Source of the DNA: Terriglobia bacterium
Lineage (GTDB): Bacteria > Acidobacteriota > UBA6911
Length of the DNA: 64,000 nt
NCBI GenBank assembly: GCA_020072565.1
Contig: JAIQGI010000007.1
Location: 186,001 to 250,000 of the forward strand
Direction of reading: 5' to 3'
Part shown: positions 1 through 64,000 of the stretch, piece after piece
How the letters are laid out: each line of letters starts with the position of its first letter
Position numbering within the stretch: position 1 is the first letter of the stretch
Made by a program: the position numbers and the translations under genes
Notes under the pieces: model-generated
Told to the model about the DNA's origin: nothing
Database searches by the model: none
The model's input: only the letters and a program-made list of their open reading frames with translations

Positions 1-739
1 CGGTAAACCTTTTACTTCCATATTTTGTCCTGGCGTGCTTGAGTTCATCGAGCACATTCGATGCTTCACGATATCGCCAATCTCCGCCCATAATCGCCGG
101 CATCGAGCAGTACGAGCAGTGATACGGGCATCCTCGGCTGCTCAAGAGGGGATATTCCCATATCACTCCGCCATTCGCCGTCACCGAAGTGAAGCTGTTA
201 TAGTTCGGAAAACCAACACTATCAAGGTCTATGGTGTTGGGCCCGCACGGATTGCGCTGCAAGGCACCATCCTGCCAATAAAGCAGGCCATCCATCTCAC
301 CGATCTTAGCGTCACCCTTTAAACACTCACACAACGCGGGCAGCCGATCTTCTCCCTCCCCTTGAATGCCGAAGTCAATCTTATTCTCACCAACATATTT
401 TAAGCCGTCCAACGTAATGTGCGGGCCGCCGACAACAGTAGTAATTCGAGGGCGCCTCTCCCGGACAGATCTCAATATCCGATTCGCCACCTCGGCCGTG
501 AAAGTCTTTACTGAAATTCCCGCCACTTCAGGTTCGAATGCATTCAAAACAGAATCGATCCTCTGCTCCACTTCGCGAAAAGAAAGATCAGCGTTGGGAT
601 CACCGCACGAACCCATAGTAAGATTATTTAAGTCAAGAACCCTTATTTCATGCTTTTCCCTCAGAACCTCGGACAAGTATCCAAGGCCAGTATTGAGTCC
701 CTTATTTTTTCCGGGCGGATCGATCAGCAAAATTCTCAT
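1..739 (-). CDS. B12-binding radical SAM protein (3' end outside window)
   Basis: The frame starts at the ATG at 739 and runs off the window edge, so only the first 246 residues are present. The N terminus (MRILLIDPPG, followed by a GLGYLSEVL segment) and the VVGGPH segment near residue 120 are typical of the cobalamin-binding Rossmann domain of B12-dependent radical SAM enzymes. The SRGCPYHCSYC motif gives the CX3CX2C iron-sulfur ligands Cys204, Cys208 and Cys211. Family knowledge: such enzymes carry out radical methylations and rearrangements; the substrate cannot be read from this sequence. A second member of the family lies next to it on the same strand (1132-2634), separated by repeat copy A. 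Confidence 0.9.
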   Translation of the reverse strand, partial: MRILLIDPPGKNKGLNTGLGYLSEVLREKHEIRVLDLNNLTMGSCGDPNADLSFREVEQRIDSVLNAFEPEVAGISVKTFTAEVANRILRSVRERRPRITTVVGGPHITLDGLKYVGENKIDFGIQGEGEDRLPALCECLKGDAKIGEMDGLLYWQDGALQRNPCGPNTIDLDSVGFPNYNSFTSVTANGGVIWEYPLLSSRGCPYHCSYCSMPAIMGGDWRYREASNVLDELKHARTKYGSKRFT

Positions 740-1131
740 GATTGCACGGCCGACAACAGCAATAGGCTCGGGGCAGGTAATTGACGACTTTCAGGCATCT
801 TTCGAGATCCTCACCGTCCTCGAACGCTACGCTCCAAATGTGAAAAATACATTCAGCCTGAATTATTCATGAAGCAGAACCGCACGCCCGTGATAAGCAA
901 CAGGATTGGACGCGGGTAAACGCGGGCACGAGCTTTTGCCGCGCCCCGGAACGGGCAAGCAAGACGGCAAAAGCTCCTGCACACCGACCAAGACCGGACG
1001 GTCGACGTCGGGCAGCGTTTTCGCGCGTCCAAAACTGCATTTTGATCGCACATTCAGGAATGATCCGGGTTAGCAGGATCTGCGTTCGTTGGTTTTTAGC
1101 GCGGGGCAACAGATGGGGCATGCCTAACCTA
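740..1131. other. Intergenic stretch holding repeat copy A
   Basis: No convincing gene. From 856 to 1073 it is filled by a nested-hairpin repeat with terminal inverted repeats. Between 740 and 855 the minus strand stays open into the start of the upstream radical SAM gene, but I could not recognise a protein there. Confidence 0.6.
856..1073. repeat. Interspersed TIR/hairpin element, copy A
   Basis: The left end reads CCTGAATTATTCATGAAG and the right end, reverse-complemented, reads TAACCCGGATCATTCCTGAA, so the ends are imperfect inverted repeats. Inside is a second inverted pair (GGACGCGGGTAAACGC against GCGTTTTCGCGCGTCC). Relative to copy B (2670-2803), copy A carries about 85 extra bases in the loop, and that insert has its own 12-bp hairpin (GAGCTTTTGCCG/CGGCAAAAGCTC). 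No coding capacity is evident. Confidence 0.85.
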
Positions 1132-2634
1132 TTACGACCACAGTCTCTTGATAGTGCGCGTGAGGGTGTACACATTCCCGACCCTCTTGAGAGATTTTAT
1201 AGGATGCGATATTCCGATCTTGAAAAGGAGTCTCCGGTACACTTTAGAGGTGAATTCCCTGCTCATGTTTTCCACATCGGCCGGCGAGAAGGATTCTGTT
1301 CCTATCAGGCCATAACCGTCGGGGATAAAGGCTTCGGAGAGTGTTTGGGGCGTAACCGGCCTGGCAAGATAACCTTTGCTCTCGCACAAGGCGTAGAGCT
1401 CAGTACCGTATATCGGGGTGGCGATGAGGTTGATAACTTCCACTCCATAGTCGTCCATGAGATGCAGGGCAAAGTCGACGGTCTTCCGCATGTTGCCCAA
1501 TGTCTCTCCCGGGAACCCGAGGATAAAAAAGGCTCTCAAGGGCAGATCCACGTTTCTGCAGCGCCTGGCAAACTCCTCCACGTCCGGCAGCCGGATCCCC
1601 TTGCGCACGATATGGTTTAGAACCTCCTGGTCACCCGACTCCACACCCATGCTCAGGGATTTGCATCCCGACCGTTTAAACTTCTTGAGAATCGCTTCAG
1701 TGATCGCCAGATTCACACGTATGCCGTTCGGCGTGTCCCACGTGACGGATCTTTCGGCCAAAACATCCACAAATTTCAGAAAGCGGTCCAGGTCAAACAT
1801 CAAATTATCATCTTCAAAGTGGATGTGCCCCACTTTGTAGGCATCCGACACGTACCTAATGTGCCTGGCGACATAATCGGCTGAATGGGGACGCCATGCC
1901 TTACCCATGCTTTGAGAAACAGAACAAAAAACGCAACGATAGGGGCAGCCCCTGCTGGTAATCATGGACATGTTGCGTTTTACGTCACGATCCCTGGTAT
2001 ATATCCCCTTTTTATAGAGGGTCAGATAGCAATTCATGTCGATCAGGTGGTAAGCCGGAAACGGAATCCTATCAATATCCTCCAAACGCGCGTGGTCCTC
2101 TGATTCCAGAATGCCGTCGCCTTGACGAAATGCGATTCCGCCGACCTGATCCAGACGCCGTTCCCCTCTGAAATATTCAATAAGCTCACCCGTGATCTCC
2201 TCGCCTTCGGTGCGGGCAGCAATATCGATGCTGCGATTCTCCAGGAAACGGTGCGCCCGGCAGGAAACGTTTGCACCGCCGACCACTACGGAAATCGACG
2301 CATCAACATCCTTAACCAACTCGGCGGTTGCCAGAACATTTTCCTCCTGGGTGGCAAATTGGCTCGATATCCCTACAATATCCGGCTTGAATTCTTCGAT
2401 CTCCCGCCGCAGCAACTGTGGAACGAGCCCATAATAAACCTTGTCATTCGAATCCCATGCCTCTGCGCGCGGAGCGGTAAGGCAGTCAAGGACTCTGACA
2501 CGACATCCCTTTGCTTCCAGCGCAGCCGCCACATAAAGAATTCCCAGTGGCAAACCTATCGAGCCCTGCACCGAGGACCTGTGGGTTTTGGCCCGGAAAG
2601 AATGCGAAGGATTTATGAGTAAGATTTTTTCCAT
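1132..2634 (-). CDS. B12-binding radical SAM protein
   Basis: 500 residues, a usual length for cobalamin-dependent radical SAM proteins. Residues 1-150 form the B12-binding Rossmann part (MEKILLINPS, LGILYVAAALEAKG, VVVGGANVS). SRGCPYRCVFC gives CX3CX2C ligands Cys230, Cys234 and Cys237, followed by the TIM-barrel region (HFEDDNLMFD, GVESGDQEVL, FFILGFPGET) seen in this class. The ATG at 2634 starts directly on the B12 domain. It probably acts in the cytoplasm on a lipid, sugar or nucleotide-sugar, but the substrate is unknown. It is followed by another radical SAM gene and preceded by repeat copy B and a glycosyltransferase, so a role in modifying the EPS or its carrier is only an inference. 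Confidence 0.92.
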   Translation of the reverse strand: MEKILLINPSHSFRAKTHRSSVQGSIGLPLGILYVAAALEAKGCRVRVLDCLTAPRAEAWDSNDKVYYGLVPQLLRREIEEFKPDIVGISSQFATQEENVLATAELVKDVDASISVVVGGANVSCRAHRFLENRSIDIAARTEGEEITGELIEYFRGERRLDQVGGIAFRQGDGILESEDHARLEDIDRIPFPAYHLIDMNCYLTLYKKGIYTRDRDVKRNMSMITSRGCPYRCVFCSVSQSMGKAWRPHSADYVARHIRYVSDAYKVGHIHFEDDNLMFDLDRFLKFVDVLAERSVTWDTPNGIRVNLAITEAILKKFKRSGCKSLSMGVESGDQEVLNHIVRKGIRLPDVEEFARRCRNVDLPLRAFFILGFPGETLGNMRKTVDFALHLMDDYGVEVINLIATPIYGTELYALCESKGYLARPVTPQTLSEAFIPDGYGLIGTESFSPADVENMSREFTSKVYRRLLFKIGISHPIKSLKRVGNVYTLTRTIKRLWS

Positions 2635-2669
2635 CGTGGTATTTTTAATTCCCGCATTGAACCTACGGC

Positions 2670-2803
2670 TTAACCTGATTTATTCATGAAGCAGAACCGC
2701 ACGCTCGCAAAAAGCAAGAAAATTGGACGCGGATAAACGCGGGCAGCGTTTTTCCGCGTCCAAATTGCACTTTGGTCGCACATTCATGAATGATCCGGGT
2801 TAA
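2670..2803. repeat. Interspersed TIR/hairpin element, copy B (simplest copy)
   Basis: The ends are inverted repeats: TTAACCTGATTTATTCATG on the left, TTAACCCGGATCATTCATG on the reverse complement of the right. The centre is a near-palindrome, TTGGACGCGGATAAACGC facing GCGTTTTTCCGCGTCCAA across a four-base loop. Flanks and core match copy A closely; copy B lacks the inserted inner hairpin of A and may be the basic unit. Confidence 0.88.
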
Positions 2804-2899
2804 CAGAATTATCCTGCGAGCGGGATCCATCGTGGCGACCTGAGCAGCAATGGTTTTAAAGAGAGCTCAATGAAAAAAACTAAAGATGCTGCAGCAGTT

Positions 2900-3820
2900 T
2901 CATGCATCGGCGATTTGCCGCGCCCCGGATTTTGATGCAGACAGCACTGCGGAATAATATCCCAATGCCGTAGCAATCTGCGAAAGAGCTAAAAGGCAGA
3001 AAGCTAGCACTCTTTGACTGAACTGGGCGTACTCCTTCAATATCAATTGGAACAGAGCGGCATATCCCCTCGAAGACATCAGCTTTTGTTCGGGGTATCT
3101 AGCATAGATCCTATAGGCCGCTTTCCCATAATTGAAATTCTTTCTGGCAAAAGAGCGCAAGGTCAAATCCCTGTCGTGATAGACAATTACGCTTTCATCC
3201 AGAATCAAGCTCCCGCCCTGTTTCAACAATCTGATATTAAGATCCCTGTCTTCGCCGGATGCTCTCTTGAAACGGTCATCGAACCGCCCCACCCTGTCCA
3301 AACTCGTTTTTTTATACCCGGCGTTGCAGGTCGACAAAAACACACTTGCCGGATCAGCGGACCTCTGACGCAGGTACCAGTTGAAAAAATCCGCATTGAC
3401 CCTGCAAAAAATGCTGTCGTTTGCGTCACTTGCCACACATCCGCCTATGCCGTCGGCATCGGGGAATTTGCCCCATGCCTTGATGGTGGCTTCGAGCCAG
3501 TTGGACACCGGCATGCTGTCATCATCCAAAAACAGGATGATATCTCCCTGTGCCTTCTCTATTCCGAAATTTCTGGCGGCAGCCGGTCCCTGGTGGTCCT
3601 GAACGTAATAACGGATCCTGATTCGGTCTCTCAGAACCGAAACGGCCCGAGGTTCCCTGCCATCCCCGCCGTCGTTGACAATAATGATCTCGATGCCCTC
3701 TTTGTCGCCATTCTGGTCCGCCAAGGCTTGAACGCATCTCTCCAACACATCGACGGTGTTGTATGTGGGTATAACAATAGAAAACCTCGGCCGGCTCTTC
3801 GCTGACATTATTTCAGGCAT
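2900..3820 (-). CDS. Family 2 glycosyltransferase
   Basis: 306 residues. FSIVIPTYN at residues 13-21 and the DDD metal/nucleotide-sugar motif at 99-101 (ILFLDDDSMPV) define a GT-A inverting glycosyltransferase; GEDRDLNIRLL near residue 190 supplies the usual ED acceptor-site motif. The C-terminal part has one or two hydrophobic stretches (RVLAFCLLALSQIATALGYY) that may anchor it to the inner membrane. ATG 3820 gives MPEIM; the ATG four codons further in is an alternative. It presumably adds a sugar to a lipid-linked intermediate; donor and acceptor are unknown. It runs in the same direction as the membrane protein and FAD oxidoreductase just upstream. Confidence 0.92.
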   Translation of the reverse strand: MPEIMSAKSRPRFSIVIPTYNTVDVLERCVQALADQNGDKEGIEIIIVNDGGDGREPRAVSVLRDRIRIRYYVQDHQGPAAARNFGIEKAQGDIILFLDDDSMPVSNWLEATIKAWGKFPDADGIGGCVASDANDSIFCRVNADFFNWYLRQRSADPASVFLSTCNAGYKKTSLDRVGRFDDRFKRASGEDRDLNIRLLKQGGSLILDESVIVYHDRDLTLRSFARKNFNYGKAAYRIYARYPEQKLMSSRGYAALFQLILKEYAQFSQRVLAFCLLALSQIATALGYYSAVLSASKSGARQIADA

Positions 3821-3856
3821 GCAAACCTTAAAAGTACATTTCTCGAAACCAAAAAT

Positions 3857-4186
3857 TCAGTTTCTGATCTCAACAATTTTATTATAAATCCAGCCGATCA
3901 TCGCTCCGCTGACCGTGCCGATGGCAAACCCATAGGCGAAACCAACAAGGCTGCCGAAAAACGAGACCCGATAGCCGATAAAGTACTGGCTCAAGAGCTG
4001 CAAGTGCGGACCGACACCAGGTTGGCCGGTCGCAGTCATCTGCGGCCCCTTGAGCACCAGCCAGTTGGTCGCCGCGAAAACAGACAGGCCCATCAGCAGA
4101 CCAAGAATCAAGCCTATCAACTTTGCATTAAGCAAGATGATCCCGCTAAACAGTTTGTCGTCTTCTGTGGATTTGATTCGCGCCAT
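3857..4186 (-). CDS. Small membrane protein, paralogue of the tail of the adjacent FAD oxidoreductase
   Basis: About 109 residues from the ATG at 4186 (MARIKSTEDDK). A TTG at 4213, almost touching the stop of the upstream gene, would add nine residues. Two to three hydrophobic segments are visible (LIGLILGLLMGLSVFAAT and SFFGSLVGFAYGFAIGTV). The segment GPHLQLLSQYFIGY matches GPNLQLISQYFPGY in the C-terminal part of the neighbouring oxidoreductase, and the surrounding helices also align (NWLVLKG with LWLVIKG; GFAYGFAIG with LLFGFTSGF). It is therefore the same domain as a separate protein. Function is unknown; a membrane anchor or partner for the oxidoreductase is an inference. Confidence 0.8.
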   Translation of the reverse strand: MARIKSTEDDKLFSGIILLNAKLIGLILGLLMGLSVFAATNWLVLKGPQMTATGQPGVGPHLQLLSQYFIGYRVSFFGSLVGFAYGFAIGTVSGAMIGWIYNKIVEIRN

Positions 4187-4213
4187 ATTCGCACCCGTAA
4201 ACGTCCAACTCAA

Positions 4214-6010
4214 TCAATATTGATCCAAGAAATCCCTGAATGAGAGCAGTTCAGTCGTCTTTTTCACACGATAAAGATATAATGCCAATAAGGCGTTGCG
4301 CAGATAGGCAAAAAGCCATCCGAACAGGAATCCCGAAGTGAAGCCGAACAGCAGCCCGTCGAATGCACCCCTCACGGTCACTGCATAACCAGGGAAATAT
4401 TGCGAAATCAGCTGGAGATTTGGCCCGACGACCTGTCCGCCTTTTATCACAAGCCAAAGCGTTGCCATAAACATGAACAGCCCGGACACAGTCCCGATGG
4501 CAGTTGCAAATCCGAACTTGTCCATTCGGGAAAATGCCCGGATGATGGCGGCGTCGGAGATGCTCCTCGCAGGCTCCTCTGCAGCCTCCGCCCTCTGTTC
4601 TTCGTGATACTCCTGTTCCACGTTGATTCTCCACAGGTCGTGCCGGGCCCCAAAGACATTCTCGACTGCCAGCATCGCAGTAAGCATCGAGTGGTCCTGA
4701 TTGTTGTATCTGTGCATGCCGTTGCGGCCCACAAGTTGAAGGTTGCCGATCCCGCCCAAAAAGCTGCGCACAATGTCCAACATGTCACGGTACTTTGAAT
4801 CGTAGGCCGGATACGCTTTTGCCATGCGCACAACTCTGCCGTCTTCTACATCAGAACTCCTTGCCAGGCCGAGATCTTCCATTTCCCTCTTCCCGAGCTC
4901 GATCAGTTCCCGGTCGGTCATATTCCAGGTCTCATCCCCCTCAAAACAAAAGTACTCGAGGCCGAGACAAGTCTTGGCGGAATCCGGCACCATGTACGGG
5001 CTCCAATTTTTAAAGTTCTGCACTCTGCCCACTTTTACACTCGGATCGTGAATATAAATCCAGTTGTCGGGGAACAAAGCTGCCTTATTGACGACGAGCG
5101 CGACTGTGAGAAAATCCCGGTAGTTAAGGTTGCAGGCAGCCTCAAGCACGGCATCCGGGACTGCCGGCCGCAGTTTTTGAACGAGTTCCCTGACAGGCAT
5201 GCTGCTGATAAAATCGGTCCCGTAAAAAAGTTCATTCTGGCCGTTTCTCCTCACCTCCAATGCCTCCACCCTGCTGCTGGTCTTGTCCCAGAGAATCGCG
5301 TCGACCTCGGACTGCAAACAGACCCGGCTGCCGTTGTTTCCGACAATGTCCGACACCGTCTGCCACATCATCCCGGGCCCGAATTTCGGGTAGTCAAAGG
5401 AGTCGATCAATGTCCGGATTACACCTCCCCGGCCAGTGTTTTGAGTGTCCTTTAAGAGGGCATTGCGAACGGCGCTCAGCAGAGAGAGCCCTTTGATCCT
5501 CTGTGCCGCCCATTCGGCTCTTATCTCATTGCAGGGTATGCCCCATACTTTTTCGGTGTAGGTTTTGAAAAAAGTGTTATAGAGACGTTTCCCGAAACGA
5601 TTCGAAACCCATTCCTCAAAGGTTTCCTCATTCTTATATGGAAACAGATGAGCATGAAGATAACTGAGGATTATCAGTGTGCTGTTCCAGATCCCCAGAC
5701 CGAACAGGGCATTCCAGGGGCGGAGCGGGTAAAAAAAGAACTTCTTGTTGTAATAAATCCGTGAGAGGCGCTTGCGATGGAGCATGTCTTCATTGAGCAC
5801 CTCTTTCCACATATCCTCCGCTGCCTTGATTTTCGTAAAAAAGCGGTGACCGCCGATGTCGAATAAATAGCCCTTGTAATTGACGGTTCGAGAAATCCCG
5901 CCGACCAATTGGTCCTTTTCCAGCACCACGAATTCAGCGCCGCGCTTATGCAATTGGTAGGCGGCAGTCAATCCGGCCGCGCCTGCGCCAATTATGACCA
6001 CTTTTTTCAT
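4214..6010 (-). CDS. FAD-dependent oxidoreductase with C-terminal membrane domain
   Basis: 598 residues. The N terminus VVIIGAGAAGLTAAYQLHK (GxGxxG at 8-13) with an acidic end to the second strand (VVLEKD) is the FAD-binding Rossmann fold of amine-oxidase/UDP-galactopyranose-mutase-like flavoproteins. GGISRTVNYKGYLFDIGGH and the later LQLVGRNGMHRYNNQDHSM segment fit the family often found in polysaccharide loci. From about residue 500 the protein changes to a hydrophobic domain (IGTVSGLFMFMATLWLVIKG, then GPNLQLISQYFPGY and two more helices) not normal for these enzymes. That tail is repeated as the separate small protein immediately downstream. Reaction is uncertain: a redox or ring-altering step on a lipid-linked sugar is possible. 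Confidence 0.88.
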   Translation of the reverse strand: MKKVVIIGAGAAGLTAAYQLHKRGAEFVVLEKDQLVGGISRTVNYKGYLFDIGGHRFFTKIKAAEDMWKEVLNEDMLHRKRLSRIYYNKKFFFYPLRPWNALFGLGIWNSTLIILSYLHAHLFPYKNEETFEEWVSNRFGKRLYNTFFKTYTEKVWGIPCNEIRAEWAAQRIKGLSLLSAVRNALLKDTQNTGRGGVIRTLIDSFDYPKFGPGMMWQTVSDIVGNNGSRVCLQSEVDAILWDKTSSRVEALEVRRNGQNELFYGTDFISSMPVRELVQKLRPAVPDAVLEAACNLNYRDFLTVALVVNKAALFPDNWIYIHDPSVKVGRVQNFKNWSPYMVPDSAKTCLGLEYFCFEGDETWNMTDRELIELGKREMEDLGLARSSDVEDGRVVRMAKAYPAYDSKYRDMLDIVRSFLGGIGNLQLVGRNGMHRYNNQDHSMLTAMLAVENVFGARHDLWRINVEQEYHEEQRAEAAEEPARSISDAAIIRAFSRMDKFGFATAIGTVSGLFMFMATLWLVIKGGQVVGPNLQLISQYFPGYAVTVRGAFDGLLFGFTSGFLFGWLFAYLRNALLALYLYRVKKTTELLSFRDFLDQY

Positions 6011-6134
6011 GTCGTCGTGTCTGGTGATTTCACACCCTCAAGGATGACTGCATATATAATTTGAGTACCAGCAAGGCCTCGTGCCGACATCCCTGACCCG
6101 CCGCAGCTGCTTCCCGAAGCGATCTCCAGACGCT
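6011..6134. other. Upstream region of the FAD oxidoreductase
   Basis: Short AT-richer leader region ahead of the minus-strand oxidoreductase. It should carry that gene's promoter, but I could not identify a clear -35/-10 pair. Confidence 0.3.
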
Positions 6135-6458
6135 GACCCGGCTTATTCATCAATCAAGGGGAAAAACAGATCTGTGGACCGCGAAAAACGCAAACGGCTG
6201 CCGACCGTTTTGAACTTGCCGGCGTGCAGGATTTTTTGCCGCCTCGCAGGGGTCGGCGTTTCGCGCTGATCGTGCATGCAAGGAACGGGCTGCCGACCGC
6301 TTGCGCTCGTCTGTCTCGAACGGATGCCGCGCAACCACGGGAGTTCGACGGCCCGTTGCTGGCAAGCACGGCGACACAAGCTCATGTCCGCATCCATCTG
6401 CGGCCAATTCCCTGGTGTTTTTCTGCTTGCCATTAAACTTCATGAGCAGTTCAGGTTA
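6135..6458. repeat. Interspersed TIR/hairpin element, copy C (longest copy)
   Basis: The left end (TGACCCGGCTTATTCATCAA) and the reverse complement of the right end (TAACCTGAACTGCTCATGAA) are inverted repeats. The right about 55 bases, reverse-complemented, match the left part of copy D (8608-8754), including TGGCAAGCAGAAAAA and GGGAATTGG. The left part matches copy G (63813-63986), and the CGCAGGGGTC block followed by TTTCGCGCTGATCGTGC is shared with G. Short open frames across it are by-products of GC-rich repeats. Confidence 0.82.
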
Positions 6459-7101
6459 GAATCCGGGGCAAAGCGACCGTAGAAGCGTTGGCGGTGCTTC
6501 GCCTTCTCGGTTACAGGACGATACTCCAGTAACTCATTGATTTATAACTGGTTATTACACAATGCGCGTGGAAACCGGCAAGCCGGCCGGCAATCATCGT
6601 CACTATCTTAGGAGTCAAAATCCGAGTCGAGCGAGGGCGGTCGCGTGCGCTGGCTCGAATCCGATCGTTCCTCTATTGGTGCTTACTTCTGGCGCGATGT
6701 AGCCAGCCACGCTTTATCTTGTACATTGATCCGATTCAATAGGTACTGCCGAAGCTACAAACAGATTTTGAACTGGTCTGTCCTCCCCGCCGGCACCCTT
6801 GCGGCGGATCCTGCCCACAGCATTTCTAGTTTGCTTAAAGCCTGCAATACAAGACTATGAAGCTTTTCGGCATGAGGGGGTCTGTTACATAAATACTATT
6901 TTTACGCAGTCAAATCAACCTGAATTCAACGCGGACGCTGTCCCGGCGTATGAGCGCCAACCGCCTTCTTCGGAACTAAGAAACCGACATGCCAACCTCC
7001 TGACTTGTTCACGCTGCGCCGCCCGTTGCATGAAAATGAAGCCGCGCCGACCGGGGTCGTATTTGACGGGGGATAGCCCGTCACTGTGCGGTCCGGAGTG
7101 G
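6459..7101. other. Gene-free stretch, no recognised feature
   Basis: About 640 bases with several short open frames on both strands, none with a recognisable domain, good ribosome-binding site or neighbour-like composition. It may contain decayed sequence. A GGCTCGAATCC string near 6650 recalls a tRNA T-loop, but flanking bases do not pair. Confidence 0.4.
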
Positions 7102-8196
7102 TCAGGACCGGCACGGAGGGCTGGATGCACGCTCAGATTTCGTTCCTCGATCGCCCTTAACTTCCTGTAGGCCTGCAAGTCTCAGCTCCTCTTGAGTCCG
7201 CTCCCCCAACCTGGCCATGCGGCCGATGGAAAGACCCTCTCTGTTCAAGAAAACCAATCCAGCAATGATCATGGGAGCCATCGAAAGAACATAACAGCCA
7301 TTGCCGATTCCAGCCGCTTGCGAGTGCAGATCTTGCAGGGACAGGTAGCGCGAAAAAAAGTTCACCAATCCCAGGCTCATGAAAAACTGAAATCCTCCAA
7401 CCCCAGCCGGAGTCGGGATAGAGACTCCCACGACGGTCAGCACCACAAGAAGTACAGTTCCCGCAAGGGGAAAACCGCTCAGATAGGCGCGGACCAGACA
7501 CCAGAGCTGCATGGTTATGGCAAGCCATATGGCGAACGACAGAAGAACCACTCGAGGCATTGCCCCACGGCTCTGAAGAGCGCGGAAGCCGTCCAGGAAG
7601 TGCAAGACCAGGCCCCTGATTCTCAGCGGAATTCGGTCGGCCCAGTGAGTGCTTCGCATCAGCAGAGCGGCTATTGCGAATCCAATGCCAAGTGCAATCA
7701 AGCCCTTGATGGAGTAGCTGCGAACGCTGATGATGATCTCCTTTCCCCGTTCCGCATTCGGGGAGTAGCGCTGGCTGAAGAATATGAGGTAGCCTACAAA
7801 AAAGATCAGCACGGTGACCGTGTCCAGGATTCTCTCGAAAACAGAGGCCGCAATGACTGTGGCGACCGACAGTTTTTCCTTCCGGGCCAGGATCACCGAG
7901 GCTGCGACTTCGCCGGTGCGAGGCGGAATGACATTTACCGCATATTTGACCAGGGTCAGCGCCAAGAGGTTCTGGTAGGAGATGTTCGCCTTTGAGGGTG
8001 TCAGCAGTACCCCCCAGCGCGCGGCACGCAGAAGCATGTGCAGCGTCACGAAGCATAACCCGGCCAGTAGCAACAGTGGGCTGCCTTGAATCATAACGTG
8101 GAGCGCGTTTCCCCAATCGGGAACCGAGCGATAAATGAGATAGCCGATGAGAAATGTCAACCCGATGCTGATGATTATCTGTGCAAGTCTGCGCAT
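7102..8196 (-). CDS. Lysylphosphatidylglycerol synthase TM/YbhN (UPF0104) family membrane protein
   Basis: 364 residues with about eight hydrophobic segments (LAQIIISIGLTFLIGYLIY, LLLLAGLCFVTLHMLLRA, DTVTVLIFFVGYLIFF, GTVLLVVLTVVGVSIPTP). The family signature ...VIPPRTGEVAAS and a second GVSIPTPAGVGGFQFF segment are present. The ATG at 8196 has GAGGAG about five bases upstream and is preferred to the TTG one codon earlier. The family includes AglD- and MprF-type membrane domains implicated in flipping or handling lipid-linked intermediates; in an EPS locus a lipid-carrier role is plausible but unproven. It stands alone, bounded by gene-free stretches on both sides. Confidence 0.88.
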   Translation of the reverse strand: MRRLAQIIISIGLTFLIGYLIYRSVPDWGNALHVMIQGSPLLLLAGLCFVTLHMLLRAARWGVLLTPSKANISYQNLLALTLVKYAVNVIPPRTGEVAASVILARKEKLSVATVIAASVFERILDTVTVLIFFVGYLIFFSQRYSPNAERGKEIIISVRSYSIKGLIALGIGFAIAALLMRSTHWADRIPLRIRGLVLHFLDGFRALQSRGAMPRVVLLSFAIWLAITMQLWCLVRAYLSGFPLAGTVLLVVLTVVGVSIPTPAGVGGFQFFMSLGLVNFFSRYLSLQDLHSQAAGIGNGCYVLSMAPMIIAGLVFLNREGLSIGRMARLGERTQEELRLAGLQEVKGDRGTKSERASSPPCRS

Positions 8197-8607
8197 CAAA
8201 CTCCTCGTACCACTCCTGCAATCCTTTTTTGCCGCCGGTCTGGACCCATGCTGTGCGAGAATTTGAGGTATGTCAACTGGAAGTATCGCGGCTTGCTTGC
8301 AGAGGCGAGAGGATTTGACTGCAACCGTCGAGCGCTTACTGGGCCCGGGAACGTCGTGGCCATCAGCTTGCTAGAAAACAAAGCTAAGCCAATAGCGAAG
8401 GCAAGGCAGCCGGGCCGTCGAACTACACAAGGTTTAACGACTGCCGGCCGGGATTCCATTGGCTCAGCAGGAGCCGGCCCCTCAGCCCCCGCCAGGTGCA
8501 GACGCGCGCGGTGACGGCATCCCAAGCAGCCAACCCGGCACTGTCCCGGGGTGCACATGGCCGAGAACGGAAATCTTGCGACGTTTGCCTGGCATTGTCT
8601 TCTGCGC
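8197..8607. other. Gene-free stretch upstream of the YbhN-like gene
   Basis: About 400 bases. A minus-strand open frame of 120 codons crosses it, with one hydrophobic patch (CLAFAIGLALF), but it has no recognisable domain and an Arg/Pro/Cys-rich composition typical of a chance frame. No terminator or RNA gene was recognised. Confidence 0.35.
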
Positions 8608-8754
8608 TAACCTGAACTGTTCACGAAGTTGGATGGCAAGCAGAAAAAAACAAGGGAATTGGACGCCGACAAGGTCAAGACTGTCGGAGTCCGCCTGCGT
8701 CTTCCGGCGTCCCAGGATCTGTTTTTGCCATTCACTCATGAATGATCCGGGATA
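8608..8754. repeat. Interspersed TIR/hairpin element, copy D (inverted orientation)
   Basis: Left end TAACCTGAACTGTTCACGAA; reverse complement of the right end reads TATCCCGGATCATTCATGAG, an imperfect inverted repeat. The inner pair is GGACGCCG/CGGCGTCC. Compared with copies C and G it lies in the opposite orientation: its left part equals the reverse complement of their right parts (TTGGATGGCAAGCA with G, TGGCAAGCAGAAAAA with C). Confidence 0.85.
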
Positions 8755-8846
8755 ACGGACTGAGTCCACACAAGATGCAGGACCTCTCGTCCGGTCACGG
8801 CGGTGCTAACCCGTACCCTTGGCGGCCGGGTGAGAGTTTTTTGATA

Positions 8847-8875
8847 TTGCCGAAAGTCTGCTTCTTACCTACAAT
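8847..8875 (+). promoter_or_regulatory. Possible sigma-70 promoter for the small membrane protein gene
   Basis: TTGCCG, a 17-base spacer, then TACAAT. The -10 box is 46 bases upstream of the start codon at 8922. The -35 box is weak, so this is a candidate only. Confidence 0.4.
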
Positions 8876-8921
8876 TGGGGCGGTTCCGGTTTTGCACCAA
8901 TCAATGGACGGAGGCCTTCTC

Positions 8922-9116
8922 ATGTTCCGAAACGGGGTTCTCGCTTTTCTCGGATTGTCTCTGGTCGGTTTGCTCGGATGGATCCTTGTGAGATTTACGC
9001 GACCAATTCTGGGCGTTTCCCATGAAGGGTTCTTGATTTTGACCTTGCTCTCTCTGGCGTTCGTCGTCGCTTTGTGCCTGGTTCAATTGGCTTTTCAGCC
9101 TCGGAAGACTGGCTGA
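8922..9116 (+). CDS. Small two-helix membrane protein, function unknown
   Basis: 64 residues from the ATG at 8922, which has GGAGG seven bases upstream; the open frame extends further upstream but that part crosses repeat copy D and is unlikely to be translated. Two hydrophobic helices (VLAFLGLSLVGLLGWILV and FLILTLLSLAFVVALCLVQL) are separated by a short polar loop, and the tail is basic (QPRKTG). I do not recognise a family. It lies between a repeat and the promoter of the PqqD/HprK module and has its own possible promoter, so it is probably a separate transcription unit. Confidence 0.55.
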   Translation: MFRNGVLAFLGLSLVGLLGWILVRFTRPILGVSHEGFLILTLLSLAFVVALCLVQLAFQPRKTG

Positions 9117-9154
9117 GAACAGGGCGATAACCCTTCTGCCATAAAGTAATGTCT

Positions 9155-9183
9155 TTGACAGCCTGGACTGAGCAGAATATAAT
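9155..9183 (+). promoter_or_regulatory. Consensus sigma-70 promoter of the Tat-peptide/PqqD/HprK operon
   Basis: TTGACA at 9155-9160, exactly 17 bases, TATAAT at 9178-9183: a perfect match to both consensus hexamers. The first gene starts at 9329, giving a leader of about 140 bases that contains no other recognised gene. This predicts strong housekeeping transcription of the four-gene module, separate from sigma-54 control by PrsR. Confidence 0.8.
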
Positions 9184-9328
9184 GAGAGTCACCCCTCACT
9201 TTTAAACATGTTCTATCTGTCTTTGGAATCGTGCCCTGGTAACGGCTTGGACCGAGTGTTCGCGCTTCGACGCGCAACCGGCATGCGCGGGGGCATTCAA
9301 CGAAACATCCTCTTCGGAGAACGCAAGC

Positions 9329-9565
9329 ATGGCTGAGGACATTCTAAAACCCTCGGAAGGCGCAGATACGGACCAGGACGGCGACAAGGCAAGAAACTCG
9401 CCGAACGATAGTGTGTCACGGTCCCGCCGCGGACTGATGAAAGCCGGTCTGATTGCTGCACCTCTCATCCTGACCCTCAAGAGTCGCCCAGCGTTAGCGG
9501 CGGGCCCTAACAATAGGGTAAGCAGGTTTTCGGTTGGCAAATCTCACCATCCTTACGGAAATTGA
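9329..9565 (+). CDS. Short Tat-leader peptide, candidate substrate of the PqqD/HprK module
   Basis: 78 residues. An acidic, low-complexity N-terminal part (residues 1-30) is followed by SRRGLMKAG at 32-40, a twin-arginine-like motif, then the hydrophobic stretch LIAAPLILTL and an Ala-x-Ala cleavage-like site (PALAA, about 54-58). That would leave a mature piece of about 20 residues rich in Ser, Arg, His and Asn. The ATG has GGAGA about nine bases upstream. It is followed after three bases by a PqqD-like gene and then by an HprK-like kinase and a nucleotidyltransferase. PqqD-type domains bind leader peptides, so this is the obvious candidate peptide substrate; that is inference. An alternative is a small exported protein with no modification. 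Confidence 0.7.
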   Translation: MAEDILKPSEGADTDQDGDKARNSPNDSVSRSRRGLMKAGLIAAPLILTLKSRPALAAGPNNRVSRFSVGKSHHPYGN

Positions 9566-9568
9566 GGC

Positions 9569-9862
9569 ATGGCTGAGGAGCTGCTTCGGTGGCACATAAC
9601 GCAGGGCTGCCGGCTGCTGTGGCGGGGATGGGATGATGAATTCGTCGTCTACAATACGGGCTCCGCGGATACCCACGTCCTTGATCATCCCTCAGCCGCA
9701 ATGCTCAAGGCCCTGGAGGGATCACCACTCACGTCCAAACAGCTGACTGAGTCGCTCCGTTTCAAACTGGATGTGGATTCCAAAGAAGACCTCTCATCTT
9801 TCGTGTCGACTCTGCTTCAGAAACTTCATGAATTGGGCCTGATCGAGTCTGCACCGCGATGA
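9569..9862 (+). CDS. PqqD-like peptide chaperone of the HprK-related kinase A system
   Basis: 97 residues, the size of stand-alone PqqD/RRE proteins. The pattern of an N-terminal beta part (FVVYNTGSADTHVLD) then helices (PSAAMLKALEG, LTSKQLTESL, LLQKLHELGLIE) fits the winged-helix PqqD fold. Family knowledge: PqqD-like domains hold the leader of a precursor peptide and present it to a modifying enzyme. The gene starts three bases after the Tat-leader peptide gene and its stop overlaps the kinase start (ATGA), so the three are translationally linked. The first 13 bases around its start codon (GCATGGCTGAGGA) repeat those of the peptide gene. Confidence 0.82.
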   Translation: MAEELLRWHITQGCRLLWRGWDDEFVVYNTGSADTHVLDHPSAAMLKALEGSPLTSKQLTESLRFKLDVDSKEDLSSFVSTLLQKLHELGLIESAPR

Positions 9863-10785
9863 GAATTGGCGAATTGTCACCCCCAGAGCTTGCGCATCGG
9901 CTCAAACACCAGGGCATCTGCCTGCAAACAGGCCCTTTTTTGATTCACATTCAGACACCACTGCCGCTGGTAGCCCGGGTCCTTCAATTTCTGTACGCTG
10001 ATTTCAGTCTCGAGGACACGCACGAACTTGTGGATTTTCATATCCGTTTGGACCGGCCGAAGGGTGTTCGTCGCTGGCTGCGTCGGCAGGCGCAATTCTA
10101 TCTTGATGGGCGCGCCCCTTCCCATCCGATGCCCCTGCGCCTGGCAGTGCCGCTTCTGGAATGGGGCATGAACTGGTGCGTTGCCGAACAGGTGCATCAG
10201 TTTCTGGTCATTCATGCTGCAGTAGTCGAAAGGTGGGGCCGCGCGATGATGATCGAGGCCCCACCGGGCTGTGGCAAGAGCACGCTTTGTGCGGCACTCG
10301 TTCATCGCGGATGGAGGCTCTTTTCGGATGAGCTCGCGCTCATAGGGCTGGTTGATCCCCGCATCGCCCCTCTGGCGCGGCCGATTGGCCTCAAAGACGA
10401 ATCGATCGGCATCATCCGCGACTTTGCCCCTGAAGCCGTGATCGGTCCCGAGTGGCACGAAACCCACAAGGGTACGGTCGCGCACATTCGTCCTCCCTCC
10501 GATGCTGTTCAGCGCGCTCATGAAACATCGTTGCCTGCCTGGATTGTCTTCCTGACCTACAAATCCGGAGCCGTTCCCAAGCTCGAGCCCGTGCGCAAGT
10601 CGAGGGCTTTCCTGCGGGTCGCTGACGCCGCATTCAATTACACTGTTCTTGGCGAACGGGGGTTCGAGACCGTGGCGCGCATGGTAGATGCGTGCGATTG
10701 CTACGAGTTCAGTTACGGGAATCTGGAAGAGGCGGTCCAGGAGCTTGCGCGCCTGAAACCGGATGCCGGCCTGGCACCGCGGTGA
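9859..10785 (+). CDS. HprK-related kinase A
   Basis: 308 residues. A Walker A motif APPGCGKS at 134-141 is preceded by HAAVVE (His119) and followed by FSDELALI (Asp157-Glu158), the arrangement of HPr kinase/phosphorylase-like P-loop enzymes. It lacks the long N-terminal domain of true HprK, and no HPr gene is nearby. Related small kinases act on peptide substrates in some lasso-peptide clusters; the phosphoacceptor here may be the Tat-leader peptide or a saccharide, which the sequence cannot decide. It overlaps the PqqD-like gene by four bases and is followed three bases later by a nucleotidyltransferase. Confidence 0.85.
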   Translation: MRIGELSPPELAHRLKHQGICLQTGPFLIHIQTPLPLVARVLQFLYADFSLEDTHELVDFHIRLDRPKGVRRWLRRQAQFYLDGRAPSHPMPLRLAVPLLEWGMNWCVAEQVHQFLVIHAAVVERWGRAMMIEAPPGCGKSTLCAALVHRGWRLFSDELALIGLVDPRIAPLARPIGLKDESIGIIRDFAPEAVIGPEWHETHKGTVAHIRPPSDAVQRAHETSLPAWIVFLTYKSGAVPKLEPVRKSRAFLRVADAAFNYTVLGERGFETVARMVDACDCYEFSYGNLEEAVQELARLKPDAGLAPR

Positions 10786-10788
10786 GCT

Positions 10789-11871
10789 ATGTTTGATTCG
10801 GAAAACCTGCTGCTCAAGGCTCTGCGCGATCCGCAGATTTCATGCTCTTTTACCATAGGCGAATGGGATGTGTGTCTGCGGCAGGCGAGTCGTTCCCGCG
10901 TTTTGGCGCGGTTCTGCATCTTGCTCGACCAGGACGGACTCCTCTCCGCCCTGCCTGCCAAGGTTCGTCAACACCTGGAATCTGCACGCATGGTTGCTAC
11001 CCACTACGAACGGGCCCTCCGCTGGGAAGTAAACCGTCTCGAGGTCGCCCTCGAATCTCTGGACATCCCGATGGTCCTGTTGAAGGGAGCGGCCTACGTC
11101 GTGGCCCAATTGCCGCCGGCCCGAGGCCGCCTCTTTTCCGACATCGATATCATGGTCCCGAGGGACATGATCGGGCTCGTCGAGTCAACCTTGCTCCAAC
11201 GCGGCTGGGAGCCTGCCGAACTGGACGCGTACGATCAGCGCTATTACCGGACCTGGATGCATGAACTGCCGCCGCTCAGGCACCGTGAGCGCAAGGCCGT
11301 CGTCGACGTTCATCACAATATCCTGCCCGAAACCGGCCGGCTGCATCCTGATCCACGCCTGTTGCTGCAATCCGCCCAAGCTGTGGCGGGAACCCGTTTC
11401 AAGGTGCTGGCGCCCACCGACATGGTGCTTCACAGCGCCGCGCATATGTTTCAGGACGGCGAGCTGGCCGGCTCGCTGCGCGATCTTACCGACCTCGACG
11501 ACCTGTTCCGGCATTTTGGCGGCCGTGCCGGCTTTTGGGACCAGCTCGCACCTCGAGCCGGAGAGCTGGATCTGAGCCGCCCGCTTTTCTACGCTCTGCG
11601 TTGCGCCCGGTATTTCTTCGCCACACCCTCGCCGCGGCAGGTCGTAGCCGCTGCCGCTCAAGCTGCGCCACCCAAACCGATCCTGCACCTGATGGATGCT
11701 CTGGTCCGACGCGCCTTGATTCCGGCAGCTCCCGATAGCACGCCGTGGAAAACCGCAGCCGCGCGCTGGCTGCTCTACGTCCGGTCGCACTGGCTTCGGA
11801 TGCCACCCCTTCTTCTGGCCCGCCACTTGTGCAGGAAGAGTCTGCGCCGTTTCGATGCGCGGGCGGCCTAG
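10789..11871 (+). CDS. Nucleotidyltransferase family protein (NTP_transf_5-like)
   Basis: 360 residues. MVLLKGAAY at 96-103 followed by RLFSDIDIMV (Ser117-Asp118-Ile119-Asp120, metal-binding DxD) is the signature of the large nucleotidyltransferase-fold family that accompanies HprK-like kinases. Later helical regions contain HSAAHMFQDGE (histidines near 206 and 210) and a C-terminal basic segment. It is the last gene of the four-gene module, three bases after the kinase. Members next to peptide kinases have been linked to further modification of phosphorylated peptides; a role on the same substrate is inferred from linkage. It is convergent with the deacetylase gene, with only 38 bases between them. 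Confidence 0.82.
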   Translation: MFDSENLLLKALRDPQISCSFTIGEWDVCLRQASRSRVLARFCILLDQDGLLSALPAKVRQHLESARMVATHYERALRWEVNRLEVALESLDIPMVLLKGAAYVVAQLPPARGRLFSDIDIMVPRDMIGLVESTLLQRGWEPAELDAYDQRYYRTWMHELPPLRHRERKAVVDVHHNILPETGRLHPDPRLLLQSAQAVAGTRFKVLAPTDMVLHSAAHMFQDGELAGSLRDLTDLDDLFRHFGGRAGFWDQLAPRAGELDLSRPLFYALRCARYFFATPSPRQVVAAAAQAAPPKPILHLMDALVRRALIPAAPDSTPWKTAAARWLLYVRSHWLRMPPLLLARHLCRKSLRRFDARAA

Positions 11872-11909
11872 TTTTTTCAGGATGTCAGCAGCCAGACTCC
11901 GGGCCGAAA

Positions 11910-12782
11910 TCACACCGTGATCCCGGATTGATAAACCTCAAGCCCGGTAGAGGCTTGTGAGAGTGTGGTAAAGCGGAAGTCTGTGAGGAGGCGCTCGAGC
12001 TTGTGCTCCATCGTGGCAAGACCTGAATAGTGGCGCACCCGGGAACGTAGGGACGCTGAAATCCTGGGTTGCCCGGGGTCGATCTCCCAAGGGTGGAAAT
12101 AGACCATTACAGGCTGGTTCTCTCTCTCATTGATGCGCCGCAGAGCCCATCGCGTTACCGCGTAGGGAACGAACCTCAGGTATCCGCCGCCCCCGACTCC
12201 AATATTGTTGTTACGGGCACGAATCGTCGATGGCGGAAACTCGAAGATGGAATTGCCCTGTGCTGTTTTTTGCCAGTGCGGAAAGCGCTCGGCATCGGGG
12301 ATGCCGTAAAAATCGTGCCGGACCGGAAAGATGGAAGAGTCGAAGCAGAAGCCTTCCTCCGCTAAAACGTCGAGAGCCCATAGAGTGTCCCGGACAATGG
12401 AAAAGCTCGGCGCCCTGAAGCAGAAGACCGGCTGCTGCGCCTCGTCGGCCAGGCAGTTGCGCGCCTGGCGCAGATCCTCGCGGAACTGCGCGGGCGTCAG
12501 CCTCTGCAGATGCTGGTGCGAAAAACCGTGGCAGCCGACTTCGTGCCCGCGCGCTGCGATATCGCGCACCAGGTGCGGGAATCGCTTTGCGATCCATCCG
12601 AGCACGAAAAAGGTGGCCCCGGCACCGTGCCTCTCAAAGAGGTCCAGCACCCGACCCACGTTCCGCTCGATACGGGATTCGAAGGCGCCCCAGTTCTCAT
12701 ACGCCACTCGAGAGGCAAAGGCTTCGACCTGAAAGTAGTCTTCGACATCGACGCTGATGGCGTTCACGCTTGAAGTTGACAT
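11910..12782 (-). CDS. XrtA-system polysaccharide deacetylase (DUF3473)
   Basis: 290 residues from the ATG at 12782 (MSTSSVNAISVDVEDYF); a longer frame would run back into the wecB coding region and is rejected. SVDVEDYFQVEAF carries the catalytic/metal Asp residues, GCHGFSHQHL the metal His pair, and VYFHPWEIDP near the C terminus is the DUF3473 mark of the exosortase-linked family. The enzyme removes N-acetyl groups from a saccharide, either lipid-linked or exported. It is the last gene of the minus-strand assembly block, 20 bases after wecB, which supplies an N-acetylated sugar that could be its eventual target. Confidence 0.93.
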   Translation of the reverse strand: MSTSSVNAISVDVEDYFQVEAFASRVAYENWGAFESRIERNVGRVLDLFERHGAGATFFVLGWIAKRFPHLVRDIAARGHEVGCHGFSHQHLQRLTPAQFREDLRQARNCLADEAQQPVFCFRAPSFSIVRDTLWALDVLAEEGFCFDSSIFPVRHDFYGIPDAERFPHWQKTAQGNSIFEFPPSTIRARNNNIGVGGGGYLRFVPYAVTRWALRRINERENQPVMVYFHPWEIDPGQPRISASLRSRVRHYSGLATMEHKLERLLTDFRFTTLSQASTGLEVYQSGITV

Positions 12783-12802
12783 GGATTGAAGGCTCACGCT
12801 GA

Positions 12803-13963
12803 TCACTTCCCGGGGGCAACGCCGGAACAGCGTTGTTTCTCGATACCGAGCAACACTTCCACAATCCTTGACGCAGTATGCCCGTCCCAAAAAGGCGGCA
12901 GTGAGGCGGTCGGTTTGGGAGTCGCAAGAACCTGCGCCACGGCCGGCTCGATGTCGCGGGGATCATTCCCGACCAGACGGTTGGTGCCGATGTAAATCGT
13001 CGAGGGCCGCTCCGTATTGTTTCGCAACGTGAGGCATGGCACCCCCAGAACGGTGGTCTCTTCCTGAATCCCGCCCGAATCTGTCAGCACTAGCCGCGCA
13101 TTCCTCATCAGCTGCAGGAAATCGAGGTACCCGAGCGGCGGGGTGCGATAGAGCCCATGCCACTTCTCTTCACTGCCGATCTCAGCGCCCGAGTTCGCGA
13201 AAAATTTATCGAGCTTCCATTCAGCAAGGCGGGCTTCTGTGCGCGGGTGAATAGGAAAGACCACCGGAAGGTTTCTTGAGATCGCAGCGAGGGAAGACAG
13301 GATTCCCGGGAAAACTTCAAGTTTGTCTACGTTGCTGGGACGATGCAACGTCACCAGGCCGTAGCGTTCCGGCGCCAATCCGAGCCTGCTTAAGATCCCG
13401 GATCTGCCCGCCGCAGCCAGCTGTCGCTGTAAAGAGTCGATCATCACGTTGCCGACCAGGTGAATCCGGTCCTCCGCAATTCCTTCATTCAGCAGGTTTC
13501 GGCGGCCGCTCTCCTCGGTCACAAACAGCAAGTCGGCGACGTGATCGGTGAGCACGCGGTTCACTTCTTCCGGCATTTCGCGGTCGAAGCTGCGCAGGCC
13601 GGCCTCCACGTGGATCACGCCGCTCTGCAGCTTGGCTGCAGTCAAGGCGCAGGCGATGGTGGAGTTTACATCTCCAACTACCAGGACATAATCCGGTTTG
13701 AGATCCAGGAGCACGGGCTCGAAGCGCCTCATGATCTCGGCGGTCTGCTGGGCGTGGGATCCGGAACCGACGTTGAGAGAAATATCCGGACGCGGAATCT
13801 CGAGGTCCCTGAAGAAGGAGTCAGACATGGTGTCGTCGTAATGCTGGCCGGTGTGAACGAGGGTCGCAAAAAACGAATCCGGGTGTTTGCGAAGCTCGGC
13901 AATGATCGGCCCGATCTTGACGAAATTGGGTCTGGCTCCTGCGACGTTGACAATCTTGAGCAT
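12803..13963 (-). CDS. wecB: UDP-N-acetylglucosamine 2-epimerase (non-hydrolysing)
   Basis: 386 residues, full length for the family. Characteristic blocks are GARPNFVKIGPI at the N terminus, VHTGQHYD, HVEAGLRSFDREMPEEVNR, VGNVMIDSL and SGGIQEETTVLGVP near the C terminus. It interconverts UDP-GlcNAc and UDP-ManNAc in the cytoplasm, supplying an amino-sugar donor. The next gene is the deacetylase and the previous one is EpsB. The 141-base gap ahead of it contains repeated CTCTGCG units and no gene. ATG 13963 is in the expected place just before the Rossmann strand. Confidence 0.95.
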   Translation of the reverse strand: MLKIVNVAGARPNFVKIGPIIAELRKHPDSFFATLVHTGQHYDDTMSDSFFRDLEIPRPDISLNVGSGSHAQQTAEIMRRFEPVLLDLKPDYVLVVGDVNSTIACALTAAKLQSGVIHVEAGLRSFDREMPEEVNRVLTDHVADLLFVTEESGRRNLLNEGIAEDRIHLVGNVMIDSLQRQLAAAGRSGILSRLGLAPERYGLVTLHRPSNVDKLEVFPGILSSLAAISRNLPVVFPIHPRTEARLAEWKLDKFFANSGAEIGSEEKWHGLYRTPPLGYLDFLQLMRNARLVLTDSGGIQEETTVLGVPCLTLRNNTERPSTIYIGTNRLVGNDPRDIEPAVAQVLATPKPTASLPPFWDGHTASRIVEVLLGIEKQRCSGVAPGK

Positions 13964-14104
13964 CTGTCTTTCTCTGCGGACTCTGCGCTCTCTGCGTTGG
14001 GATTTTGTCGCTTGCGGCTATGCCGCGTCGCGTTCTTCGTGGTTTCTGCCAGGCTCCGCTCGCCGGAGCTGCGGCGATCTCTGCAAAATATGCGGCGCTG
14101 GGAC
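13964..14104. repeat. Intergenic gap with short CTCTGCG-type direct repeats
   Basis: Just upstream of wecB the plus strand reads CTCTGCGGACTCTGCG and then CTCTCTGCG, three imperfect copies of a seven-base unit in about 30 bases. The rest is GC-rich with a CGCTCGCCGGAGC segment. No promoter was identified; genes on both sides run in the same direction. Confidence 0.45.
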
Positions 14105-15496
14105 CTAGGACCCCCGGTTCACCAGGACTGTCTTGATGGTTTCGAAGATGATTACCGAATCCAACAGCCACGACATGTGCTTGATGTAGAACAGATCATA
14201 CTGCAGTTTCTCCACGGAGTCGCGGACCGAGTTCCCATACTCATAGTTGATCTGCGCCCAGCCGGTGACACCGGGCTTGACCGCGTGACGCAGGTGATAG
14301 AACGGGATCATCTGGGCCAGTTCTTTCACAAAGTGGGGCCGCTCGGGGCGGGGTCCTACCAGGCTCATATCACCTCGGAGGACGTTATAGAGCTGCGGCA
14401 GTTCATCGAGTCGTGTCCGGCGCAGGATCCTGCCCAACCGGGTTACGCGGCTGTCGCCGGCGGTGGACCATACCGGACCTGTGTCCCGCTCAGCGTCCGC
14501 GTGCATGGAGCGGAATTTCCAGAGGGTAAAGATTTTCCCGTCCTGCCCCACGCGCTCCTGGCAATGAAAAACCGGCCCGTGCGAGTCCAGCTTGATGAGA
14601 AGCATGGCGAGCAGAATGACGGGTGAGAACAGAAGCAGCAATACCGCTGAAACGATAACGGACAGAATCCGTTTCTGAATCATCATGCTTCGGGACACTT
14701 CAAAGCCCGCATTGAAAATCATCCAGCTGGGCTTCAGGTTCTCAATCGCGATCTTGCCGGTAACGCGCTCATACATGCTGGTGGCGTCTTCAATGGCAAT
14801 GCCTTGAGTCTTCAGGTTGAGCAACTCATCGATGGGAAGCCGTCCGCGCCGGTCCTGAAGCTCCACGACGATGCGATCGACTTTGGTTTCGGAGACGATT
14901 CTTGGCAGATCCCGGGACAAGCCGATTACTTGTGGATTTACGATCGAGGTGCCGACGATTGCCGGATCGTCGTCGACAAACCCGCAGATGCTGATGCCGA
15001 GTTCGGAACGGTTCAGGATTTCAGTCACCAGCTCGCGCGCCAGCCGTCCGGTTCCCAGAATGAGAATGTGCGAGTGCGGCCCGCGAATTCCAAGATAGAG
15101 GCGCAGGAGCGTGTGCCAGACCGTGAGGAAAATGGAGATCAGCACGAAACTGATGGCAAATACGCCACGACCGACCATCAGATCAGGGAAACTGTAATAC
15201 AGGAACGACAGGGTCCCGGCTGCCAGAACCAGTGCCTGTGCCAGGCGCACGAAGAACTGGGCAAATGAGAGCGTCTTGCCAAAGTCGTAGACGTCACGGA
15301 GGTGGAGAAAGAGTTGGAAAACGATGGCGATGACCAGGGCCTTGGGTATGTACTGAGTGTAGCCACTGGGAGAGCGGATGCCCTCGTACAGCCGGATGTG
15401 GACGGCGTCCAGAACACAGCATACCAGCAGCACGTTCTCGATGATGACGGCGCCGAATCTGCGGAACGCCAGATAGCGCAAAAAAACGCGCCACAT
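14105..15496 (-). CDS. XrtA/PEP-CTERM-system sugar transferase, EpsB-like (TIGR03013 type)
   Basis: 463 residues. The N-terminal half has several hydrophobic helices and a CoA-binding-like Rossmann segment (ILILGTGRLARELV). The C-terminal half is the bacterial sugar-transferase domain: a transmembrane segment, then QERVGQDGKIFTLWKFRSM, LRRTRLDELPQLYNVL and RGDMSLVGPRPERP, all diagnostic of polyisoprenyl-phosphate hexose-1-phosphate transferases. It starts repeat-unit synthesis by moving a sugar phosphate onto undecaprenyl phosphate at the inner membrane. It is three bases from the stop of the tyrosine kinase gene upstream, so these are co-transcribed. N-terminal residue variation between families means the exact sugar cannot be read. 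Confidence 0.94.
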   Translation of the reverse strand: MWRVFLRYLAFRRFGAVIIENVLLVCCVLDAVHIRLYEGIRSPSGYTQYIPKALVIAIVFQLFLHLRDVYDFGKTLSFAQFFVRLAQALVLAAGTLSFLYYSFPDLMVGRGVFAISFVLISIFLTVWHTLLRLYLGIRGPHSHILILGTGRLARELVTEILNRSELGISICGFVDDDPAIVGTSIVNPQVIGLSRDLPRIVSETKVDRIVVELQDRRGRLPIDELLNLKTQGIAIEDATSMYERVTGKIAIENLKPSWMIFNAGFEVSRSMMIQKRILSVIVSAVLLLLFSPVILLAMLLIKLDSHGPVFHCQERVGQDGKIFTLWKFRSMHADAERDTGPVWSTAGDSRVTRLGRILRRTRLDELPQLYNVLRGDMSLVGPRPERPHFVKELAQMIPFYHLRHAVKPGVTGWAQINYEYGNSVRDSVEKLQYDLFYIKHMSWLLDSVIIFETIKTVLVNRGS

Positions 15497-15499
15497 TGG

Positions 15500-16396
15500 C
15501 TACTGCCTCCTGCCCCGATCCTTGCGGTAATAGTGGTAGTAGTAGTAATGCGAGGACTTTACATGTCTCCCGCGATTCATAACGAGACCACAGATCCTGG
15601 CGCGACCGATCCGTTTGATCGCTTCCTGTACGAGCTTGGATGGAGTCTTGTCAGTGCGCACTACCAGGAGTGCTGCATCGCAAAGGGGCGCGATGAGTGT
15701 GGCATCGGCGAGGGCCAGGGCCGGCGGTGAGTCGATGACGACCCAGTCGAAGACAGCTGCCATGGTCTTGATTGCGCGCTCCAGATTAGGCGAGCTCAGA
15801 AGTTCAGCAGGATCGTCCGGAACCGGGCCGGCCGGCAGCAGGAAGAAATCCATTTTTGAGGAACCGAGCAGCACGTCATTCACCGTTTTCTCACCACGCA
15901 GTACCTGCGAGAGGCCGTCGATATTGTTGCCGCTTTTCATGCCGAGATCCTGCGCCGCTTTGGGCTTGCGCAGATCGGCGTCAATCAGGAGCACGCGCCT
16001 GCCGGGTTCTTGAGCAAAAACGCCCGCAAGGCAGCAGGCTGTGAATGTCTTCCCCTCTACCGGCACGCTGCTGGTAACCAGCAGGGTTTTCATACCGCGC
16101 TCTTTTTGCAGTATAGACAGCCTTGCCCGCAACAGACGGTACTGCTCACCGACCGCGGTCAGTGGGTCCAGAACGCTTCTTATGCGCTGGTCGGCGGCCG
16201 CCAGGTCAAATCTCGCATCGTTGCGGATATCTATCTTCGTCTGAGCAAGCTCAGACAGCACCGGCTCTGATTCAACGGCGATCGCCGCCTCCCCCTGGTC
16301 GGCAGGGTGAAGCGCGGCCGGTTCAGCAACGGATTCCGCGCGTTCCTTCCTTTTCTCGAGTTCTGCCCGCCTCAGCCAGCTGAATATTTCGCTCAT
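15500..16396 (-). CDS. XrtA-associated tyrosine autokinase (BY-kinase)
   Basis: 298 residues. Walker A SSVPVEGKT at 109-117, Walker A' VLLIDADLRKP and Walker B VVIDSPPAL mark a bacterial tyrosine kinase of the Wzc/CapB family; the last residues contain a tyrosine cluster (SSHYYYYHYYRKD) that serves as the autophosphorylation tail. It lacks its own transmembrane activator, which is supplied by the Wzz-like protein encoded immediately upstream. Phosphorylation cycles of the tail control polymer length and export. The N-terminal about 80 residues are charged and poorly conserved. Confidence 0.94.
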   Translation of the reverse strand: MSEIFSWLRRAELEKRKERAESVAEPAALHPADQGEAAIAVESEPVLSELAQTKIDIRNDARFDLAAADQRIRSVLDPLTAVGEQYRLLRARLSILQKERGMKTLLVTSSVPVEGKTFTACCLAGVFAQEPGRRVLLIDADLRKPKAAQDLGMKSGNNIDGLSQVLRGEKTVNDVLLGSSKMDFFLLPAGPVPDDPAELLSSPNLERAIKTMAAVFDWVVIDSPPALALADATLIAPLCDAALLVVRTDKTPSKLVQEAIKRIGRARICGLVMNRGRHVKSSHYYYYHYYRKDRGRRQ

Positions 16397-16520
16397 GCAC
16401 TTTCCTGTTCGTGACTACCGCACCATGCCCATACAGCCTTATCGAAACTTCACTACGAATAGACAAGCTTTTTCGGCCGTTGACAGGGACCGGAGGAACC
16501 TGTTCGGGGCCTCCAGGATG

Positions 16521-18083
16521 TCAAGCAGCGCCCAGACGCCGCCGGTTGCGTTTCTGAAGCACCAGTCCCCTTGAGCTCACTTCCGGGATGAACGCGAGAA
16601 CGGGCAGGTTCAGGACAGAAGCGGCTTCCTCCTCGCTTCCCAATGTGGGATCCAGGAGCTCGCGCAGGAAGATCGCACCCAGTCCGAGAAGAATGCCGGC
16701 GCCAAATCCCATGAGAGCGATCTGCCTGCGATCGGGGAACGCCGGCGCCCCCGGCAGGCTGGGCTCGTCCACGGTCGTAAGAACCGCAGCGCTGGGGTCG
16801 CTTTGCAGGTTGGCAGCCATCTGCGCGCTGAACTTCTTGTTCTGCAAGTCGTTGTACTCCCGTCTCAATACTTCCCGATCGCGGGACAAGGCGGACATCT
16901 CGAGTTCCAGAGAGGGCGCCAGTTGGAATCGGCTCTGACAGACATTGATCTGCCGCTGGATCTCATCCTTTTGCTTTAGCCGCGTGGTGATTTCGTTGTC
17001 CGCTTTTGCAATCTCCACCTTGATCTCAGCGGCATCCAGATCGAATATCGGAACACCGGCGATGCCTGCCGCATTCACCGGTTCCGCCGGTTTTCCCGTT
17101 GCCCCCAGCGGCGTCAGACTGGTATTGGCGCCCGTCGCATCAGCGCTTGCGGCCGCCTGCTGCTCGAGCTCCGCGACCTGACGCGCGAGCAACTGAACGT
17201 CCGGGTGGTCTTTCGTGTACTTTGTCAACATCCCCTTGAGCAGTGCCTTCTTGGTCGCCAGTTCCTGATTGGGGCTTGGAGCATCTTTCTCCCTGGCGCT
17301 CGCAACTGGAGCGCTGTCGGCCGGGAGGAGGTTGCGCGACAGGGTGCTCAGCCGCTTCTGCTCCTGCAGCCGGATATCCAGCTGCTTGCGCTGCTCTCTG
17401 GCCTGATCGAGAGCGCTGTCATTCGCAGCCAGCTGCGTGGTCAGCCTGGCAAGAGCGTCCAGATTGGCCTGGCCCTGTTCCGGCAACGCTGAAAGGTGAG
17501 CGATCTTGAATTGCTCAATCTTCTTTTCCTGAGCCGCCAGCTGGGTTTCGACCACACGCAGTTGATCATCGATGAACCGGTCGGTTTCATGCGCCTTGTT
17601 CACGCGTGCAGAATCGTTCTTCTTAATCAGCACATCTCTCAGAGTCCTGGTCATGAAGAGCGCAAACTGAGGATCGGGAGAGGTAAAGGAAAGTGCAAAA
17701 ATGTTGGAACTTCCGATGTCGACTTTTATGCCCCCCAGAAGGGTGCCCACGGCCTGCTCCATGACGAAGTCTTTTCGCGTCCCGAAGCCCAGGAGGTTCG
17801 ATTCCTCTACGACGCCCTGGAGAAAGCTGCGGCTCTGAAATTGATCGCGAATCGCCATCATCCGCTCATAAGGAGTCATCCGTACCACAGATCGTACTAG
17901 GTCTTCAGCAACGCTCACATCCTGAACCTGAATCCTGGTCTCGGATCTGTAAAACTCCGGCAGACGCCATGCGTAGACCGTCACCCCACCCGACACGATA
18001 ACGGCGGTTAAGATAAAATACCACTTCCGCCGCCAAAACATCCGCAGCCACTCTTCAATGCCGAGATTTCTGAAATCTTTCAT
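16521..18083 (-). CDS. XrtA-system chain-length determinant (Wzz/GNVR family)
   Basis: 520 residues. A first transmembrane helix (KWYFILTAVIVSGGVTVYAW, about 20-39) and a second near the C terminus (RQIALMGFGAGILLGLGAIFLREL) flank a long periplasmic part rich in coiled coil (about 160-440), the Wzz/GNVR arrangement. Short C-terminal cytoplasmic tail after the second helix. It sets polymer length and activates the separate tyrosine kinase encoded 124 bases downstream. It is longer than enterobacterial Wzz, as usual for the exosortase-linked group. Confidence 0.93.
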   Translation of the reverse strand: MKDFRNLGIEEWLRMFWRRKWYFILTAVIVSGGVTVYAWRLPEFYRSETRIQVQDVSVAEDLVRSVVRMTPYERMMAIRDQFQSRSFLQGVVEESNLLGFGTRKDFVMEQAVGTLLGGIKVDIGSSNIFALSFTSPDPQFALFMTRTLRDVLIKKNDSARVNKAHETDRFIDDQLRVVETQLAAQEKKIEQFKIAHLSALPEQGQANLDALARLTTQLAANDSALDQAREQRKQLDIRLQEQKRLSTLSRNLLPADSAPVASAREKDAPSPNQELATKKALLKGMLTKYTKDHPDVQLLARQVAELEQQAAASADATGANTSLTPLGATGKPAEPVNAAGIAGVPIFDLDAAEIKVEIAKADNEITTRLKQKDEIQRQINVCQSRFQLAPSLELEMSALSRDREVLRREYNDLQNKKFSAQMAANLQSDPSAAVLTTVDEPSLPGAPAFPDRRQIALMGFGAGILLGLGAIFLRELLDPTLGSEEEAASVLNLPVLAFIPEVSSRGLVLQKRNRRRLGAA

Positions 18084-18141
18084 AGGTCACTTCCCTGCGT
18101 CCTAAGCACGAGTACTGCGTGCAAATCTCATTTGTCTTGAA

Positions 18142-19431
18142 CTAGCGGCGCCTGCCGGGGAACAGATACTGTAGCCCAACACTGCCGACGTAGCCAGCGC
18201 TGGTCTGCGGCACTGCCACCAAATTTTGTCCATGCTGATTCTGGTAAAAACAGCTTAGCGAGGCCACCAGGTTTGAGCTGAGGGCGAAACCCAGTCCCGC
18301 ATGCGCAATATAGTAGCGCAGCGCTCCTGCATCAAGGAAAGCAGCACCGCGAACATACGAGGCCGACAGCTGCAGATTCATCCACTGCGTCAGCCTGCTG
18401 CCACACGCGAGAGTCGCGGTCTGGGATTGAAGAACTCTGGCCAGCCCGACTGCCGAGTTAAAACCGCGATCATATGTAACCACAAGAGTACTGGCTCGCG
18501 TATGCCACGATAACTGAGCGTTTGCGCTCCCTCCCCAGCGGTTCGTTCCGCTCGTGTTCGCGAGTTCTATTCCTCCCACAGCCGAAAGCTGCCAATTCCT
18601 TCCAAGCTTGAAATTCATCCCGCCGACCTGGAGACGATGAATTCTTGCATCCCTGAATCTGGCATCGACATTGTTCAGATAAGCTGAATAACCGCTAGAC
18701 AAAGACAGCCACCTGGTGATATCGCGTTCGTATGTGGCACCAAGTTGAACTGCATGCACATTCACGTCGGTGACCGATCGGAATCGATAGAACTGGTAGT
18801 CGCTGATGATGCTGAAGTGGTTTTTCGGAGTCGCGAAGCTCAGCGTTCCGGCACATGCATTCCTCGTGAAGCGCTGCCTGCCGAGGAAGACCTCGGTGGA
18901 AAATCCTTGAGTCGGACCGCCGGGCCCCAGCACGGGCTGCAGAAATCCCCCAAAAGCGTATGGTGATGACGATATCTGGTCAGATATCTGGAGCGTGGTA
19001 CGTCGACTGAGCTGCAGGCTGTATTGAACGTTGCCGTAATGGTTGCTCGAGTCGATGGTGCGTACGTTGTTGGCCTGGATCCTGTAGCCGAGGCCGTAGT
19101 TGAAATGGAACCGGGATCTTCGCCTTCCCAGATTCCCATAGACGCGCACGGAGAAAGCGGCTGCGGTGGAGGCGTTTTGCTGCGGGCCGCCGTTGAAGAT
19201 CTTGCTTTCATAAAGACCATGAATGCCCAAGGAAAATCCAAACCGTTGACGTATGTTCTCCATGACATCGTCGACAAGGGATTTGGCGCCTTGCGGCGCG
19301 GATGGAGCCACCTTGGTTTGGTCTTTGACTTCCTGTGCATCCTGCGCGGGTTCCTGGGCTGCGGCAGTGCTCCCGAGCACCAGCATCGTGAGCAGCAGAC
19401 AGATCGCCGCCAACAATTTCTTCCTTGGCAT
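18142..19431 (-). CDS. Outer-membrane beta-barrel protein of the EPS system
   Basis: 429 residues from the ATG at 19431, which has AGAGG about ten bases upstream. The N terminus is a signal peptide (basic MPRKK, hydrophobic LLAAICLLLTMLVLG, AAAQ cleavage site). The rest alternates short hydrophobic/aromatic strands with Gly-Asn-Ser turns (YGLGYRIQAN, LQISDQISSSPYAFGG, LSWHTRASTLVVTYDRG) and ends in a strand (GSVGLQYLFPG), typical of an outer-membrane barrel. Exosortase EPS clusters commonly carry such a barrel beside the chain-length protein; it may serve as the export pore. First gene after the 19.6-kb promoter. Confidence 0.82.
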   Translation of the reverse strand: MPRKKLLAAICLLLTMLVLGSTAAAQEPAQDAQEVKDQTKVAPSAPQGAKSLVDDVMENIRQRFGFSLGIHGLYESKIFNGGPQQNASTAAAFSVRVYGNLGRRRSRFHFNYGLGYRIQANNVRTIDSSNHYGNVQYSLQLSRRTTLQISDQISSSPYAFGGFLQPVLGPGGPTQGFSTEVFLGRQRFTRNACAGTLSFATPKNHFSIISDYQFYRFRSVTDVNVHAVQLGATYERDITRWLSLSSGYSAYLNNVDARFRDARIHRLQVGGMNFKLGRNWQLSAVGGIELANTSGTNRWGGSANAQLSWHTRASTLVVTYDRGFNSAVGLARVLQSQTATLACGSRLTQWMNLQLSASYVRGAAFLDAGALRYYIAHAGLGFALSSNLVASLSCFYQNQHGQNLVAVPQTSAGYVGSVGLQYLFPGRRR

Positions 19432-19598
19432 CGTTTGATCCTCTGTCGGTCCGATCAATTCGCCCTTGTGCGATTATCCCTAATCGCACGGGAAACGCCA
19501 AAGTTGCGAAATGCGCATCCGCCGAACCGACCTCAGCGTCTTTCCTTGGCAAGATAACCCAAGATCCTTGCTTATAATCGGAGGTGAGGGGCGAAAAC

Positions 19599-19627
19599 AT
19601 TATAAAAAGCACTCGCCGGAAGGTCAA
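19599..19627 (-). promoter_or_regulatory. Sigma-70 promoter of the barrel/Wzz/kinase/EpsB/WecB/deacetylase unit
   Basis: On the minus strand TTGACC (19627-19622), a 17-base spacer, then TATAAT (19604-19599). The leader to the ATG at 19431 is about 160 bases. The -35 box overlaps the stop codon of the doubtful 89-codon frame upstream. Confidence 0.72.
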
Positions 19628-19893
19628 TAACCTAATGTCCTAACAATATCTCCTTGCCTGACGATGTGAACCATCGAGGTCGGAGCGTTCTCTGCGATGA
19701 CTTGAGGCTCGCCGAGTAGTATAATCGTCGAGCGATCGGCAATCCTCCCCCTCGATTGCAGCTGGGGCATCATGCGGAACTCCAGTGTCGCTGTGGCCCC
19801 AAACAGGTGCTGTTTATCAAAAGCATCGCAGACCCAATAAGTTACAGTGACATCGCCTGTAACCGAAGGGGCGAAGCTATAGGATTTCGCCAA
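19624..19893 (-). CDS. Doubtful small protein, unknown
   Basis: 89 codons from the ATG at 19893. The C-terminal half (ILLGEPQVIAENAPTSM, then VHIVRQGDIVRTLGY) reads like real protein, but there is no recognisable domain, no clear ribosome-binding site and only 32 bases separate it from the divergent FemAB-like gene. It could be the remnant of a longer gene or a chance frame. Confidence 0.3.
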   Translation of the reverse strand: MAKSYSFAPSVTGDVTVTYWVCDAFDKQHLFGATATLEFRMMPQLQSRGRIADRSTIILLGEPQVIAENAPTSMVHIVRQGDIVRTLGY

Positions 19894-19925
19894 AAATCAC
19901 AAGCCCAAATCTTCCCCAGGAAACG

Positions 19926-20975
19926 ATGCTACCCTCTCTCAGCATCCCGGACCTTGCCGATCCCGGGATCGCAGGGCAATGGGATAGCTATGTACGATCG
20001 CATCCTCATGGATCTGTCTTCCATTTAACCGCCTGGCAAAGGTTGATTGAGCGCTCGTTCCGCCACAAGCCTCAGCATCTGGTGGCCCTGGATCGAGAAG
20101 GCAAAGTTCTGGGATTACTCCCTCTGTTCCTCGTGCGCAGCCGGATCTTCGGGCGGATGCTGGTCTCGACGCCGCAGGCGGCATATGGAGGCATACTGGC
20201 AGAGTCCGACACCGTTGCAAAGGCCATTCTCGAGCTGGCGCGCCGCATGGCTGCGGCCAATAAGGTCCGATTCCTGGAGTTGCGGAACTTCAAAAACGCG
20301 TTGGAAGTGCCCGGGCTCATGCCTAAGGACCTTTATGTGACATTTCGACAGGAATTGAGCCCGGAAGTCGAGTTGAACATGCGGGCGATTCCGCGCAAAA
20401 CCCGCGCTGAAATTCGTGAAGGCATCCGCAACGGCCTCGAGTTCAAGGTAAATGAGATTGGAGTCAATCAGTTTTACGATGTCTACTCTCGTAGCCTTCG
20501 TAATCTCGGCACTCCCGTGTTTTCCAAGAGCCTATTTGCGAACGGTGTACGGGAATTCAGCTCCAACTGCAGGATCTTCTCGGTCCATTGGCACGGGAAG
20601 CTTGTTTCAGCAGTCTGGACGCTTTTTTACAAAGATGAAGTCTTGCCCTACTACGGCGGTTCGATGCGGGAGTATAACCGTCTTGCGGTCAACAATTTCA
20701 TGTACTGGATGCTGATCAAGTATGGCTGCGAGAACGGTTACCGTATTTACGACTTCGGCAGGAGCAAAAAGGGGACAGGCTCCTTCGACTTTAAGAAACG
20801 GTGGGGCATGACTATGTCGGAGCTTCCTTATCAATACGCCCTTGTGCGTCAAAACTCGCCTCCTGACACATCGCCGCTCAATCCAAGATTCTCGATGGGA
20901 ATTCGCATCTGGCGCCGCCTTCCTCTCTGGATGACTAACTCCATAGGACCACTGATTGCAAGACATCTCATCTGA
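19926..20975 (+). CDS. FemAB-like protein of the XrtA/PEP-CTERM system
   Basis: 349 residues. The sequence follows the exosortase-linked FemAB family (TIGR03019 type): FHLTAWQRLIERSFRH near the N terminus, PQAAYGGILAES, then YYGGSMREYNRLAVNNFMYW and YDFGRSKKGTGSFDFKKRWG in the second GNAT-like half. FemAB-fold enzymes transfer amino acids or acyl groups; in EPS loci a modification of the polymer or its precursor is assumed. It opens the long plus-strand block. ATG 19926 has AGGAAA a few bases upstream. Confidence 0.92.
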   Translation: MLPSLSIPDLADPGIAGQWDSYVRSHPHGSVFHLTAWQRLIERSFRHKPQHLVALDREGKVLGLLPLFLVRSRIFGRMLVSTPQAAYGGILAESDTVAKAILELARRMAAANKVRFLELRNFKNALEVPGLMPKDLYVTFRQELSPEVELNMRAIPRKTRAEIREGIRNGLEFKVNEIGVNQFYDVYSRSLRNLGTPVFSKSLFANGVREFSSNCRIFSVHWHGKLVSAVWTLFYKDEVLPYYGGSMREYNRLAVNNFMYWMLIKYGCENGYRIYDFGRSKKGTGSFDFKKRWGMTMSELPYQYALVRQNSPPDTSPLNPRFSMGIRIWRRLPLWMTNSIGPLIARHLI

Positions 20976-21218
20976 ACAAATGACCCTTCAATCATATCCA
21001 GCGCATTCCTTTCCCGCTGACAATAGTCCTTCTGCTATCGGACTTGATATCTGTCGCAGATGCGCGCAACCAAGCGTAGTCGTGTGGGGCGACCAGCGGA
21101 AACTCAGGAATTGGAATAAGCACTGACCTGCACCGCCTGGAATCAGGTTTTCCACGGGCGCCAGAGGTTTCTCAGTTTTGTGGCCCCTCCCCGTCGCAGA
21201 CGGAGGCCAAGTCGATTC
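20976..21218. other. Intergenic gap, nothing recognised
   Basis: 243 bases between the FemAB-like gene and the barrel-fold gene. No promoter, hairpin or coding frame could be supported. Confidence 0.4.
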
Positions 21219-22376
21219 ATGATTTCTGCCCTGCACAATATCCGGAATCTGATTCAGCTTGAGATCGACAGACTGCGGTACTCCAGAGCCTATTCCGGAT
21301 TACATAACAATTTGGATGTTGAAATACACCTCAAGGAGGCTGCCGACTGGCTTCGCAGAGCACAGGATGCGGGAAACGACCGGGGCGTTTCGTACGGAGC
21401 GAGATTCGATGGTCAGTTTCTCCCAAGTTATCCCGAAACCACAGGATATATTATTCCAACCTTCCTCCGCCTCTCAGAGATTTATGGTGACTCTGATTTC
21501 AAGAGGCGTGCCATCGAGATGGCCGATTGGGAAATCAGCATCCAGATGCATTGTGGGGCGGTAATGGGTGGAATGGTGAACGCCAACTCGACTCCGGCAG
21601 TCTTTAATACCGGCCAAGTGCTTCTTGGGTGGGCAGAGATCTACCGGCATACGGCGGAACCGAGGTTTCTTGATGCCGGGAAACGAGCCGCGCAGTGGCT
21701 GGTAGAGGTTCAGAGTCCGGACGGCAGTTGGCAGAAGTTCAACTCGAAATATGCCGATCCAAACTCTACAGTCTACAATGTCAAGGCCGCCTGGGGCCTG
21801 TGTCTCTTTGGTATCGTCGCAGGAGAGCACACCTTTGTCGACGCGGCGGTACGTAATGCGGAGTACGCGTTATCGAAGCAAGCCAAAAACGGATGGTTTA
21901 ACGACTGCTGCCTGACCAATTCGCAGCAGCCACTGCTGCATACTATTGCATACGCAATGCAAGGCCTGGCAGGGATCGGCTTCCTGACGGGTCGTGACGA
22001 TCTAGTTGGTGCCTCGAGGCTGACAGCAGAGGGGCTCGCTGACATGATGATGGAAGACGGTTTTCTACCAGGCAGGATCCATCCCGATTTTACAGGTGCG
22101 GTGGAGTGGTGCTGCTTGACTGGAAGTGCTCAGACGTCAATCGTAATGTCGCACCTGTTCAAAGTGGATGGAAATGTGCGTTGGCGAAACGTAATTCGGA
22201 AGCTGAACCGTTATCTGATGGCCAGGCATGATATCTCCTCCCCAAATCCCGCGATTCGCGGCGGCATTGCCGGTTCGTGGCCGGTTTGCGGAGATTACGG
22301 CCGCTTCATGGTTCTAAACTGGGCCACAAAATTTTTTGTTGACGCCCTCATCGCAGAGACAGAGCTCGGTGTCTAA
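21219..22376 (+). CDS. (alpha/alpha)-barrel glycosidase/epimerase-like protein
   Basis: 385 residues from the ATG at 21219 (MISALHNIRNL), with GGAGG upstream; a longer frame adds an arginine-rich N terminus that is unlikely. The protein is helical with repeated Trp/Gly turns (AADWLRRAQD, AAQWLVEVQSPDGSW, AAWGLCLFGIVAGE, YAMQGLAGIGFLTGRDDL) and ends GSWPVCGDYGRFMVLNWATK, a pattern of six-hairpin alpha-barrel sugar-active proteins. No signal peptide is seen, so it is probably cytoplasmic. It may act on a sugar intermediate (epimerase, lyase or hydrolase); the reaction cannot be assigned. Its stop overlaps the start of the acetyltransferase gene. Confidence 0.75.
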   Translation: MISALHNIRNLIQLEIDRLRYSRAYSGLHNNLDVEIHLKEAADWLRRAQDAGNDRGVSYGARFDGQFLPSYPETTGYIIPTFLRLSEIYGDSDFKRRAIEMADWEISIQMHCGAVMGGMVNANSTPAVFNTGQVLLGWAEIYRHTAEPRFLDAGKRAAQWLVEVQSPDGSWQKFNSKYADPNSTVYNVKAAWGLCLFGIVAGEHTFVDAAVRNAEYALSKQAKNGWFNDCCLTNSQQPLLHTIAYAMQGLAGIGFLTGRDDLVGASRLTAEGLADMMMEDGFLPGRIHPDFTGAVEWCCLTGSAQTSIVMSHLFKVDGNVRWRNVIRKLNRYLMARHDISSPNPAIRGGIAGSWPVCGDYGRFMVLNWATKFFVDALIAETELGV

Positions 22377-23394
22377 TTCTTCGGTTCCGGCCGGTCTCAA
22401 GCGGCGCCTTTTTCCGAAAGGTATTCGTCGGAAGCTGAGCAACTACAGGAGCCGACTGCTGAAACGAACGAACGAAAAAACGTTTACCGAACTCATTGCT
22501 GGATTGCAAATTGAGTCGGGATCTGTTGTCTGTGTTCACAGTATGCTGAGTGCATTCGGCTATCTGCCGGGTGGCCCACAATCGGTCATTCGAGCGATCC
22601 AGCGGGCGGTTCCTCGCTGCACAATCATGATGCCGACATTCCCCTTCAGCGGTACTGCGCTCGCATATATCCAATCGGGGATCATGTATGATCCCACGAC
22701 GACAGGCTCCCAAAGCGGCCTGTTGACCGACACATTCTGGAAACTTCCGGGTGTCAGGCGAAGTCTGCATCCCACTCATCCTTGTGCGGCCCTCGGTCCG
22801 TTGGCGGATGAGCTGATCGATCGTTCCGAACATTGTTCTACTCCGTTTGGTGATGACTCGACCTACGGTAGATTCTCGAAAATGTCTAATGCCGTTATCT
22901 TGTGTTTACATACAAACGGCACAAGCATGGTTCACAGGTTCCAGGAAATCGTGGGTATGCCGAACCTCTTTATGCCCGGCTCTTATCTCGCAAAGGGGTA
23001 CAATGACAAGCGCGAAACAGTGAGCTACTCCGTACGCATTCATACCCCCAATCTTCCGTTGTATGCAGCACTTCCTGGGGAGAGTTCTGAGGATTACGAG
23101 TACGTGTGGCTGCCCGATTTCTCTTTTCTCTTTCCCAGTCAGCGCAAACTTAACCTTCTGGCCACGTTAAAGAGCCCGAGGGCAAAGGAGATCCTGTTGC
23201 GAAGACAGCAGGAGTTTGTAGATAAGGGGCAGATTAGAAGTGCAACCTTTCGAGCAGCCGAAATCGCAGCCGTTGTCGTTGCTCCCTGGCAAGAACGCCT
23301 ATGTGCCGATCTGACGGAGAGTATCAGGGCATATCCTGGCGCTTATCAATATGATACTCTTTCAAAGGCTCATGCCGATGGGCGCCTCTATTGA
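22369..23394 (+). CDS. AAC(3)-family N-acetyltransferase
   Basis: 341 residues from the GTG at 22369, whose GTGTCTAA overlap with the previous stop suggests coupling; an ATG at 22336 would give a 41-base overlap. VVCVHSMLSAFGYLPGG, TIMMPTFPFSG, SGLLTDTFWKLPGVRRSLHPTHP and SNAVILCLHTNG follow the AAC(3) aminoglycoside acetyltransferase family in order. In polysaccharide loci such proteins are thought to acetylate amino-sugars rather than antibiotics. Partnered with the preceding barrel protein and followed by the flippase gene. Confidence 0.88.
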   Translation: MSNSSVPAGLKRRLFPKGIRRKLSNYRSRLLKRTNEKTFTELIAGLQIESGSVVCVHSMLSAFGYLPGGPQSVIRAIQRAVPRCTIMMPTFPFSGTALAYIQSGIMYDPTTTGSQSGLLTDTFWKLPGVRRSLHPTHPCAALGPLADELIDRSEHCSTPFGDDSTYGRFSKMSNAVILCLHTNGTSMVHRFQEIVGMPNLFMPGSYLAKGYNDKRETVSYSVRIHTPNLPLYAALPGESSEDYEYVWLPDFSFLFPSQRKLNLLATLKSPRAKEILLRRQQEFVDKGQIRSATFRAAEIAAVVVAPWQERLCADLTESIRAYPGAYQYDTLSKAHADGRLY

Positions 23395-23479
23395 ACAAAT
23401 CTAGCAGGCGGCGGTCCTGTAAACTCCGCTTCGTGCAATCTACACCTCATTTTATAGCGACATCACAGTGACTCTTGGC

Positions 23480-24970
23480 ATGGACACTACGAAGGCTTCC
23501 TCGCTTGAAGTGAGCCAACCACTATCCGAAGCAAGACTCGATGGGATGCTGGTCAGCAGCCTTGCCTGGGCCGGTTCGATAAGGTGGCTATCGCAGGCGG
23601 TAAGCTGGGTTGCTACCTTAATCCTGGCGCATCTCCTGTCCCTCGAGGATTACGGCCTCGTCGGCATGGCGACCGTATACTTCGGCCTGATAGCGATGAT
23701 GAATGAATTCGGCCTCGGCACCGCCGTCGTCACACTTCAACAGCTGAAGAATGAGGAAATAGCGCAAATCAACAGTGTTGCTGTCCTCCTGGGAATCGGC
23801 GGCTTTGCCATTTCGTGCCTGTTGGCGATCCCGCTGGCTTCGTTCTACCAGGCTCCTCAGCTTCGTCTGGTTGTAGTTATTATGAGTGTGACCCTAGTCG
23901 TTTCTGCTTTTAAAACCGTCCCTTACGCCGTTCTTCAAAAAGATCTCCAATTCAAGAAGGTGTCGCTCCTTGAAGGCGCGCAGGGAATGTTTCAGCCCTT
24001 TGTCACAATTTGTTTTGCAGCCTGGGGCTTCGGCTACTGGGCGCTTGTGCTTGGCGGCCTTCTGGGAGCGGCCTTTTCCTCGGTTTCGCTGGTTTGGGCA
24101 CGCCCTTTCCGGTTCGCATGGCCTCGCATGGGCAAACTGAAGGAAACCCTGACGTTCAGTTGGCAGGTCCTTGTGGCCCGCCTTTCATGGTATGTTTACT
24201 CCAACGCCGATTTCGTGGTAGCAGGAAAGGTTCTTGGCCAGGCAGCTCTTGGCGCTTATACATTCGCCTGGACTCTGGCCAACGTCCCGGTCGATAAAAT
24301 CAGCAGTGTCGTCATCCGAACTACTCCCGCTTTTTTTGCTGCATGCCAGGATGATATGGCAGGTTTAAGACGCTATTTGCTAAAAACCACCGAAGGTCTT
24401 GCCTTAATCACTGCTCCCATTGCATTGGGGATTGCCCTTGTAGCCAATGACTTTGTACCTGTCGTCCTTGGTGAGAAATGGAATCCCATGATTCTCCCGC
24501 TGCAAATCCTCTCACTTCACGTTTCACTCCGAGCTATCGCACCCTTGATCGCTGTGATACTCACCGTCACACACAAGTCGCGCTTCCTTATGTATACCAG
24601 TCTGGCAGGAGCTGCGGTGCTTCCACTCTTTTTCTACCTGGGAAGTCATTGGGGCACAGCGGGAATTGCAGCGGCCTGGTTAATAGGCCTTCCTCTCGTT
24701 TCTTTTCCAAACTACTGGGTGGCTTTCAAGACCATTAAACTTTCATGGTATCAATACTTGAAATCACTGTCGCCGACCCTAACCGGGTCCGCAGCCATGA
24801 TCGCTATTGTGCTGGTGGTTCAGACGGCTCTCCGACACAATTCTCCCGCAGCGGCCCGTCTAACGTTGTCGGTTCTGTCCGGAGGACTGACCTATGCCGG
24901 CATGCTATGGGTCTGCCACCGTGGGCGCGTATTGTCCTTTCTCGAGCTTGCACGGTCTCTCAGGAGCTGA
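23480..24970 (+). CDS. Oligosaccharide flippase (Wzx-like, MOP superfamily)
   Basis: About 496 residues from the ATG at 23480 (a GTG at 23468 is possible). Twelve or so hydrophobic segments run through the protein, starting GSIRWLSQAVSWVATLILAH then LEDYGLVGMATVYFGLIAMM and NEFGLGTAVV, the usual start of the RfbX/Wzx family; TFSWQVLVARLSWYVYSNAD and a C-terminal VLSGGLTYAGMLWV also fit. It moves the lipid-linked repeat unit across the inner membrane for polymerisation. Located between the acetyltransferase and asparagine-synthase genes. Confidence 0.95.
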   Translation: MDTTKASSLEVSQPLSEARLDGMLVSSLAWAGSIRWLSQAVSWVATLILAHLLSLEDYGLVGMATVYFGLIAMMNEFGLGTAVVTLQQLKNEEIAQINSVAVLLGIGGFAISCLLAIPLASFYQAPQLRLVVVIMSVTLVVSAFKTVPYAVLQKDLQFKKVSLLEGAQGMFQPFVTICFAAWGFGYWALVLGGLLGAAFSSVSLVWARPFRFAWPRMGKLKETLTFSWQVLVARLSWYVYSNADFVVAGKVLGQAALGAYTFAWTLANVPVDKISSVVIRTTPAFFAACQDDMAGLRRYLLKTTEGLALITAPIALGIALVANDFVPVVLGEKWNPMILPLQILSLHVSLRAIAPLIAVILTVTHKSRFLMYTSLAGAAVLPLFFYLGSHWGTAGIAAAWLIGLPLVSFPNYWVAFKTIKLSWYQYLKSLSPTLTGSAAMIAIVLVVQTALRHNSPAAARLTLSVLSGGLTYAGMLWVCHRGRVLSFLELARSLRS

Positions 24971-25073
24971 CCACCATCTTGGGCTATGATAAGGAGTGCC
25001 GACCTGTTTCTTTTTTGCCAGCTGCATTGTTCCAACTTTTCCGGTCTCTTGATGGCAGAGGAAATGTAACGAT

Positions 25074-26957
25074 ATGAACCGCATTTGCGGTCTGGTTTCA
25101 AGCGACCTTCAAGCCTCACAAATGCACGCGTTGCTGGGTGAGATGCTCAGGAGCCTTCCTCTGCATCCAGGCAGCGGAACAAGTTTGGAGGTACAGCGCG
25201 CCGAGGCGGCCCTCGGCGCGCACCAGCAATTTGAGGCGGGAGCCACACCTCCAGCTGCAGGCAGTTGCCTCCTTGACCGAGAGGGTCTGACAATTGTATG
25301 CAGCGCTGAGATATATAGTATTAACGGGACAAGGTACCAGGAACAGCGCCCAGAAGCTGAAGTACTGGCGGAACTCTATCGCAGACATCGTAAGGACTGC
25401 GTGAGGCGCCTGCGCGGTGTGTTCGCCATCGCTATTTGGGATTGGGACAAAAAAGTTTTGTTGCTTGCAACAGATCCGTTTGCTGTACGGACGCTCCATT
25501 ACTATGCGGATCGCGAAATCCTGGTTTTCGGCTCGCGCATCAACGCGATTCTCAAGGCGCCTATCGTTCCCCGAGACATCCACCCCGATGCGATCTATCA
25601 ATATATTTACCATAGCTGCATTCCCACACCGAACACCGTTTATCGGGATATCAAGAAGCTGCCGCCCGGCCACCTTCTGTTATTTTCCAGGGAAGGTTCC
25701 TACCTCGAACGCTACTGGCGCATGAGTTATGAGGAGGAACGCGGAAGGGATCTCGAGTATTACGCTTCTGGAGTTCGAGATCACGTTTTACGGGCTGTTC
25801 GATCACAGGCGAAGTACGGAAACAATACCACGGGGGTTGGGTCCTTTCTGAGTGGAGGAACAGACAGCAGCACGGTCAGCGGAATGCTGGGGCAGGTACT
25901 GCAGAAACCCGCGCCTACTTTTTCAATCGGATTCAAGGAGCACGGTTTCAACGAGATAGAGTATGCCCGCATTGCAGCGCGTCACTTTGGCACAGACTAC
26001 CACGACTATTTCGTCAGTCCCGAGGACACGGCCAAAATAATCCCAGAACTCGTATCAGCCTATGATGAGCCTTTCGGAAACGCCTCTGCGGTACCTGCAT
26101 ACTACTGCGCCAAACTCGCGCACGACGCCGGCATTGAAACTTTGCTGGCCGGCGACGGTGGGGATGAATTGTTCGGTGGTAATACCCGATATGCCACGGA
26201 CAAGGTCTTCGAGGTATATCAAACCTTGCCCCACTGGCTGCGCACGCGCTGCCTTGAGCCAATTGTTCTCGGCATACCAGTGCCGGAACGTGGTGTTCTT
26301 GGAAAGGCAAGGAAATACATGCGCCGCTCCAACCTCCCTCAGCCCATGCGCTTTTTCTCCTATAACCTCCTCTATACTGTGGATCCCCACGAGATTTTTG
26401 CGGACGACTTCCTCTCAACGCTCACGGGGGATCCCGGACTTGAAGTGGCAGCCAGACATTACGAGGATGTACCTGCCACATCGATGCTCAACCGCCTGCT
26501 TCATGTCGATCTCAAGATTACAATTACCGACAATGATCTCCGGAAGGTTACCCGGATGTGCGAATTGGCCAATGTGAAGGTCCGATTTCCAATGCTTGAT
26601 CTTGAGTTAGTCGAATTCAGCGGAAGGATTCCCGCAGATCTGAAAGTAAGAGGATTCGAAAAGCGCTTTATTTTCAAAGAAGCCTTCAAAAACTTCCTTC
26701 CGCAGGAGATACTCAGAAAGAAGAAACATGGATTCGGACTCCCCGTGAGCGCCTGGCTCCGTGAAGATCCGCACCTGAACCAATTGAGCCAAGATACTCT
26801 ACTCAGCAAATCGTCCCTGCAGCGGGGATACTTCAGACCCGCCTTTCTGCGTAAACTCTTTGCGCTCCACGGAACCGACCATACCAATTTCTTCGGCGAC
26901 AACATCTGGGTTTTTCTAATGCTCGAACTGTGGCATCAGGCACAGCATCCAGATTGA
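25074..26957 (+). CDS. Asparagine-synthase-type amidotransferase
   Basis: 627 residues. The N-terminal glutaminase domain starts MNRICGLV, so the nucleophile Cys is at position 5 rather than 2 and would need removal of the first four residues to become N-terminal. Later marks include RLRGVFAIAIWDWDKK and DPFAVRTLHYY. The synthetase domain has the PPi loop SGGTDSS (260-266), ATFSIGF-like strand and GDGGDELFGGNTRY. It would make an amide on a sugar acid or amino-acid-like carboxylate using glutamine. Its stop is one base from the next start (TGAAATG), so it is in an operon with the deacetylase. Confidence 0.9.
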   Translation: MNRICGLVSSDLQASQMHALLGEMLRSLPLHPGSGTSLEVQRAEAALGAHQQFEAGATPPAAGSCLLDREGLTIVCSAEIYSINGTRYQEQRPEAEVLAELYRRHRKDCVRRLRGVFAIAIWDWDKKVLLLATDPFAVRTLHYYADREILVFGSRINAILKAPIVPRDIHPDAIYQYIYHSCIPTPNTVYRDIKKLPPGHLLLFSREGSYLERYWRMSYEEERGRDLEYYASGVRDHVLRAVRSQAKYGNNTTGVGSFLSGGTDSSTVSGMLGQVLQKPAPTFSIGFKEHGFNEIEYARIAARHFGTDYHDYFVSPEDTAKIIPELVSAYDEPFGNASAVPAYYCAKLAHDAGIETLLAGDGGDELFGGNTRYATDKVFEVYQTLPHWLRTRCLEPIVLGIPVPERGVLGKARKYMRRSNLPQPMRFFSYNLLYTVDPHEIFADDFLSTLTGDPGLEVAARHYEDVPATSMLNRLLHVDLKITITDNDLRKVTRMCELANVKVRFPMLDLELVEFSGRIPADLKVRGFEKRFIFKEAFKNFLPQEILRKKKHGFGLPVSAWLREDPHLNQLSQDTLLSKSSLQRGYFRPAFLRKLFALHGTDHTNFFGDNIWVFLMLELWHQAQHPD

Positions 26958-26958
26958 A

Positions 26959-28020
26959 ATGAGGACAAAGAGTGTTCTCTCTGCAGTGGCTGAGTTTTCG
27001 TATCAGACGGGATTGGCGAACGTCTTTCGCTGGGTCGGCAATTTCTTGCAACTGAGGCGCGATAGTGCAGCAAGAGTTACCTTCCCATACGTCGAAAAGA
27101 GACAAGCTCGAAACTTCCAGATTTTCACCTACCACCGCTTGTCAGCGCACCCTGACCCTTTCTTTCCGGGTCTTCCGATCACTGTCTTCGAGCAGCAGAT
27201 ACGCTATCTAACGCGCTATCACCGCGTGGTTGAATTGGGGCAACTCCTTCGAGATATCGAGAGAGGAGAGCCGATCCCTAGAAATGCAGTGGCCCTGACC
27301 TTCGACGATGGCTATCGTGACAACTACGAGCTAGCCTTCCCCATCCTTCAAGAGTACGGCGCCCCAGCCACGATTTTCCTCACGACCGGCTTTTTGGATC
27401 GCCACGACGTTCTGTGGAATGACAAAATCTGCTTCGCGTTCAAGCATACATCGAAATCCGGCATTGCATTCGATACCGGTGGCCGCACCTATTACCCGCT
27501 GAAGACTGTTGAGGACCGGCTTCGAGCAGCTCAGGAGATATTGTGGTTTATGCGCCACATACCTCATTATGAAAAGGTCGAACGGATCGATCAGCTCCTT
27601 TCAAATCTCGGCATCAGCGATTTCCGATACCTTTGGGACACGATGTTGAGCTGGGAGCACGTCCTGAGCATGCACCGCCAGGGGATCGCATTTGGCGCCC
27701 ATACTGTATCGCATCCAATTCTTTCCCGCCTTGCGCTCGCACAGGCTCAGGAAGAGATCATGGGCTCCAAGACAACCATTGAACTCCAGTTGGGTTGCCC
27801 CGTCGAACTGTTTGCCTATCCGGCGGGAGCCTCTCAGGACTATACGGAGGACCTCAAGAGGCTTCTCGTTGACGCAGGATTCAAGGCCGCGGTCACAACA
27901 AACTTCGGCACTAACACAGCACGGACAGATCGTTTCGAACTGCGCCGCAACTGGATGCTCGACGATCCCCACCTGTCTGGGTTCGCGGCCAGGATCCTCT
28001 GGTACAAGTTCTCATCATGA
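26959..28020 (+). CDS. Polysaccharide deacetylase (NodB-type)
   Basis: 353 residues. VALTFDDGYRDNYE carries the catalytic/metal Asp pair; FGAHTVSHPILS carries the two metal histidines (His-x3-His); LFAYPAGASQDYT is the later family motif. It belongs to the NodB deacetylase group but lacks DUF3473, so it differs from the deacetylase at 11.9-12.8 kb. No clear signal peptide; the N terminus is moderately hydrophobic and may be an anchor. It follows an asparagine-synthase-like gene by one base and precedes the O-ligase, so it probably N-deacetylates an amino-sugar of the repeat unit. Confidence 0.92.
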   Translation: MRTKSVLSAVAEFSYQTGLANVFRWVGNFLQLRRDSAARVTFPYVEKRQARNFQIFTYHRLSAHPDPFFPGLPITVFEQQIRYLTRYHRVVELGQLLRDIERGEPIPRNAVALTFDDGYRDNYELAFPILQEYGAPATIFLTTGFLDRHDVLWNDKICFAFKHTSKSGIAFDTGGRTYYPLKTVEDRLRAAQEILWFMRHIPHYEKVERIDQLLSNLGISDFRYLWDTMLSWEHVLSMHRQGIAFGAHTVSHPILSRLALAQAQEEIMGSKTTIELQLGCPVELFAYPAGASQDYTEDLKRLLVDAGFKAAVTTNFGTNTARTDRFELRRNWMLDDPHLSGFAARILWYKFSS

Positions 28021-28042
28021 AATCGTCTTCTCACTCTGAATC

Positions 28043-29356
28043 ATGCGCGACTATCTCGTAATTGCCTTCGTTCTTGCCTGCCTGCCTGTAGGTCTGTACA
28101 GCCCCTACTTCGGCCTCCTTTTCTATTCGTGGATCAGCTATTTTTATCCGCAATGGCTCGCATGGTCATTTGCCCGGACATTTCCGATCGCGTATGCGGC
28201 AGGCTTGAGTCTGCTGGCAGGCTTCATTCTCAACCGCCTGCCAGGGGAGTTAAGCCTGTTGCGCAGGCGGGAAAATGCCGTGCAGATTGCACTTCTTGCC
28301 ATGTTCACTCTTTCCAGCTATTTTTCTCTGTACCCGGCAATGGCATGGGACAAGTGGGAGGGTATGGTCAAGGTCATCCTCATCGCAATGCTGACCTCTG
28401 TACTGATCACCGATCGTGCGAGGCTTCGGACCTTTCTGTTGGTCGTCGCCTTGTCCCTTGGATTCTATGGATTCAAGGGCGGGCTTTTCGGGCTCAGCAA
28501 TTCGGGTCAGAACATTGTCTGGGGGCCGGGAAGTTCTATCATAGGAGCAAACAACGCTATCGGCCTCGCACTCAACATGTGCCTCCCGATGCTCTGGTAT
28601 CTCTCGAAAGGCGAAAAACGGAAGTGGCTGAAGCTGGGCCTGCGCCTTACCTTTTTGCTTTCCATACCTGCCATCATGTTCACGTATTCCCGCGGGAGCA
28701 CGCTGGCCCTTGGTATAATTCTCCTGCTTCTGATCCTGAAAAGCAGGAAGAGGTTCCTCGTATTGCCTCTGGCGGTTGCCCTGGGCATCGCCGCATTCCC
28801 GTATCTTCCCCAGAGATGGTTGACTCGCCAGCAATCCACGGTCAATTACGAAGACGATGAGTCGGCCGTCGCCCGTTTGATGGAATGGAAATTCTGCTGG
28901 CGCGTTGCGACCGACAGACCTCTAACCGGAGGGGGATTCAGTCTATACACCAACGCAACATACCGGAAATATTACCCCGAATTTCTGGAAGTATATGGGA
29001 AGCGCTTTTCCTCTCATAGCATCTACTTCGGCATTCTGGCGGAGCACGGGTTCATCGCGTTGGCGCTTTTTCTTATGATGATGGCTTTCTCCTTCCACAG
29101 TTTGTTAGTGATTTCGCGCCGAGTCAGGGGTCAACCACAATTGCAATGGTTGAAAAATTACAGCGACATGATCCAGCTCAGCCTGATCGCCTTTCTGATC
29201 AACGGGGCTTTTGTGGATATGCAATATTTTGACCTGGTTTATCAACTGCCGGCGGTGGTCGCGAGCATGCGCTTTCTTACGCGGAAAGCCCTGGAAGGGG
29301 AAGCTGTGGAATCGGCCGGCTTTGTTCCCGAGGTACGACCGGCCCTTGTGTCCTGA
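28043..29356 (+). CDS. XrtA-associated O-glycosylation ligase/Wzy-like polymerase
   Basis: 437 residues with about ten hydrophobic helices, starting MRDYLVIAFVLACLPVGLYS and including PYFGLLFYSWISYFYPQW. The large periplasmic loop contains TDRPLTGGGFSLYTNATYRKY and SSHSIYFGILAEHGF, features of O-antigen ligase/polymerases of the exosortase-linked putative O-glycosylation ligase family (TIGR03097 type). It would join or polymerise lipid-linked repeat units at the outer face of the inner membrane. It is 22 bases from the deacetylase and 35 bases from the GNAT gene. Confidence 0.93.
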   Translation: MRDYLVIAFVLACLPVGLYSPYFGLLFYSWISYFYPQWLAWSFARTFPIAYAAGLSLLAGFILNRLPGELSLLRRRENAVQIALLAMFTLSSYFSLYPAMAWDKWEGMVKVILIAMLTSVLITDRARLRTFLLVVALSLGFYGFKGGLFGLSNSGQNIVWGPGSSIIGANNAIGLALNMCLPMLWYLSKGEKRKWLKLGLRLTFLLSIPAIMFTYSRGSTLALGIILLLLILKSRKRFLVLPLAVALGIAAFPYLPQRWLTRQQSTVNYEDDESAVARLMEWKFCWRVATDRPLTGGGFSLYTNATYRKYYPEFLEVYGKRFSSHSIYFGILAEHGFIALALFLMMMAFSFHSLLVISRRVRGQPQLQWLKNYSDMIQLSLIAFLINGAFVDMQYFDLVYQLPAVVASMRFLTRKALEGEAVESAGFVPEVRPALVS

Positions 29357-29391
29357 GTGTGCGGCCGCGGAGCCGGAAGGGGGAGCCCCTA

Positions 29392-30429
29392 GTGAGCCTC
29401 GAGATCCGCGCTGCGGACTATGATGCAGACCGTCTCGCAATTATCGACCTAGTTGTCAGGAACCTGGCCCCAAGCTACGATGAAGCAACGTTCGAGTGGC
29501 TTTACCTGAGCCATCCCGCCGGAGTAGCGCGTGCATGGCTGGCATTCGATACCGTCGCGAGACAATGCATCGGCTTGGCCGCAGCATTTCCCCGTCAGCT
29601 CCATGTGTCTGGACGGCTTCATCGCTGCTGGGTCCTGGGAGACTTCTGTATTGACGCCGGATACCGGAGCCTGGGGCCCGCAATGATGCTCCAGCGCAGG
29701 TGTCTCGAAGAAGCGCGGCAGTGCGTGGCTCTTTCGTATGACTTCCCCAGCCAGGAAATGCTTGCTGTATACAAGAGAATGAATGTCCAGGAGTCCGGCC
29801 GCTTCTGTCGCTTCGCAAAACTCCTCAGTGTGGAGGGCATAGTCGCTCGCGTGTTGCCCGCACCGGCTATTGGTCGCAGCTTAAGCGCCTTGGGCAATGC
29901 ATTGCTGTCGTTGGGTGCCACTCTCAGCAGGCCTGGTCGAGGATGCGAGGTCGTGGCGTTTGAGAGCCGCTTTGGGGAGGAATTCACCATCTTGGATCAC
30001 GAGATGCACGACCGGTTCAAAATCTGCGGCTCGCGCTCCGCGGCGGAACTAAACTGGCGCTACCGGGAACATCCACGAAAACACTACGAAGTCCTGGTTG
30101 CCTCAAGAGGGGCACGCGTTCTCTCCTATCTTGTATTCAGATGTGAAGGAAATCATGCGGTGCTCGAGGACATCTTTGGTGATCCTGATGAAGGTAGTCT
30201 CCGGTTGCTTCTGACCAGGCTCTCCGATGGCTTGCGACGCCGTGGCATCCAGAGCATTCATGCTTATGCCCTCGAGACAGGCACGCTCTCTTCAATCCTC
30301 GGCAAAGTCGGTTTCCGACGGCGCGAAAGCGTACCGGTGGTCATCATTGCCGGAAGCAGGAGTGGGATTTGCAGCAGCGCCCCCGATGCCCGGAACTGGT
30401 TCCTGACCCCCGGCGACCGGGATAGTTGA
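29392..30429 (+). CDS. GNAT-like acyltransferase, paralogue of 44268-45311
   Basis: 345 residues from the GTG at 29392 (MSLEIRAADYDADR), which has GGGGGAG about six bases upstream; a GTG at 29359 is less likely. TFEWLYLSHPAGVARAW, GDFCIDAGYRSLGPAMMLQ, FGEEFTILD and AELNWRYREHP are shared with the second paralogue in the same order. The fold looks like a double GNAT acetyltransferase; the GYRSLGP segment takes the place of the acetyl-CoA P-loop. Substrate unknown; an amino-sugar or aglycone is likely. Followed by the ACP gene. Confidence 0.8.
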   Translation: MSLEIRAADYDADRLAIIDLVVRNLAPSYDEATFEWLYLSHPAGVARAWLAFDTVARQCIGLAAAFPRQLHVSGRLHRCWVLGDFCIDAGYRSLGPAMMLQRRCLEEARQCVALSYDFPSQEMLAVYKRMNVQESGRFCRFAKLLSVEGIVARVLPAPAIGRSLSALGNALLSLGATLSRPGRGCEVVAFESRFGEEFTILDHEMHDRFKICGSRSAAELNWRYREHPRKHYEVLVASRGARVLSYLVFRCEGNHAVLEDIFGDPDEGSLRLLLTRLSDGLRRRGIQSIHAYALETGTLSSILGKVGFRRRESVPVVIIAGSRSGICSSAPDARNWFLTPGDRDS

Positions 30430-30489
30430 GTTCCTGTTTCACAGAATCGTTCTCTGTCACGCCCATGGCATCATGATCACGGGAAGGTT

Positions 30490-30768
30490 ATGACCACAGA
30501 CGATTACAGAAATGCGATCCGTTCGTTCATCCTGTCGCACTTTCCTTTGGCCCGCCAGAGATCCATACTCGATGATGATCCACTTCTCGACAGCGGTATC
30601 GTGGATTCCCTGGGGGTCCTGGAGCTAGTCGGATATCTGGAAAGCAAGTTCGGCCTTACCATTACTGACGAAGAACTCCTGCCCGGCAACTTCCAATCGA
30701 TATCGTCACTGGCAAGGTTCGTCGTTCAAAAGAAGGACGGTGCTGCCACCTTGAACCTGAAGGAGTAG
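30490..30768 (+). CDS. Acyl carrier protein, XrtA-associated
   Basis: 92 residues. DSGIVDSLGVLELVGYLE gives the phosphopantetheine attachment Ser40 in DSL, and the flanking acidic helices fit ACP. Its stop is two bases from the start of the acyl-CoA ligase gene, which in turn leads into the PLP decarboxylase, the order usual in XrtA EPS loci. It carries an acyl or aminoacyl unit as a thioester for transfer to the polymer. Confidence 0.93.
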   Translation: MTTDDYRNAIRSFILSHFPLARQRSILDDDPLLDSGIVDSLGVLELVGYLESKFGLTITDEELLPGNFQSISSLARFVVQKKDGAATLNLKE

Positions 30769-30770
30769 AT

Positions 30771-32345
30771 GTGGATTTCCTACTGAGCCACATGTTGAAA
30801 ACAAGTGCCCGGCGGTTTCCCGAAAAGGAGGCGCTGGTACACGGCGATCAGCGACTCACATATCTCGAGGCTTCGAAGAAAGTCGCGAGGCTGGCGCACG
30901 GTCTCCGCGAGATCGGAACCCGCAGGGGGGATCGGGTCGGCGTGTATCTGGAGGCGTCGGTGCCGCAAGCGCTTGCCATCTTGGGCATATGGGAGGCGGG
31001 CGGAGTCTTGGTGCCCGTCAACTCAGTCCTCTTTCCCGATCAGTTGGCTCACATCGCCAACGATTGCCGGATGAAGGGATTGATAACAACCGGCGCCAAA
31101 CTCTCGGGCATCTCACGCGTGCTGGCAAGCATTCCGTCGCTTGAGTTCGCTGTCCTCGTTGATTCGTCCGGCGAATCCGGTCAGCTGCTGCCCGTTCATT
31201 CCTTCGACCGGCTGTGTTCGGCCCAGCCCCCGGAGCACGGAACTGAGGCGAGTATCGAGAAGGACCTGGCCGCCATTCTCTATACCTCGGGCTCGACCGG
31301 CAAACCCAAAGGGGTAATGCTGACGCACGCCCAGATCATGGCAGGGGCGTCCATCGTTTCTACGTATCTGGAGATCAGTGATTCAGACCGAATTCTTGCA
31401 GTCCTACCTTTCAGCTTCGACGCGGGCCTGAATCAGCTCACCACCGCGATTCAACAAGGCGCGACCCTGGTACTGATGAACTTTTTATTTGCCAAAGAGA
31501 TAGTGCAGGTGCTCCTCAAGGAGCGCGTCACCGGGCTGGCAGGTGTTCCGACGCTCTGGAGCCTGATCGCCCAACCCAGCTCCGCTCTGCATAAGCATCA
31601 GTTCCCCTGTCTGCGCTATATTACGAATACCGGTGGCGCCATGCCGCAGAATGTGCTGGCGGTGCTCCGCAAGGCACTTCCTACAACGAGAATCTTCCTG
31701 ATGTACGGTTTGACTGAAGCCTTCCGCTCGACCTATCTGCCGCCTGAGGAACTTGATCGGCGCCCGACGTCGATTGGCAAGGCAATACCGAATACCGAGA
31801 TTCTTGTAGTGAACGAACAGGGCCAGCCGTGCAAACCTGGCGAGGTCGGCGAGCTGGTGCATCGGGGACCGACCGTATCCCTTGGTTATTGGGGTCATCC
31901 GGAGCTTACGGATCGAGTGCTGAGGACACATCCACTTCTGCCACCCGAGCTGCGCGAAGGTGAAAAAGTCTGTTATTCGGGAGACCTGGTAAAACAGGAC
32001 GAGGACGGGTTCATTTACTTCGTAGGTCGGCGCGACACCATGATCAAGTCCTCCGGCTTTCGCATCAGCCCTACCGAGGTGGAGGAAGTCTTATTCCAGA
32101 GCGGTCTGGTGCGCGGAGCGGCGGTGATCGGCTTGCCGGATGAAGTCCTGGGCCAGCACATCAAGGCCTTCGTGGTTGCGAAAGAAGGATCGATGGTGGA
32201 TGTGGATGCACTGCTCACTTTCTGCGCCGAGCGCATGCCCCGCCACATGATTCCTAAGGTAGTGGAATGCCTGGAGGAGCTGCCGAAGACAACCAGCGGC
32301 AAGGTCGATTATCCGGCCTTGCGAAAGCGGGAAGGGCTTCTTTAA
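30771..32345 (+). CDS. XrtA-associated acyl-CoA ligase (AMP-forming)
   Basis: 524 residues from a GTG at 30771. The P-loop LYTSGSTGKPKGVMLTH, the YSGDLVKQDEDGFIYFVGRR hinge region and TTSGKVDYPAL with the catalytic Lys near the C terminus identify an ANL-superfamily adenylating enzyme of full length. It would activate a carboxylic acid and load it on the neighbouring ACP. In exosortase loci this gene sits with the ACP and PLP decarboxylase, as here, with two- and four-base gaps. Confidence 0.94.
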   Translation: MDFLLSHMLKTSARRFPEKEALVHGDQRLTYLEASKKVARLAHGLREIGTRRGDRVGVYLEASVPQALAILGIWEAGGVLVPVNSVLFPDQLAHIANDCRMKGLITTGAKLSGISRVLASIPSLEFAVLVDSSGESGQLLPVHSFDRLCSAQPPEHGTEASIEKDLAAILYTSGSTGKPKGVMLTHAQIMAGASIVSTYLEISDSDRILAVLPFSFDAGLNQLTTAIQQGATLVLMNFLFAKEIVQVLLKERVTGLAGVPTLWSLIAQPSSALHKHQFPCLRYITNTGGAMPQNVLAVLRKALPTTRIFLMYGLTEAFRSTYLPPEELDRRPTSIGKAIPNTEILVVNEQGQPCKPGEVGELVHRGPTVSLGYWGHPELTDRVLRTHPLLPPELREGEKVCYSGDLVKQDEDGFIYFVGRRDTMIKSSGFRISPTEVEEVLFQSGLVRGAAVIGLPDEVLGQHIKAFVVAKEGSMVDVDALLTFCAERMPRHMIPKVVECLEELPKTTSGKVDYPALRKREGLL

Positions 32346-32349
32346 ACGC

Positions 32350-33678
32350 GTGAACCCTCCAGGCCTTGCGCATTTTCTTGTCCATAAATACTATGGCGGA
32401 TCGAATGCTGAGCTACGCATCGGCGGAATACCCGTGCGGACGATTGCCGAAAGATACGGCACTCCCTTTTTCCTCTATGATAGGGGCATAATCGAGACCA
32501 AGTTCGAAAATTTGAGGAGATGCCTGCCCGAAGGCTTTGAGATTTATTACTCAGTCAAGGCAAATCCCAACCAGGCCGTCCTCAGCTTCTTTTTGGAGCG
32601 TGGGTGTGGGCTGGAAATTGCGTCAGCGGGAGAGTTTCATCAGGCCATAATTGCCGGCGCATCACCGAGGCGCATTTTGTACGCGGGACCAAGCAAAACC
32701 GAGGATGAACTCGAATATGTTTTGGAAGCAGGCATCGGAGAGATTCATGTTGAATCCCTGCGTGAGTTTGAACGCATCAGCAGTATATGCGTGCGGCGCG
32801 GACTGCGTGCGCGTCTGGCTCTACGCATAAACCCAGGCGCCGAAGCCCAGGGAGGAGCCATGCGCATGGGCGGCAAGCCCGCTCCCTTCGGGGTTGACGA
32901 AGAGAGTGCCGACCTGCTGGTAGATCGAATCTTCTCCGATCCGGCGGTTGATTTTCGCGGAATTCATCTATTTGCAGGAACGCAGATCCTGGATCACGAA
33001 GTCGTTCTCAACCAATATAAAAAAGCGCTGGATATCGCCGTGCGGATTGGTCGGCGTCTGATGCGCCCTCTGTCGACCATCGACTTTGGCGGCGGGTTGG
33101 GGATACCTTACTTTTCCCACGAAACGGAACTTGATCTCGATGCGCTCAGGACAGGTCTCCGGGAGTTGGTGCACGACGCACGCGGCAATCCCTGGCTGCA
33201 ACAGACGAGATTTGTAGTCGAGCCGGGCCGTTTCCTTGTCGGCGATGCCGGGCTCTATGTCACGAAGGTCAACGACATCAAGGTCTCACGCGGCAAGACC
33301 TTCCTGATCGTGGATGGGGGGATGAATCATCATTTGGCCGCCTCGGGTAACCTGGGGCAGACAATCAAGCGCAACTATCCGGTCGCATTGATCAACCGGC
33401 TGACGTCACTCCCCGAAACACGGGTGGACGTGGTCGGTCCTCTCTGCACCCCGCTCGATGTCATCGCTCGCGATCTCGAACTGCCTCGCGCGGAGATCGG
33501 GGATCTGATCGGAGTTTTTCAGTCCGGTGCCTATGCTCGAACAGCCAGCCCGTTGGGATTTTTGAGTCATCCCGCCCCGCCAGAGATCTGGATCGAGAAC
33601 GGCAAGGATCGGCTGGTGCGCCGCCGCGGCACTCATGCTGATCTCCTCACTGATTGCATACCTGCGCCTCCGTCGTAA
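32350..33678 (+). CDS. XrtA-associated PLP-dependent decarboxylase (ornithine/DAP decarboxylase-like)
   Basis: 442 residues from a GTG at 32350. EIYYSVKANPNQAVL holds the PLP Lys; DFGGGLGIPYF is the phosphate-binding glycine loop; VEPGRFLVGDAG and VGPLCTPLDVIARD complete the fold type III decarboxylase pattern (Cys in the second, from the partner subunit). Probably decarboxylates an amino acid that is then attached to the EPS through the adjacent ligase and ACP. Gene order ACP-ligase-decarboxylase is that of XrtA clusters. Confidence 0.94.
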   Translation: MNPPGLAHFLVHKYYGGSNAELRIGGIPVRTIAERYGTPFFLYDRGIIETKFENLRRCLPEGFEIYYSVKANPNQAVLSFFLERGCGLEIASAGEFHQAIIAGASPRRILYAGPSKTEDELEYVLEAGIGEIHVESLREFERISSICVRRGLRARLALRINPGAEAQGGAMRMGGKPAPFGVDEESADLLVDRIFSDPAVDFRGIHLFAGTQILDHEVVLNQYKKALDIAVRIGRRLMRPLSTIDFGGGLGIPYFSHETELDLDALRTGLRELVHDARGNPWLQQTRFVVEPGRFLVGDAGLYVTKVNDIKVSRGKTFLIVDGGMNHHLAASGNLGQTIKRNYPVALINRLTSLPETRVDVVGPLCTPLDVIARDLELPRAEIGDLIGVFQSGAYARTASPLGFLSHPAPPEIWIENGKDRLVRRRGTHADLLTDCIPAPPS

Positions 33679-33714
33679 TCACCCCCGGGTCCCTGTAAAT
33701 TCAAATCCACTACC

Positions 33715-33879
33715 ATGCATCCGCGAGGGAGTTATCCGGACGACGACTTCCTTCATGAAAACCTGACATTTCAGCCGATCCGTCAGAATTTCGACGAACA
33801 GGACATGGCCGGGATGGCCCAGGCAGTGCAAGAGGTTTTCAGAGATTCCAATTTGTGCCACCGAGCGGCGCTGCGAACG
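33715..33879 (+). pseudogene. Possible remnant of a DegT/DnrJ-type C terminus ahead of a glycosyltransferase
   Basis: The glycosyltransferase frame stays open upstream for 55 codons from an ATG at 33715. The segment FQPIRQNFDEQDMAGMAQAV resembles the end of sugar aminotransferases, where a P-I/V-H-Q stretch precedes a helix of this type. Glycosyltransferases of this group start at MGKLLMIAYHFPPQ, so these codons are unlikely to belong to the enzyme. Weakly supported. Confidence 0.3.
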
Positions 33880-35157
33880 ATGGGCAAGTTGCTCATGATT
33901 GCCTATCACTTTCCGCCGCAGATCGGCACCAGTGGATTGCTGCGCTCGCTCAAGTTTGCCCGTTATCTTCCGGACGAAGGCTGGCAGCCGGTGGTGCTGA
34001 CCGTCAAGAACTGGGTCTACGACCGCACGGACTCCAGCTCCAATGTCCCGGAGAATATTGCCGTTCTCCGGCCTTTCGCCTTGGACACGCGAAAGCACCT
34101 TTCGATCGGCGGCCGTTATATTCGGTGGATGGCTCTGCCGGACAGGTGGGTAACGTGGCTGCTCGGAGCGATGCCTGCCGGCCTTACGGCGATCTATCGG
34201 CATCACATCGATGTCATCTTCTCCACCTTCCCGATTGCAACCGCGATTCTAATCGGGCTTCTGCTCCATCGAATTACCGGCAAACCCTGGGTAGTTGACC
34301 TCAGAGATTCGATGACGGAGGATGAGTACCCCAAAGACCCGCTCACGAGGAAAACGTATCGCTGGATTGAGACTCACGCCGTACGTCATGCTGATCGCAT
34401 CCTCTTTACAGCTCCCTCCGCCCTGGATATGTATCGCAACCGATATCCCTTTCTCAATTCGGCGAAGTGTCTCGTCATTCCCAACGGATATGATGAGGAG
34501 GACTTCGAGACTCTTGTTTCGCCTCGAAACATGCGCATTGGCAACACTCCGATCCGAATGGTACATTCCGGGCTGATTTATCCGGAAGAGCGGGATCCGC
34601 GATCATTCTTCAGGGCTTTGGCTGCACTCAAGAAAGACTCGAAGATAGGTCCAGAAAGTCTGGTTGTCGATCTCCGGGCAACTGGTAACGAAGGCTACTT
34701 CGAGCGCATGATAAAAGATCTGCAGATCGACGACATCGTACGACTTCTTCCGGCCTTACCTTACCGTGAAGCGCTCCAGGATGCGGCTGATTCGCAGGCT
34801 CTCTTATTATTGCAGGCCGCCTCCTGCAACCATCAAATACCGGGCAAGACATACGAATATCTCCGACTGGGCCTCCCAATTCTGGCGCTGACGCCGCAAG
34901 AGGGCGATACCGCTGCGGTCTTGAGGGAGGTCGGAGGCGCAGTCATTGCGGACCTGGCGGATGAGAAAGCCATTTATGAAGCGTTGCCTGCCTTTCTTTC
35001 TGAGGTGAGAGACGGCACCCACTCCTTACCTGATCAAGAAAAAGCGCAGTGCTATGAGAGGAAAAATCAAACCCGTCTGCTGGCGTGCTGCCTCGATCAG
35101 CTAGTGAGAGAGAAGGCCTCAGCGGGCAGCCGCATGCCTCCTGCAAGCCGATCATAG
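33880..35157 (+). CDS. Family 4-like glycosyltransferase
   Basis: 425 residues from the ATG at 33880 (MGKLLMIAYHFPPQ), chosen because GT-B enzymes start with this strand. GTSGLLRSLKFARYLPDEG, then VIPNGYDEEDFE and KTYEYLRLGLPILAL (with the usual Glu) place it in the GT-B group. It should transfer a sugar from a nucleotide donor to the lipid-linked glycan; specificity unknown. No hydrophobic segment is long enough to be an anchor. A decayed GNAT pseudogene starts right after its stop. Confidence 0.9.
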   Translation: MGKLLMIAYHFPPQIGTSGLLRSLKFARYLPDEGWQPVVLTVKNWVYDRTDSSSNVPENIAVLRPFALDTRKHLSIGGRYIRWMALPDRWVTWLLGAMPAGLTAIYRHHIDVIFSTFPIATAILIGLLLHRITGKPWVVDLRDSMTEDEYPKDPLTRKTYRWIETHAVRHADRILFTAPSALDMYRNRYPFLNSAKCLVIPNGYDEEDFETLVSPRNMRIGNTPIRMVHSGLIYPEERDPRSFFRALAALKKDSKIGPESLVVDLRATGNEGYFERMIKDLQIDDIVRLLPALPYREALQDAADSQALLLLQAASCNHQIPGKTYEYLRLGLPILALTPQEGDTAAVLREVGGAVIADLADEKAIYEALPAFLSEVRDGTHSLPDQEKAQCYERKNQTRLLACCLDQLVREKASAGSRMPPASRS

Positions 35158-35595
35158 CCTGCTTGTCGCAAAATATCCGGTTTCGCTCATATCACAAATG
35201 GCTGGCTGCGTCCCGGCCTGCTCCATGTCGACGACAAACCGGATGCGGCCCAACTCTGGCTGGTGCAGGACCGGGTCGCTTCAATCCATAGAGTCAGCTA
35301 TGATGAACGGTTCGCGAAGCTCTCCGTGGAAACCGTACTGACACTGCGGAGCTTGTAAGACACGGCATCGACCTCGACAAGGTCAGCCAAATGAACCACC
35401 TTGGCGGCGATGACAGCTGCAAACGCAATTAGATGTCGCACCGCCGGGAACGGTGGGGGGCAGATGGCAATTACCTGGCGTAGCCCCCTCGGCGTGCTTC
35501 ATGCTATCAGTCATCTTAGGGGACGCGCCTTTAAGCGAAGCGTCCACCAGGTGGCAGGACGGGGCACACAAGGCCGACTCAAACAGCACAGATAG
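35158..35595 (+). pseudogene. Decayed CelD-like GNAT acyltransferase (5'-truncated, frameshifted)
   Basis: Three plus-strand frames taken in turn give a recognisable C terminus of a CelD/BcsL-type GNAT protein. Frame one, about 35158-35358, reads GWLRPGLLHVDDKPDAAQLW then LVQDRVASIHRVSYDERFAK up to a stop. Frame two, from about 35349, gives RHGIDLDKV and GDDSCKRN, a TAG at 35430 where the family has Trp, then MSHRRERWG. Frame three, from about 35459, gives SPLGVLHAISHLRGRAFKR. The 5' half is absent, with the upstream gene ending directly at its edge. So the gene is deleted, frameshifted at least twice and has an internal stop. Confidence 0.72.
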
Positions 35596-35673
35596 GCGCG
35601 TGTTCGTGAATCCTGAAGTCATTATGGTTTCTCACAGAGCCCTGTTGAAAACAGGCAGTGTCGAGAAGGCTGC

Positions 35674-36864
35674 ATGAAAATCCTGTTTGTCTGTCACCGC
35701 TTGCCCTATCCGCCTGAAAGAGGGGGTAAGATCCGGCCGTTCAACATGATCCATTGGCTCCATGACCACGGTCATGAGGTGACGGTAGTGTCGATCGCGC
35801 GCTCCAAGCAGGAGCTTGAGAAAGGAAAGGGCCTTTATGCATTTTGTCATCGATATGACGCCGCGCTGATTTCACCGCTCCGAGGGTGGCTCCAGGCGGC
35901 GCTCTTCGCACTGAGCCCACTTCCCTCTTCGCTCGGCTACTTTTACGTTCCGGGGCTGCGCGAGAGGGTCCGCCGTATCCTTCAGAATGAGCGTTTTGAC
36001 ATGCTCTGGGTGCATTGTTCATCGGTCGCCCAATATGTGCTCGATCATGATTCCTGCTACCGGGTCATGGACTTCGGGGACATGGACTCCGAGAAATGGT
36101 TCCGATTTGCACGCCAGCGGGCCTTCCCCTTATCCCTCGGGTATCAGATGGAAGGGATCAAGCTCCGGCGCTATGAGGAGCGCCTGGCGCGCGCCTTCAA
36201 CTGCTGCACCGTCGTGTCCCGGGCGGAAAAACGAACGCTGGACACGTTCGGCTTCCCCGTTTCCGTGACAGTCATCCCGAATGGAGTGGACATCGATTAC
36301 TTCAACAATCCCACGGGGAACTACGATCCTCGGACTCTGATTTTCCTTGGACAGATGGATTATTACCCCAATGTGGACGCGGTGGAGTATTTCTGCAACG
36401 CCATCCTCCCGCTCATCCGGCGAGAACTGCCGGATGTCCGGCTCCAGATCGTCGGCAACAGCCCGAACCGTCGCGTGCGCAATCTCGCTCGTATTCCCGG
36501 AGTTGAAATCACGGGGCCCGTTCCCGACGTTCGTCCGTACCTGATCAAGGCCGCAGTGAGCATCGCGCCGCTGCGGATCGCATGCGGCATTCAAAACAAG
36601 GTGCTTGAATCAATGGCCATGCGCGTGCCGGTCGTGGCTTCTTCCGGCGCCTTCGACGGCATCACCGCCGTTGAGAACGAGGACCTTCTCGTGGACGATT
36701 CCCCTGAAGGTTTCGCCTCCAAAGTCGTGGCCCTGTTGAACGATCCCGCCCTGCGAGACAGGATAGCTGATGCGGGGCGGCGGAGGATCGAACGGTCCCA
36801 CACCTGGCCGGCATGCCTGGCGGTCTTGTCCGAACTCCTCATTGAAAGCGCCAGGTCTCACTAG
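35674..36864 (+). CDS. Stp1-type glycosyltransferase (TIGR03087 family), copy 1
   Basis: 396 residues. MKILFVCHRLPYPPERGGKI is the N-terminal mark of the exosortase-linked sugar transferase family; later DFGDMDSEKWFRFARQR, VIPNGVDIDYFNNP, GQMDYYPNVDAVEYF and GIQNKVLESMAMRVPVV match it. GT-B fold, retaining type expected. RBS GAGAAGG five bases before the ATG. Two further relatives lie at 36910-38178 and 53322-54521. Confidence 0.93.
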   Translation: MKILFVCHRLPYPPERGGKIRPFNMIHWLHDHGHEVTVVSIARSKQELEKGKGLYAFCHRYDAALISPLRGWLQAALFALSPLPSSLGYFYVPGLRERVRRILQNERFDMLWVHCSSVAQYVLDHDSCYRVMDFGDMDSEKWFRFARQRAFPLSLGYQMEGIKLRRYEERLARAFNCCTVVSRAEKRTLDTFGFPVSVTVIPNGVDIDYFNNPTGNYDPRTLIFLGQMDYYPNVDAVEYFCNAILPLIRRELPDVRLQIVGNSPNRRVRNLARIPGVEITGPVPDVRPYLIKAAVSIAPLRIACGIQNKVLESMAMRVPVVASSGAFDGITAVENEDLLVDDSPEGFASKVVALLNDPALRDRIADAGRRRIERSHTWPACLAVLSELLIESARSH

Positions 36865-36909
36865 CCCGGCCAAAGCTGCATCCAACGGGCAACAACGAAA
36901 ACTAGAGCG

Positions 36910-38178
36910 ATGGACTCTGAACAGCAAGCCGCTGATCCCCGCGGTTCTTTGCGCATCCTGTTCGTGGCAACCCAGCTCCCTGCTCCTCAGGACGCCGGCG
37001 GCAAGATCCGCAGCTTCCACATCATGCGTCAGCTCGCCCGAATCCACGACCTGACCTTCGTCTGCACAGTCAGCCCCAGCACCGATGAGTCATTGTTGAA
37101 CCAGGTGCGTTCGATTTGTCCGAACTTCATCGCTGTGCCCTTTCGCACCGTTTCGATCAATTCCTGGAGATATCTTTTGAAGCTGGCCGGCAACTTCTTT
37201 GGGCTCAAGCCCTTCGGGATTGCCAAGGATTATTCGCCGGAATTATCCGAACGCGTAGTCGGCTTGGCTCGATCTGGGCACTATGACCTGATTGTCTGTG
37301 ACTACCTCCATGCCATGATCAATCTGCGCGATCTTGACTCAGTGCCAGTGCTGCTCTTCCAGCATAACGTCGAGGCCGAAATCCTCCAGCGGCATTACCA
37401 GCAGGCGCGCAATCCCATGCATCGCCTCTTCTGGTTCTATCAATGGAAAAAACTGGAGTCTTTCGAGCGGCGGACCGCGAGGAAGGCTGCTTCATGCGTC
37501 GCAGTATCGGAACGCGACAGGCTCATATTCAAACACCTCTATGGCTTCAAGAATGTTTTTGCCATCGATACGGGCGTAGACATCGCCTACTTTTCCGGCC
37601 TCACCGGAGTCCGAAAGCCGCACCAGATGCTGTTTACCGGATCAATGGACTGGCGCCCGAATGAGGACGCCATGGTTTTTTTCAGCCGGGAAGTCATGCC
37701 GCAGATCTCAGGAGTGATTCCCGATGTTTCGCTGAAGATAGTCGGCCGCGGCCCCGGCAAGCGGGTGCAAATGCTTGCCGAGGGAAACCCAAAGATCCAG
37801 GTCACGGGCAGGGTTGAGGATGTTCGCCCGTTCCTTGCTGAGAGCTCGCTGTTCGTTGTCCCGGTGCGGATTGCCGGCGGAACCAGGATCAAGATTTTTG
37901 AAGCCATGGCTAGCAGCATTCCTGTTGTCTCCACGCGCATAGGCGCTGAAGGGCTCTCCGTGACGGATCAGGTGCACCTACTGCTGGCAGACACTCCTGA
38001 GGATTTTGCGGCCGCTGCCGTACGGCTCATGCGGGATACTACCTTGGCTCGGAATTTGGCCGAGAAGGCCAAGGCCTTTGTTTCGGCGAACAACGATTGG
38101 GAGATCATCGGCAGACAGTTTTCGGATATTTGTTACCGCACAGTTCAATATCAGAAAGGTTCTGGACATGAGAATTAG
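36910..38178 (+). CDS. Stp1-like glycosyltransferase, divergent copy 2
   Basis: 422 residues. LRILFVATQLPAPQDAGGKI replaces the PYPP form of the family; CVAVSERDRLIF, FAIDTGVDIAYF, GSMDWRPNEDAMVFF and GTRIKIFEAMASSIPVVST align with the two other copies. The loss of the NGVD motif for TGVD and of the GIQNK segment for GGTRIK suggests a different acceptor or donor. Its last 11 bases overlap the start of the GDP-mannose dehydrogenase gene. Confidence 0.9.
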   Translation: MDSEQQAADPRGSLRILFVATQLPAPQDAGGKIRSFHIMRQLARIHDLTFVCTVSPSTDESLLNQVRSICPNFIAVPFRTVSINSWRYLLKLAGNFFGLKPFGIAKDYSPELSERVVGLARSGHYDLIVCDYLHAMINLRDLDSVPVLLFQHNVEAEILQRHYQQARNPMHRLFWFYQWKKLESFERRTARKAASCVAVSERDRLIFKHLYGFKNVFAIDTGVDIAYFSGLTGVRKPHQMLFTGSMDWRPNEDAMVFFSREVMPQISGVIPDVSLKIVGRGPGKRVQMLAEGNPKIQVTGRVEDVRPFLAESSLFVVPVRIAGGTRIKIFEAMASSIPVVSTRIGAEGLSVTDQVHLLLADTPEDFAAAAVRLMRDTTLARNLAEKAKAFVSANNDWEIIGRQFSDICYRTVQYQKGSGHEN

Positions 38179-39487
38179 CATTTTTGGGCTCGGCTATGTC
38201 GGCGCAGTGACTGCGGCGTGCTTGGCTCAGGACGGCCACGCCATCGTCGGCGTGGACGTAGATCCTACCAAGATCGCGATGTTCCGTGAGGGCAGGAGTC
38301 CTATAATTGAGGAAGGATTGCCCGATCTGATCCAGAGTGGGGTACGGTCAGGCAGGATCCGAGTCATGGACGACGGCATACAGGCGATCCGGGAAACCGA
38401 AACATCACTCGTCTGCGTCGGAACCCCCAACCGCCGCAACGGCAGCCTCGACAGCGGTGTCATCCAAAGGGTGATGGCTCAGATCGGGGCCGCACTGAAG
38501 AACGACCGTGAAAACCACCTGATCATTATCCGGAGCACCCTTCTCCCCGGTTCCGTCTCCGGCACATTGATTCCAATCCTTGAAGCCGAATCAGGGAAAG
38601 AGGCCGGCCGCGACTTTGACATTTGCTTCAACCCGGAATTTCTGCGCGAAGGGACTTCAGTAAAGGACTTTTACAATCCTCCGTTCACAGTCATCGGGAC
38701 TCGACATCAGGCGGCAGCAGAACGGGTCGCCGCCCTGTACCGCTCGATTCAGTCGCCGCTGTTCATTACTACCATCGAAGCTGCAGAGATGATCAAGTGC
38801 ACCTGCAATACGTTCCACGCGCTCAAAATCGCCTTCGCAAACGAGATCGGCACGCTGTGCAAGCTCATGAACATCGACAGCCACGAGGTAATGAAGATCT
38901 TCTGCGCCGACAGCAAACTCAATGTCTCGGCCGCATACCTGAAGCCCGGCTTCGCCTTCGGGGGATCCTGCCTTCCCAAAGACCTTCGAGCCATGGAGTA
39001 TCAGGCGCGCAATTTCGGGTACGAGATGCCGCTGATCAAGTCCATACTTCCCAGCAACAACCTGCATATTGAAAGAGCGATTCAGACGGTTCTGGATACG
39101 GGCCGGCGGAACATCGGACTCCTCGGGCTGAGCTTCAAGCCCGGAACCGATGACCTGCGCGAGAGCCCCCTCGTCGTGCTCGCAGAACGCCTGCTGGGCA
39201 AAGGTCTGGAGCTGCTGATCTTCGATGAAAACGTCAACATGGCAAAGCTCGTAGGGGCCAACAAACGGTATATTGAAAAGGAGATCCCTCACTTATCACG
39301 CCTCATGGTATCTGCGCCGGAACAGCTGTTCAAACAATCGAGCCTGATCATAGTCGGGGACAAGTCGCCCGTTTTCGCTCGGGCCCTGGAGTCGTGCACC
39401 AATGACAACCATGTAATCATTGATCTGGTGCGGATCAACGAGGCCGGCTTGAAAACCGGAGCGAACTATGACGGCATCTGCTGGTAA
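38168..39487 (+). CDS. algD: GDP-mannose 6-dehydrogenase (AlgD-like)
   Basis: 439 residues from the ATG at 38168 (MRISIFGLGYVGAVTAACLA), which overlaps the previous stop by 11 bases; the longer open frame upstream is rejected because AlgD proteins begin exactly here. NAD-binding GLGYVG at 7-12, SLVCVGTPNRRNGSLD, FNPEFLREGTSVKDF and AFGGSCLPKDLRAM with catalytic Cys268 (the same number as in Pseudomonas AlgD) are present. It oxidises GDP-mannose to GDP-mannuronate with two NAD; a UDP-sugar dehydrogenase cannot be fully excluded. This implies a uronic acid in the polymer. Confidence 0.9.
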   Translation: MRISIFGLGYVGAVTAACLAQDGHAIVGVDVDPTKIAMFREGRSPIIEEGLPDLIQSGVRSGRIRVMDDGIQAIRETETSLVCVGTPNRRNGSLDSGVIQRVMAQIGAALKNDRENHLIIIRSTLLPGSVSGTLIPILEAESGKEAGRDFDICFNPEFLREGTSVKDFYNPPFTVIGTRHQAAAERVAALYRSIQSPLFITTIEAAEMIKCTCNTFHALKIAFANEIGTLCKLMNIDSHEVMKIFCADSKLNVSAAYLKPGFAFGGSCLPKDLRAMEYQARNFGYEMPLIKSILPSNNLHIERAIQTVLDTGRRNIGLLGLSFKPGTDDLRESPLVVLAERLLGKGLELLIFDENVNMAKLVGANKRYIEKEIPHLSRLMVSAPEQLFKQSSLIIVGDKSPVFARALESCTNDNHVIIDLVRINEAGLKTGANYDGICW

Positions 39488-39499
39488 GACGGGCCGCTT

Positions 39500-40366
39500 G
39501 TGAGGGAGGAGGTTTTGTCTAAGCCCGGTAGCATGCCGCCGACCTGCGGAGGGGATGCGGGCCCGGACCATCCGGGCCGCGACGGGTTTTATGAGTACTA
39601 CGCACGGGCCAGCCAGAGCCCGCAAACCCTGCAGCGCTTTTATTCGGTGCGCGACGTCATCCTGCGACTGCTGGCCCACCGGCATATGCCCACAAACTGC
39701 CTGGAGGTTGCAGACATCGGCTGCGGAGCCGGCACCCAAGCGATGATCTGGGCAGGCATGGGACACAGGCTTCATGGTCTGGATACCAACGGCCCTTTGA
39801 TTGAGCTGGCAATCGAAAGGGCCGCCAAATCCGGCCTGCAAATCGATTTCCGCGTCGGTTCGGCGGAAAGACTCCCCTGGGAAGATGAATCCATGGACGT
39901 CTGCCTGGTGCCCGAACTCCTCGAACATGTGCAGAACTGGCGGGCATGCATTGGCGAGTTCGCTCGCGTGCTGCGGCCGGGCGGCATCATGGTTCTATCC
40001 ACGACCAACAAGCTCTGTCCCGTGCAGATGGAATTTGACCTGCCGCTTTATAGTTGGTATCCGCGCAGGCTGAAGAAACGCTGCGAGCGGCTGGCGCTGA
40101 CGAAACGCCCGGAACTTGTGAACTTCGCGAAGTATCCGGCGGTGAACTGGTTCAGCTTCTACAGTCTGCGTTCCGTGCTGTCACCGCTCGGCTTTCGCTC
40201 CTTCGATCGTTTTGACGCCATGGATCTCTCGCGAAAAGGTCCACTGGCGAAATTCGTGCTCTCGGGAATCCGGGCGGTTCCGCTCCTGCGTTGGCTGGCA
40301 CACGTCGCCACACCTGCCACACTCCTGTTTGCAGTCAAGAGTGATGATGCGAACTTCGAGACCTGA
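39500..40366 (+). CDS. SAM-dependent class I methyltransferase
   Basis: 288 residues from a GTG at 39500; an ATG at 39533 is an alternative behind a strong GGAGGAGG. EVADIGCGAGTQAMIW is SAM motif I, HGLDTNGPLIELA motif II and EDESMDVCLVPELLEHV motif IV. The C-terminal part has aromatic/basic patches usual for sugar or lipid O-methyltransferases. It lies 12 bases from the dehydrogenase, so methylation of a uronate or hexose is possible. Followed, with overlap, by the Stp2-like gene. Confidence 0.87.
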   Translation: MREEVLSKPGSMPPTCGGDAGPDHPGRDGFYEYYARASQSPQTLQRFYSVRDVILRLLAHRHMPTNCLEVADIGCGAGTQAMIWAGMGHRLHGLDTNGPLIELAIERAAKSGLQIDFRVGSAERLPWEDESMDVCLVPELLEHVQNWRACIGEFARVLRPGGIMVLSTTNKLCPVQMEFDLPLYSWYPRRLKKRCERLALTKRPELVNFAKYPAVNWFSFYSLRSVLSPLGFRSFDRFDAMDLSRKGPLAKFVLSGIRAVPLLRWLAHVATPATLLFAVKSDDANFET

Positions 40367-41639
40367 AACAGGGATAAATGCAGCCGCGGTCGATCACCTG
40401 CAAGAAGTGCCATCGCGTGCGGATGTGCGCCCGATGGTTGCGGGAACTGCAGGAAGGCCCGTTCGAAGACAATCGGTTAGAATCGTGCACGTTTTACATT
40501 CCTTCGGGATCGGCGGTTTGGAGAATGGTGTTGTAAACCTGATCAACTTCCTCGATCGCGAGCGCTACCAGCATGCACTCCTTTGTGTGACACGCGCGGG
40601 ATGCCTGGTGAAGAGGCTGCGCCGGCAGGATGTGGAGGTCATTGAACTGGGAAAAGACGAGGGGCAGGATTGGCGCCTGCCGCTGAAGATGGCACGCGAG
40701 TTGAGGCGCCTGAAGCCGCTGATTGTCCACACCCGCAACTGGGGAACGATCGACGGCATTATCGCAGGCCGCCTGGCCGGGGTGCCGGTCGTCGTGCACG
40801 GCGAACATGGCCGGACCATGCTCGAAATCGGCGAAGGCAGCCGCAAGCGGAAATGGGTCAGGAAGCTGCTGGGACCCATGATTGATGCCTATGTGACTGT
40901 TTCGGAGGAGCTGCGCGTTATCGCCAGAGACGACATCGGAATTCCGGATCGAAAGATCGCCACGATATGCAACGGCGTGGATCCGGCCAGGTTTTCGTTC
41001 GAGGTCGATCGGCGCTCCGTGCGGGTCGAGCACGGAATTCCCGTCGACGCATTCGTAATCGGCGGCGTCGGCAGGCTTGACCCGATCAAGAACTATGAAA
41101 GCCTTATCCGGATTCTGCCCCTCCTTCTGCAGGACTTTCCCGGCCTGCGACTCCTGATCGTGGGGGATGGACCCCAATACTCCGTTCTGGACGGATTGAG
41201 ACGGGAACTGGGAGTGGCAGATCAGGTGATACTTGCAGGCCCTCGTGACGACGTCCCTAAGATGCTGAAAGTGATGGATGTGTTCGTCCTGCCTTCCTTC
41301 TCGGAGGGCATCTCCAATACGATCCTGGAAGCCATGGCAAGCAGCCTGCCCGTGATTGCGACGCGGGTCGGCGGCAATATCGAACTGGTCCTGCACCGCG
41401 AAACCGGGTTTCTGGTCGATCCCGGGAATCCATCAGAGACGTACGAAGCGATCCGAGCCTATTTGACGACTTCCCGCCTTGCGCAGGAGCATGGCTCGGC
41501 GGGAAGGAACCGGGTGGAGAGTCATTTCTCGCTTGGCAGGATGGTGGCCGCTTACGACACGTTGTATCGCGATTTATTGAGAAGGAAACACGTCCTGCCT
41601 TCTGGTTTTCAGAACGGCTCGTTCGTTGATGCCCAATAA
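40344..41639 (+). CDS. Stp2-type glycosyltransferase (TIGR03088 family)
   Basis: 431 residues from the ATG at 40344 (MMRTSRPETG), or 40347; an ATG at 40434 is also possible since the enzyme core starts VRIVHVLHSFGIGGLENGVV. Core marks: VHTRNWGTIDGIIAG, ICNGVDPARF, VGRLDPIKNYESL and GISNTILEAMASSLPVIAT. It is the second of the two exosortase-linked glycosyltransferase types and follows the methyltransferase with a 23-base overlap. Confidence 0.92.
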   Translation: MMRTSRPETGINAAAVDHLQEVPSRADVRPMVAGTAGRPVRRQSVRIVHVLHSFGIGGLENGVVNLINFLDRERYQHALLCVTRAGCLVKRLRRQDVEVIELGKDEGQDWRLPLKMARELRRLKPLIVHTRNWGTIDGIIAGRLAGVPVVVHGEHGRTMLEIGEGSRKRKWVRKLLGPMIDAYVTVSEELRVIARDDIGIPDRKIATICNGVDPARFSFEVDRRSVRVEHGIPVDAFVIGGVGRLDPIKNYESLIRILPLLLQDFPGLRLLIVGDGPQYSVLDGLRRELGVADQVILAGPRDDVPKMLKVMDVFVLPSFSEGISNTILEAMASSLPVIATRVGGNIELVLHRETGFLVDPGNPSETYEAIRAYLTTSRLAQEHGSAGRNRVESHFSLGRMVAAYDTLYRDLLRRKHVLPSGFQNGSFVDAQ

Positions 41640-41648
41640 GGGAGTGCC

Positions 41649-43538
41649 ATGCCTCATTTGGTAGGCATCTGGAGTCCGGAGAGCAGCGAGCAAGCCATTA
41701 GCGCCTGCTTGGCAAAGCAATTGGAGCGGATACGGATCCCCAAGGCCCCCGGCGTCGATTATCTTGCGGTGTACCCCGGTTTCGGCATGGCCATCCAGGA
41801 TCCGGGTATTCTGGAGAACGGCCCCCAGCCGGCGAAGTCGGAGGACGGAAGGTTTGCCCTGCTCCTCGACGGTGAGATATGGAACTCAGAAGAGCTGTCC
41901 CGGCAATTCCGCCGCGTCTTGCCCCCCGGCAGGATTCTGGGGCCGGAACTCTGTTTGCGTCTTTTTATGCAGCAGGGTACCGAAGCTCTCCACTTGTTCA
42001 ACGGCGTTTTCTGTATCGTTCTCTATGACTGCAAAGACAGACGCCTCACGATCTGCACCGACCGCTACGGATTTCGCTCGGTATTTTATGTCCGGCGGGC
42101 AAACACGCTTCTGTTCGCGACCGAGTTGAAGGCACTCGCTGCCGTAGATCCCGGCAAGCGGGTGCTTGATGATGTCGGCATATTGGAAAGTTATTGCTAC
42201 GGCACACACTTCATGGAGCGCACCTGGCTCGAAGGCTATTGGCGGCTCCCCCCGGCATCGATTTTGTCCCTGTCTGCAGGCGAGTTCAATACTCGCACCT
42301 ACTGGATCTATAGATACGATGAAGCGTCCAAGCCCTTGGATCAGCCTACCTGCTTTACTGTTTACGGCAAATTGCTTGACCGTGCCGTCGAACGCTGCAT
42401 GAGGGGATCGAGGAGGATCGGCATTTTTTTGAGCGGAGGATACGACAGCAGGGCGGTCGCGGCATGCATCCGCAGCCACCATCTTCCCCTGCCCGCCTTC
42501 ACCTTCGGGCACCCGTCCTGCCGTGATGTGCGATTCGCGGGCATGCTTGCCGAGAAGCTGGGGCTTGAACATCACGCGCTCACGGATCAGGGACCTTATT
42601 TGTTTGCCAATTGTCCTTCAATCGTGTGGCGCACCGAAGGGCTGACCTCATTTGCGGTCACAACCTCCATCCGCTACCATGCGATCCTGAAAGAACACAT
42701 GGACATTTTCCTCACCGGATTCCTCGGTGAATTCGGCGGATCGCACACTTGGCCGCAGCTCCTTATGGCCCGCACAAGAGGTGCCGCAATGGCAGCGATC
42801 TTCAATAGGTACGTCGCGCCTCGTTTGACAGCTGCGCGCCGCATCTTTGATGGGGGCTTTCTCAAGACGACGGAGGAGGCACTTCGAAGCCGTTTCTCGC
42901 TGAGCTTCGAGAAGGTTTCCAATGACCGCCCGCTCAACATCGCCGACGCCTGGAACCTCATCAATCTCCAGCCTTTCTCGACCTGGCACACCACCTCCAT
43001 CGATCGCTATCTGCTCGAGGTCCGTCCGCCCCATCTGGATTTCGACCTGGTAGAGTTTCTCTTGACCATCCCGCCCCGTGCCCGGCTGGAACAGCGCATC
43101 TACAAGAAAATGATAGCCTACAGCTTTCCGGCCATCCGACACGTACCATGCACCAACGACGGTCTTCCCATCAATCCAAACTTTCCTTCCGCATACGCTG
43201 GTATGACTTTGAGGTTTATCGAAAGAAAAGTCCTGGCGCATGTGTCTCCAATCTTTTCCACGCAGCCGTCCCTGGGTCGTGAATCCCAAAGCCTTGCCGA
43301 CGACCTTCGTTCCGAGCCCGACCTGATCACCAAGTTGCTGAACCCTCTGCTGAAACAGGGAGTTTTTCCGTCGACGATATTTGACCATAAGGGGATCAAG
43401 AAGATCGTCTCCGAGCACTATGAGCGCGGAAAAAACCACGAGGCTATTCTGGCCAGGCTCATTTCATGGGCGCTCGCCGCCAGGTACTTCTATTACGACG
43501 ACCTTGCCGTTCCACCAGCTTTGCTCGAAACACCATGA
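41649..43538 (+). CDS. Asparagine-synthase-like protein lacking the glutaminase cysteine
   Basis: 629 residues. The N terminus is MPHLVGIWSP: there is no Cys at or near position 2, so the amidotransferase domain, although recognisable (LLDGEIWN, FNGVFCIVLYDCKDRR, ICTDRYGFRSVFY), should not hydrolyse glutamine. The synthetase domain has PPi loop SGGYDSR at about 262-268, with Arg where true synthetases have Ser. GFLGEFGGSH and PHLDFDLVEFLL follow. Cyclases of lasso-peptide pathways and some polysaccharide-locus homologues share such losses; here it may activate a carboxylate for attack by another amine. RBS GGGAG five bases before the ATG. Confidence 0.85.
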   Translation: MPHLVGIWSPESSEQAISACLAKQLERIRIPKAPGVDYLAVYPGFGMAIQDPGILENGPQPAKSEDGRFALLLDGEIWNSEELSRQFRRVLPPGRILGPELCLRLFMQQGTEALHLFNGVFCIVLYDCKDRRLTICTDRYGFRSVFYVRRANTLLFATELKALAAVDPGKRVLDDVGILESYCYGTHFMERTWLEGYWRLPPASILSLSAGEFNTRTYWIYRYDEASKPLDQPTCFTVYGKLLDRAVERCMRGSRRIGIFLSGGYDSRAVAACIRSHHLPLPAFTFGHPSCRDVRFAGMLAEKLGLEHHALTDQGPYLFANCPSIVWRTEGLTSFAVTTSIRYHAILKEHMDIFLTGFLGEFGGSHTWPQLLMARTRGAAMAAIFNRYVAPRLTAARRIFDGGFLKTTEEALRSRFSLSFEKVSNDRPLNIADAWNLINLQPFSTWHTTSIDRYLLEVRPPHLDFDLVEFLLTIPPRARLEQRIYKKMIAYSFPAIRHVPCTNDGLPINPNFPSAYAGMTLRFIERKVLAHVSPIFSTQPSLGRESQSLADDLRSEPDLITKLLNPLLKQGVFPSTIFDHKGIKKIVSEHYERGKNHEAILARLISWALAARYFYYDDLAVPPALLETP

Positions 43539-43646
43539 TGCTGCTTTTGATCTATTGCCGGCGATCAGCCGGCTGGATCAGCATAGAGCTATGACGAAAT
43601 CTGACGGCCGACGTAACTCCTTCAACCTTTCACCTTGGGCAAAAAA

Positions 43647-44222
43647 ATGAGGCCAACGCGAGCATCAATACAGAGACTTCTTCCAGTGGCGTTTATGATT
43701 CTGTCGGTAACCAATGCAGGCGCCTTGGGTCAGGTAAACCGGATCTCGATATTCAACGACGCCGAAAGCATTATGACTCCTATGACCAATATCGATGGTG
43801 GACCGGATGTGGGCAATATCCTGAACTTCCACTTCTTTCCCGGATTACGTGACTATCTCAAGGGTAACAATCGTTCCGCCATGAGTCAGTTGACCTACTT
43901 CCTGGATCGTCCTCAATATTCCAGTATGAATCCCAAACAGAATCAATATTTCAGCATTGGCCACTATGTCCGGGGAATGATTTACTTCTACCACGCGCAG
44001 GGGGTCGGAAGGCTTGAGCTGGCACGAATGGAGTTCGACAGCGCCATTCTGAGGAATCCGAATAACCACTTTGCTTACCTGGAGTTAGCCCGCGTCTATT
44101 CTCTGCTCGGTTTCAAGCAACAGGCCGTCCTGACGCTCCAAAAGGTTCTCAAACTAAATCCCGAGGGATCTCTAGCCCAGGAAGTGCGCCGGGAACTTGC
44201 GCTCGTCCAACAGCAAAAATAG
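43647..44222 (+). CDS. Secreted TPR-repeat protein
   Basis: 191 residues from the ATG at 43647. The start has a signal-like sequence (MRPTRASIQRLLPVAFMILS, ALGQ cleavage). The remainder is helical, with a TPR unit near residues 135-175 (HFAYLELARVYSLLGFKQQA, then VLTLQKVLKLNP). Probably periplasmic and a scaffold for the assembly complex; TPR proteins are common in EPS loci. No further specificity can be read. Confidence 0.75.
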   Translation: MRPTRASIQRLLPVAFMILSVTNAGALGQVNRISIFNDAESIMTPMTNIDGGPDVGNILNFHFFPGLRDYLKGNNRSAMSQLTYFLDRPQYSSMNPKQNQYFSIGHYVRGMIYFYHAQGVGRLELARMEFDSAILRNPNNHFAYLELARVYSLLGFKQQAVLTLQKVLKLNPEGSLAQEVRRELALVQQQK

Positions 44223-44267
44223 AATTGATACATCGCCCTGTCGCCAAACGGTGGTTATGGTACAGTA

Positions 44268-45311
44268 ATGCCACTTCGACTACGTTCGGTAGATCTGGAA
44301 ACTGACCGGGAGGAATTGATCAGCCTCCTCGGAAGAAATCTGCCCGAGATTTCACATGCTCATAGGTACGAATGGCTCTATCTGGCAAATCCCCATGGAG
44401 TGGCGAGATCGTGGTTTGTGGTTGATAGTCCGTCAGGCAATGCCGTCGGTTGTGCTTCGCTCTTCCCCAAGATTCTCTGTCTCGACGGCCGACCGCGATT
44501 GTGCGGCCAAGTAGGAGATTTCGCAATTGATCGAGCTTTCCGAAGTCTTGGCCCCGCATTAATGCTTCAGCGTTGTACCCTTGAAGCCGTCAGGAGAGGT
44601 GAATTCGAGATTTGCTATGACTGCCCACCGCATTCTCTGGGAATGTCCACGTTCCAGCGTCTGGGCATGGCCGAGAGCTGCCAGATGCATGGGTACGCAC
44701 GACTGATGCGAACTGACCGGCAACTGCGCAAGCTCCTCGGCAATAAAACACTTTCGCGTCTTATTGCCGTGCCCTGCAACTATTATCTACGTACACGGAA
44801 TCATAAATCTCTGCCTGATAACGCCTTGGACATTGCACCGCTGGAAGGTTCTTTCGGGGAAGAGTTCACCGCACTTGATCGTCAACTCACAGGGGCTGCG
44901 GTAATTCGTTGCCGTCGAAGTGCAGAATATCTCAACTGGCGATTCCGCGAGGATCCCCTAAATCATTATACGGTCCTGACAGCACGCCGTCGGAACCAGC
45001 TTGTCGGTTTTGCCATCCTTGCTGCTGACAAACAGGATGCGCATCTGCTTGACATCTGTGGGGCTCCCGAAGTCAGCTCGCAGTTGGTGGAAGCAGCGGC
45101 CAATGCAATCAAGGACATGCGCGTGGAGACGCTTCGTGCCACAATCTCACAATTCAATCCACTCTCAGTTGTGCTGCAGGAACGGGGATTTTGGTTTCGT
45201 GCGCCAGCGGCTAGGGTTATTGCTTACTGCTCTCCCGAAGCTGAGATGTTGAGAAACATGCTGGACAGTCCAAATAATTGGGTATTGACACACTCAGATA
45301 TTCTAGCCTAA
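44268..45311 (+). CDS. GNAT-like acyltransferase, paralogue of 29392-30429
   Basis: 347 residues. YEWLYLANPHGVARSW, GDFAIDRAFRSLGPALMLQ, FGEEFTALD and AEYLNWRFREDP repeat those of the paralogue 15 kb upstream. Both copies keep the double-domain length. Substrate unknown; the pair may acylate two positions of the same unit. Follows the TPR gene by 45 bases. Confidence 0.8.
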   Translation: MPLRLRSVDLETDREELISLLGRNLPEISHAHRYEWLYLANPHGVARSWFVVDSPSGNAVGCASLFPKILCLDGRPRLCGQVGDFAIDRAFRSLGPALMLQRCTLEAVRRGEFEICYDCPPHSLGMSTFQRLGMAESCQMHGYARLMRTDRQLRKLLGNKTLSRLIAVPCNYYLRTRNHKSLPDNALDIAPLEGSFGEEFTALDRQLTGAAVIRCRRSAEYLNWRFREDPLNHYTVLTARRRNQLVGFAILAADKQDAHLLDICGAPEVSSQLVEAAANAIKDMRVETLRATISQFNPLSVVLQERGFWFRAPAARVIAYCSPEAEMLRNMLDSPNNWVLTHSDILA

Positions 45312-45904
45312 CAAGGATGCGCCGAGCGACTCAGTACCAGACATGCCGTTTATGGGGAGTATCGTATGCCCACGCTGTATCTGCGCGGCCCGCAGCTCCC
45401 CCCTCAGAACATCTTGACAACTATACTAATAGTACTACTCCTCTAAATCTTGATTCCTGTGACATTCGTTACAATAGATTTTCTATTTCAGTGCGACAAT
45501 GTGATCGCACCCTGTTGCCGACGCTGGGCTCGCAGGGTTTTCATGCTGTTATGGGAAGTTTCTCGAATGTTCAGACGCAATGAGACATTGGTGGATGCAG
45601 CTACCGCCACTGGGGCAAAATTCAGGTTGAGACATTGGCCTTTTTCTACCGCGCCGATGTTCGTTTCGTCGGCAAACTTCACTGCGGACCGTTGCCTGTG
45701 CCCAACCTCATTCGCCAATCCCGGTCTTTGTCCTGACGGATTTCTCCCCGATGTCTGGAAGGTGACAAGCTGCTTGGCGATCATATCCGCATCAAAGACG
45801 TGCATGCCCATGGCCTATAAAGACCTCTTGGAAGTCAGAACCATCGCCCATTTCAGGACTAACTCGACGACGCCGGCCGTATCGCAGACACTGAGGAGTA
45901 TGTT
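45312..45904. other. AT-richer gap before the large secreted protein; no gene supported
   Basis: About 590 bases. Plus- and minus-strand open frames of 107-152 codons exist but mirror each other and have no recognised domain. The drop in GC and the lack of a clear gene suggest a control region or decayed sequence. No promoter pair was convincing. Confidence 0.4.
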
Positions 45905-48748
45905 ATGAAATTGAAGCTCGTAATCGCATTTCTTTTCGTGCTTTATGCTTTTGCTGGACTGTCTCATACTCCCCCAGGACCTGTTGACTCCCTGCAACCA
46001 GGGCAATGGTACGAGGTGCCGAACTCGAAGCTGAGAACTTCAGGAGTTGCGTATCCAAACAATCCTTCTGGGCTTGGGGATATTAGCCAGATCATATCCA
46101 TCTGGAATGGCGGCGCCTTCGACAGCAAACGGGATAGATTGATAATTTGGGGTGGAGGGCATGGAGTTACTTACAGGAACGACGTGTACACCTTCGATCT
46201 GAACTTGGTAAATCAGGGCGTTCAGGCCTGGGGAAGGGCGATTGATCCTTCGTTGGTTTTCAATAACCCGGAAACAGAGGTATATTATCCGGACGGTCAT
46301 CCCAGGTCACGGCATACCTATGGTTATCTGACATATATTCCTGATCCCGTAGATCGGTTTTTAACCCTTGGCGGAACTGCATTTGCTCCCAATGGAAATG
46401 TCCATTCTGATCACGTGGATGCCTTCAACTTTACGACCGGAGATTGGGAGATACAGAAGTTTCCTGACCTTAGTGGTGGAACACCAGCCAGCATGTATGG
46501 GGCCATCAGCGATTATGACCCTTCAAGCGGTCATGTGTGGTACATGGCTCCCTCGGGGGGGCACTGGCTCATAGAACTAAACCCTGCGGCAAATGGCGGT
46601 GCCGGTGCGTGGATAGATCATGGGAACACTTACACAGAGCCAACACCTATAGGGTATTATATGACGGGCGCCCTTGATCCTGTCCGTCATTTGTTCGTTG
46701 CCATCGGATGCGCTGGCACCATACTGAACGAAGACTCCCTGCAGCTGCAATCCTGTTCCGGAAACGGCGAAGTGAGATGGTGGAATGCTCAACCGGGAAC
46801 GCAGGCGGCACATATCGCCACACTCAGCGGGAATTTTGACGTTAACGAAATCATAAAGGAGCGCAATCCGGGCTTCGTTTTTGATCCAGCCATAGGAAAG
46901 TTTGTCGCATGGGGCGCCAGTCTGACCGACCCGACCAAGAGGACCTGCGTTTATACCCTCGATCCTGGAGCCGCGCCATATACTGCAGCCTGGGTATTGG
47001 AAAAGATTCCGGCGGCCGCGACTAACACCGTAACTCCGACGCATCGGGATCTGTATGGAACTTACGGCAGATTCCGATATAGCCCAAGTAAAAATGTGTT
47101 TGTGCTGGTTAATAGCGCAGATGACGATGTGTTTATCTACAAACTCGGCGTGCGAAATGGAGAAACTATCCCTCCGTCGGCTCCCACAGCATTGACCGCG
47201 ACCACCGTTTCTGCAACGCAGATAGATCTGAATTGGACTGCCTCCGTCGACAATGTCGGAGTTGCCGGCTATATCGTCTACCGCGGCAGCAACCAAGTCG
47301 CCTCCGTCACAGCTCCGTCTTACCAGGACACGAACCTTTCGCCCAGCACGCCTTACTCCTATGCAGTCGCTGCCTTCGATGCCGCAGGCAACCTCTCAGC
47401 TCTGAGTGCAAGCGTCAGTGCCGTCACTCAAAGCACAACCTTTGATACCGCACCTCCTTCGGTTCCCACAGGCCTCACTGCTACGCCGCTTTCATCGTCA
47501 CAGATAAACCTTTCGTGGAACGCATCTTCAGACAACGTCGGTGTTGCCGGATATCGGCTGTACCGTGATGGTTTGCTGCTTGCATCCACAACTTCGATAT
47601 TCTACAGTGACACCATTCTTAGTCCCACCACATCTTACAGCTATCGTCTTGCCGCTTTTGACACGGCAGGTAATCAATCCGCCCAATGCAATGCAGTCAC
47701 TGCGCAGACACCAGCCATTGGCCAATTGCCCGTTCTGACATTTTCCCAGCTATGCGCGCAGCCGGGTGTACTTAAGTGTGTAGGGTTCAACAGTAACGCT
47801 GACATTCCCTTAGGTGCGTATTACCAGCCTTATCAGTCCTTTGGATCACCTTCCGGTATTGATTATATAGTCAGCCAAACCAATCCATCGTTTAATGGAG
47901 TCCCGCCCACAATAGACACGACAACCTATGCTTCGGATGGCGGATCACTGAAATTCACCATCCCCTCGCAGTCACCAGCAAATACATCAGGAGATTATTT
48001 TACAAATTTTCCTCCCGTGTATCCTGGCAGTGAGTTTTATATCCGTTGGAAAATGAGATTTTCTACCGAGTTTTTGAGCACTCATTTTACAAACAGCGAT
48101 GGCTTCAAGGTGCTTGCTGTAGGTGAGGGGGATCATGCCAACTGCAGTCCTCAGGCCGCCCTCTCGATCGACTCTGGCGGTGGCTGCTCCCTTACTCACA
48201 GTCCGCAAAACATTGTCATAGAAAACATCAATCAGTATGGCATCCCCAGGATGTATCACCATTCCGATGAGACTATAGAATTTGATAACAGTTGGATGGG
48301 TCCGATTCTCTGGCAAAATGCCCGACCTTCTCCCAGCTGCGGTTACCATGCTTCCGGCAACTGCTTCCAGTTTTATGCCAACGAGTGGATGACATTTGAA
48401 CTTCACGTGAAGGTTGGCACTTGGTTTATTGGCCTGCGCAATGCGTGGAATGCTGCGATGGCATCGGGAACTACGCCTAGGAATTCACAGGTCGAACTGT
48501 GGGGAGGCCGGGAAGGGCAGCCAATGGAGTATATTATAAGTTTCAATCATTTTGATCTTATAAACAATGACCCAACCCACTATGGCAATTACGGAAAAGT
48601 ATGGCTTCTCCCATATCAAACAAACAAAGATCCGACGCAAGTTCATCCGATATGTTATGTGTGGTACGACGAACTGATCATCTCGACTCGACCAATCGGG
48701 GCGCTTCCTCTGCGACCTGGTGCGCCGGCAAACGCCAAAAAGAAATAA
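45905..48748 (+). CDS. Secreted propeller/fibronectin-III protein with lyase-like C terminus
   Basis: 947 residues; RBS GAGGAG seven bases before the ATG. Residues 1-20 are a signal peptide (MKLKLVIAFLFVLYAFAGLS). About 30-420 is a beta-propeller/Kelch-like part with repeated strand-turn units (DRLIIWGGGHGVTYRNDVYTF, SRHTYGYL, RHLFVAIGCAG). Two fibronectin type III domains follow at about 424-510 and 522-605 (both with PTALTA/PTGLTA starts and NVGVAGY). The C-terminal 620-940 region is rich in Trp, Tyr and Asn and recalls jelly-roll polysaccharide-lyase or carbohydrate-binding folds (YFTNFPPVYPGSEFYIRWKM). Likely binds or trims the EPS outside the cell. No PEP-CTERM tail. Confidence 0.78.
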   Translation: MKLKLVIAFLFVLYAFAGLSHTPPGPVDSLQPGQWYEVPNSKLRTSGVAYPNNPSGLGDISQIISIWNGGAFDSKRDRLIIWGGGHGVTYRNDVYTFDLNLVNQGVQAWGRAIDPSLVFNNPETEVYYPDGHPRSRHTYGYLTYIPDPVDRFLTLGGTAFAPNGNVHSDHVDAFNFTTGDWEIQKFPDLSGGTPASMYGAISDYDPSSGHVWYMAPSGGHWLIELNPAANGGAGAWIDHGNTYTEPTPIGYYMTGALDPVRHLFVAIGCAGTILNEDSLQLQSCSGNGEVRWWNAQPGTQAAHIATLSGNFDVNEIIKERNPGFVFDPAIGKFVAWGASLTDPTKRTCVYTLDPGAAPYTAAWVLEKIPAAATNTVTPTHRDLYGTYGRFRYSPSKNVFVLVNSADDDVFIYKLGVRNGETIPPSAPTALTATTVSATQIDLNWTASVDNVGVAGYIVYRGSNQVASVTAPSYQDTNLSPSTPYSYAVAAFDAAGNLSALSASVSAVTQSTTFDTAPPSVPTGLTATPLSSSQINLSWNASSDNVGVAGYRLYRDGLLLASTTSIFYSDTILSPTTSYSYRLAAFDTAGNQSAQCNAVTAQTPAIGQLPVLTFSQLCAQPGVLKCVGFNSNADIPLGAYYQPYQSFGSPSGIDYIVSQTNPSFNGVPPTIDTTTYASDGGSLKFTIPSQSPANTSGDYFTNFPPVYPGSEFYIRWKMRFSTEFLSTHFTNSDGFKVLAVGEGDHANCSPQAALSIDSGGGCSLTHSPQNIVIENINQYGIPRMYHHSDETIEFDNSWMGPILWQNARPSPSCGYHASGNCFQFYANEWMTFELHVKVGTWFIGLRNAWNAAMASGTTPRNSQVELWGGREGQPMEYIISFNHFDLINNDPTHYGNYGKVWLLPYQTNKDPTQVHPICYVWYDELIISTRPIGALPLRPGAPANAKKK

Positions 48749-49237
48749 AACACTGGCTCTTGTTGCCCGAAACAACCTGAGCAGCCAGAAGAGGGAGATG
48801 CAATCGATAGAACATCGAGTCACCTACTGAATGGACTTTCGCCCCGTTCAACACAATTGTGCTCGTGCGTGGAGCGCTATCCTCTCCAGGAAGCAAAGCC
48901 ATAACATGCGCAGAATATGCCCGGCGCCGCCATGCACAGGCAATTAACATCGCCGCTTATGGACAGCCCACAGTAGCCTGTAACCAGCTCTGTCTGCAAA
49001 GGTTCCGCCAAACGAACATTATTCAACCTGATCTCCGGACACAATTCATGTTGCGTTGCGCATAAATTTCACTATGTTGCCGACCTCACTTTCTTCCGAC
49101 AGATCGCCGCACGCGAGCGGCTCCCGTGGTACTCTCCGACATGTCCCCTAACACGAAAGGCATGGGCTCCGGTGGGTTTGCCTGGTGCCATTGGCATATT
49201 TCCTCGCTACGCCACAGGTTCCAAGGCTGCAGGGGTA
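48749..49237. other. Gene-free stretch before the CapK-like gene
   Basis: About 490 bases. No open frame with a domain was recognised; a minus-strand frame crossing it overlaps the end of the secreted-protein gene and looks like a shadow. No clear promoter or hairpin. Confidence 0.4.
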
Positions 49238-50635
49238 ATGATCGGCATGTTAGAAAATCTCTATAATCATTGCCCTGTCTCATTACAGACTCTACTCCTA
49301 AACGTAAAGGCGTTGGAACTCCACCTAGAACGGTACGGAAGCAAATTTCAGAAAGTCTATGAGCAGTTCACAAAGAATCAATGGATGTCTGTGGCTGACC
49401 TGAGGTCCTACCAGAATGAGCGGCTAAAACTCTTGATATCACATGCCTATCGCACCGTCCCCTATTACAACGAGCAGATGAAACGGCTCAGGCTCCTCCC
49501 TGCCGATATTCGATCGCTTGAGGATCTGCCCAAATTGCCGGTGTTAAACCGAGACCAGACAAGAGCCAATCTTCATAGACTGACCTCCACAGCATATCCT
49601 AAAATCCTACTACGTCATGGCCACACCAGCGGCACAACGGGCTCGCCGTTGGACATATATTACGATATTCGCACCTGCGTCGTTCACCACGCAGCCGACT
49701 GGCGCTTCAAGTCCTGGGCCGGTCTCCATTATGGGCAGCCTTACGCTTCATTGCAGGGGAGAATGATCGTACCGATACGACAAGAGCGGCCACCTTTCTG
49801 GAGATACAATTACATTAATCATCAGCTCTTTCTGTCAGCCTTCCATCTGCAGCAAGATAACATCGCCTGCTATTTTGACGAGATGTCGAGGCGAAACATA
49901 CAATTCATCGAAGGCTATCCGTCAACGACCTATATTCTGGCTCTCTATCTTTTGAAAATGGGATCACGGTTTCCGCTAAAGGCAGTTTTTACCTCCTCGG
50001 AAACGTTATACGGGTATCAGCGTGAAGCAATCGAAGAGGTATTTGCATGCAGCGTGTATGATTCTTATGGCATGGCGGAACGTGTCACATTTGCCACGGA
50101 ATGTCCCAGCCACTGCGGCCACCATCTCAACTCCGACTACGGTATCACCGAGTTTCTGGACACGAACGACGAACCCGTGTCCCCTGGCCAGCTCGGCAGA
50201 ATTGTGGCCACAGGCCTGCATAACTTCGCGATGCCCCTGATTCGATTTGAAATGAAGGATGCGTCGTCGTTAAAGGGTCATGGATGCGAATGCGGGCGTT
50301 CTTTTCCTCTCATGCAGGATGTCACTACAAAGAATGAGAGCATCGTCACCCTTCCCGACGGCAGACTTATCTCTCCTTCCGTCCTGACGCACCCATTCAA
50401 GCCGATGCACAACATCACAGAATCCCAGATAATCCAGGAGAGCCTCGGAGAACTTACGATAAAGATCGTAAAGAGAGATGGATATACCGTTGAGGATGAA
50501 AAAGCGCTGCTCTCTGCCTTCTATGAAAGACTCGGCGGCCAAATCAAGATTCGGGTGGACTACGTGCCGTCCATCCCGAGAACAGAGAACGCCAAGTTTC
50601 GGTGGGTTATTTCCAAGGTACCCCCACGCTTTTAG
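49238..50635 (+). CDS. CapK/PaaK-like adenylate-forming enzyme
   Basis: 465 residues from the ATG at 49238 (MIGMLENLYN); the ATG at 49247 is also possible and a TTG/ATG further up would give a longer N terminus. LISHAYRTVPYYNEQMKRL, LLRHGHTSGTTGSPL (P-loop), YDSYGMAERVTFATECP and FEMKDASSL follow the phenylacetate-CoA ligase/CapK family. It should activate a carboxylate as an acyl-adenylate. CapK-like genes in capsule loci have unclear function; an acyl substituent of the glycan is possible. Next genes are DUF362 and a glycosyltransferase. Confidence 0.88.
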   Translation: MIGMLENLYNHCPVSLQTLLLNVKALELHLERYGSKFQKVYEQFTKNQWMSVADLRSYQNERLKLLISHAYRTVPYYNEQMKRLRLLPADIRSLEDLPKLPVLNRDQTRANLHRLTSTAYPKILLRHGHTSGTTGSPLDIYYDIRTCVVHHAADWRFKSWAGLHYGQPYASLQGRMIVPIRQERPPFWRYNYINHQLFLSAFHLQQDNIACYFDEMSRRNIQFIEGYPSTTYILALYLLKMGSRFPLKAVFTSSETLYGYQREAIEEVFACSVYDSYGMAERVTFATECPSHCGHHLNSDYGITEFLDTNDEPVSPGQLGRIVATGLHNFAMPLIRFEMKDASSLKGHGCECGRSFPLMQDVTTKNESIVTLPDGRLISPSVLTHPFKPMHNITESQIIQESLGELTIKIVKRDGYTVEDEKALLSAFYERLGGQIKIRVDYVPSIPRTENAKFRWVISKVPPRF

Positions 50636-50819
50636 CAAAACTGCCCGCTGCTTGCGCACCGATTGCGCGAGGTGCCTTTTGAGTTTAAAAACCACATCCT
50701 AGGAGTATCTAACGCCGGAAAAGCGGAGCATTTTTGTATCTCGTCCTCAGAGGCAATGATTTACTTTAATGGAATTACCTGAATAATAGATCGCACAATA
50801 CATTACCTTGGGAGAGCCC

Positions 50820-52265
50820 ATGGCATATGAGTGTTCAAGAGTATTCGCCGAGCCCTGCGCCACATATGATAGTCCTGAGATTATGGCCTGTATTGCTCGC
50901 TGGGATGACCTCTTTTCCCAGTATCTTCATCCGGGTCAATGTGTGATTCTCAAACCCAACTGGATCAACAGCGCTCATAAGTATCGCCCTGATGAATGGC
51001 AAAGCTTGATAACACATCCCAGCGTAATAACTGGCGTGCTTGATTCCGTCCTGCGTTTCCTTCAGGGTAAAGGAAGAGTTGTGATCACCGACGCTCCTGC
51101 GACTTCTTGCTCCTGGCGAGCCCTGATGGACCGCATGAGACCTGATCAATGGGTAGAAATGGGTAAGCGTCATGGCATACAGGTTGACATCGTAGACCTT
51201 CGCGATGACGAGTGGACCGTCAGTCACGACGTCGCACTGCAGCGCAGAAGACTGCCGGGAGACCCTCTCGGCTCCACACAATGTGATCTTGGCCAATTCA
51301 GCGAATTTAATACGCAGCAACAAGGTAGCCGTCGTTACTATGGTGCGGACTATGATATCAATGAAACAAATCTGACCCACTCCAATGGCCACCATAAATA
51401 CAAACTTTCTAGATCCGTCATTTCGGCTGATGTATTTATAAATCTTCCCAAACTAAAAACCCACAAAAAGGCTGGCATTACCTCCTCGCTCAAAAATCTT
51501 GTGGGCATCAACACTTACAAGAATTGGCTTCCTCATTACTCAGTGGGCACACCCGAACAAGGTGGTGATGAATTCCAGCACAATTCAATGAAAAACCGCT
51601 GGGAAGGTGCATTGGCGCGTCGCATTAAACACCTCCTGTCGACACAGCCGCGGGCGGGGAGATATCTTCTGCCAGCAATAACCCTTGTGAGAATGTTTTT
51701 CGGCGATACCCGGCGAGTCATTCGAAGCGGAAACTGGCACGGGAACGACACCATATGGCGCATGATCCTGGACCTCAATAAGGCTTTATTGTACTGCAAT
51801 CCCGATGGTTCAATACGACACGATATTCCGCAGACGCGCAAGCCCTATATCAGCATTGTCGATGCCATTACGGCCGGCGAAGGTGACGGCCCCTTGTCTC
51901 CGGACCCAAAACACACCGGCCTGTTGATCGCAGGAGCCAACCCGGTTTCCGTTGATGCGTTCTGTGCGAAGCTCATGGGTTTTGACTGGATGAAGATACC
52001 TGCAATCAAAAACGCCTTCGCCATCAGGCACTATCCCATCGCAGACTTTAACTACGAGGACATCCATGTTGTGTCCAGCGATCGGCAGTTAAACGGCCGC
52101 CTCCTCGACATCCCGGCTCAGATCGGGTGCCGCTTTAAGCCGCATTTCGCATGGGTCGGGCATATTGAAAGCGACCCTGCTGCAACGGGTGCGCCCTCGC
52201 GCCCGCCGATCCCGGGACACGCCGAACGAAGCACCTTTCCAAACTACATGCCCGGCGATAAATGA
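50820..52265 (+). CDS. DUF362 domain protein
   Basis: 481 residues from the ATG at 50820, with GGGAGA just upstream; the TTG at 50808 adds four residues. QCVILKPNW near the N terminus, FINLPKLKTHKKAGITSSLK, NLVGINTYKNW and ADAITAGEGDGPL-like segment (SIVDAITAGEGDGPLSPDPK) are the DUF362 pattern. No ferredoxin-type Cys clusters were seen. The biochemical role of DUF362 is not established; location between the CapK-like and a glycosyltransferase gene suggests an EPS-linked task. Confidence 0.88.
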   Translation: MAYECSRVFAEPCATYDSPEIMACIARWDDLFSQYLHPGQCVILKPNWINSAHKYRPDEWQSLITHPSVITGVLDSVLRFLQGKGRVVITDAPATSCSWRALMDRMRPDQWVEMGKRHGIQVDIVDLRDDEWTVSHDVALQRRRLPGDPLGSTQCDLGQFSEFNTQQQGSRRYYGADYDINETNLTHSNGHHKYKLSRSVISADVFINLPKLKTHKKAGITSSLKNLVGINTYKNWLPHYSVGTPEQGGDEFQHNSMKNRWEGALARRIKHLLSTQPRAGRYLLPAITLVRMFFGDTRRVIRSGNWHGNDTIWRMILDLNKALLYCNPDGSIRHDIPQTRKPYISIVDAITAGEGDGPLSPDPKHTGLLIAGANPVSVDAFCAKLMGFDWMKIPAIKNAFAIRHYPIADFNYEDIHVVSSDRQLNGRLLDIPAQIGCRFKPHFAWVGHIESDPAATGAPSRPPIPGHAERSTFPNYMPGDK

Positions 52266-52280
52266 GAGGCAGACGAGCGC

Positions 52281-53267
52281 ATGAGTACCCAGTGCTCCCA
52301 TAACAACAAGCTGGTATTCATTTCGTGGGCCCTCTCCTGCAGAAGAAGCGACAGCATCGCCCGCAGGCTCGGAGGAACTTCCTATATGGTCTACTCGGGG
52401 GCATGGGGAAGCCGATATTCGACGATCGCTTTCAAGTATGCTTCCCAGATCGTAAAGACCCTGAAAATCCTGATCCGAACCAAACCGCATGCCGTCTTCG
52501 TAATGACGCCTCCCATCGTCGCCTGTCTTCCAGTCTTGGTCTATGCAAAACTTGCGGGGGCTTCTTACTCGATCGACGCGCACACCGCCGCATTCGTGGA
52601 CCCACCATGGCGGCACATCCTTTTCATCCACAAATATTTTTCACGGCGCGCAGCTACGACGATTGTAACCAACGAGTATCTTCAGAAATTAGTGCAGGCA
52701 TGGGGAGCGCATGCAACGATCGTCGCGGATGTGCGCGTCTGTTTCCCGGATCCTGCGCACGTGAGCCTCGACGGCGGTTCCAATATGGCCCTCGTTTGCA
52801 GCTTTACCAGGGATGAGCCCGTGGCATTGTTTTTGCGCGCCGCACGCAGCCTGCCCCAAATCAAGTTCTATGTCACCGGCGATCATGCGGATGCGGATCC
52901 GAGTCTTGTCAAAAATAGGCCGGATAATGTCGTGTTCACCGGATTTTTGCCGGAGGCCGAATATGTCGGTTTGTTGATGTCCTCGGACGCGGTCATATGC
53001 CTGACTACCGTGGACCATACAATGCAGCGGGGAGCGTATGAGTCCATTTATCTCGGCAAGCCGGTGATCACGTCCAATTTCGAGGTTCTCAGGAAAACAT
53101 TCCATAAGGGCGCAGTCTTTGTCGATAACAGAGTCGAGGACATCGTACGGGGCATTGTTCAGATGAGAGCCGACCTCAGGAAATATCAAGAGGAGGCACA
53201 GCAATTGAGGGAAGAAAAGCTGCGTCAGTGGGAAACCGTGGAAGCCGAGCTGCGGCGTTTCTTATAA
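52281..53267 (+). CDS. Glycosyltransferase (GT-B, group 1 type)
   Basis: 328 residues. Starts LVFISWALSCRRSDSIARRLG, continues with KPHAVFVMTPPIVACLPVLV and DAHTAAFVDPPW, and has TGDHADADPSLV and FTGFLPEAEYVGLLMSSDAV in the donor-binding half, then GAYESIYLGKPVITS. Fits a short GT-B glycosyltransferase that lacks the long inserts of the Stp family. Gap to DUF362 15 bases, to the third Stp1-like gene 54 bases, so probably one operon. Confidence 0.85.
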   Translation: MSTQCSHNNKLVFISWALSCRRSDSIARRLGGTSYMVYSGAWGSRYSTIAFKYASQIVKTLKILIRTKPHAVFVMTPPIVACLPVLVYAKLAGASYSIDAHTAAFVDPPWRHILFIHKYFSRRAATTIVTNEYLQKLVQAWGAHATIVADVRVCFPDPAHVSLDGGSNMALVCSFTRDEPVALFLRAARSLPQIKFYVTGDHADADPSLVKNRPDNVVFTGFLPEAEYVGLLMSSDAVICLTTVDHTMQRGAYESIYLGKPVITSNFEVLRKTFHKGAVFVDNRVEDIVRGIVQMRADLRKYQEEAQQLREEKLRQWETVEAELRRFL

Positions 53268-53321
53268 ATCAGGGTTCCGCTCCCCGTCGTCCCCGACGAC
53301 GATGCGCCAAAGGAATCAAGG

Positions 53322-54521
53322 ATGAACCTACTTTACCTCTGTCATCGGATTCCCTACCCTCCTGACAAAGGTGACAAGATCCGATCTTTTCATCAGATCC
53401 GGCATCTTGCGCAACGCCACAGAGTGCATTTGGCGTGCATGATCGACCAGGTCGAGGATCTGCAGGGCATAAACGAGCTCAAACACTATTGTGCTGCTGT
53501 TGACACTGTCTACCGCAGCTCATCGTCAGCGAAAACCGCAATCCTGGCCGCCCTGCTGACCAACAAGTCGCTCTCGGTAGCGTCTTTTCACTCGAAGCAA
53601 CTACAGAAAAAAATCGCCGAACGCCTGGCTTCCGAGCACTTTGACAGAATATTTGTCTTTTCTTCGACCATGGCAGAGTATGTCTGGGATGTAAATCACA
53701 TTCCGCGCATCATGGATTTTGTCGACGTGGATTCCGAAAAGTGGCGCGATTATGCCGGCTATCATTCATTCCCACGGTCACTGATTTACCGGCAAGAAGC
53801 GGTTCGCCTGGCGCACTATGAAGAGCGCATCTCCCTGAATTTCGACCATTCGATATTTGTTTCTGAAGCGGAAGCCAACCTCTTTAGGAGAAGGATCAAC
53901 CACAGGCCCATCTCTGTGGTTCCCAACGGCGTGGACTTCGACTACTTTGCGCAGCGCGTTGCCAGTCCGGTCCTTGCGGACGGTCCCGTCATCATTTTCG
54001 TGGGGGCAATGGACTACTTTCCGAACATAGATGCGGTTCGTTACTTCTGCAAGGACATCTTCCCTCTGGTGCGGAAAAGCAGGCCGGAGGCGCGTTTTTA
54101 TATCGTGGGAAGCCGCCCCGCGCGCGAGGTTATCAGGCTGGGCCGAATCGCCAATGTCAAGGTAACCGGGTGGGTCCCCGATGTGCGCCCCTACCTGGCG
54201 ATGGCGTCCGTATCCGTCGCTCCGTTCCGGATCGCCCGGGGCATTCAGAACAAGATTCTCGAAGCCATGGCATCGGGGGTTCCGGTCGTTTCGACCTCAC
54301 GAGCGGTTCAGGGAATCGGAGCCTCCGAGAAAGACGGCCTCAGAATAGAAGACGAGCCAGGTGCTTTCGCCCGGCAGATCCTGCGCCTGTTGGACGCGCC
54401 GCAACTCGGCGAAGAGTGTGCCCAGCATGCCCGAGACTACGTCTGCATTCATCACCAGTGGCAGCAGATTGGAAAGCTGATCGAGGATATCCTCCAGGCC
54501 GTGCCGGCGCCCAGGAGCTGA
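53322..54521 (+). CDS. Stp1-type glycosyltransferase (TIGR03087 family), copy 3
   Basis: 399 residues. MNLLYLCHRIPYPPDKGDKI opens the protein; DFVDVDSEKWRDYAGYHS, VVPNGVDFDYFAQR, GAMDYFPNIDAVRYF and GIQNKILEAMASGVPVVST align with copy 1 at 35674-36864 through the whole length. The two were probably produced by duplication. Ends the plus-strand block, converging on the amidotransferase gene with nine bases between stops. Confidence 0.94.
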   Translation: MNLLYLCHRIPYPPDKGDKIRSFHQIRHLAQRHRVHLACMIDQVEDLQGINELKHYCAAVDTVYRSSSSAKTAILAALLTNKSLSVASFHSKQLQKKIAERLASEHFDRIFVFSSTMAEYVWDVNHIPRIMDFVDVDSEKWRDYAGYHSFPRSLIYRQEAVRLAHYEERISLNFDHSIFVSEAEANLFRRRINHRPISVVPNGVDFDYFAQRVASPVLADGPVIIFVGAMDYFPNIDAVRYFCKDIFPLVRKSRPEARFYIVGSRPAREVIRLGRIANVKVTGWVPDVRPYLAMASVSVAPFRIARGIQNKILEAMASGVPVVSTSRAVQGIGASEKDGLRIEDEPGAFARQILRLLDAPQLGEECAQHARDYVCIHHQWQQIGKLIEDILQAVPAPRS

Positions 54522-54530
54522 ACGGGAGCC

Positions 54531-56408
54531 TCATCCGACTTCAGGAGCGAAGCGCTGCAGCCACAATCGGAACATTAAGATACTCCACAGCTCGTTGGAG
54601 CGGTCTCTGACTCGAGACTGGTGTTGGTCCCACATCTTGCTGATAAATGCGGAGTTGAGGAAGGGATCTTTCCTCCCGATCAGGAATTCCCGGGCATAAT
54701 CATGGATCCCGGACCGGAACCAATCTGCAAGAGGAACACCGAAACCCATCTTGGACCGATGGATAATGTTGTCCGGCAGGCATCCCTGCATCGACTTCTT
54801 GAAAAGGTACTTGCCGGTTCCTCCATTGAGCTTCAATCTGGAGGGCATCCTTGCCACCAGGCCCATCAACACGTGATCCAGCAGCGGGCATCGGACTTCA
54901 AGGGAATTGGCCATGCTGGCACGGTCCACCTTGGTAAGGATGTCGTCGGTGAGATAGGTCTTGATGTCGAGGTACTGGATCCGTGAGAGGGGATCGGCCG
55001 TACCTGCCCTGTCGTAATGCTCACGAAAGACCTCTATGGTCTGATAATCCTTGAGACGAGCCTTCAGATCGTCCGACAAAATAGAGGGCTTTTCGTAGCC
55101 GCGGAATGTCGACATGCTCTCAAAATAGCCCTCCAGAGCATCATGAGCCAGGCTCTGGAAAGTCGTTTTCGCGCGGATGAACCGGGGCGCCCAGTCCATT
55201 TTAGGATACATCCTGCCCAAGGGGCCGAAAACCGGCCTTCTCAGCCACAGAGGCATGACGGCCCTCAGGCGATTTTCCTGCTGGTCGAAAAAGTAGCGCC
55301 GATAGCCGGCAAAGTTCTCGTCACCGCCATCGCCGCTGAGACAAACGGTGACTTTTTCGCGGGCCACCTGGCTGACAAAGTAGGTGGGAAGCGCCGAAGA
55401 ATCTGAAAAGGGCTCGTCATAGTGCCAGACCAGTTTCTCGATGGTGCCGATCTTCTCCGGAGTCACAACGCGCTCGTGGTGATCGCTGCCTAAATGCCTG
55501 GCCACCTGGCGGGCATAAGCGGATTCGTCGAAAGAATCCTCGGCAAAACCGATAGTGGCAGTCTTCACGGGCTGTTTGAGGATCTGGCTCATCACGAAGA
55601 CCACTGCCGATGAGTCGAGCCCGCCGGACAGGAATGCTCCCAGCGGCACCTCGCTCATCAGCCTGATGTCCACCGCGGTTCTCAATTCAGCCAGGAACAT
55701 TTCGAGCCATTGCTTTTCGGAGAACTCTACGTCCTCGGCGAATTTGAGATCCCAGTAGGGTATTTCCCGCAGGTTGGGTCCCTCAAATTTAAGATAATGT
55801 CCCGGCCGCACCTTGTGGATCCGGCGGTAGATGGACTTGGGCGCCGGAACGTAACCCAGTGAGAGATAGTCGCTGACGGCGTCCTCACGGATTTCGAGCC
55901 GGAGTGCCGGGTGGCAGAGAATCGATTTGATCTCGGAACCAAAAACCAGTTTTTCATCGTCCAGGTAGTAAAAGAGAGGCTTTTTACCCACACGGTCCCG
56001 GGCCAGGATCAGTGTTTGCCTGGCCTGGTCCCATAATCCGAATGAAAACATGCCTCGCAGTTTTTCGATGAAACTATCCGGATATTGCTCGTACAGGTGA
56101 ACGACGGTCTCCGTGTCGGTACGGGTCCGAAAGTCGTGATGGCCTTTCAGCCCTTCCCGAAGTTCCTGGAAGTTGTAGATTTCGCCATTAAAGGTTATCC
56201 ATATGCTGCCGTCCTCATTACTGAGAGGCTGGCGGCCAGTACTCAGATCAATGATGCTCAGGCGGCGGTGGCCCAAAGCGGCCTGCCGGCCCACATAGAC
56301 GCCGGATTCATCCGGCCCCCTGTGCCGCTGGATATCGGACATTTTGCGGACCACGAGCTCGTCGATCGGTCTCCCGTCAAAATAGTAAACGCCGCAAATT
56401 CCACACAA
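54531..56408 (-). CDS. XrtA-associated amidotransferase 1 (asparagine-synthase type)
   Basis: 625 residues from a GTG at 56408 with AGGAGGT eight bases upstream. MCGICGVYYFDG places the nucleophile Cys at position 2; IQRHRGPDESGVYV, HRRLSIIDLSTGRQPL, FNGEIYNFQELRE and GMFSFGLWDQ give a complete glutaminase domain. SGGLDSS at about 260 is an intact PPi loop, and GDGGDENFAGYRRYFF follows. Family TIGR03108 type. It makes an amide on a carboxylated EPS component using glutamine. Only gene on the minus strand between 20 and 64 kb. Confidence 0.94.
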   Translation of the reverse strand: MCGICGVYYFDGRPIDELVVRKMSDIQRHRGPDESGVYVGRQAALGHRRLSIIDLSTGRQPLSNEDGSIWITFNGEIYNFQELREGLKGHHDFRTRTDTETVVHLYEQYPDSFIEKLRGMFSFGLWDQARQTLILARDRVGKKPLFYYLDDEKLVFGSEIKSILCHPALRLEIREDAVSDYLSLGYVPAPKSIYRRIHKVRPGHYLKFEGPNLREIPYWDLKFAEDVEFSEKQWLEMFLAELRTAVDIRLMSEVPLGAFLSGGLDSSAVVFVMSQILKQPVKTATIGFAEDSFDESAYARQVARHLGSDHHERVVTPEKIGTIEKLVWHYDEPFSDSSALPTYFVSQVAREKVTVCLSGDGGDENFAGYRRYFFDQQENRLRAVMPLWLRRPVFGPLGRMYPKMDWAPRFIRAKTTFQSLAHDALEGYFESMSTFRGYEKPSILSDDLKARLKDYQTIEVFREHYDRAGTADPLSRIQYLDIKTYLTDDILTKVDRASMANSLEVRCPLLDHVLMGLVARMPSRLKLNGGTGKYLFKKSMQGCLPDNIIHRSKMGFGVPLADWFRSGIHDYAREFLIGRKDPFLNSAFISKMWDQHQSRVRDRSNELWSILMFRLWLQRFAPEVG

Positions 56409-56708
56409 AGCCGGTACCTCCTGTTCTTGTCGTCACTACCCTCGCCCCACGCCGCCAAGATGGGCACGGGCGAACTCATGAGCGTCCTGGATCGTTCAGT
56501 AACATCGGCTCAAATTCCTGCGCCGATATCCATATCTTCGCGGACATTCTAATAAGAATGCCGCCACCGGCAAAGTCCTTTTCAATCCAGCGTGGAAATA
56601 TCCCCGGGATTGCTTTCCCCCGGCAGGCAATTCCCGTCTCCCGAAACCCGCATTGATCCGGCCCGGGCCCCAGCCAGTCAAAATGGGCCGAGCATGCTTT
56701 CAGATTTT

Positions 56709-56777
56709 GGAGTGCGGCGGCATGGCGCCGCGTTTGAGGTTCGTAATAGCCAAAGCGGCGTCATGCCGCCGCACTCC
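56709..56777. repeat. Long inverted repeat (hairpin) with GCGGCGGCATG arms
   Basis: Left arm GGAGTGCGGCGGCATGGCGC, right arm ATGCCGCCGCACTCC, about 26 bases of near-complete pairing with a short AGGTTCGTAATAGC loop. No T-run follows, so it is not a typical rho-independent terminator. Confidence 0.7.
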
Positions 56778-56876
56778 AGAGCGCCTGCGGCGCGAGAAAT
56801 TTGTGGTATTTCCGAATCCGTTTGGGCATATCAGGAGCGATGAAATTCACGCGGCCGCTTCGCGGCCTGGTGTATC

Positions 56877-56892
56877 CATGAATTATTCAGGC
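56877..56892. repeat. Solo end of the interspersed repeat family
   Basis: CCATGAATTATTCAGG matches the right terminus of copies C and G (TGAATAATTCAGGT pattern). No matching left end was found nearby, so this may be a truncated copy. Confidence 0.45.
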
Positions 56893-56929
56893 CTGCGGGC
56901 AAAGGGCGACGAGTGCCGTTCCTTCTCTT

Positions 56930-58582
56930 ATGAAACGTGAACAGATAGTCCGACTCTTGTGTCTCTGCATCCTCTTCGCTCTGACCGCCACGCTCTTGCT
57001 GCGTGGCCTGAGCAACACCAGCATTGGCTTTCCAGATGCCGATCGGAACCTGATGGATGGCGTTTTTATCAGAGACTTCCTTCAGGAAATGCCTCTGACC
57101 AAGGTATTCGAGTTCACGGCCACTTATTACGCAAGATACCCTGCTCTCAGCATCGGCTACAAACCGCCATTCTTCGCCTTTGTCGAAGCGATCTTTAATA
57201 TCCTGTTCGGCATCAACCTCTGGGGCAGCAGGCTTGCTGTGCTTGCGTTCGCCCTGGCTGGGGTTTGGGCATATTTCCGCCTGGTGCAGCGCATGTCCGA
57301 CACCCCGACGGCCTTTTTCTCCTCATCCCTTCTCGTCACGACGCCCTTTGTGGCGCAGTGGGGATGGTACACGATGCTGGAAATACCGGCACTTTCCATG
57401 TGCCTGCTGGCTTCCTACGCGTTTTATCTGTTCCTCACAGATCACGGCAAACGTTATCTGTACGCAACGGCAATCCTGGTTCCACTCTCCGCATGGACCA
57501 AACAGACCGCTGTCTTCACCGTTCTCTGGTTTTTCTTATATGCCGCACTCGCAGGAAAGCTCCTGGGAATATTAAAGCGCAAATCGACCTGGTTCGCGAT
57601 GATCATTGCCGGGATGCTCCTGATTCCATTGGCGATCCTGACAATTTGGCTGGGTGAACTCAACATCGCCCAATCCATTGGAGGCGATCCCCCAAAAATC
57701 AATCTGCTTGCCAGCAACTCCCGGAGTTACCTGCTGCAGTATATCTATCTTATTTATCATCAACAACTAACCGGCCCGGTCCTGCTCCTTGGCCTGGCGG
57801 GCATGGCACTCGCGGCCGCCAAACGGCATCGAGCCAGCCTGTACTTCGCCTGCTTGATCGCAGCTACCTATATTGTCTTTACTTTTTTTGTCAGCGCCAA
57901 GGAAGCGCGCTACACGATTTTCTGGATTCCTGCCTTCACCTATTTTGCTGCTTTCCCGATTTACCAATTGAGGAATATCAAGCTCGTTGCAAAAGTTTCA
58001 TCGTTGATTCTCGTCATTGTGATCCTATATCAAATCTATGCCACCTATCAACGCGAACCCCGTTATGCTACCGGCTACGACCAGGCGGCAAAAGTCGCCC
58101 TGAGCAATCTTCGCGGCCCAACGGTCCTTATAGATGCTTACAATAATGGCTATTTCACCTATTTCATTCGTTCCCTGGACCCTGCTCGCAGTACGGTTGT
58201 TCTTAGAGGAGATAAGCTGCTCAGCTCCTCCGCTGTCTGGCGTGGCCAGCTGACCATTCACGCTCACAATGAGAGTGATATTCGAGACATACTGGACAAA
58301 TATGGCGTGACGATCATAGTCATAGAGACGCGGGATTATACCGGGATTCCAATCCACCGACTGCTGCGCAGTTTCCTTCAATCCGAAGACTTCGAACTCA
58401 TAAAGGAAATCCCCATTGAATCCAACAGTGGTCCACTGTCCGATAACTCGCTGAAGATCTATCGGTATTTAAAAGCAAAACCGCCGAACGCAGAGTTTAT
58501 CACCCTGGAATTGCCCATCGTCGGCCAGACCCTCAAGGTGCCGATGAAGAAATTGACGGACAGCAAAAAAGATCATCCATGA
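56930..58582 (+). CDS. Family 39-like glycosyltransferase (ArnT/PMT type membrane protein)
   Basis: 550 residues. First helix LLCLCILFALTATLLLRGL, then the acidic loop FPDADRNLMDGVF that holds the catalytic-type Asp residues, and PALSIGYKPPFFAFVEAIFN; about ten to twelve helices follow to residue 390. The C-terminal periplasmic part (from about 400) is soluble. Family members transfer sugars from polyprenyl-phosphate donors in the periplasm. Overlaps prsK by four bases (ATGA), so it is read with the regulators. Confidence 0.88.
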   Translation: MKREQIVRLLCLCILFALTATLLLRGLSNTSIGFPDADRNLMDGVFIRDFLQEMPLTKVFEFTATYYARYPALSIGYKPPFFAFVEAIFNILFGINLWGSRLAVLAFALAGVWAYFRLVQRMSDTPTAFFSSSLLVTTPFVAQWGWYTMLEIPALSMCLLASYAFYLFLTDHGKRYLYATAILVPLSAWTKQTAVFTVLWFFLYAALAGKLLGILKRKSTWFAMIIAGMLLIPLAILTIWLGELNIAQSIGGDPPKINLLASNSRSYLLQYIYLIYHQQLTGPVLLLGLAGMALAAAKRHRASLYFACLIAATYIVFTFFVSAKEARYTIFWIPAFTYFAAFPIYQLRNIKLVAKVSSLILVIVILYQIYATYQREPRYATGYDQAAKVALSNLRGPTVLIDAYNNGYFTYFIRSLDPARSTVVLRGDKLLSSSAVWRGQLTIHAHNESDIRDILDKYGVTIIVIETRDYTGIPIHRLLRSFLQSEDFELIKEIPIESNSGPLSDNSLKIYRYLKAKPPNAEFITLELPIVGQTLKVPMKKLTDSKKDHP

Positions 58583-60654
58583 CCTCCCTGGAATTTTTCC
58601 AGATCATTTCAGCCTCGATCGGGCTTATTAGCGCAGGGCTCGTGCTGCTGTTCAGGCGTTTCGGGCAGGCTTCGTGGTTGCTTTGCTGTTTCTTTTTCTT
58701 CAGCGCCGCCGCCCATGGCACCCTGACATTTGCCTATGATCCCAATGGGACGATGGCAGCGCCGTTTTTCCGTCTGGCGTTTTGCTGTGTGTTTCTGGCT
58801 GCCCCGTGCGGGCTTCTTTTTACCTGGAGCATAGCCCGCCCCCATTACCGTCAGGCGCTTGCAGAAAAACGGAAGCTGGTCGCGGCAATTCTCTTCCCGA
58901 TTCCCGTTCTGCTGATATTTCTGTTATTGCTGCCGCCTGCAGTTGACCAGAGGTTTCTGCCCCCGGCGTTTGTCGCGCTGGGACCGGGGGGATACTTGGC
59001 CTCGATCTACCTGCTTGTGGTTTGTGTGATGGCCTTTGCCAACATGGAATCGATCCTCCGCAGTGTCGAAGAGAGTGTCAGATGGGAGGTCAAGTTCCTG
59101 ATCCTCGGGCTCGCAGCCTCTTATGCGGCAATTACCTACATCGCCTCCAAAGTGCTCCTCTACTCATTCCAGTACGCACTCCTGCCGCAGGATGCAATCC
59201 ATGTCTTTACCTTGATGTTTCCGATTTCATGCGCCCTGATTCTGGTCTCGTGGCGGAGGAGCTCGGGGAGAAGCGTCATCAGGGTCTCTCAGAGCTTCAT
59301 CTACAGTTCGATCACCCTCCTGGCGGTCGGCACTTACCTGATTGCTTCGAGCCTGATTGCGCGCTGGGTGAGCCAACGGGGTGAAACGGGGATCAGGACG
59401 GAAGCGGTCATCTTCCTCCTTTCCGTTCTTCTGCTGGCGATGGTACTGCTGACAACCCAGTTCCGGCACCGGGCGCGAGCCTGGATTCATCGCAACATCT
59501 TTGCCGGCAGGTACGACTACCGCCATTTCTGGCTGGAGGCGACCGAAAGGGTTAAGTCGGTTGACGATCCCCGAAAGACTGCCGACTCCCTGGCGCGCCT
59601 GATCCAGAACGCTGTAGGGTCCATCGATGTGAGCGTCTGGCTCCGCCGCAGGAACCCGGACAGGCTGGTCCTGCTCGCCCTGTTGGGCACGATGGCCGAC
59701 CCCGAATCGACCGAGGTGAGCGGCATCATCGACAAACTGCTGGAGCGAAGCGAACCGCTCATGGAAACCGATCTGGGAAAGATCGCAGACGCCGAAAAGC
59801 TCAGGCAATTCATGCAGCGGACGAACGCCTCGATCCTCGTTCCTTTGGTATCGAGTAACAGGATCGTGGGGCTCCTCACGGCCGGTTCCGATCGCACCGG
59901 CCGACATTACGACCGGGAGGCGCGCGAGTTTCTGCGCGTGCTCGCAAACCACGCAGCCAGCGAGTTCCACAAGTACGAGCTGCTGGCCACGCTGGTCGAA
60001 GCCAAAGAGACAGAAGCGCTGAAATCCTTTTCCACCTTCCTCCTCCATGACCTCAAGAATTTCGCCTCCACACTCTCGCTGATCGCCAAAAACGCCGCGC
60101 GCCACCAGGGAAACCCCGACTTTCAGCGCGACGCGTTCCAGTCGGTCTTCGACACTGCGGAAAAAATGAAGCGGCTCTGCAACAATTTACGGACGTTTTC
60201 CACCAATCTCGCCGCCAACAAGAAACTGGATGACCTGAATCAGATCGTGCACGCGGCGGTCGACAGTCTCAATGCCGGCCTTTCGTACCGGGTCCATCTT
60301 GAACTGGCCGAGCTGCCGCCGATTTTCCTTGATGCGGATGAGGTCCTGCGAGTGCTCCAGAATCTCTTGCTCAATGCGCGCGAGGCGCTATCCCCGGAGG
60401 GATCCATTACCATCAAAACGGCCCGTCACGACAGCAGCGTGGAACTCGCCGTGATGGACGACGGCAGAGGGATCGCCAGGGAGTTTCTGGAGAAGGAACT
60501 CTTCCTCCCCTTCCACACTACCAAGAGCGATGGCCTCGGCATCGGCCTCTTTCAGTCCAAGAAGATCATTGAAGCTCACGGCGGGAACATCTATGTGGAG
60601 AGTGAAGAGGGGAAAGGAACCGTGGTTCGGATCACTTTCCCTGCTGCGACTTAG
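58579..60654 (+). CDS. prsK: PrsK, PEP-CTERM/XrtA-system sensor histidine kinase
   Basis: 691 residues, the length of this family. N-terminal part has about eight hydrophobic helices (LLCCFFFFSAAAHGTLTFAY and similar), then a GAF-like domain (about 330-470), the phospho-accepting FSTFLLHDLKNFASTL with His490, the N box LQNLLLNAREAL, G1 DDGRGIA and G2 GLGIGLFQS. It autophosphorylates and passes phosphate to PrsR. Signal unknown; the eight-helix sensor suggests a membrane or envelope cue. Confidence 0.95.
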   Translation: MTSLEFFQIISASIGLISAGLVLLFRRFGQASWLLCCFFFFSAAAHGTLTFAYDPNGTMAAPFFRLAFCCVFLAAPCGLLFTWSIARPHYRQALAEKRKLVAAILFPIPVLLIFLLLLPPAVDQRFLPPAFVALGPGGYLASIYLLVVCVMAFANMESILRSVEESVRWEVKFLILGLAASYAAITYIASKVLLYSFQYALLPQDAIHVFTLMFPISCALILVSWRRSSGRSVIRVSQSFIYSSITLLAVGTYLIASSLIARWVSQRGETGIRTEAVIFLLSVLLLAMVLLTTQFRHRARAWIHRNIFAGRYDYRHFWLEATERVKSVDDPRKTADSLARLIQNAVGSIDVSVWLRRRNPDRLVLLALLGTMADPESTEVSGIIDKLLERSEPLMETDLGKIADAEKLRQFMQRTNASILVPLVSSNRIVGLLTAGSDRTGRHYDREAREFLRVLANHAASEFHKYELLATLVEAKETEALKSFSTFLLHDLKNFASTLSLIAKNAARHQGNPDFQRDAFQSVFDTAEKMKRLCNNLRTFSTNLAANKKLDDLNQIVHAAVDSLNAGLSYRVHLELAELPPIFLDADEVLRVLQNLLLNAREALSPEGSITIKTARHDSSVELAVMDDGRGIAREFLEKELFLPFHTTKSDGLGIGLFQSKKIIEAHGGNIYVESEEGKGTVVRITFPAAT

Positions 60655-60712
60655 TTCATAAATATGGCAATGTGTTTTTGGACGCGGATAAACGCTGACG
60701 GACGCCGACGGC
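60654..60712. repeat. Partial copy F of the interspersed repeat
   Basis: TTGGACGCGGATAAACGC, identical to the core arm of copy B, lies in the gap between prsK and prsR, with TTCATAAAT at its left. The facing arm and terminal repeat of a full copy are missing. Confidence 0.5.
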
Positions 60713-60800
60713 ACGAGGGAAAAGATTGGCGTGCAATCGTACCGGCAGAGTGCCGGCTCCGGAATAAACGATCGGCGCACAGCCTTGGCCCTTCGAACCC

Positions 60801-62204
60801 ATGAAAACCAAGGATGCTATGGCAAGAGCCGGTAAGAACCAGGAAGGCGTAATATCTTCTCTGCCAAAGATTCTGGTGGTCGACGACGACGACCAGATCC
60901 TCAAGCAGATCCAATGGGCCTTTTCGACGGAATACCAAGTCTTTATTGCCGGCGATCGCCCCAATGCCGTCGACATTTTCAGGAAAGAGCAGATACCAGT
61001 GGTTCTCCTGGACCTCGGTCTGCCGCCGCATCCGCGAGAGGCCGACGAAGGCTTGCTCGCGCTCGAAGAGTTGCTGGCTGAGAATCCGATCGCCAAGGTG
61101 ATCATCGTCTCCGGCAATTCCGAGAGACAGAACGCGTTGCGTGCCATTGAGAAGGGGGCGCACGATATTTTCCCCAAGCCGGTGGATCTGGATGAATTGA
61201 GCGTCGTGCTCAAGAGGGTCTATAAGCGCCTCCAACTCGAACGAGAGAGCATCGAAGAGCGCAGCCTGGCACAGCAGGTCTCTTTTGCGGATATCATCGG
61301 ATCCAGCCTGCCGATGAAAGGGGTGTTTGCCACCATTCGCAAGGTGGCAAACACCGATGTTCCGGTGCTGATCCTGGGGGAGAGCGGCACGGGCAAAGAG
61401 CTGGTCGCAATGGCTATCCACAACCTCAGCCGCAGGAAAAGCGGTCCGTTTGCCGCCATCAACTGCAGCGCCATACCCGAGACGCTGCTCGAGAGCGAGC
61501 TGTTCGGCCACGAAAAGGGATCATTCACCGGAGCCACTGCGCAACGCCGCGGAAAACTGGAGTATGCTCAGGGAGGCACCCTGTTTCTTGATGAAATCGG
61601 GGACCTGGCACCGGCGCTCCAGGTGAAGATCCTGCGTTTTCTCCAGGATCGGATTGTCGAACGCGTAGGTGGGAGAGAGTCCATTACCGTCGACAGCCGG
61701 GTGATTGCCGCTACCCATCAAAATCTTGAGACTGCCGTCAAGGAAAACAGATTCCGCGAGGACCTTTTTTTCCGCCTGGCGGTCGTGACCATATCCCTCC
61801 CGCCATTGCGTGAGCGCGCCGATGATGTCATCGAGATCGCGGAGCATCTGGTCAGAGCCTTCTCCGAGGAACTCCATATCGCGCCGAAAAAGTTCACCAG
61901 GCAGGCGTTGGTAGCGATGAAAGCACACGATTGGCCGGGTAATGTCAGAGAGCTGCAGAACCGTGTCAAGCGGGCCATGGTGCTCTCGGACGGGCAGTAC
62001 ATCAACGCTGCTGAGCTCGAGCTGGATGCACCTGGCGAAACGCGTGCCAAACCCACATTGAAAGAGGCCAAAGACGAAGTGGAGAAGGAAGTGATCGCCA
62101 AGGCACTGCAGGAAAATGGGGGAAATATCTCAAAAACCGCCAAAGCTCTGGGCGTAAGCCGTCCGACATTATACGAGCTCATGGAAAGACACGGGCTTTC
62201 GTAG
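60801..62204 (+). CDS. prsR: PrsR, PEP-CTERM-system sigma-54 response regulator
   Basis: 467 residues. Receiver domain with ILVVDDDDQIL and phospho-acceptor Asp71 in VVLLDLGLPP; AAA+ sigma-54 activator domain with Walker A GESGTGKE, then GHEKGSFTGATAQRR (GSFTGA rather than GAFTGA), FLDEIGDL; C-terminal Fis-type helix-turn-helix (NISKTAKALGVSRPTLYELM). Activates sigma-54 promoters of PEP-CTERM genes. The target promoters were not found in this window. 146 bases from prsK, with repeat copy F between. Confidence 0.96.
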   Translation: MKTKDAMARAGKNQEGVISSLPKILVVDDDDQILKQIQWAFSTEYQVFIAGDRPNAVDIFRKEQIPVVLLDLGLPPHPREADEGLLALEELLAENPIAKVIIVSGNSERQNALRAIEKGAHDIFPKPVDLDELSVVLKRVYKRLQLERESIEERSLAQQVSFADIIGSSLPMKGVFATIRKVANTDVPVLILGESGTGKELVAMAIHNLSRRKSGPFAAINCSAIPETLLESELFGHEKGSFTGATAQRRGKLEYAQGGTLFLDEIGDLAPALQVKILRFLQDRIVERVGGRESITVDSRVIAATHQNLETAVKENRFREDLFFRLAVVTISLPPLRERADDVIEIAEHLVRAFSEELHIAPKKFTRQALVAMKAHDWPGNVRELQNRVKRAMVLSDGQYINAAELELDAPGETRAKPTLKEAKDEVEKEVIAKALQENGGNISKTAKALGVSRPTLYELMERHGLS

Positions 62205-62241
62205 CTCAACAACGAAGAGATCGTAAAAAGGTGAGGACATC

Positions 62242-63105
62242 ATAGAAGCTATCGGAGTCGCACTGCCGCGCAGGTCCAGGATAGCAGCCGTTTTTCTTCT
62301 GCTCGCCAGCTTTGCCTTCTCGTATTACGGCGTGATCGCCGGACTGGTCAACGATTGGACGATCGACGAGAATTACTCGCACGGCTTTCTGATTCTCCCG
62401 ATCGCGCTCTACTTTGTGTGGGAGCGGCGCAGCCGGCTCGCACTTGCCCAGCTCCGGCCAAGTTTGCTGGGCTTGGTCGTGATCCTGGGAAGCATCGCCA
62501 TGCTGCTCGCCGGCGTGCTGGGATCCGAGTTGTTCTTAACCAGAGTCTCGATTCTCGGAACCATCGCAGGAGCTGTTCTTTTCATTTGCGGCCGGCACCA
62601 CCTCAAGATCCTCATTTTTCCGATCTCGTTCCTGCTACTGATGATCCCGATTCCCGCCATCATCTTTAACCAGATTGCTTTCCCCCTGCAACTGGTCGCC
62701 TCCCGGTTCGGCGAGCTGGTGCTCTCCGGCGCCGGCATCCCGGTTCTGCGCGAGGGAAATGTCATCCAATTGGCAAACACCAGCCTCGAAGTGGCCGAAG
62801 CCTGCAGCGGGATAAGATCGCTGATTTCACTGCTCACGCTCGGAATTATCTACGGCTACTTCACGGATGCCAGAATCTGGGCACGATCGGCGCTGGCCCT
62901 GGCAACCATTCCGGTCGCTATCCTGGCCAACGGGTTGCGGGTTGCCGGAACGGGAGTGGCGGCGCATCGCTTCGGGCCGGAGGCGGCGCAAGGGTTCTTT
63001 CACACATTTTCCGGCTGGCTCATTTTCGTCATAGCCTTTCTAATGCTCTTTGTGCTGCAGCATCTTATCCAATGGCTGGTCCCGGTCTCGCGGCGCAAGA
63101 CCTGA
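62242..63105 (+). CDS. xrtA: Exosortase A (XrtA/EpsH)
   Basis: Membrane cysteine protease/transpeptidase that processes proteins with PEP-CTERM tails. Catalytic triad: Cys188 in VAEACSGIRSL, Arg233 in NGLRVAGTGVAAH, His254 in GFFHTFSGW (numbered from 62242). DENYSHGFLILP is the usual N-terminal mark. Five to eight helices. The first normal start codon is a GTG at 62332, but the reading frame upstream encodes the expected first helix (RIAAVFLLLASFAFSYYGV). AGGTGAGG at 62229-62236 sits five bases before an ATA at 62242, with no ATG, GTG or TTG in frame. I therefore extend the gene to 62242 with low certainty on the codon. EpsI follows at once. Confidence 0.9.
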   Translation: MEAIGVALPRRSRIAAVFLLLASFAFSYYGVIAGLVNDWTIDENYSHGFLILPIALYFVWERRSRLALAQLRPSLLGLVVILGSIAMLLAGVLGSELFLTRVSILGTIAGAVLFICGRHHLKILIFPISFLLLMIPIPAIIFNQIAFPLQLVASRFGELVLSGAGIPVLREGNVIQLANTSLEVAEACSGIRSLISLLTLGIIYGYFTDARIWARSALALATIPVAILANGLRVAGTGVAAHRFGPEAAQGFFHTFSGWLIFVIAFLMLFVLQHLIQWLVPVSRRKT

Positions 63106-63140
63106 TTCAGACGCACTGCGTAGCATCTGATGGAGGAAAC

Positions 63141-63815
63141 GTGGTCGGCAGAGCACTGATAGTCAGCTGTTTGCTGGTTGCCGGAGCAGTTTATATCGGC
63201 TTTGCTTCCAAGTCGGAACCGGTGCCCATACGCCGGTCATTATCAGAGCTCCCGGCCCGGATCGGAGTCTGGGAAGGAGAAGGCGCAACAGAATTGGATC
63301 CGACTACCCTCAGAGTTCTTGGAGTGGACGACTATACCAACAGGAGGTACTTCGGCACTGCAGGGGCGTCGGTCGGCCTCTATATAGGGTATTACCGCAG
63401 CCAGCGCCAGGGGAACACGATTCATTCTCCGCTCAATTGCCTCCCGGGTGCCGGATGGAATCCCGTTGAGAAGGACATCCTGCCCATTTCCATTAATGCC
63501 GGCGCTGTCTCGGAAGGCGCCGACCCGCCACAAACGGAGTTCCGTATCAACCGCATCGTGATTCAGAGGGGCATGGACAAGCAGGTTGTCTTGTACTGGT
63601 ATCAAAGTCATGGTCGTGTCGTTGCCAGTGAGTACTGGGGTAAGATCTATGCCGTGCTCGATGCCATACGAACCAGCCGGACGGATGCCGCTCTCGTGCG
63701 CGTGATCAGCCCTGTGACCAGTGCCGGGGAAGCAGGCGAGACGACCGCCGAGCAGAATGCCGTCACTTTCGTCAGGGATCTGCTCCCACTCCTCGGCCAA
63801 TACCTGCCTGACTAG
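63141..63815 (+). CDS. epsI: EpsI family protein
   Basis: 224 residues from the GTG at 63141, which has GGAGG four bases upstream and gives the usual short start (MVGRALIVSCLLVAG, a signal anchor); an ATG at 63072 would overlap xrtA by 34 bases and add an uncharacteristic 23 residues. ELPARIGVWEGE, DDYTNRRYF, YYRSQRQGNTIHSPLNCLPG and KQVVLYWYQSHGR are EpsI marks. Membrane-anchored periplasmic partner of the exosortase. In other species it is a domain fused to XrtA. Stop overlaps the start of repeat copy G. Confidence 0.94.
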   Translation: MVGRALIVSCLLVAGAVYIGFASKSEPVPIRRSLSELPARIGVWEGEGATELDPTTLRVLGVDDYTNRRYFGTAGASVGLYIGYYRSQRQGNTIHSPLNCLPGAGWNPVEKDILPISINAGAVSEGADPPQTEFRINRIVIQRGMDKQVVLYWYQSHGRVVASEYWGKIYAVLDAIRTSRTDAALVRVISPVTSAGEAGETTAEQNAVTFVRDLLPLLGQYLPD

Positions 63816-63986
63816 CCCGGCTTCTTCCTGAATAAATGGCAGAAAAGGGATCTCTGGACGCGGGAAAACGCCGACAAACGCCGTCAGTATTGGTCCTGTC
63901 GCCGTGCAGAAGCTTTTGCCGCCCCGCAGGGGTCAGCGCTTCGCGCTGATCGTGCTTGCCATCCAACTTCGTGAATAATTCAGGTC
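63813..63986. repeat. Interspersed TIR/hairpin element, copy G
   Basis: Left end CCCGGCTTCTTCCTGAATAA, right end reverse-complemented ACCTGAATTATTCACGAAGT. Inner pieces: GGACGCGGGAAAACGCC, and the hairpin TCAGCGCTTCGCGCTGA, shared with copy C. Lies directly after epsI, overlapping its stop codon. Confidence 0.85.
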
Positions 63987-64000
63987 ATACAAAACGAATT

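Follow-up and report, generated by a model that had tools for sequence, protein, structure and literature searches.

The HPr-rel-A system of bacteria is accompanied by a family of precursors with a twin-arginine (Tat) leader, and this precursor family is real, widespread and apparently undescribed. Since the same gene arrangement recurs across many bacteria, the product is probably a peptide or protein of a kind not yet described, chemically decorated inside the cell and then exported, and a named but unexplained enzyme family would gain with it a specific substrate and a candidate acceptor residue. One such arrangement is found in the stretch of DNA analysed here (64 kb, referred to as the window), where a Tat-leader peptide precedes a PqqD-like protein, an HprK-related kinase and a nucleotidyltransferase (Table 1).

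Table 1. Features of the operon and of the exopolysaccharide (EPS) region in the window
Feature	Position	Strand	Basis or remark
Promoter, sigma-70-type, TTGACA-17-TATAAT	9155-9183	+	12/12 consensus bases
Tat-leader precursor peptide, 78 aa	9329-9565	+	leader profile; equivalent ORF 5' of PqqD/HprK elsewhere
Predicted mature part, 21 aa	9500-9562	+	cleavage inferred from ALA/AG
PqqD-like protein, stand-alone RRE type	9569-9862	+	TIGR04353, PF05402
HprK-related kinase A	9859-10785	+	TIGR04352
PF14907 nucleotidyltransferase	10789-11871	+	193 bits, cut-off 31
Glycosyltransferase	35674-36864		TIGR03087
Glycosyltransferase	53322-54521		TIGR03087
Glycosyltransferase, TIGR03088-like	40212-41639		392.9 vs 409, just below cut-off
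XrtA amidotransferase-like	54531-56408	-	809 vs 817, just below cut-off

The operon and its surroundings in the window

An earlier note on this DNA had described the four genes as an operon with gaps of 3, –4 and 3 bases (in the order peptide, PqqD-like protein, kinase, nucleotidyltransferase) behind a perfect promoter, and all of these were found again on the plus strand. A TTGACA-(16 to 18)-TATAAT sequence without mismatch occurs at this one place in the 64 kb, with 0.01 expected from shuffled sequences. A search for a terminator 3' of the operon in the window gave no convincing candidate. A small ORF 5' of the promoter, at window positions 8923-9116, codes for about 64 residues that likely form two membrane helices; read as a longer ORF (8742-9116), it matched no family in Pfam and NCBIfam. 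A 13-base exact direct repeat, GCATGGCTGAGGA, is found at 9327-9339 and 9567-9579, 240 bases apart, and spans the start codons of the peptide gene and of the PqqD gene; it could be the trace of an old duplication or deletion, or chance.

The acidic start, the twin-arginine-like motif and the Ala-x-Ala site that the earlier note had read in the 78-residue peptide were all seen. As read from the sequence, its layout is an acidic n-region (residues 1–32), SRRGLMK, an h-region and ALA/AG, so that the twin-arginine motif, the hydrophobic stretch and the AxA site of a Tat substrate are all present; cleavage is predicted after residue 57, leaving AGPNNRVSRFSVGKSHHPYGN as the mature part. Neither Pfam nor NCBIfam has a model that hits the peptide at E<=1. 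A leave-one-out leader profile, made from other genomes with the window row excluded, gives the window leader 51.8 bits and the runner-up ORF of the window 5.4 bits, and by this measure the peptide is a genuine gene and a chance ORF is ruled out. When the 7.5-Mb genome was scanned with a profile that includes the window row, the one strong leader match was that of the window, with the next place at 15 bits. The Ser of SRFSV is a candidate acceptor in the mature part, but the assignment is uncertain, because these 21 residues are devoid of the Cys usual in relatives. As a relaxed motif also arises in 14% of shuffles of AGPNNRVSRFSVGKSHHPYGN (p 0.14, not significant alone), the case for a motif rests on the relatives.

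The PqqD-like protein (TIGR04353, 68 bits vs cut-off 35; PF05402, 25.3 vs 23.4) and the kinase (TIGR04352, 376.4 bits vs cut-off 200) thus belong to families that are already named, as the HPr-rel-A system. The window kinase retains the P-loop GCGKST, H119, D157-E158, K179 and N260, and these positions (with the P-loop as GxGKST) are conserved at 98–100% in 115 sequences. It resembles HPr kinase in the P-loop region, but with a TIGR00679 score of 20 bits vs a cut-off of 240 it is far from qualifying as an HPr kinase/phosphorylase. A structure of the kinase predicted from four sequences (pLDDT 40) was too poor for use. The nucleotidyltransferase is likewise intact in KG (99–100), DxD (118, 120) and Asp173, and K99, G100, D118, D120 and D173 are identical in all 85 sequences compared; its model (pLDDT 80) has weak structural matches to ANT(2'')-Ia, JHP933 and MenT3-type folds and is consistent with a Pol-beta-type fold. 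PDB sequence searches with this protein and with the PqqD-like protein returned nothing useful. Near several kinases a nucleotidyltransferase was sought and went undetected, so it may be an optional part of the system.

XrtA/PEP-CTERM-type EPS genes, spanning 35674-56408, share the window with the operon. Many kinase loci have genes of this type no more than a few kb away, and two loci from the window's phylum (L081 and L082) adjoin XrtA/EpsI homologues; near many other kinase loci EPS genes were looked for and are absent. The link to an EPS locus drawn in the earlier note is common, but not universal. Three asparagine-synthase-type genes are found in the EPS region of the window (25074-26957, 41649-43538 and 54531-56408); in a family scan of the last of the three, its protein scores 259 vs 525 as a lasso cyclase and 809 as an XrtA amidotransferase. 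In some Burkholderiales-type loci a protein with TPR and Sulfotransfer_3 domains is encoded directly 3' of the kinase (L169:4935-6713, L172:5142-6878), and in L169 the PF14907 gene comes after it; a sulfotransferase gene has been reported in lasso clusters (PMC8498205).

A dedicated Tat-leader gene in other genomes

The conserved small leader ORF which the earlier note had proposed to look for upstream of other PqqD/HprK pairs, and whose absence from homologous loci would have spoken against its reading, was found in two samples of loci. A genome-contig scan with the single kinase protein had given three relatives only, and family searches of genomes were used in its place. The first sample comprised kinase loci from the window's phylum, Gammaproteobacteria, Chromatiales genomes and two plasmids (Vibrio and Sphingomonas); all 47 loci with complete upstream sequence, the plasmid loci among them, have a twin-arginine-leader ORF directly 5' of the PqqD/kinase genes, a count that leaves out one locus partly cut (L067) and one cut by a contig end (L071). 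The leader consensus is (S)RRRLxK...A.P...TLxSRPAxA, with RR invariant in 36/36 aligned leaders, and the n-region is extended, with a median of 28 residues, and mostly net acidic (100 leaders). On 44 kinase-negative genomes the leader profile gave four weak matches of 22–24 bits, all in large ORFs of three genomes, vs up to 47 bits in kinase-positive genomes under the same test.

For the second sample the prediction was fixed beforehand: an adjoining leader ORF was expected at every new locus, together with a mature part that has either CxxS[GA] near the start or [CASG]xxS[ILVFA] in the last 25 residues. The sample consists of 57 loci, of which 56 are counted (L176 is cut by a contig end); one, L195 in genome G668, came from a separate family search and not from the main draw. 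An adjacent leader ORF is present at 48/56 loci, in 44 cases recognised by profile score and position and in four (L141, L154, L186 and L192) by eye or at a lower score; in L154 it adjoins the kinase unit in divergent orientation. The motif was strictly as predicted in 43 of these 48, and the five exceptions (L139, L168, L177, L182 and L183) are class-A-like proteins (see below) with altered or offset motifs. Eight genomes have no adjacent leader ORF, and five of them (G887, G928, G940, G979 and G1120) carry an unlinked copy with the same leader, which in G979 has its own PqqD-like ORF; in the kinase-positive G1093, G1066 and G668 no recognisable substrate was found. At a further locus, L132 (G673:C45), the kinase match is interrupted by a TAG and scores under the cut-off, and is likely a decayed copy.

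The mature parts range from 12 to about 245 residues across loci. Most relatives have a mature protein of 90–200 residues instead of a peptide; in those from the window's phylum the mature parts comprise 18–42 residues. Class A mature parts (about 130–200 residues, with no match in Pfam) begin with C[TS]xSGxxSGNxS, followed by CxGxTPGYWK...HAVAAxLNA; the CxxSGxxSGN element sits just after the signal, and its Cys and Ser are invariant. In class B (12 to about 190 residues) the motif C..S[ILVF], for example SCWTSF or TCFASL, is found within the last 25 residues of 39/39 second-sample proteins (0.39 expected from shuffling) and in 5/5 clusters at 40% identity (0.10 expected); a looser motif was present in 19/22 first-sample class B proteins, from which that pattern was itself derived. 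A precursor from Burkholderiales has the form SCWxSF, and the mature part of L164 is ASASTQCDTATASCLDSFNGL, of 21 residues. Leader and CxxS are common to proteins with unrelated mature domains, but CxxS as a universal feature had to be rejected, because a Cys is missing from the mature parts of the window peptide and of L083.

The kinase is above cut-off in 41/369 gammaproteobacterial and 61/398 Pseudomonadota genomes (about 11–15% of sampled genomes), and its co-occurrence with the Tat-leader products is strict. The class A mature domain is present in 34 of the same 369 genomes, 30 of which are kinase-positive, and a full-length domain adjoins the kinase in 29/41 kinase-positive vs 0/328 kinase-negative genomes, the four kinase-negative matches covering only the later part of the domain within larger ORFs. 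The class B profile is matched in 19/20 kinase-positive vs 0/60 kinase-negative genomes. Fisher tests give 8e-34 for class A and 2e-17 for class B, values which ignore kinship between genomes and so overstate significance. Several ORFs of 207–1352 residues (G314:C37, G379, G383, G398 and G514; L113, L115–L117) contain TPGYWK...HAVAALLNA and lack the class A front motif; the shared part is a wider domain. As expected of RRE-dependent RiPPs, a small precursor gene is genetically tied to the modifying genes. It is well supported that the Tat-leader product is the dedicated partner of the PqqD/HprK/nucleotidyltransferase genes, and it is probably their substrate. The reading of the earlier note, a phospho-tailored exported peptide, is partly supported: it stands in this respect, in both samples and in the co-occurrence, and is to be amended in that the product is mostly a protein and that its phosphorylation, further tailoring and export are putative.

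A proposed route of modification and export, and its alternatives

With moderate confidence, the four genes can be read as an HPr-rel-A-type unit for the modification and export of a peptide or protein. The Tat signal of the precursor would double as a leader. Bound to it, and probably also to the long acidic stretch ahead of the twin arginines, the PqqD-like protein would present the precursor to the HprK-like kinase for phosphorylation of a conserved Ser in the mature part, and the PF14907 nucleotidyltransferase would then add a nucleotidyl or sugar group onto that phosphate. Both enzymes would work in the cytoplasm while the PqqD protein holds the Tat leader, a step that we infer by analogy with lasso tailoring and bufferins; a Tat leader fits modification in the cytoplasm ahead of export. 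The decorated, possibly folded product would be exported by Tat, with the leader removed by signal peptidase, and would have an extracellular role, in strains that often possess an XrtA-type EPS locus. PsmK phosphorylates the C-terminal Ser of the lasso peptide pseudomycoidin and PsmN is needed for hexose addition there, although it is unsettled whether PsmN is itself the glycosyltransferase (PMC9266682, PMC8498205). In bufferins, the leader that is recognised can be a Sec signal, and a partner protein perhaps masks the signal until modification is complete (PMC12452194).

The main alternative makes the Tat product a protein of the extracellular matrix or one associated with EPS, and has the enzymes act on another target, such as a polysaccharide intermediate or a regulator, the genes being merely co-regulated. 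Many loci do lie among XrtA/EPS genes, and the class A TPGYWK...HAVAALLNA domain also occurs in larger ORFs of kinase-negative genomes; we nevertheless consider this explanation unlikely, since the association holds outside EPS loci and for unlinked substrate genes, proteins of the PqqD type act as chaperones of peptides, and one leader and CxxS serve unrelated mature domains. Far less probable is that the phosphate on Ser is eliminated to dehydroalanine, which is crosslinked, ahead of Tat export, to the nearby Cys of CxxS as a lanthionine-like ring. Two substrate classes that differ in other ways do both conserve a Cys and a Ser at a spacing of three residues, but no lyase or cyclase gene was recognised in the unit, the Cys is missing from the window peptide and from L083, and a nucleotidyltransferase is unnecessary for such chemistry. 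The least credible reading is that the two enzymes have nothing to do with the peptide and are a regulatory or toxin-antitoxin-like pair, as the weak matches of the nucleotidyltransferase to MenT3-type toxins and aminoglycoside nucleotidyltransferases and the HPr kinase-like P-loop region of the kinase might suggest; against it stand the kinase score of 20 bits, where 240 are required for HPr kinase, and the co-occurrence with Tat substrates.

HPr-rel-A systems may further define a class of ribosomal products that has not been described, with an RRE-bound Tat signal as leader and a conserved Ser, usually that of CxxS, which is phosphorylated in the cytoplasm and capped there with a nucleotidyl or phosphosugar group, export coming afterwards; the substrates would be of any size between a peptide of 12 residues and a whole protein domain. 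We see the arguments for and against this generalisation as evenly balanced. Given the frequency of the kinase in the sampled genomes, often beside EPS genes, the product may shape the biofilm matrix in many environmental bacteria.

Comparison with known systems

The nearest described entity is the HPr-rel-A system itself, since the window kinase and PqqD-like protein exceed the curated cut-offs of TIGR04352 (HprK_rel_A) and TIGR04353 (PqqD_rel_X). These NCBIfam models name the enzymes only and no substrate, and neither Pfam nor NCBIfam contains a substrate family that matches the Tat precursor. The HPr-rel-A family names are not mentioned, and no substrate is described, in the literature searched; searches on PF14907, on Tat with RiPP and on PqqD with exosortase likewise found no description of the system. 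The substrate, which the earlier note had called undescribed, is so in these sources, but the kinase and PqqD families were already named. HPr kinase/phosphorylase is alike in the P-loop region, and differs in its score and in its genetic context.

The lasso peptides paeninodin and pseudomycoidin are comparable in that a kinase, a nucleotidyltransferase and a PqqD-like B1 protein act on a ribosomal precursor, the accepted residue being the C-terminal Ser. By contrast, family models found no B2 transglutaminase-type leader protease among the four operon genes, nor is there an asparagine-synthetase-type lasso cyclase among them; a Tat signal replaces the lasso leader, and the mature parts of HPr-rel-A relatives reach about 245 residues. 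Because protease and cyclase are absent from the unit, a lasso peptide is rejected, in agreement with the earlier note, and by analogy the system would resemble lasso tailoring combined with a signal-peptide leader. It is here that bufferins, which are MNIO-modified RiPPs, are alike: their leader is at the same time a general secretion signal, the gene of an RRE-type partner lies close by, and long precursors occur (PMC12452194). They employ Sec and an iron oxidase, whereas here the signal is Tat and the enzymes are a kinase and a nucleotidyltransferase; if the reading proposed here is true, Tat would join Sec, for which bufferins are the case described so far, among the secretion signals that serve as RiPP leaders.
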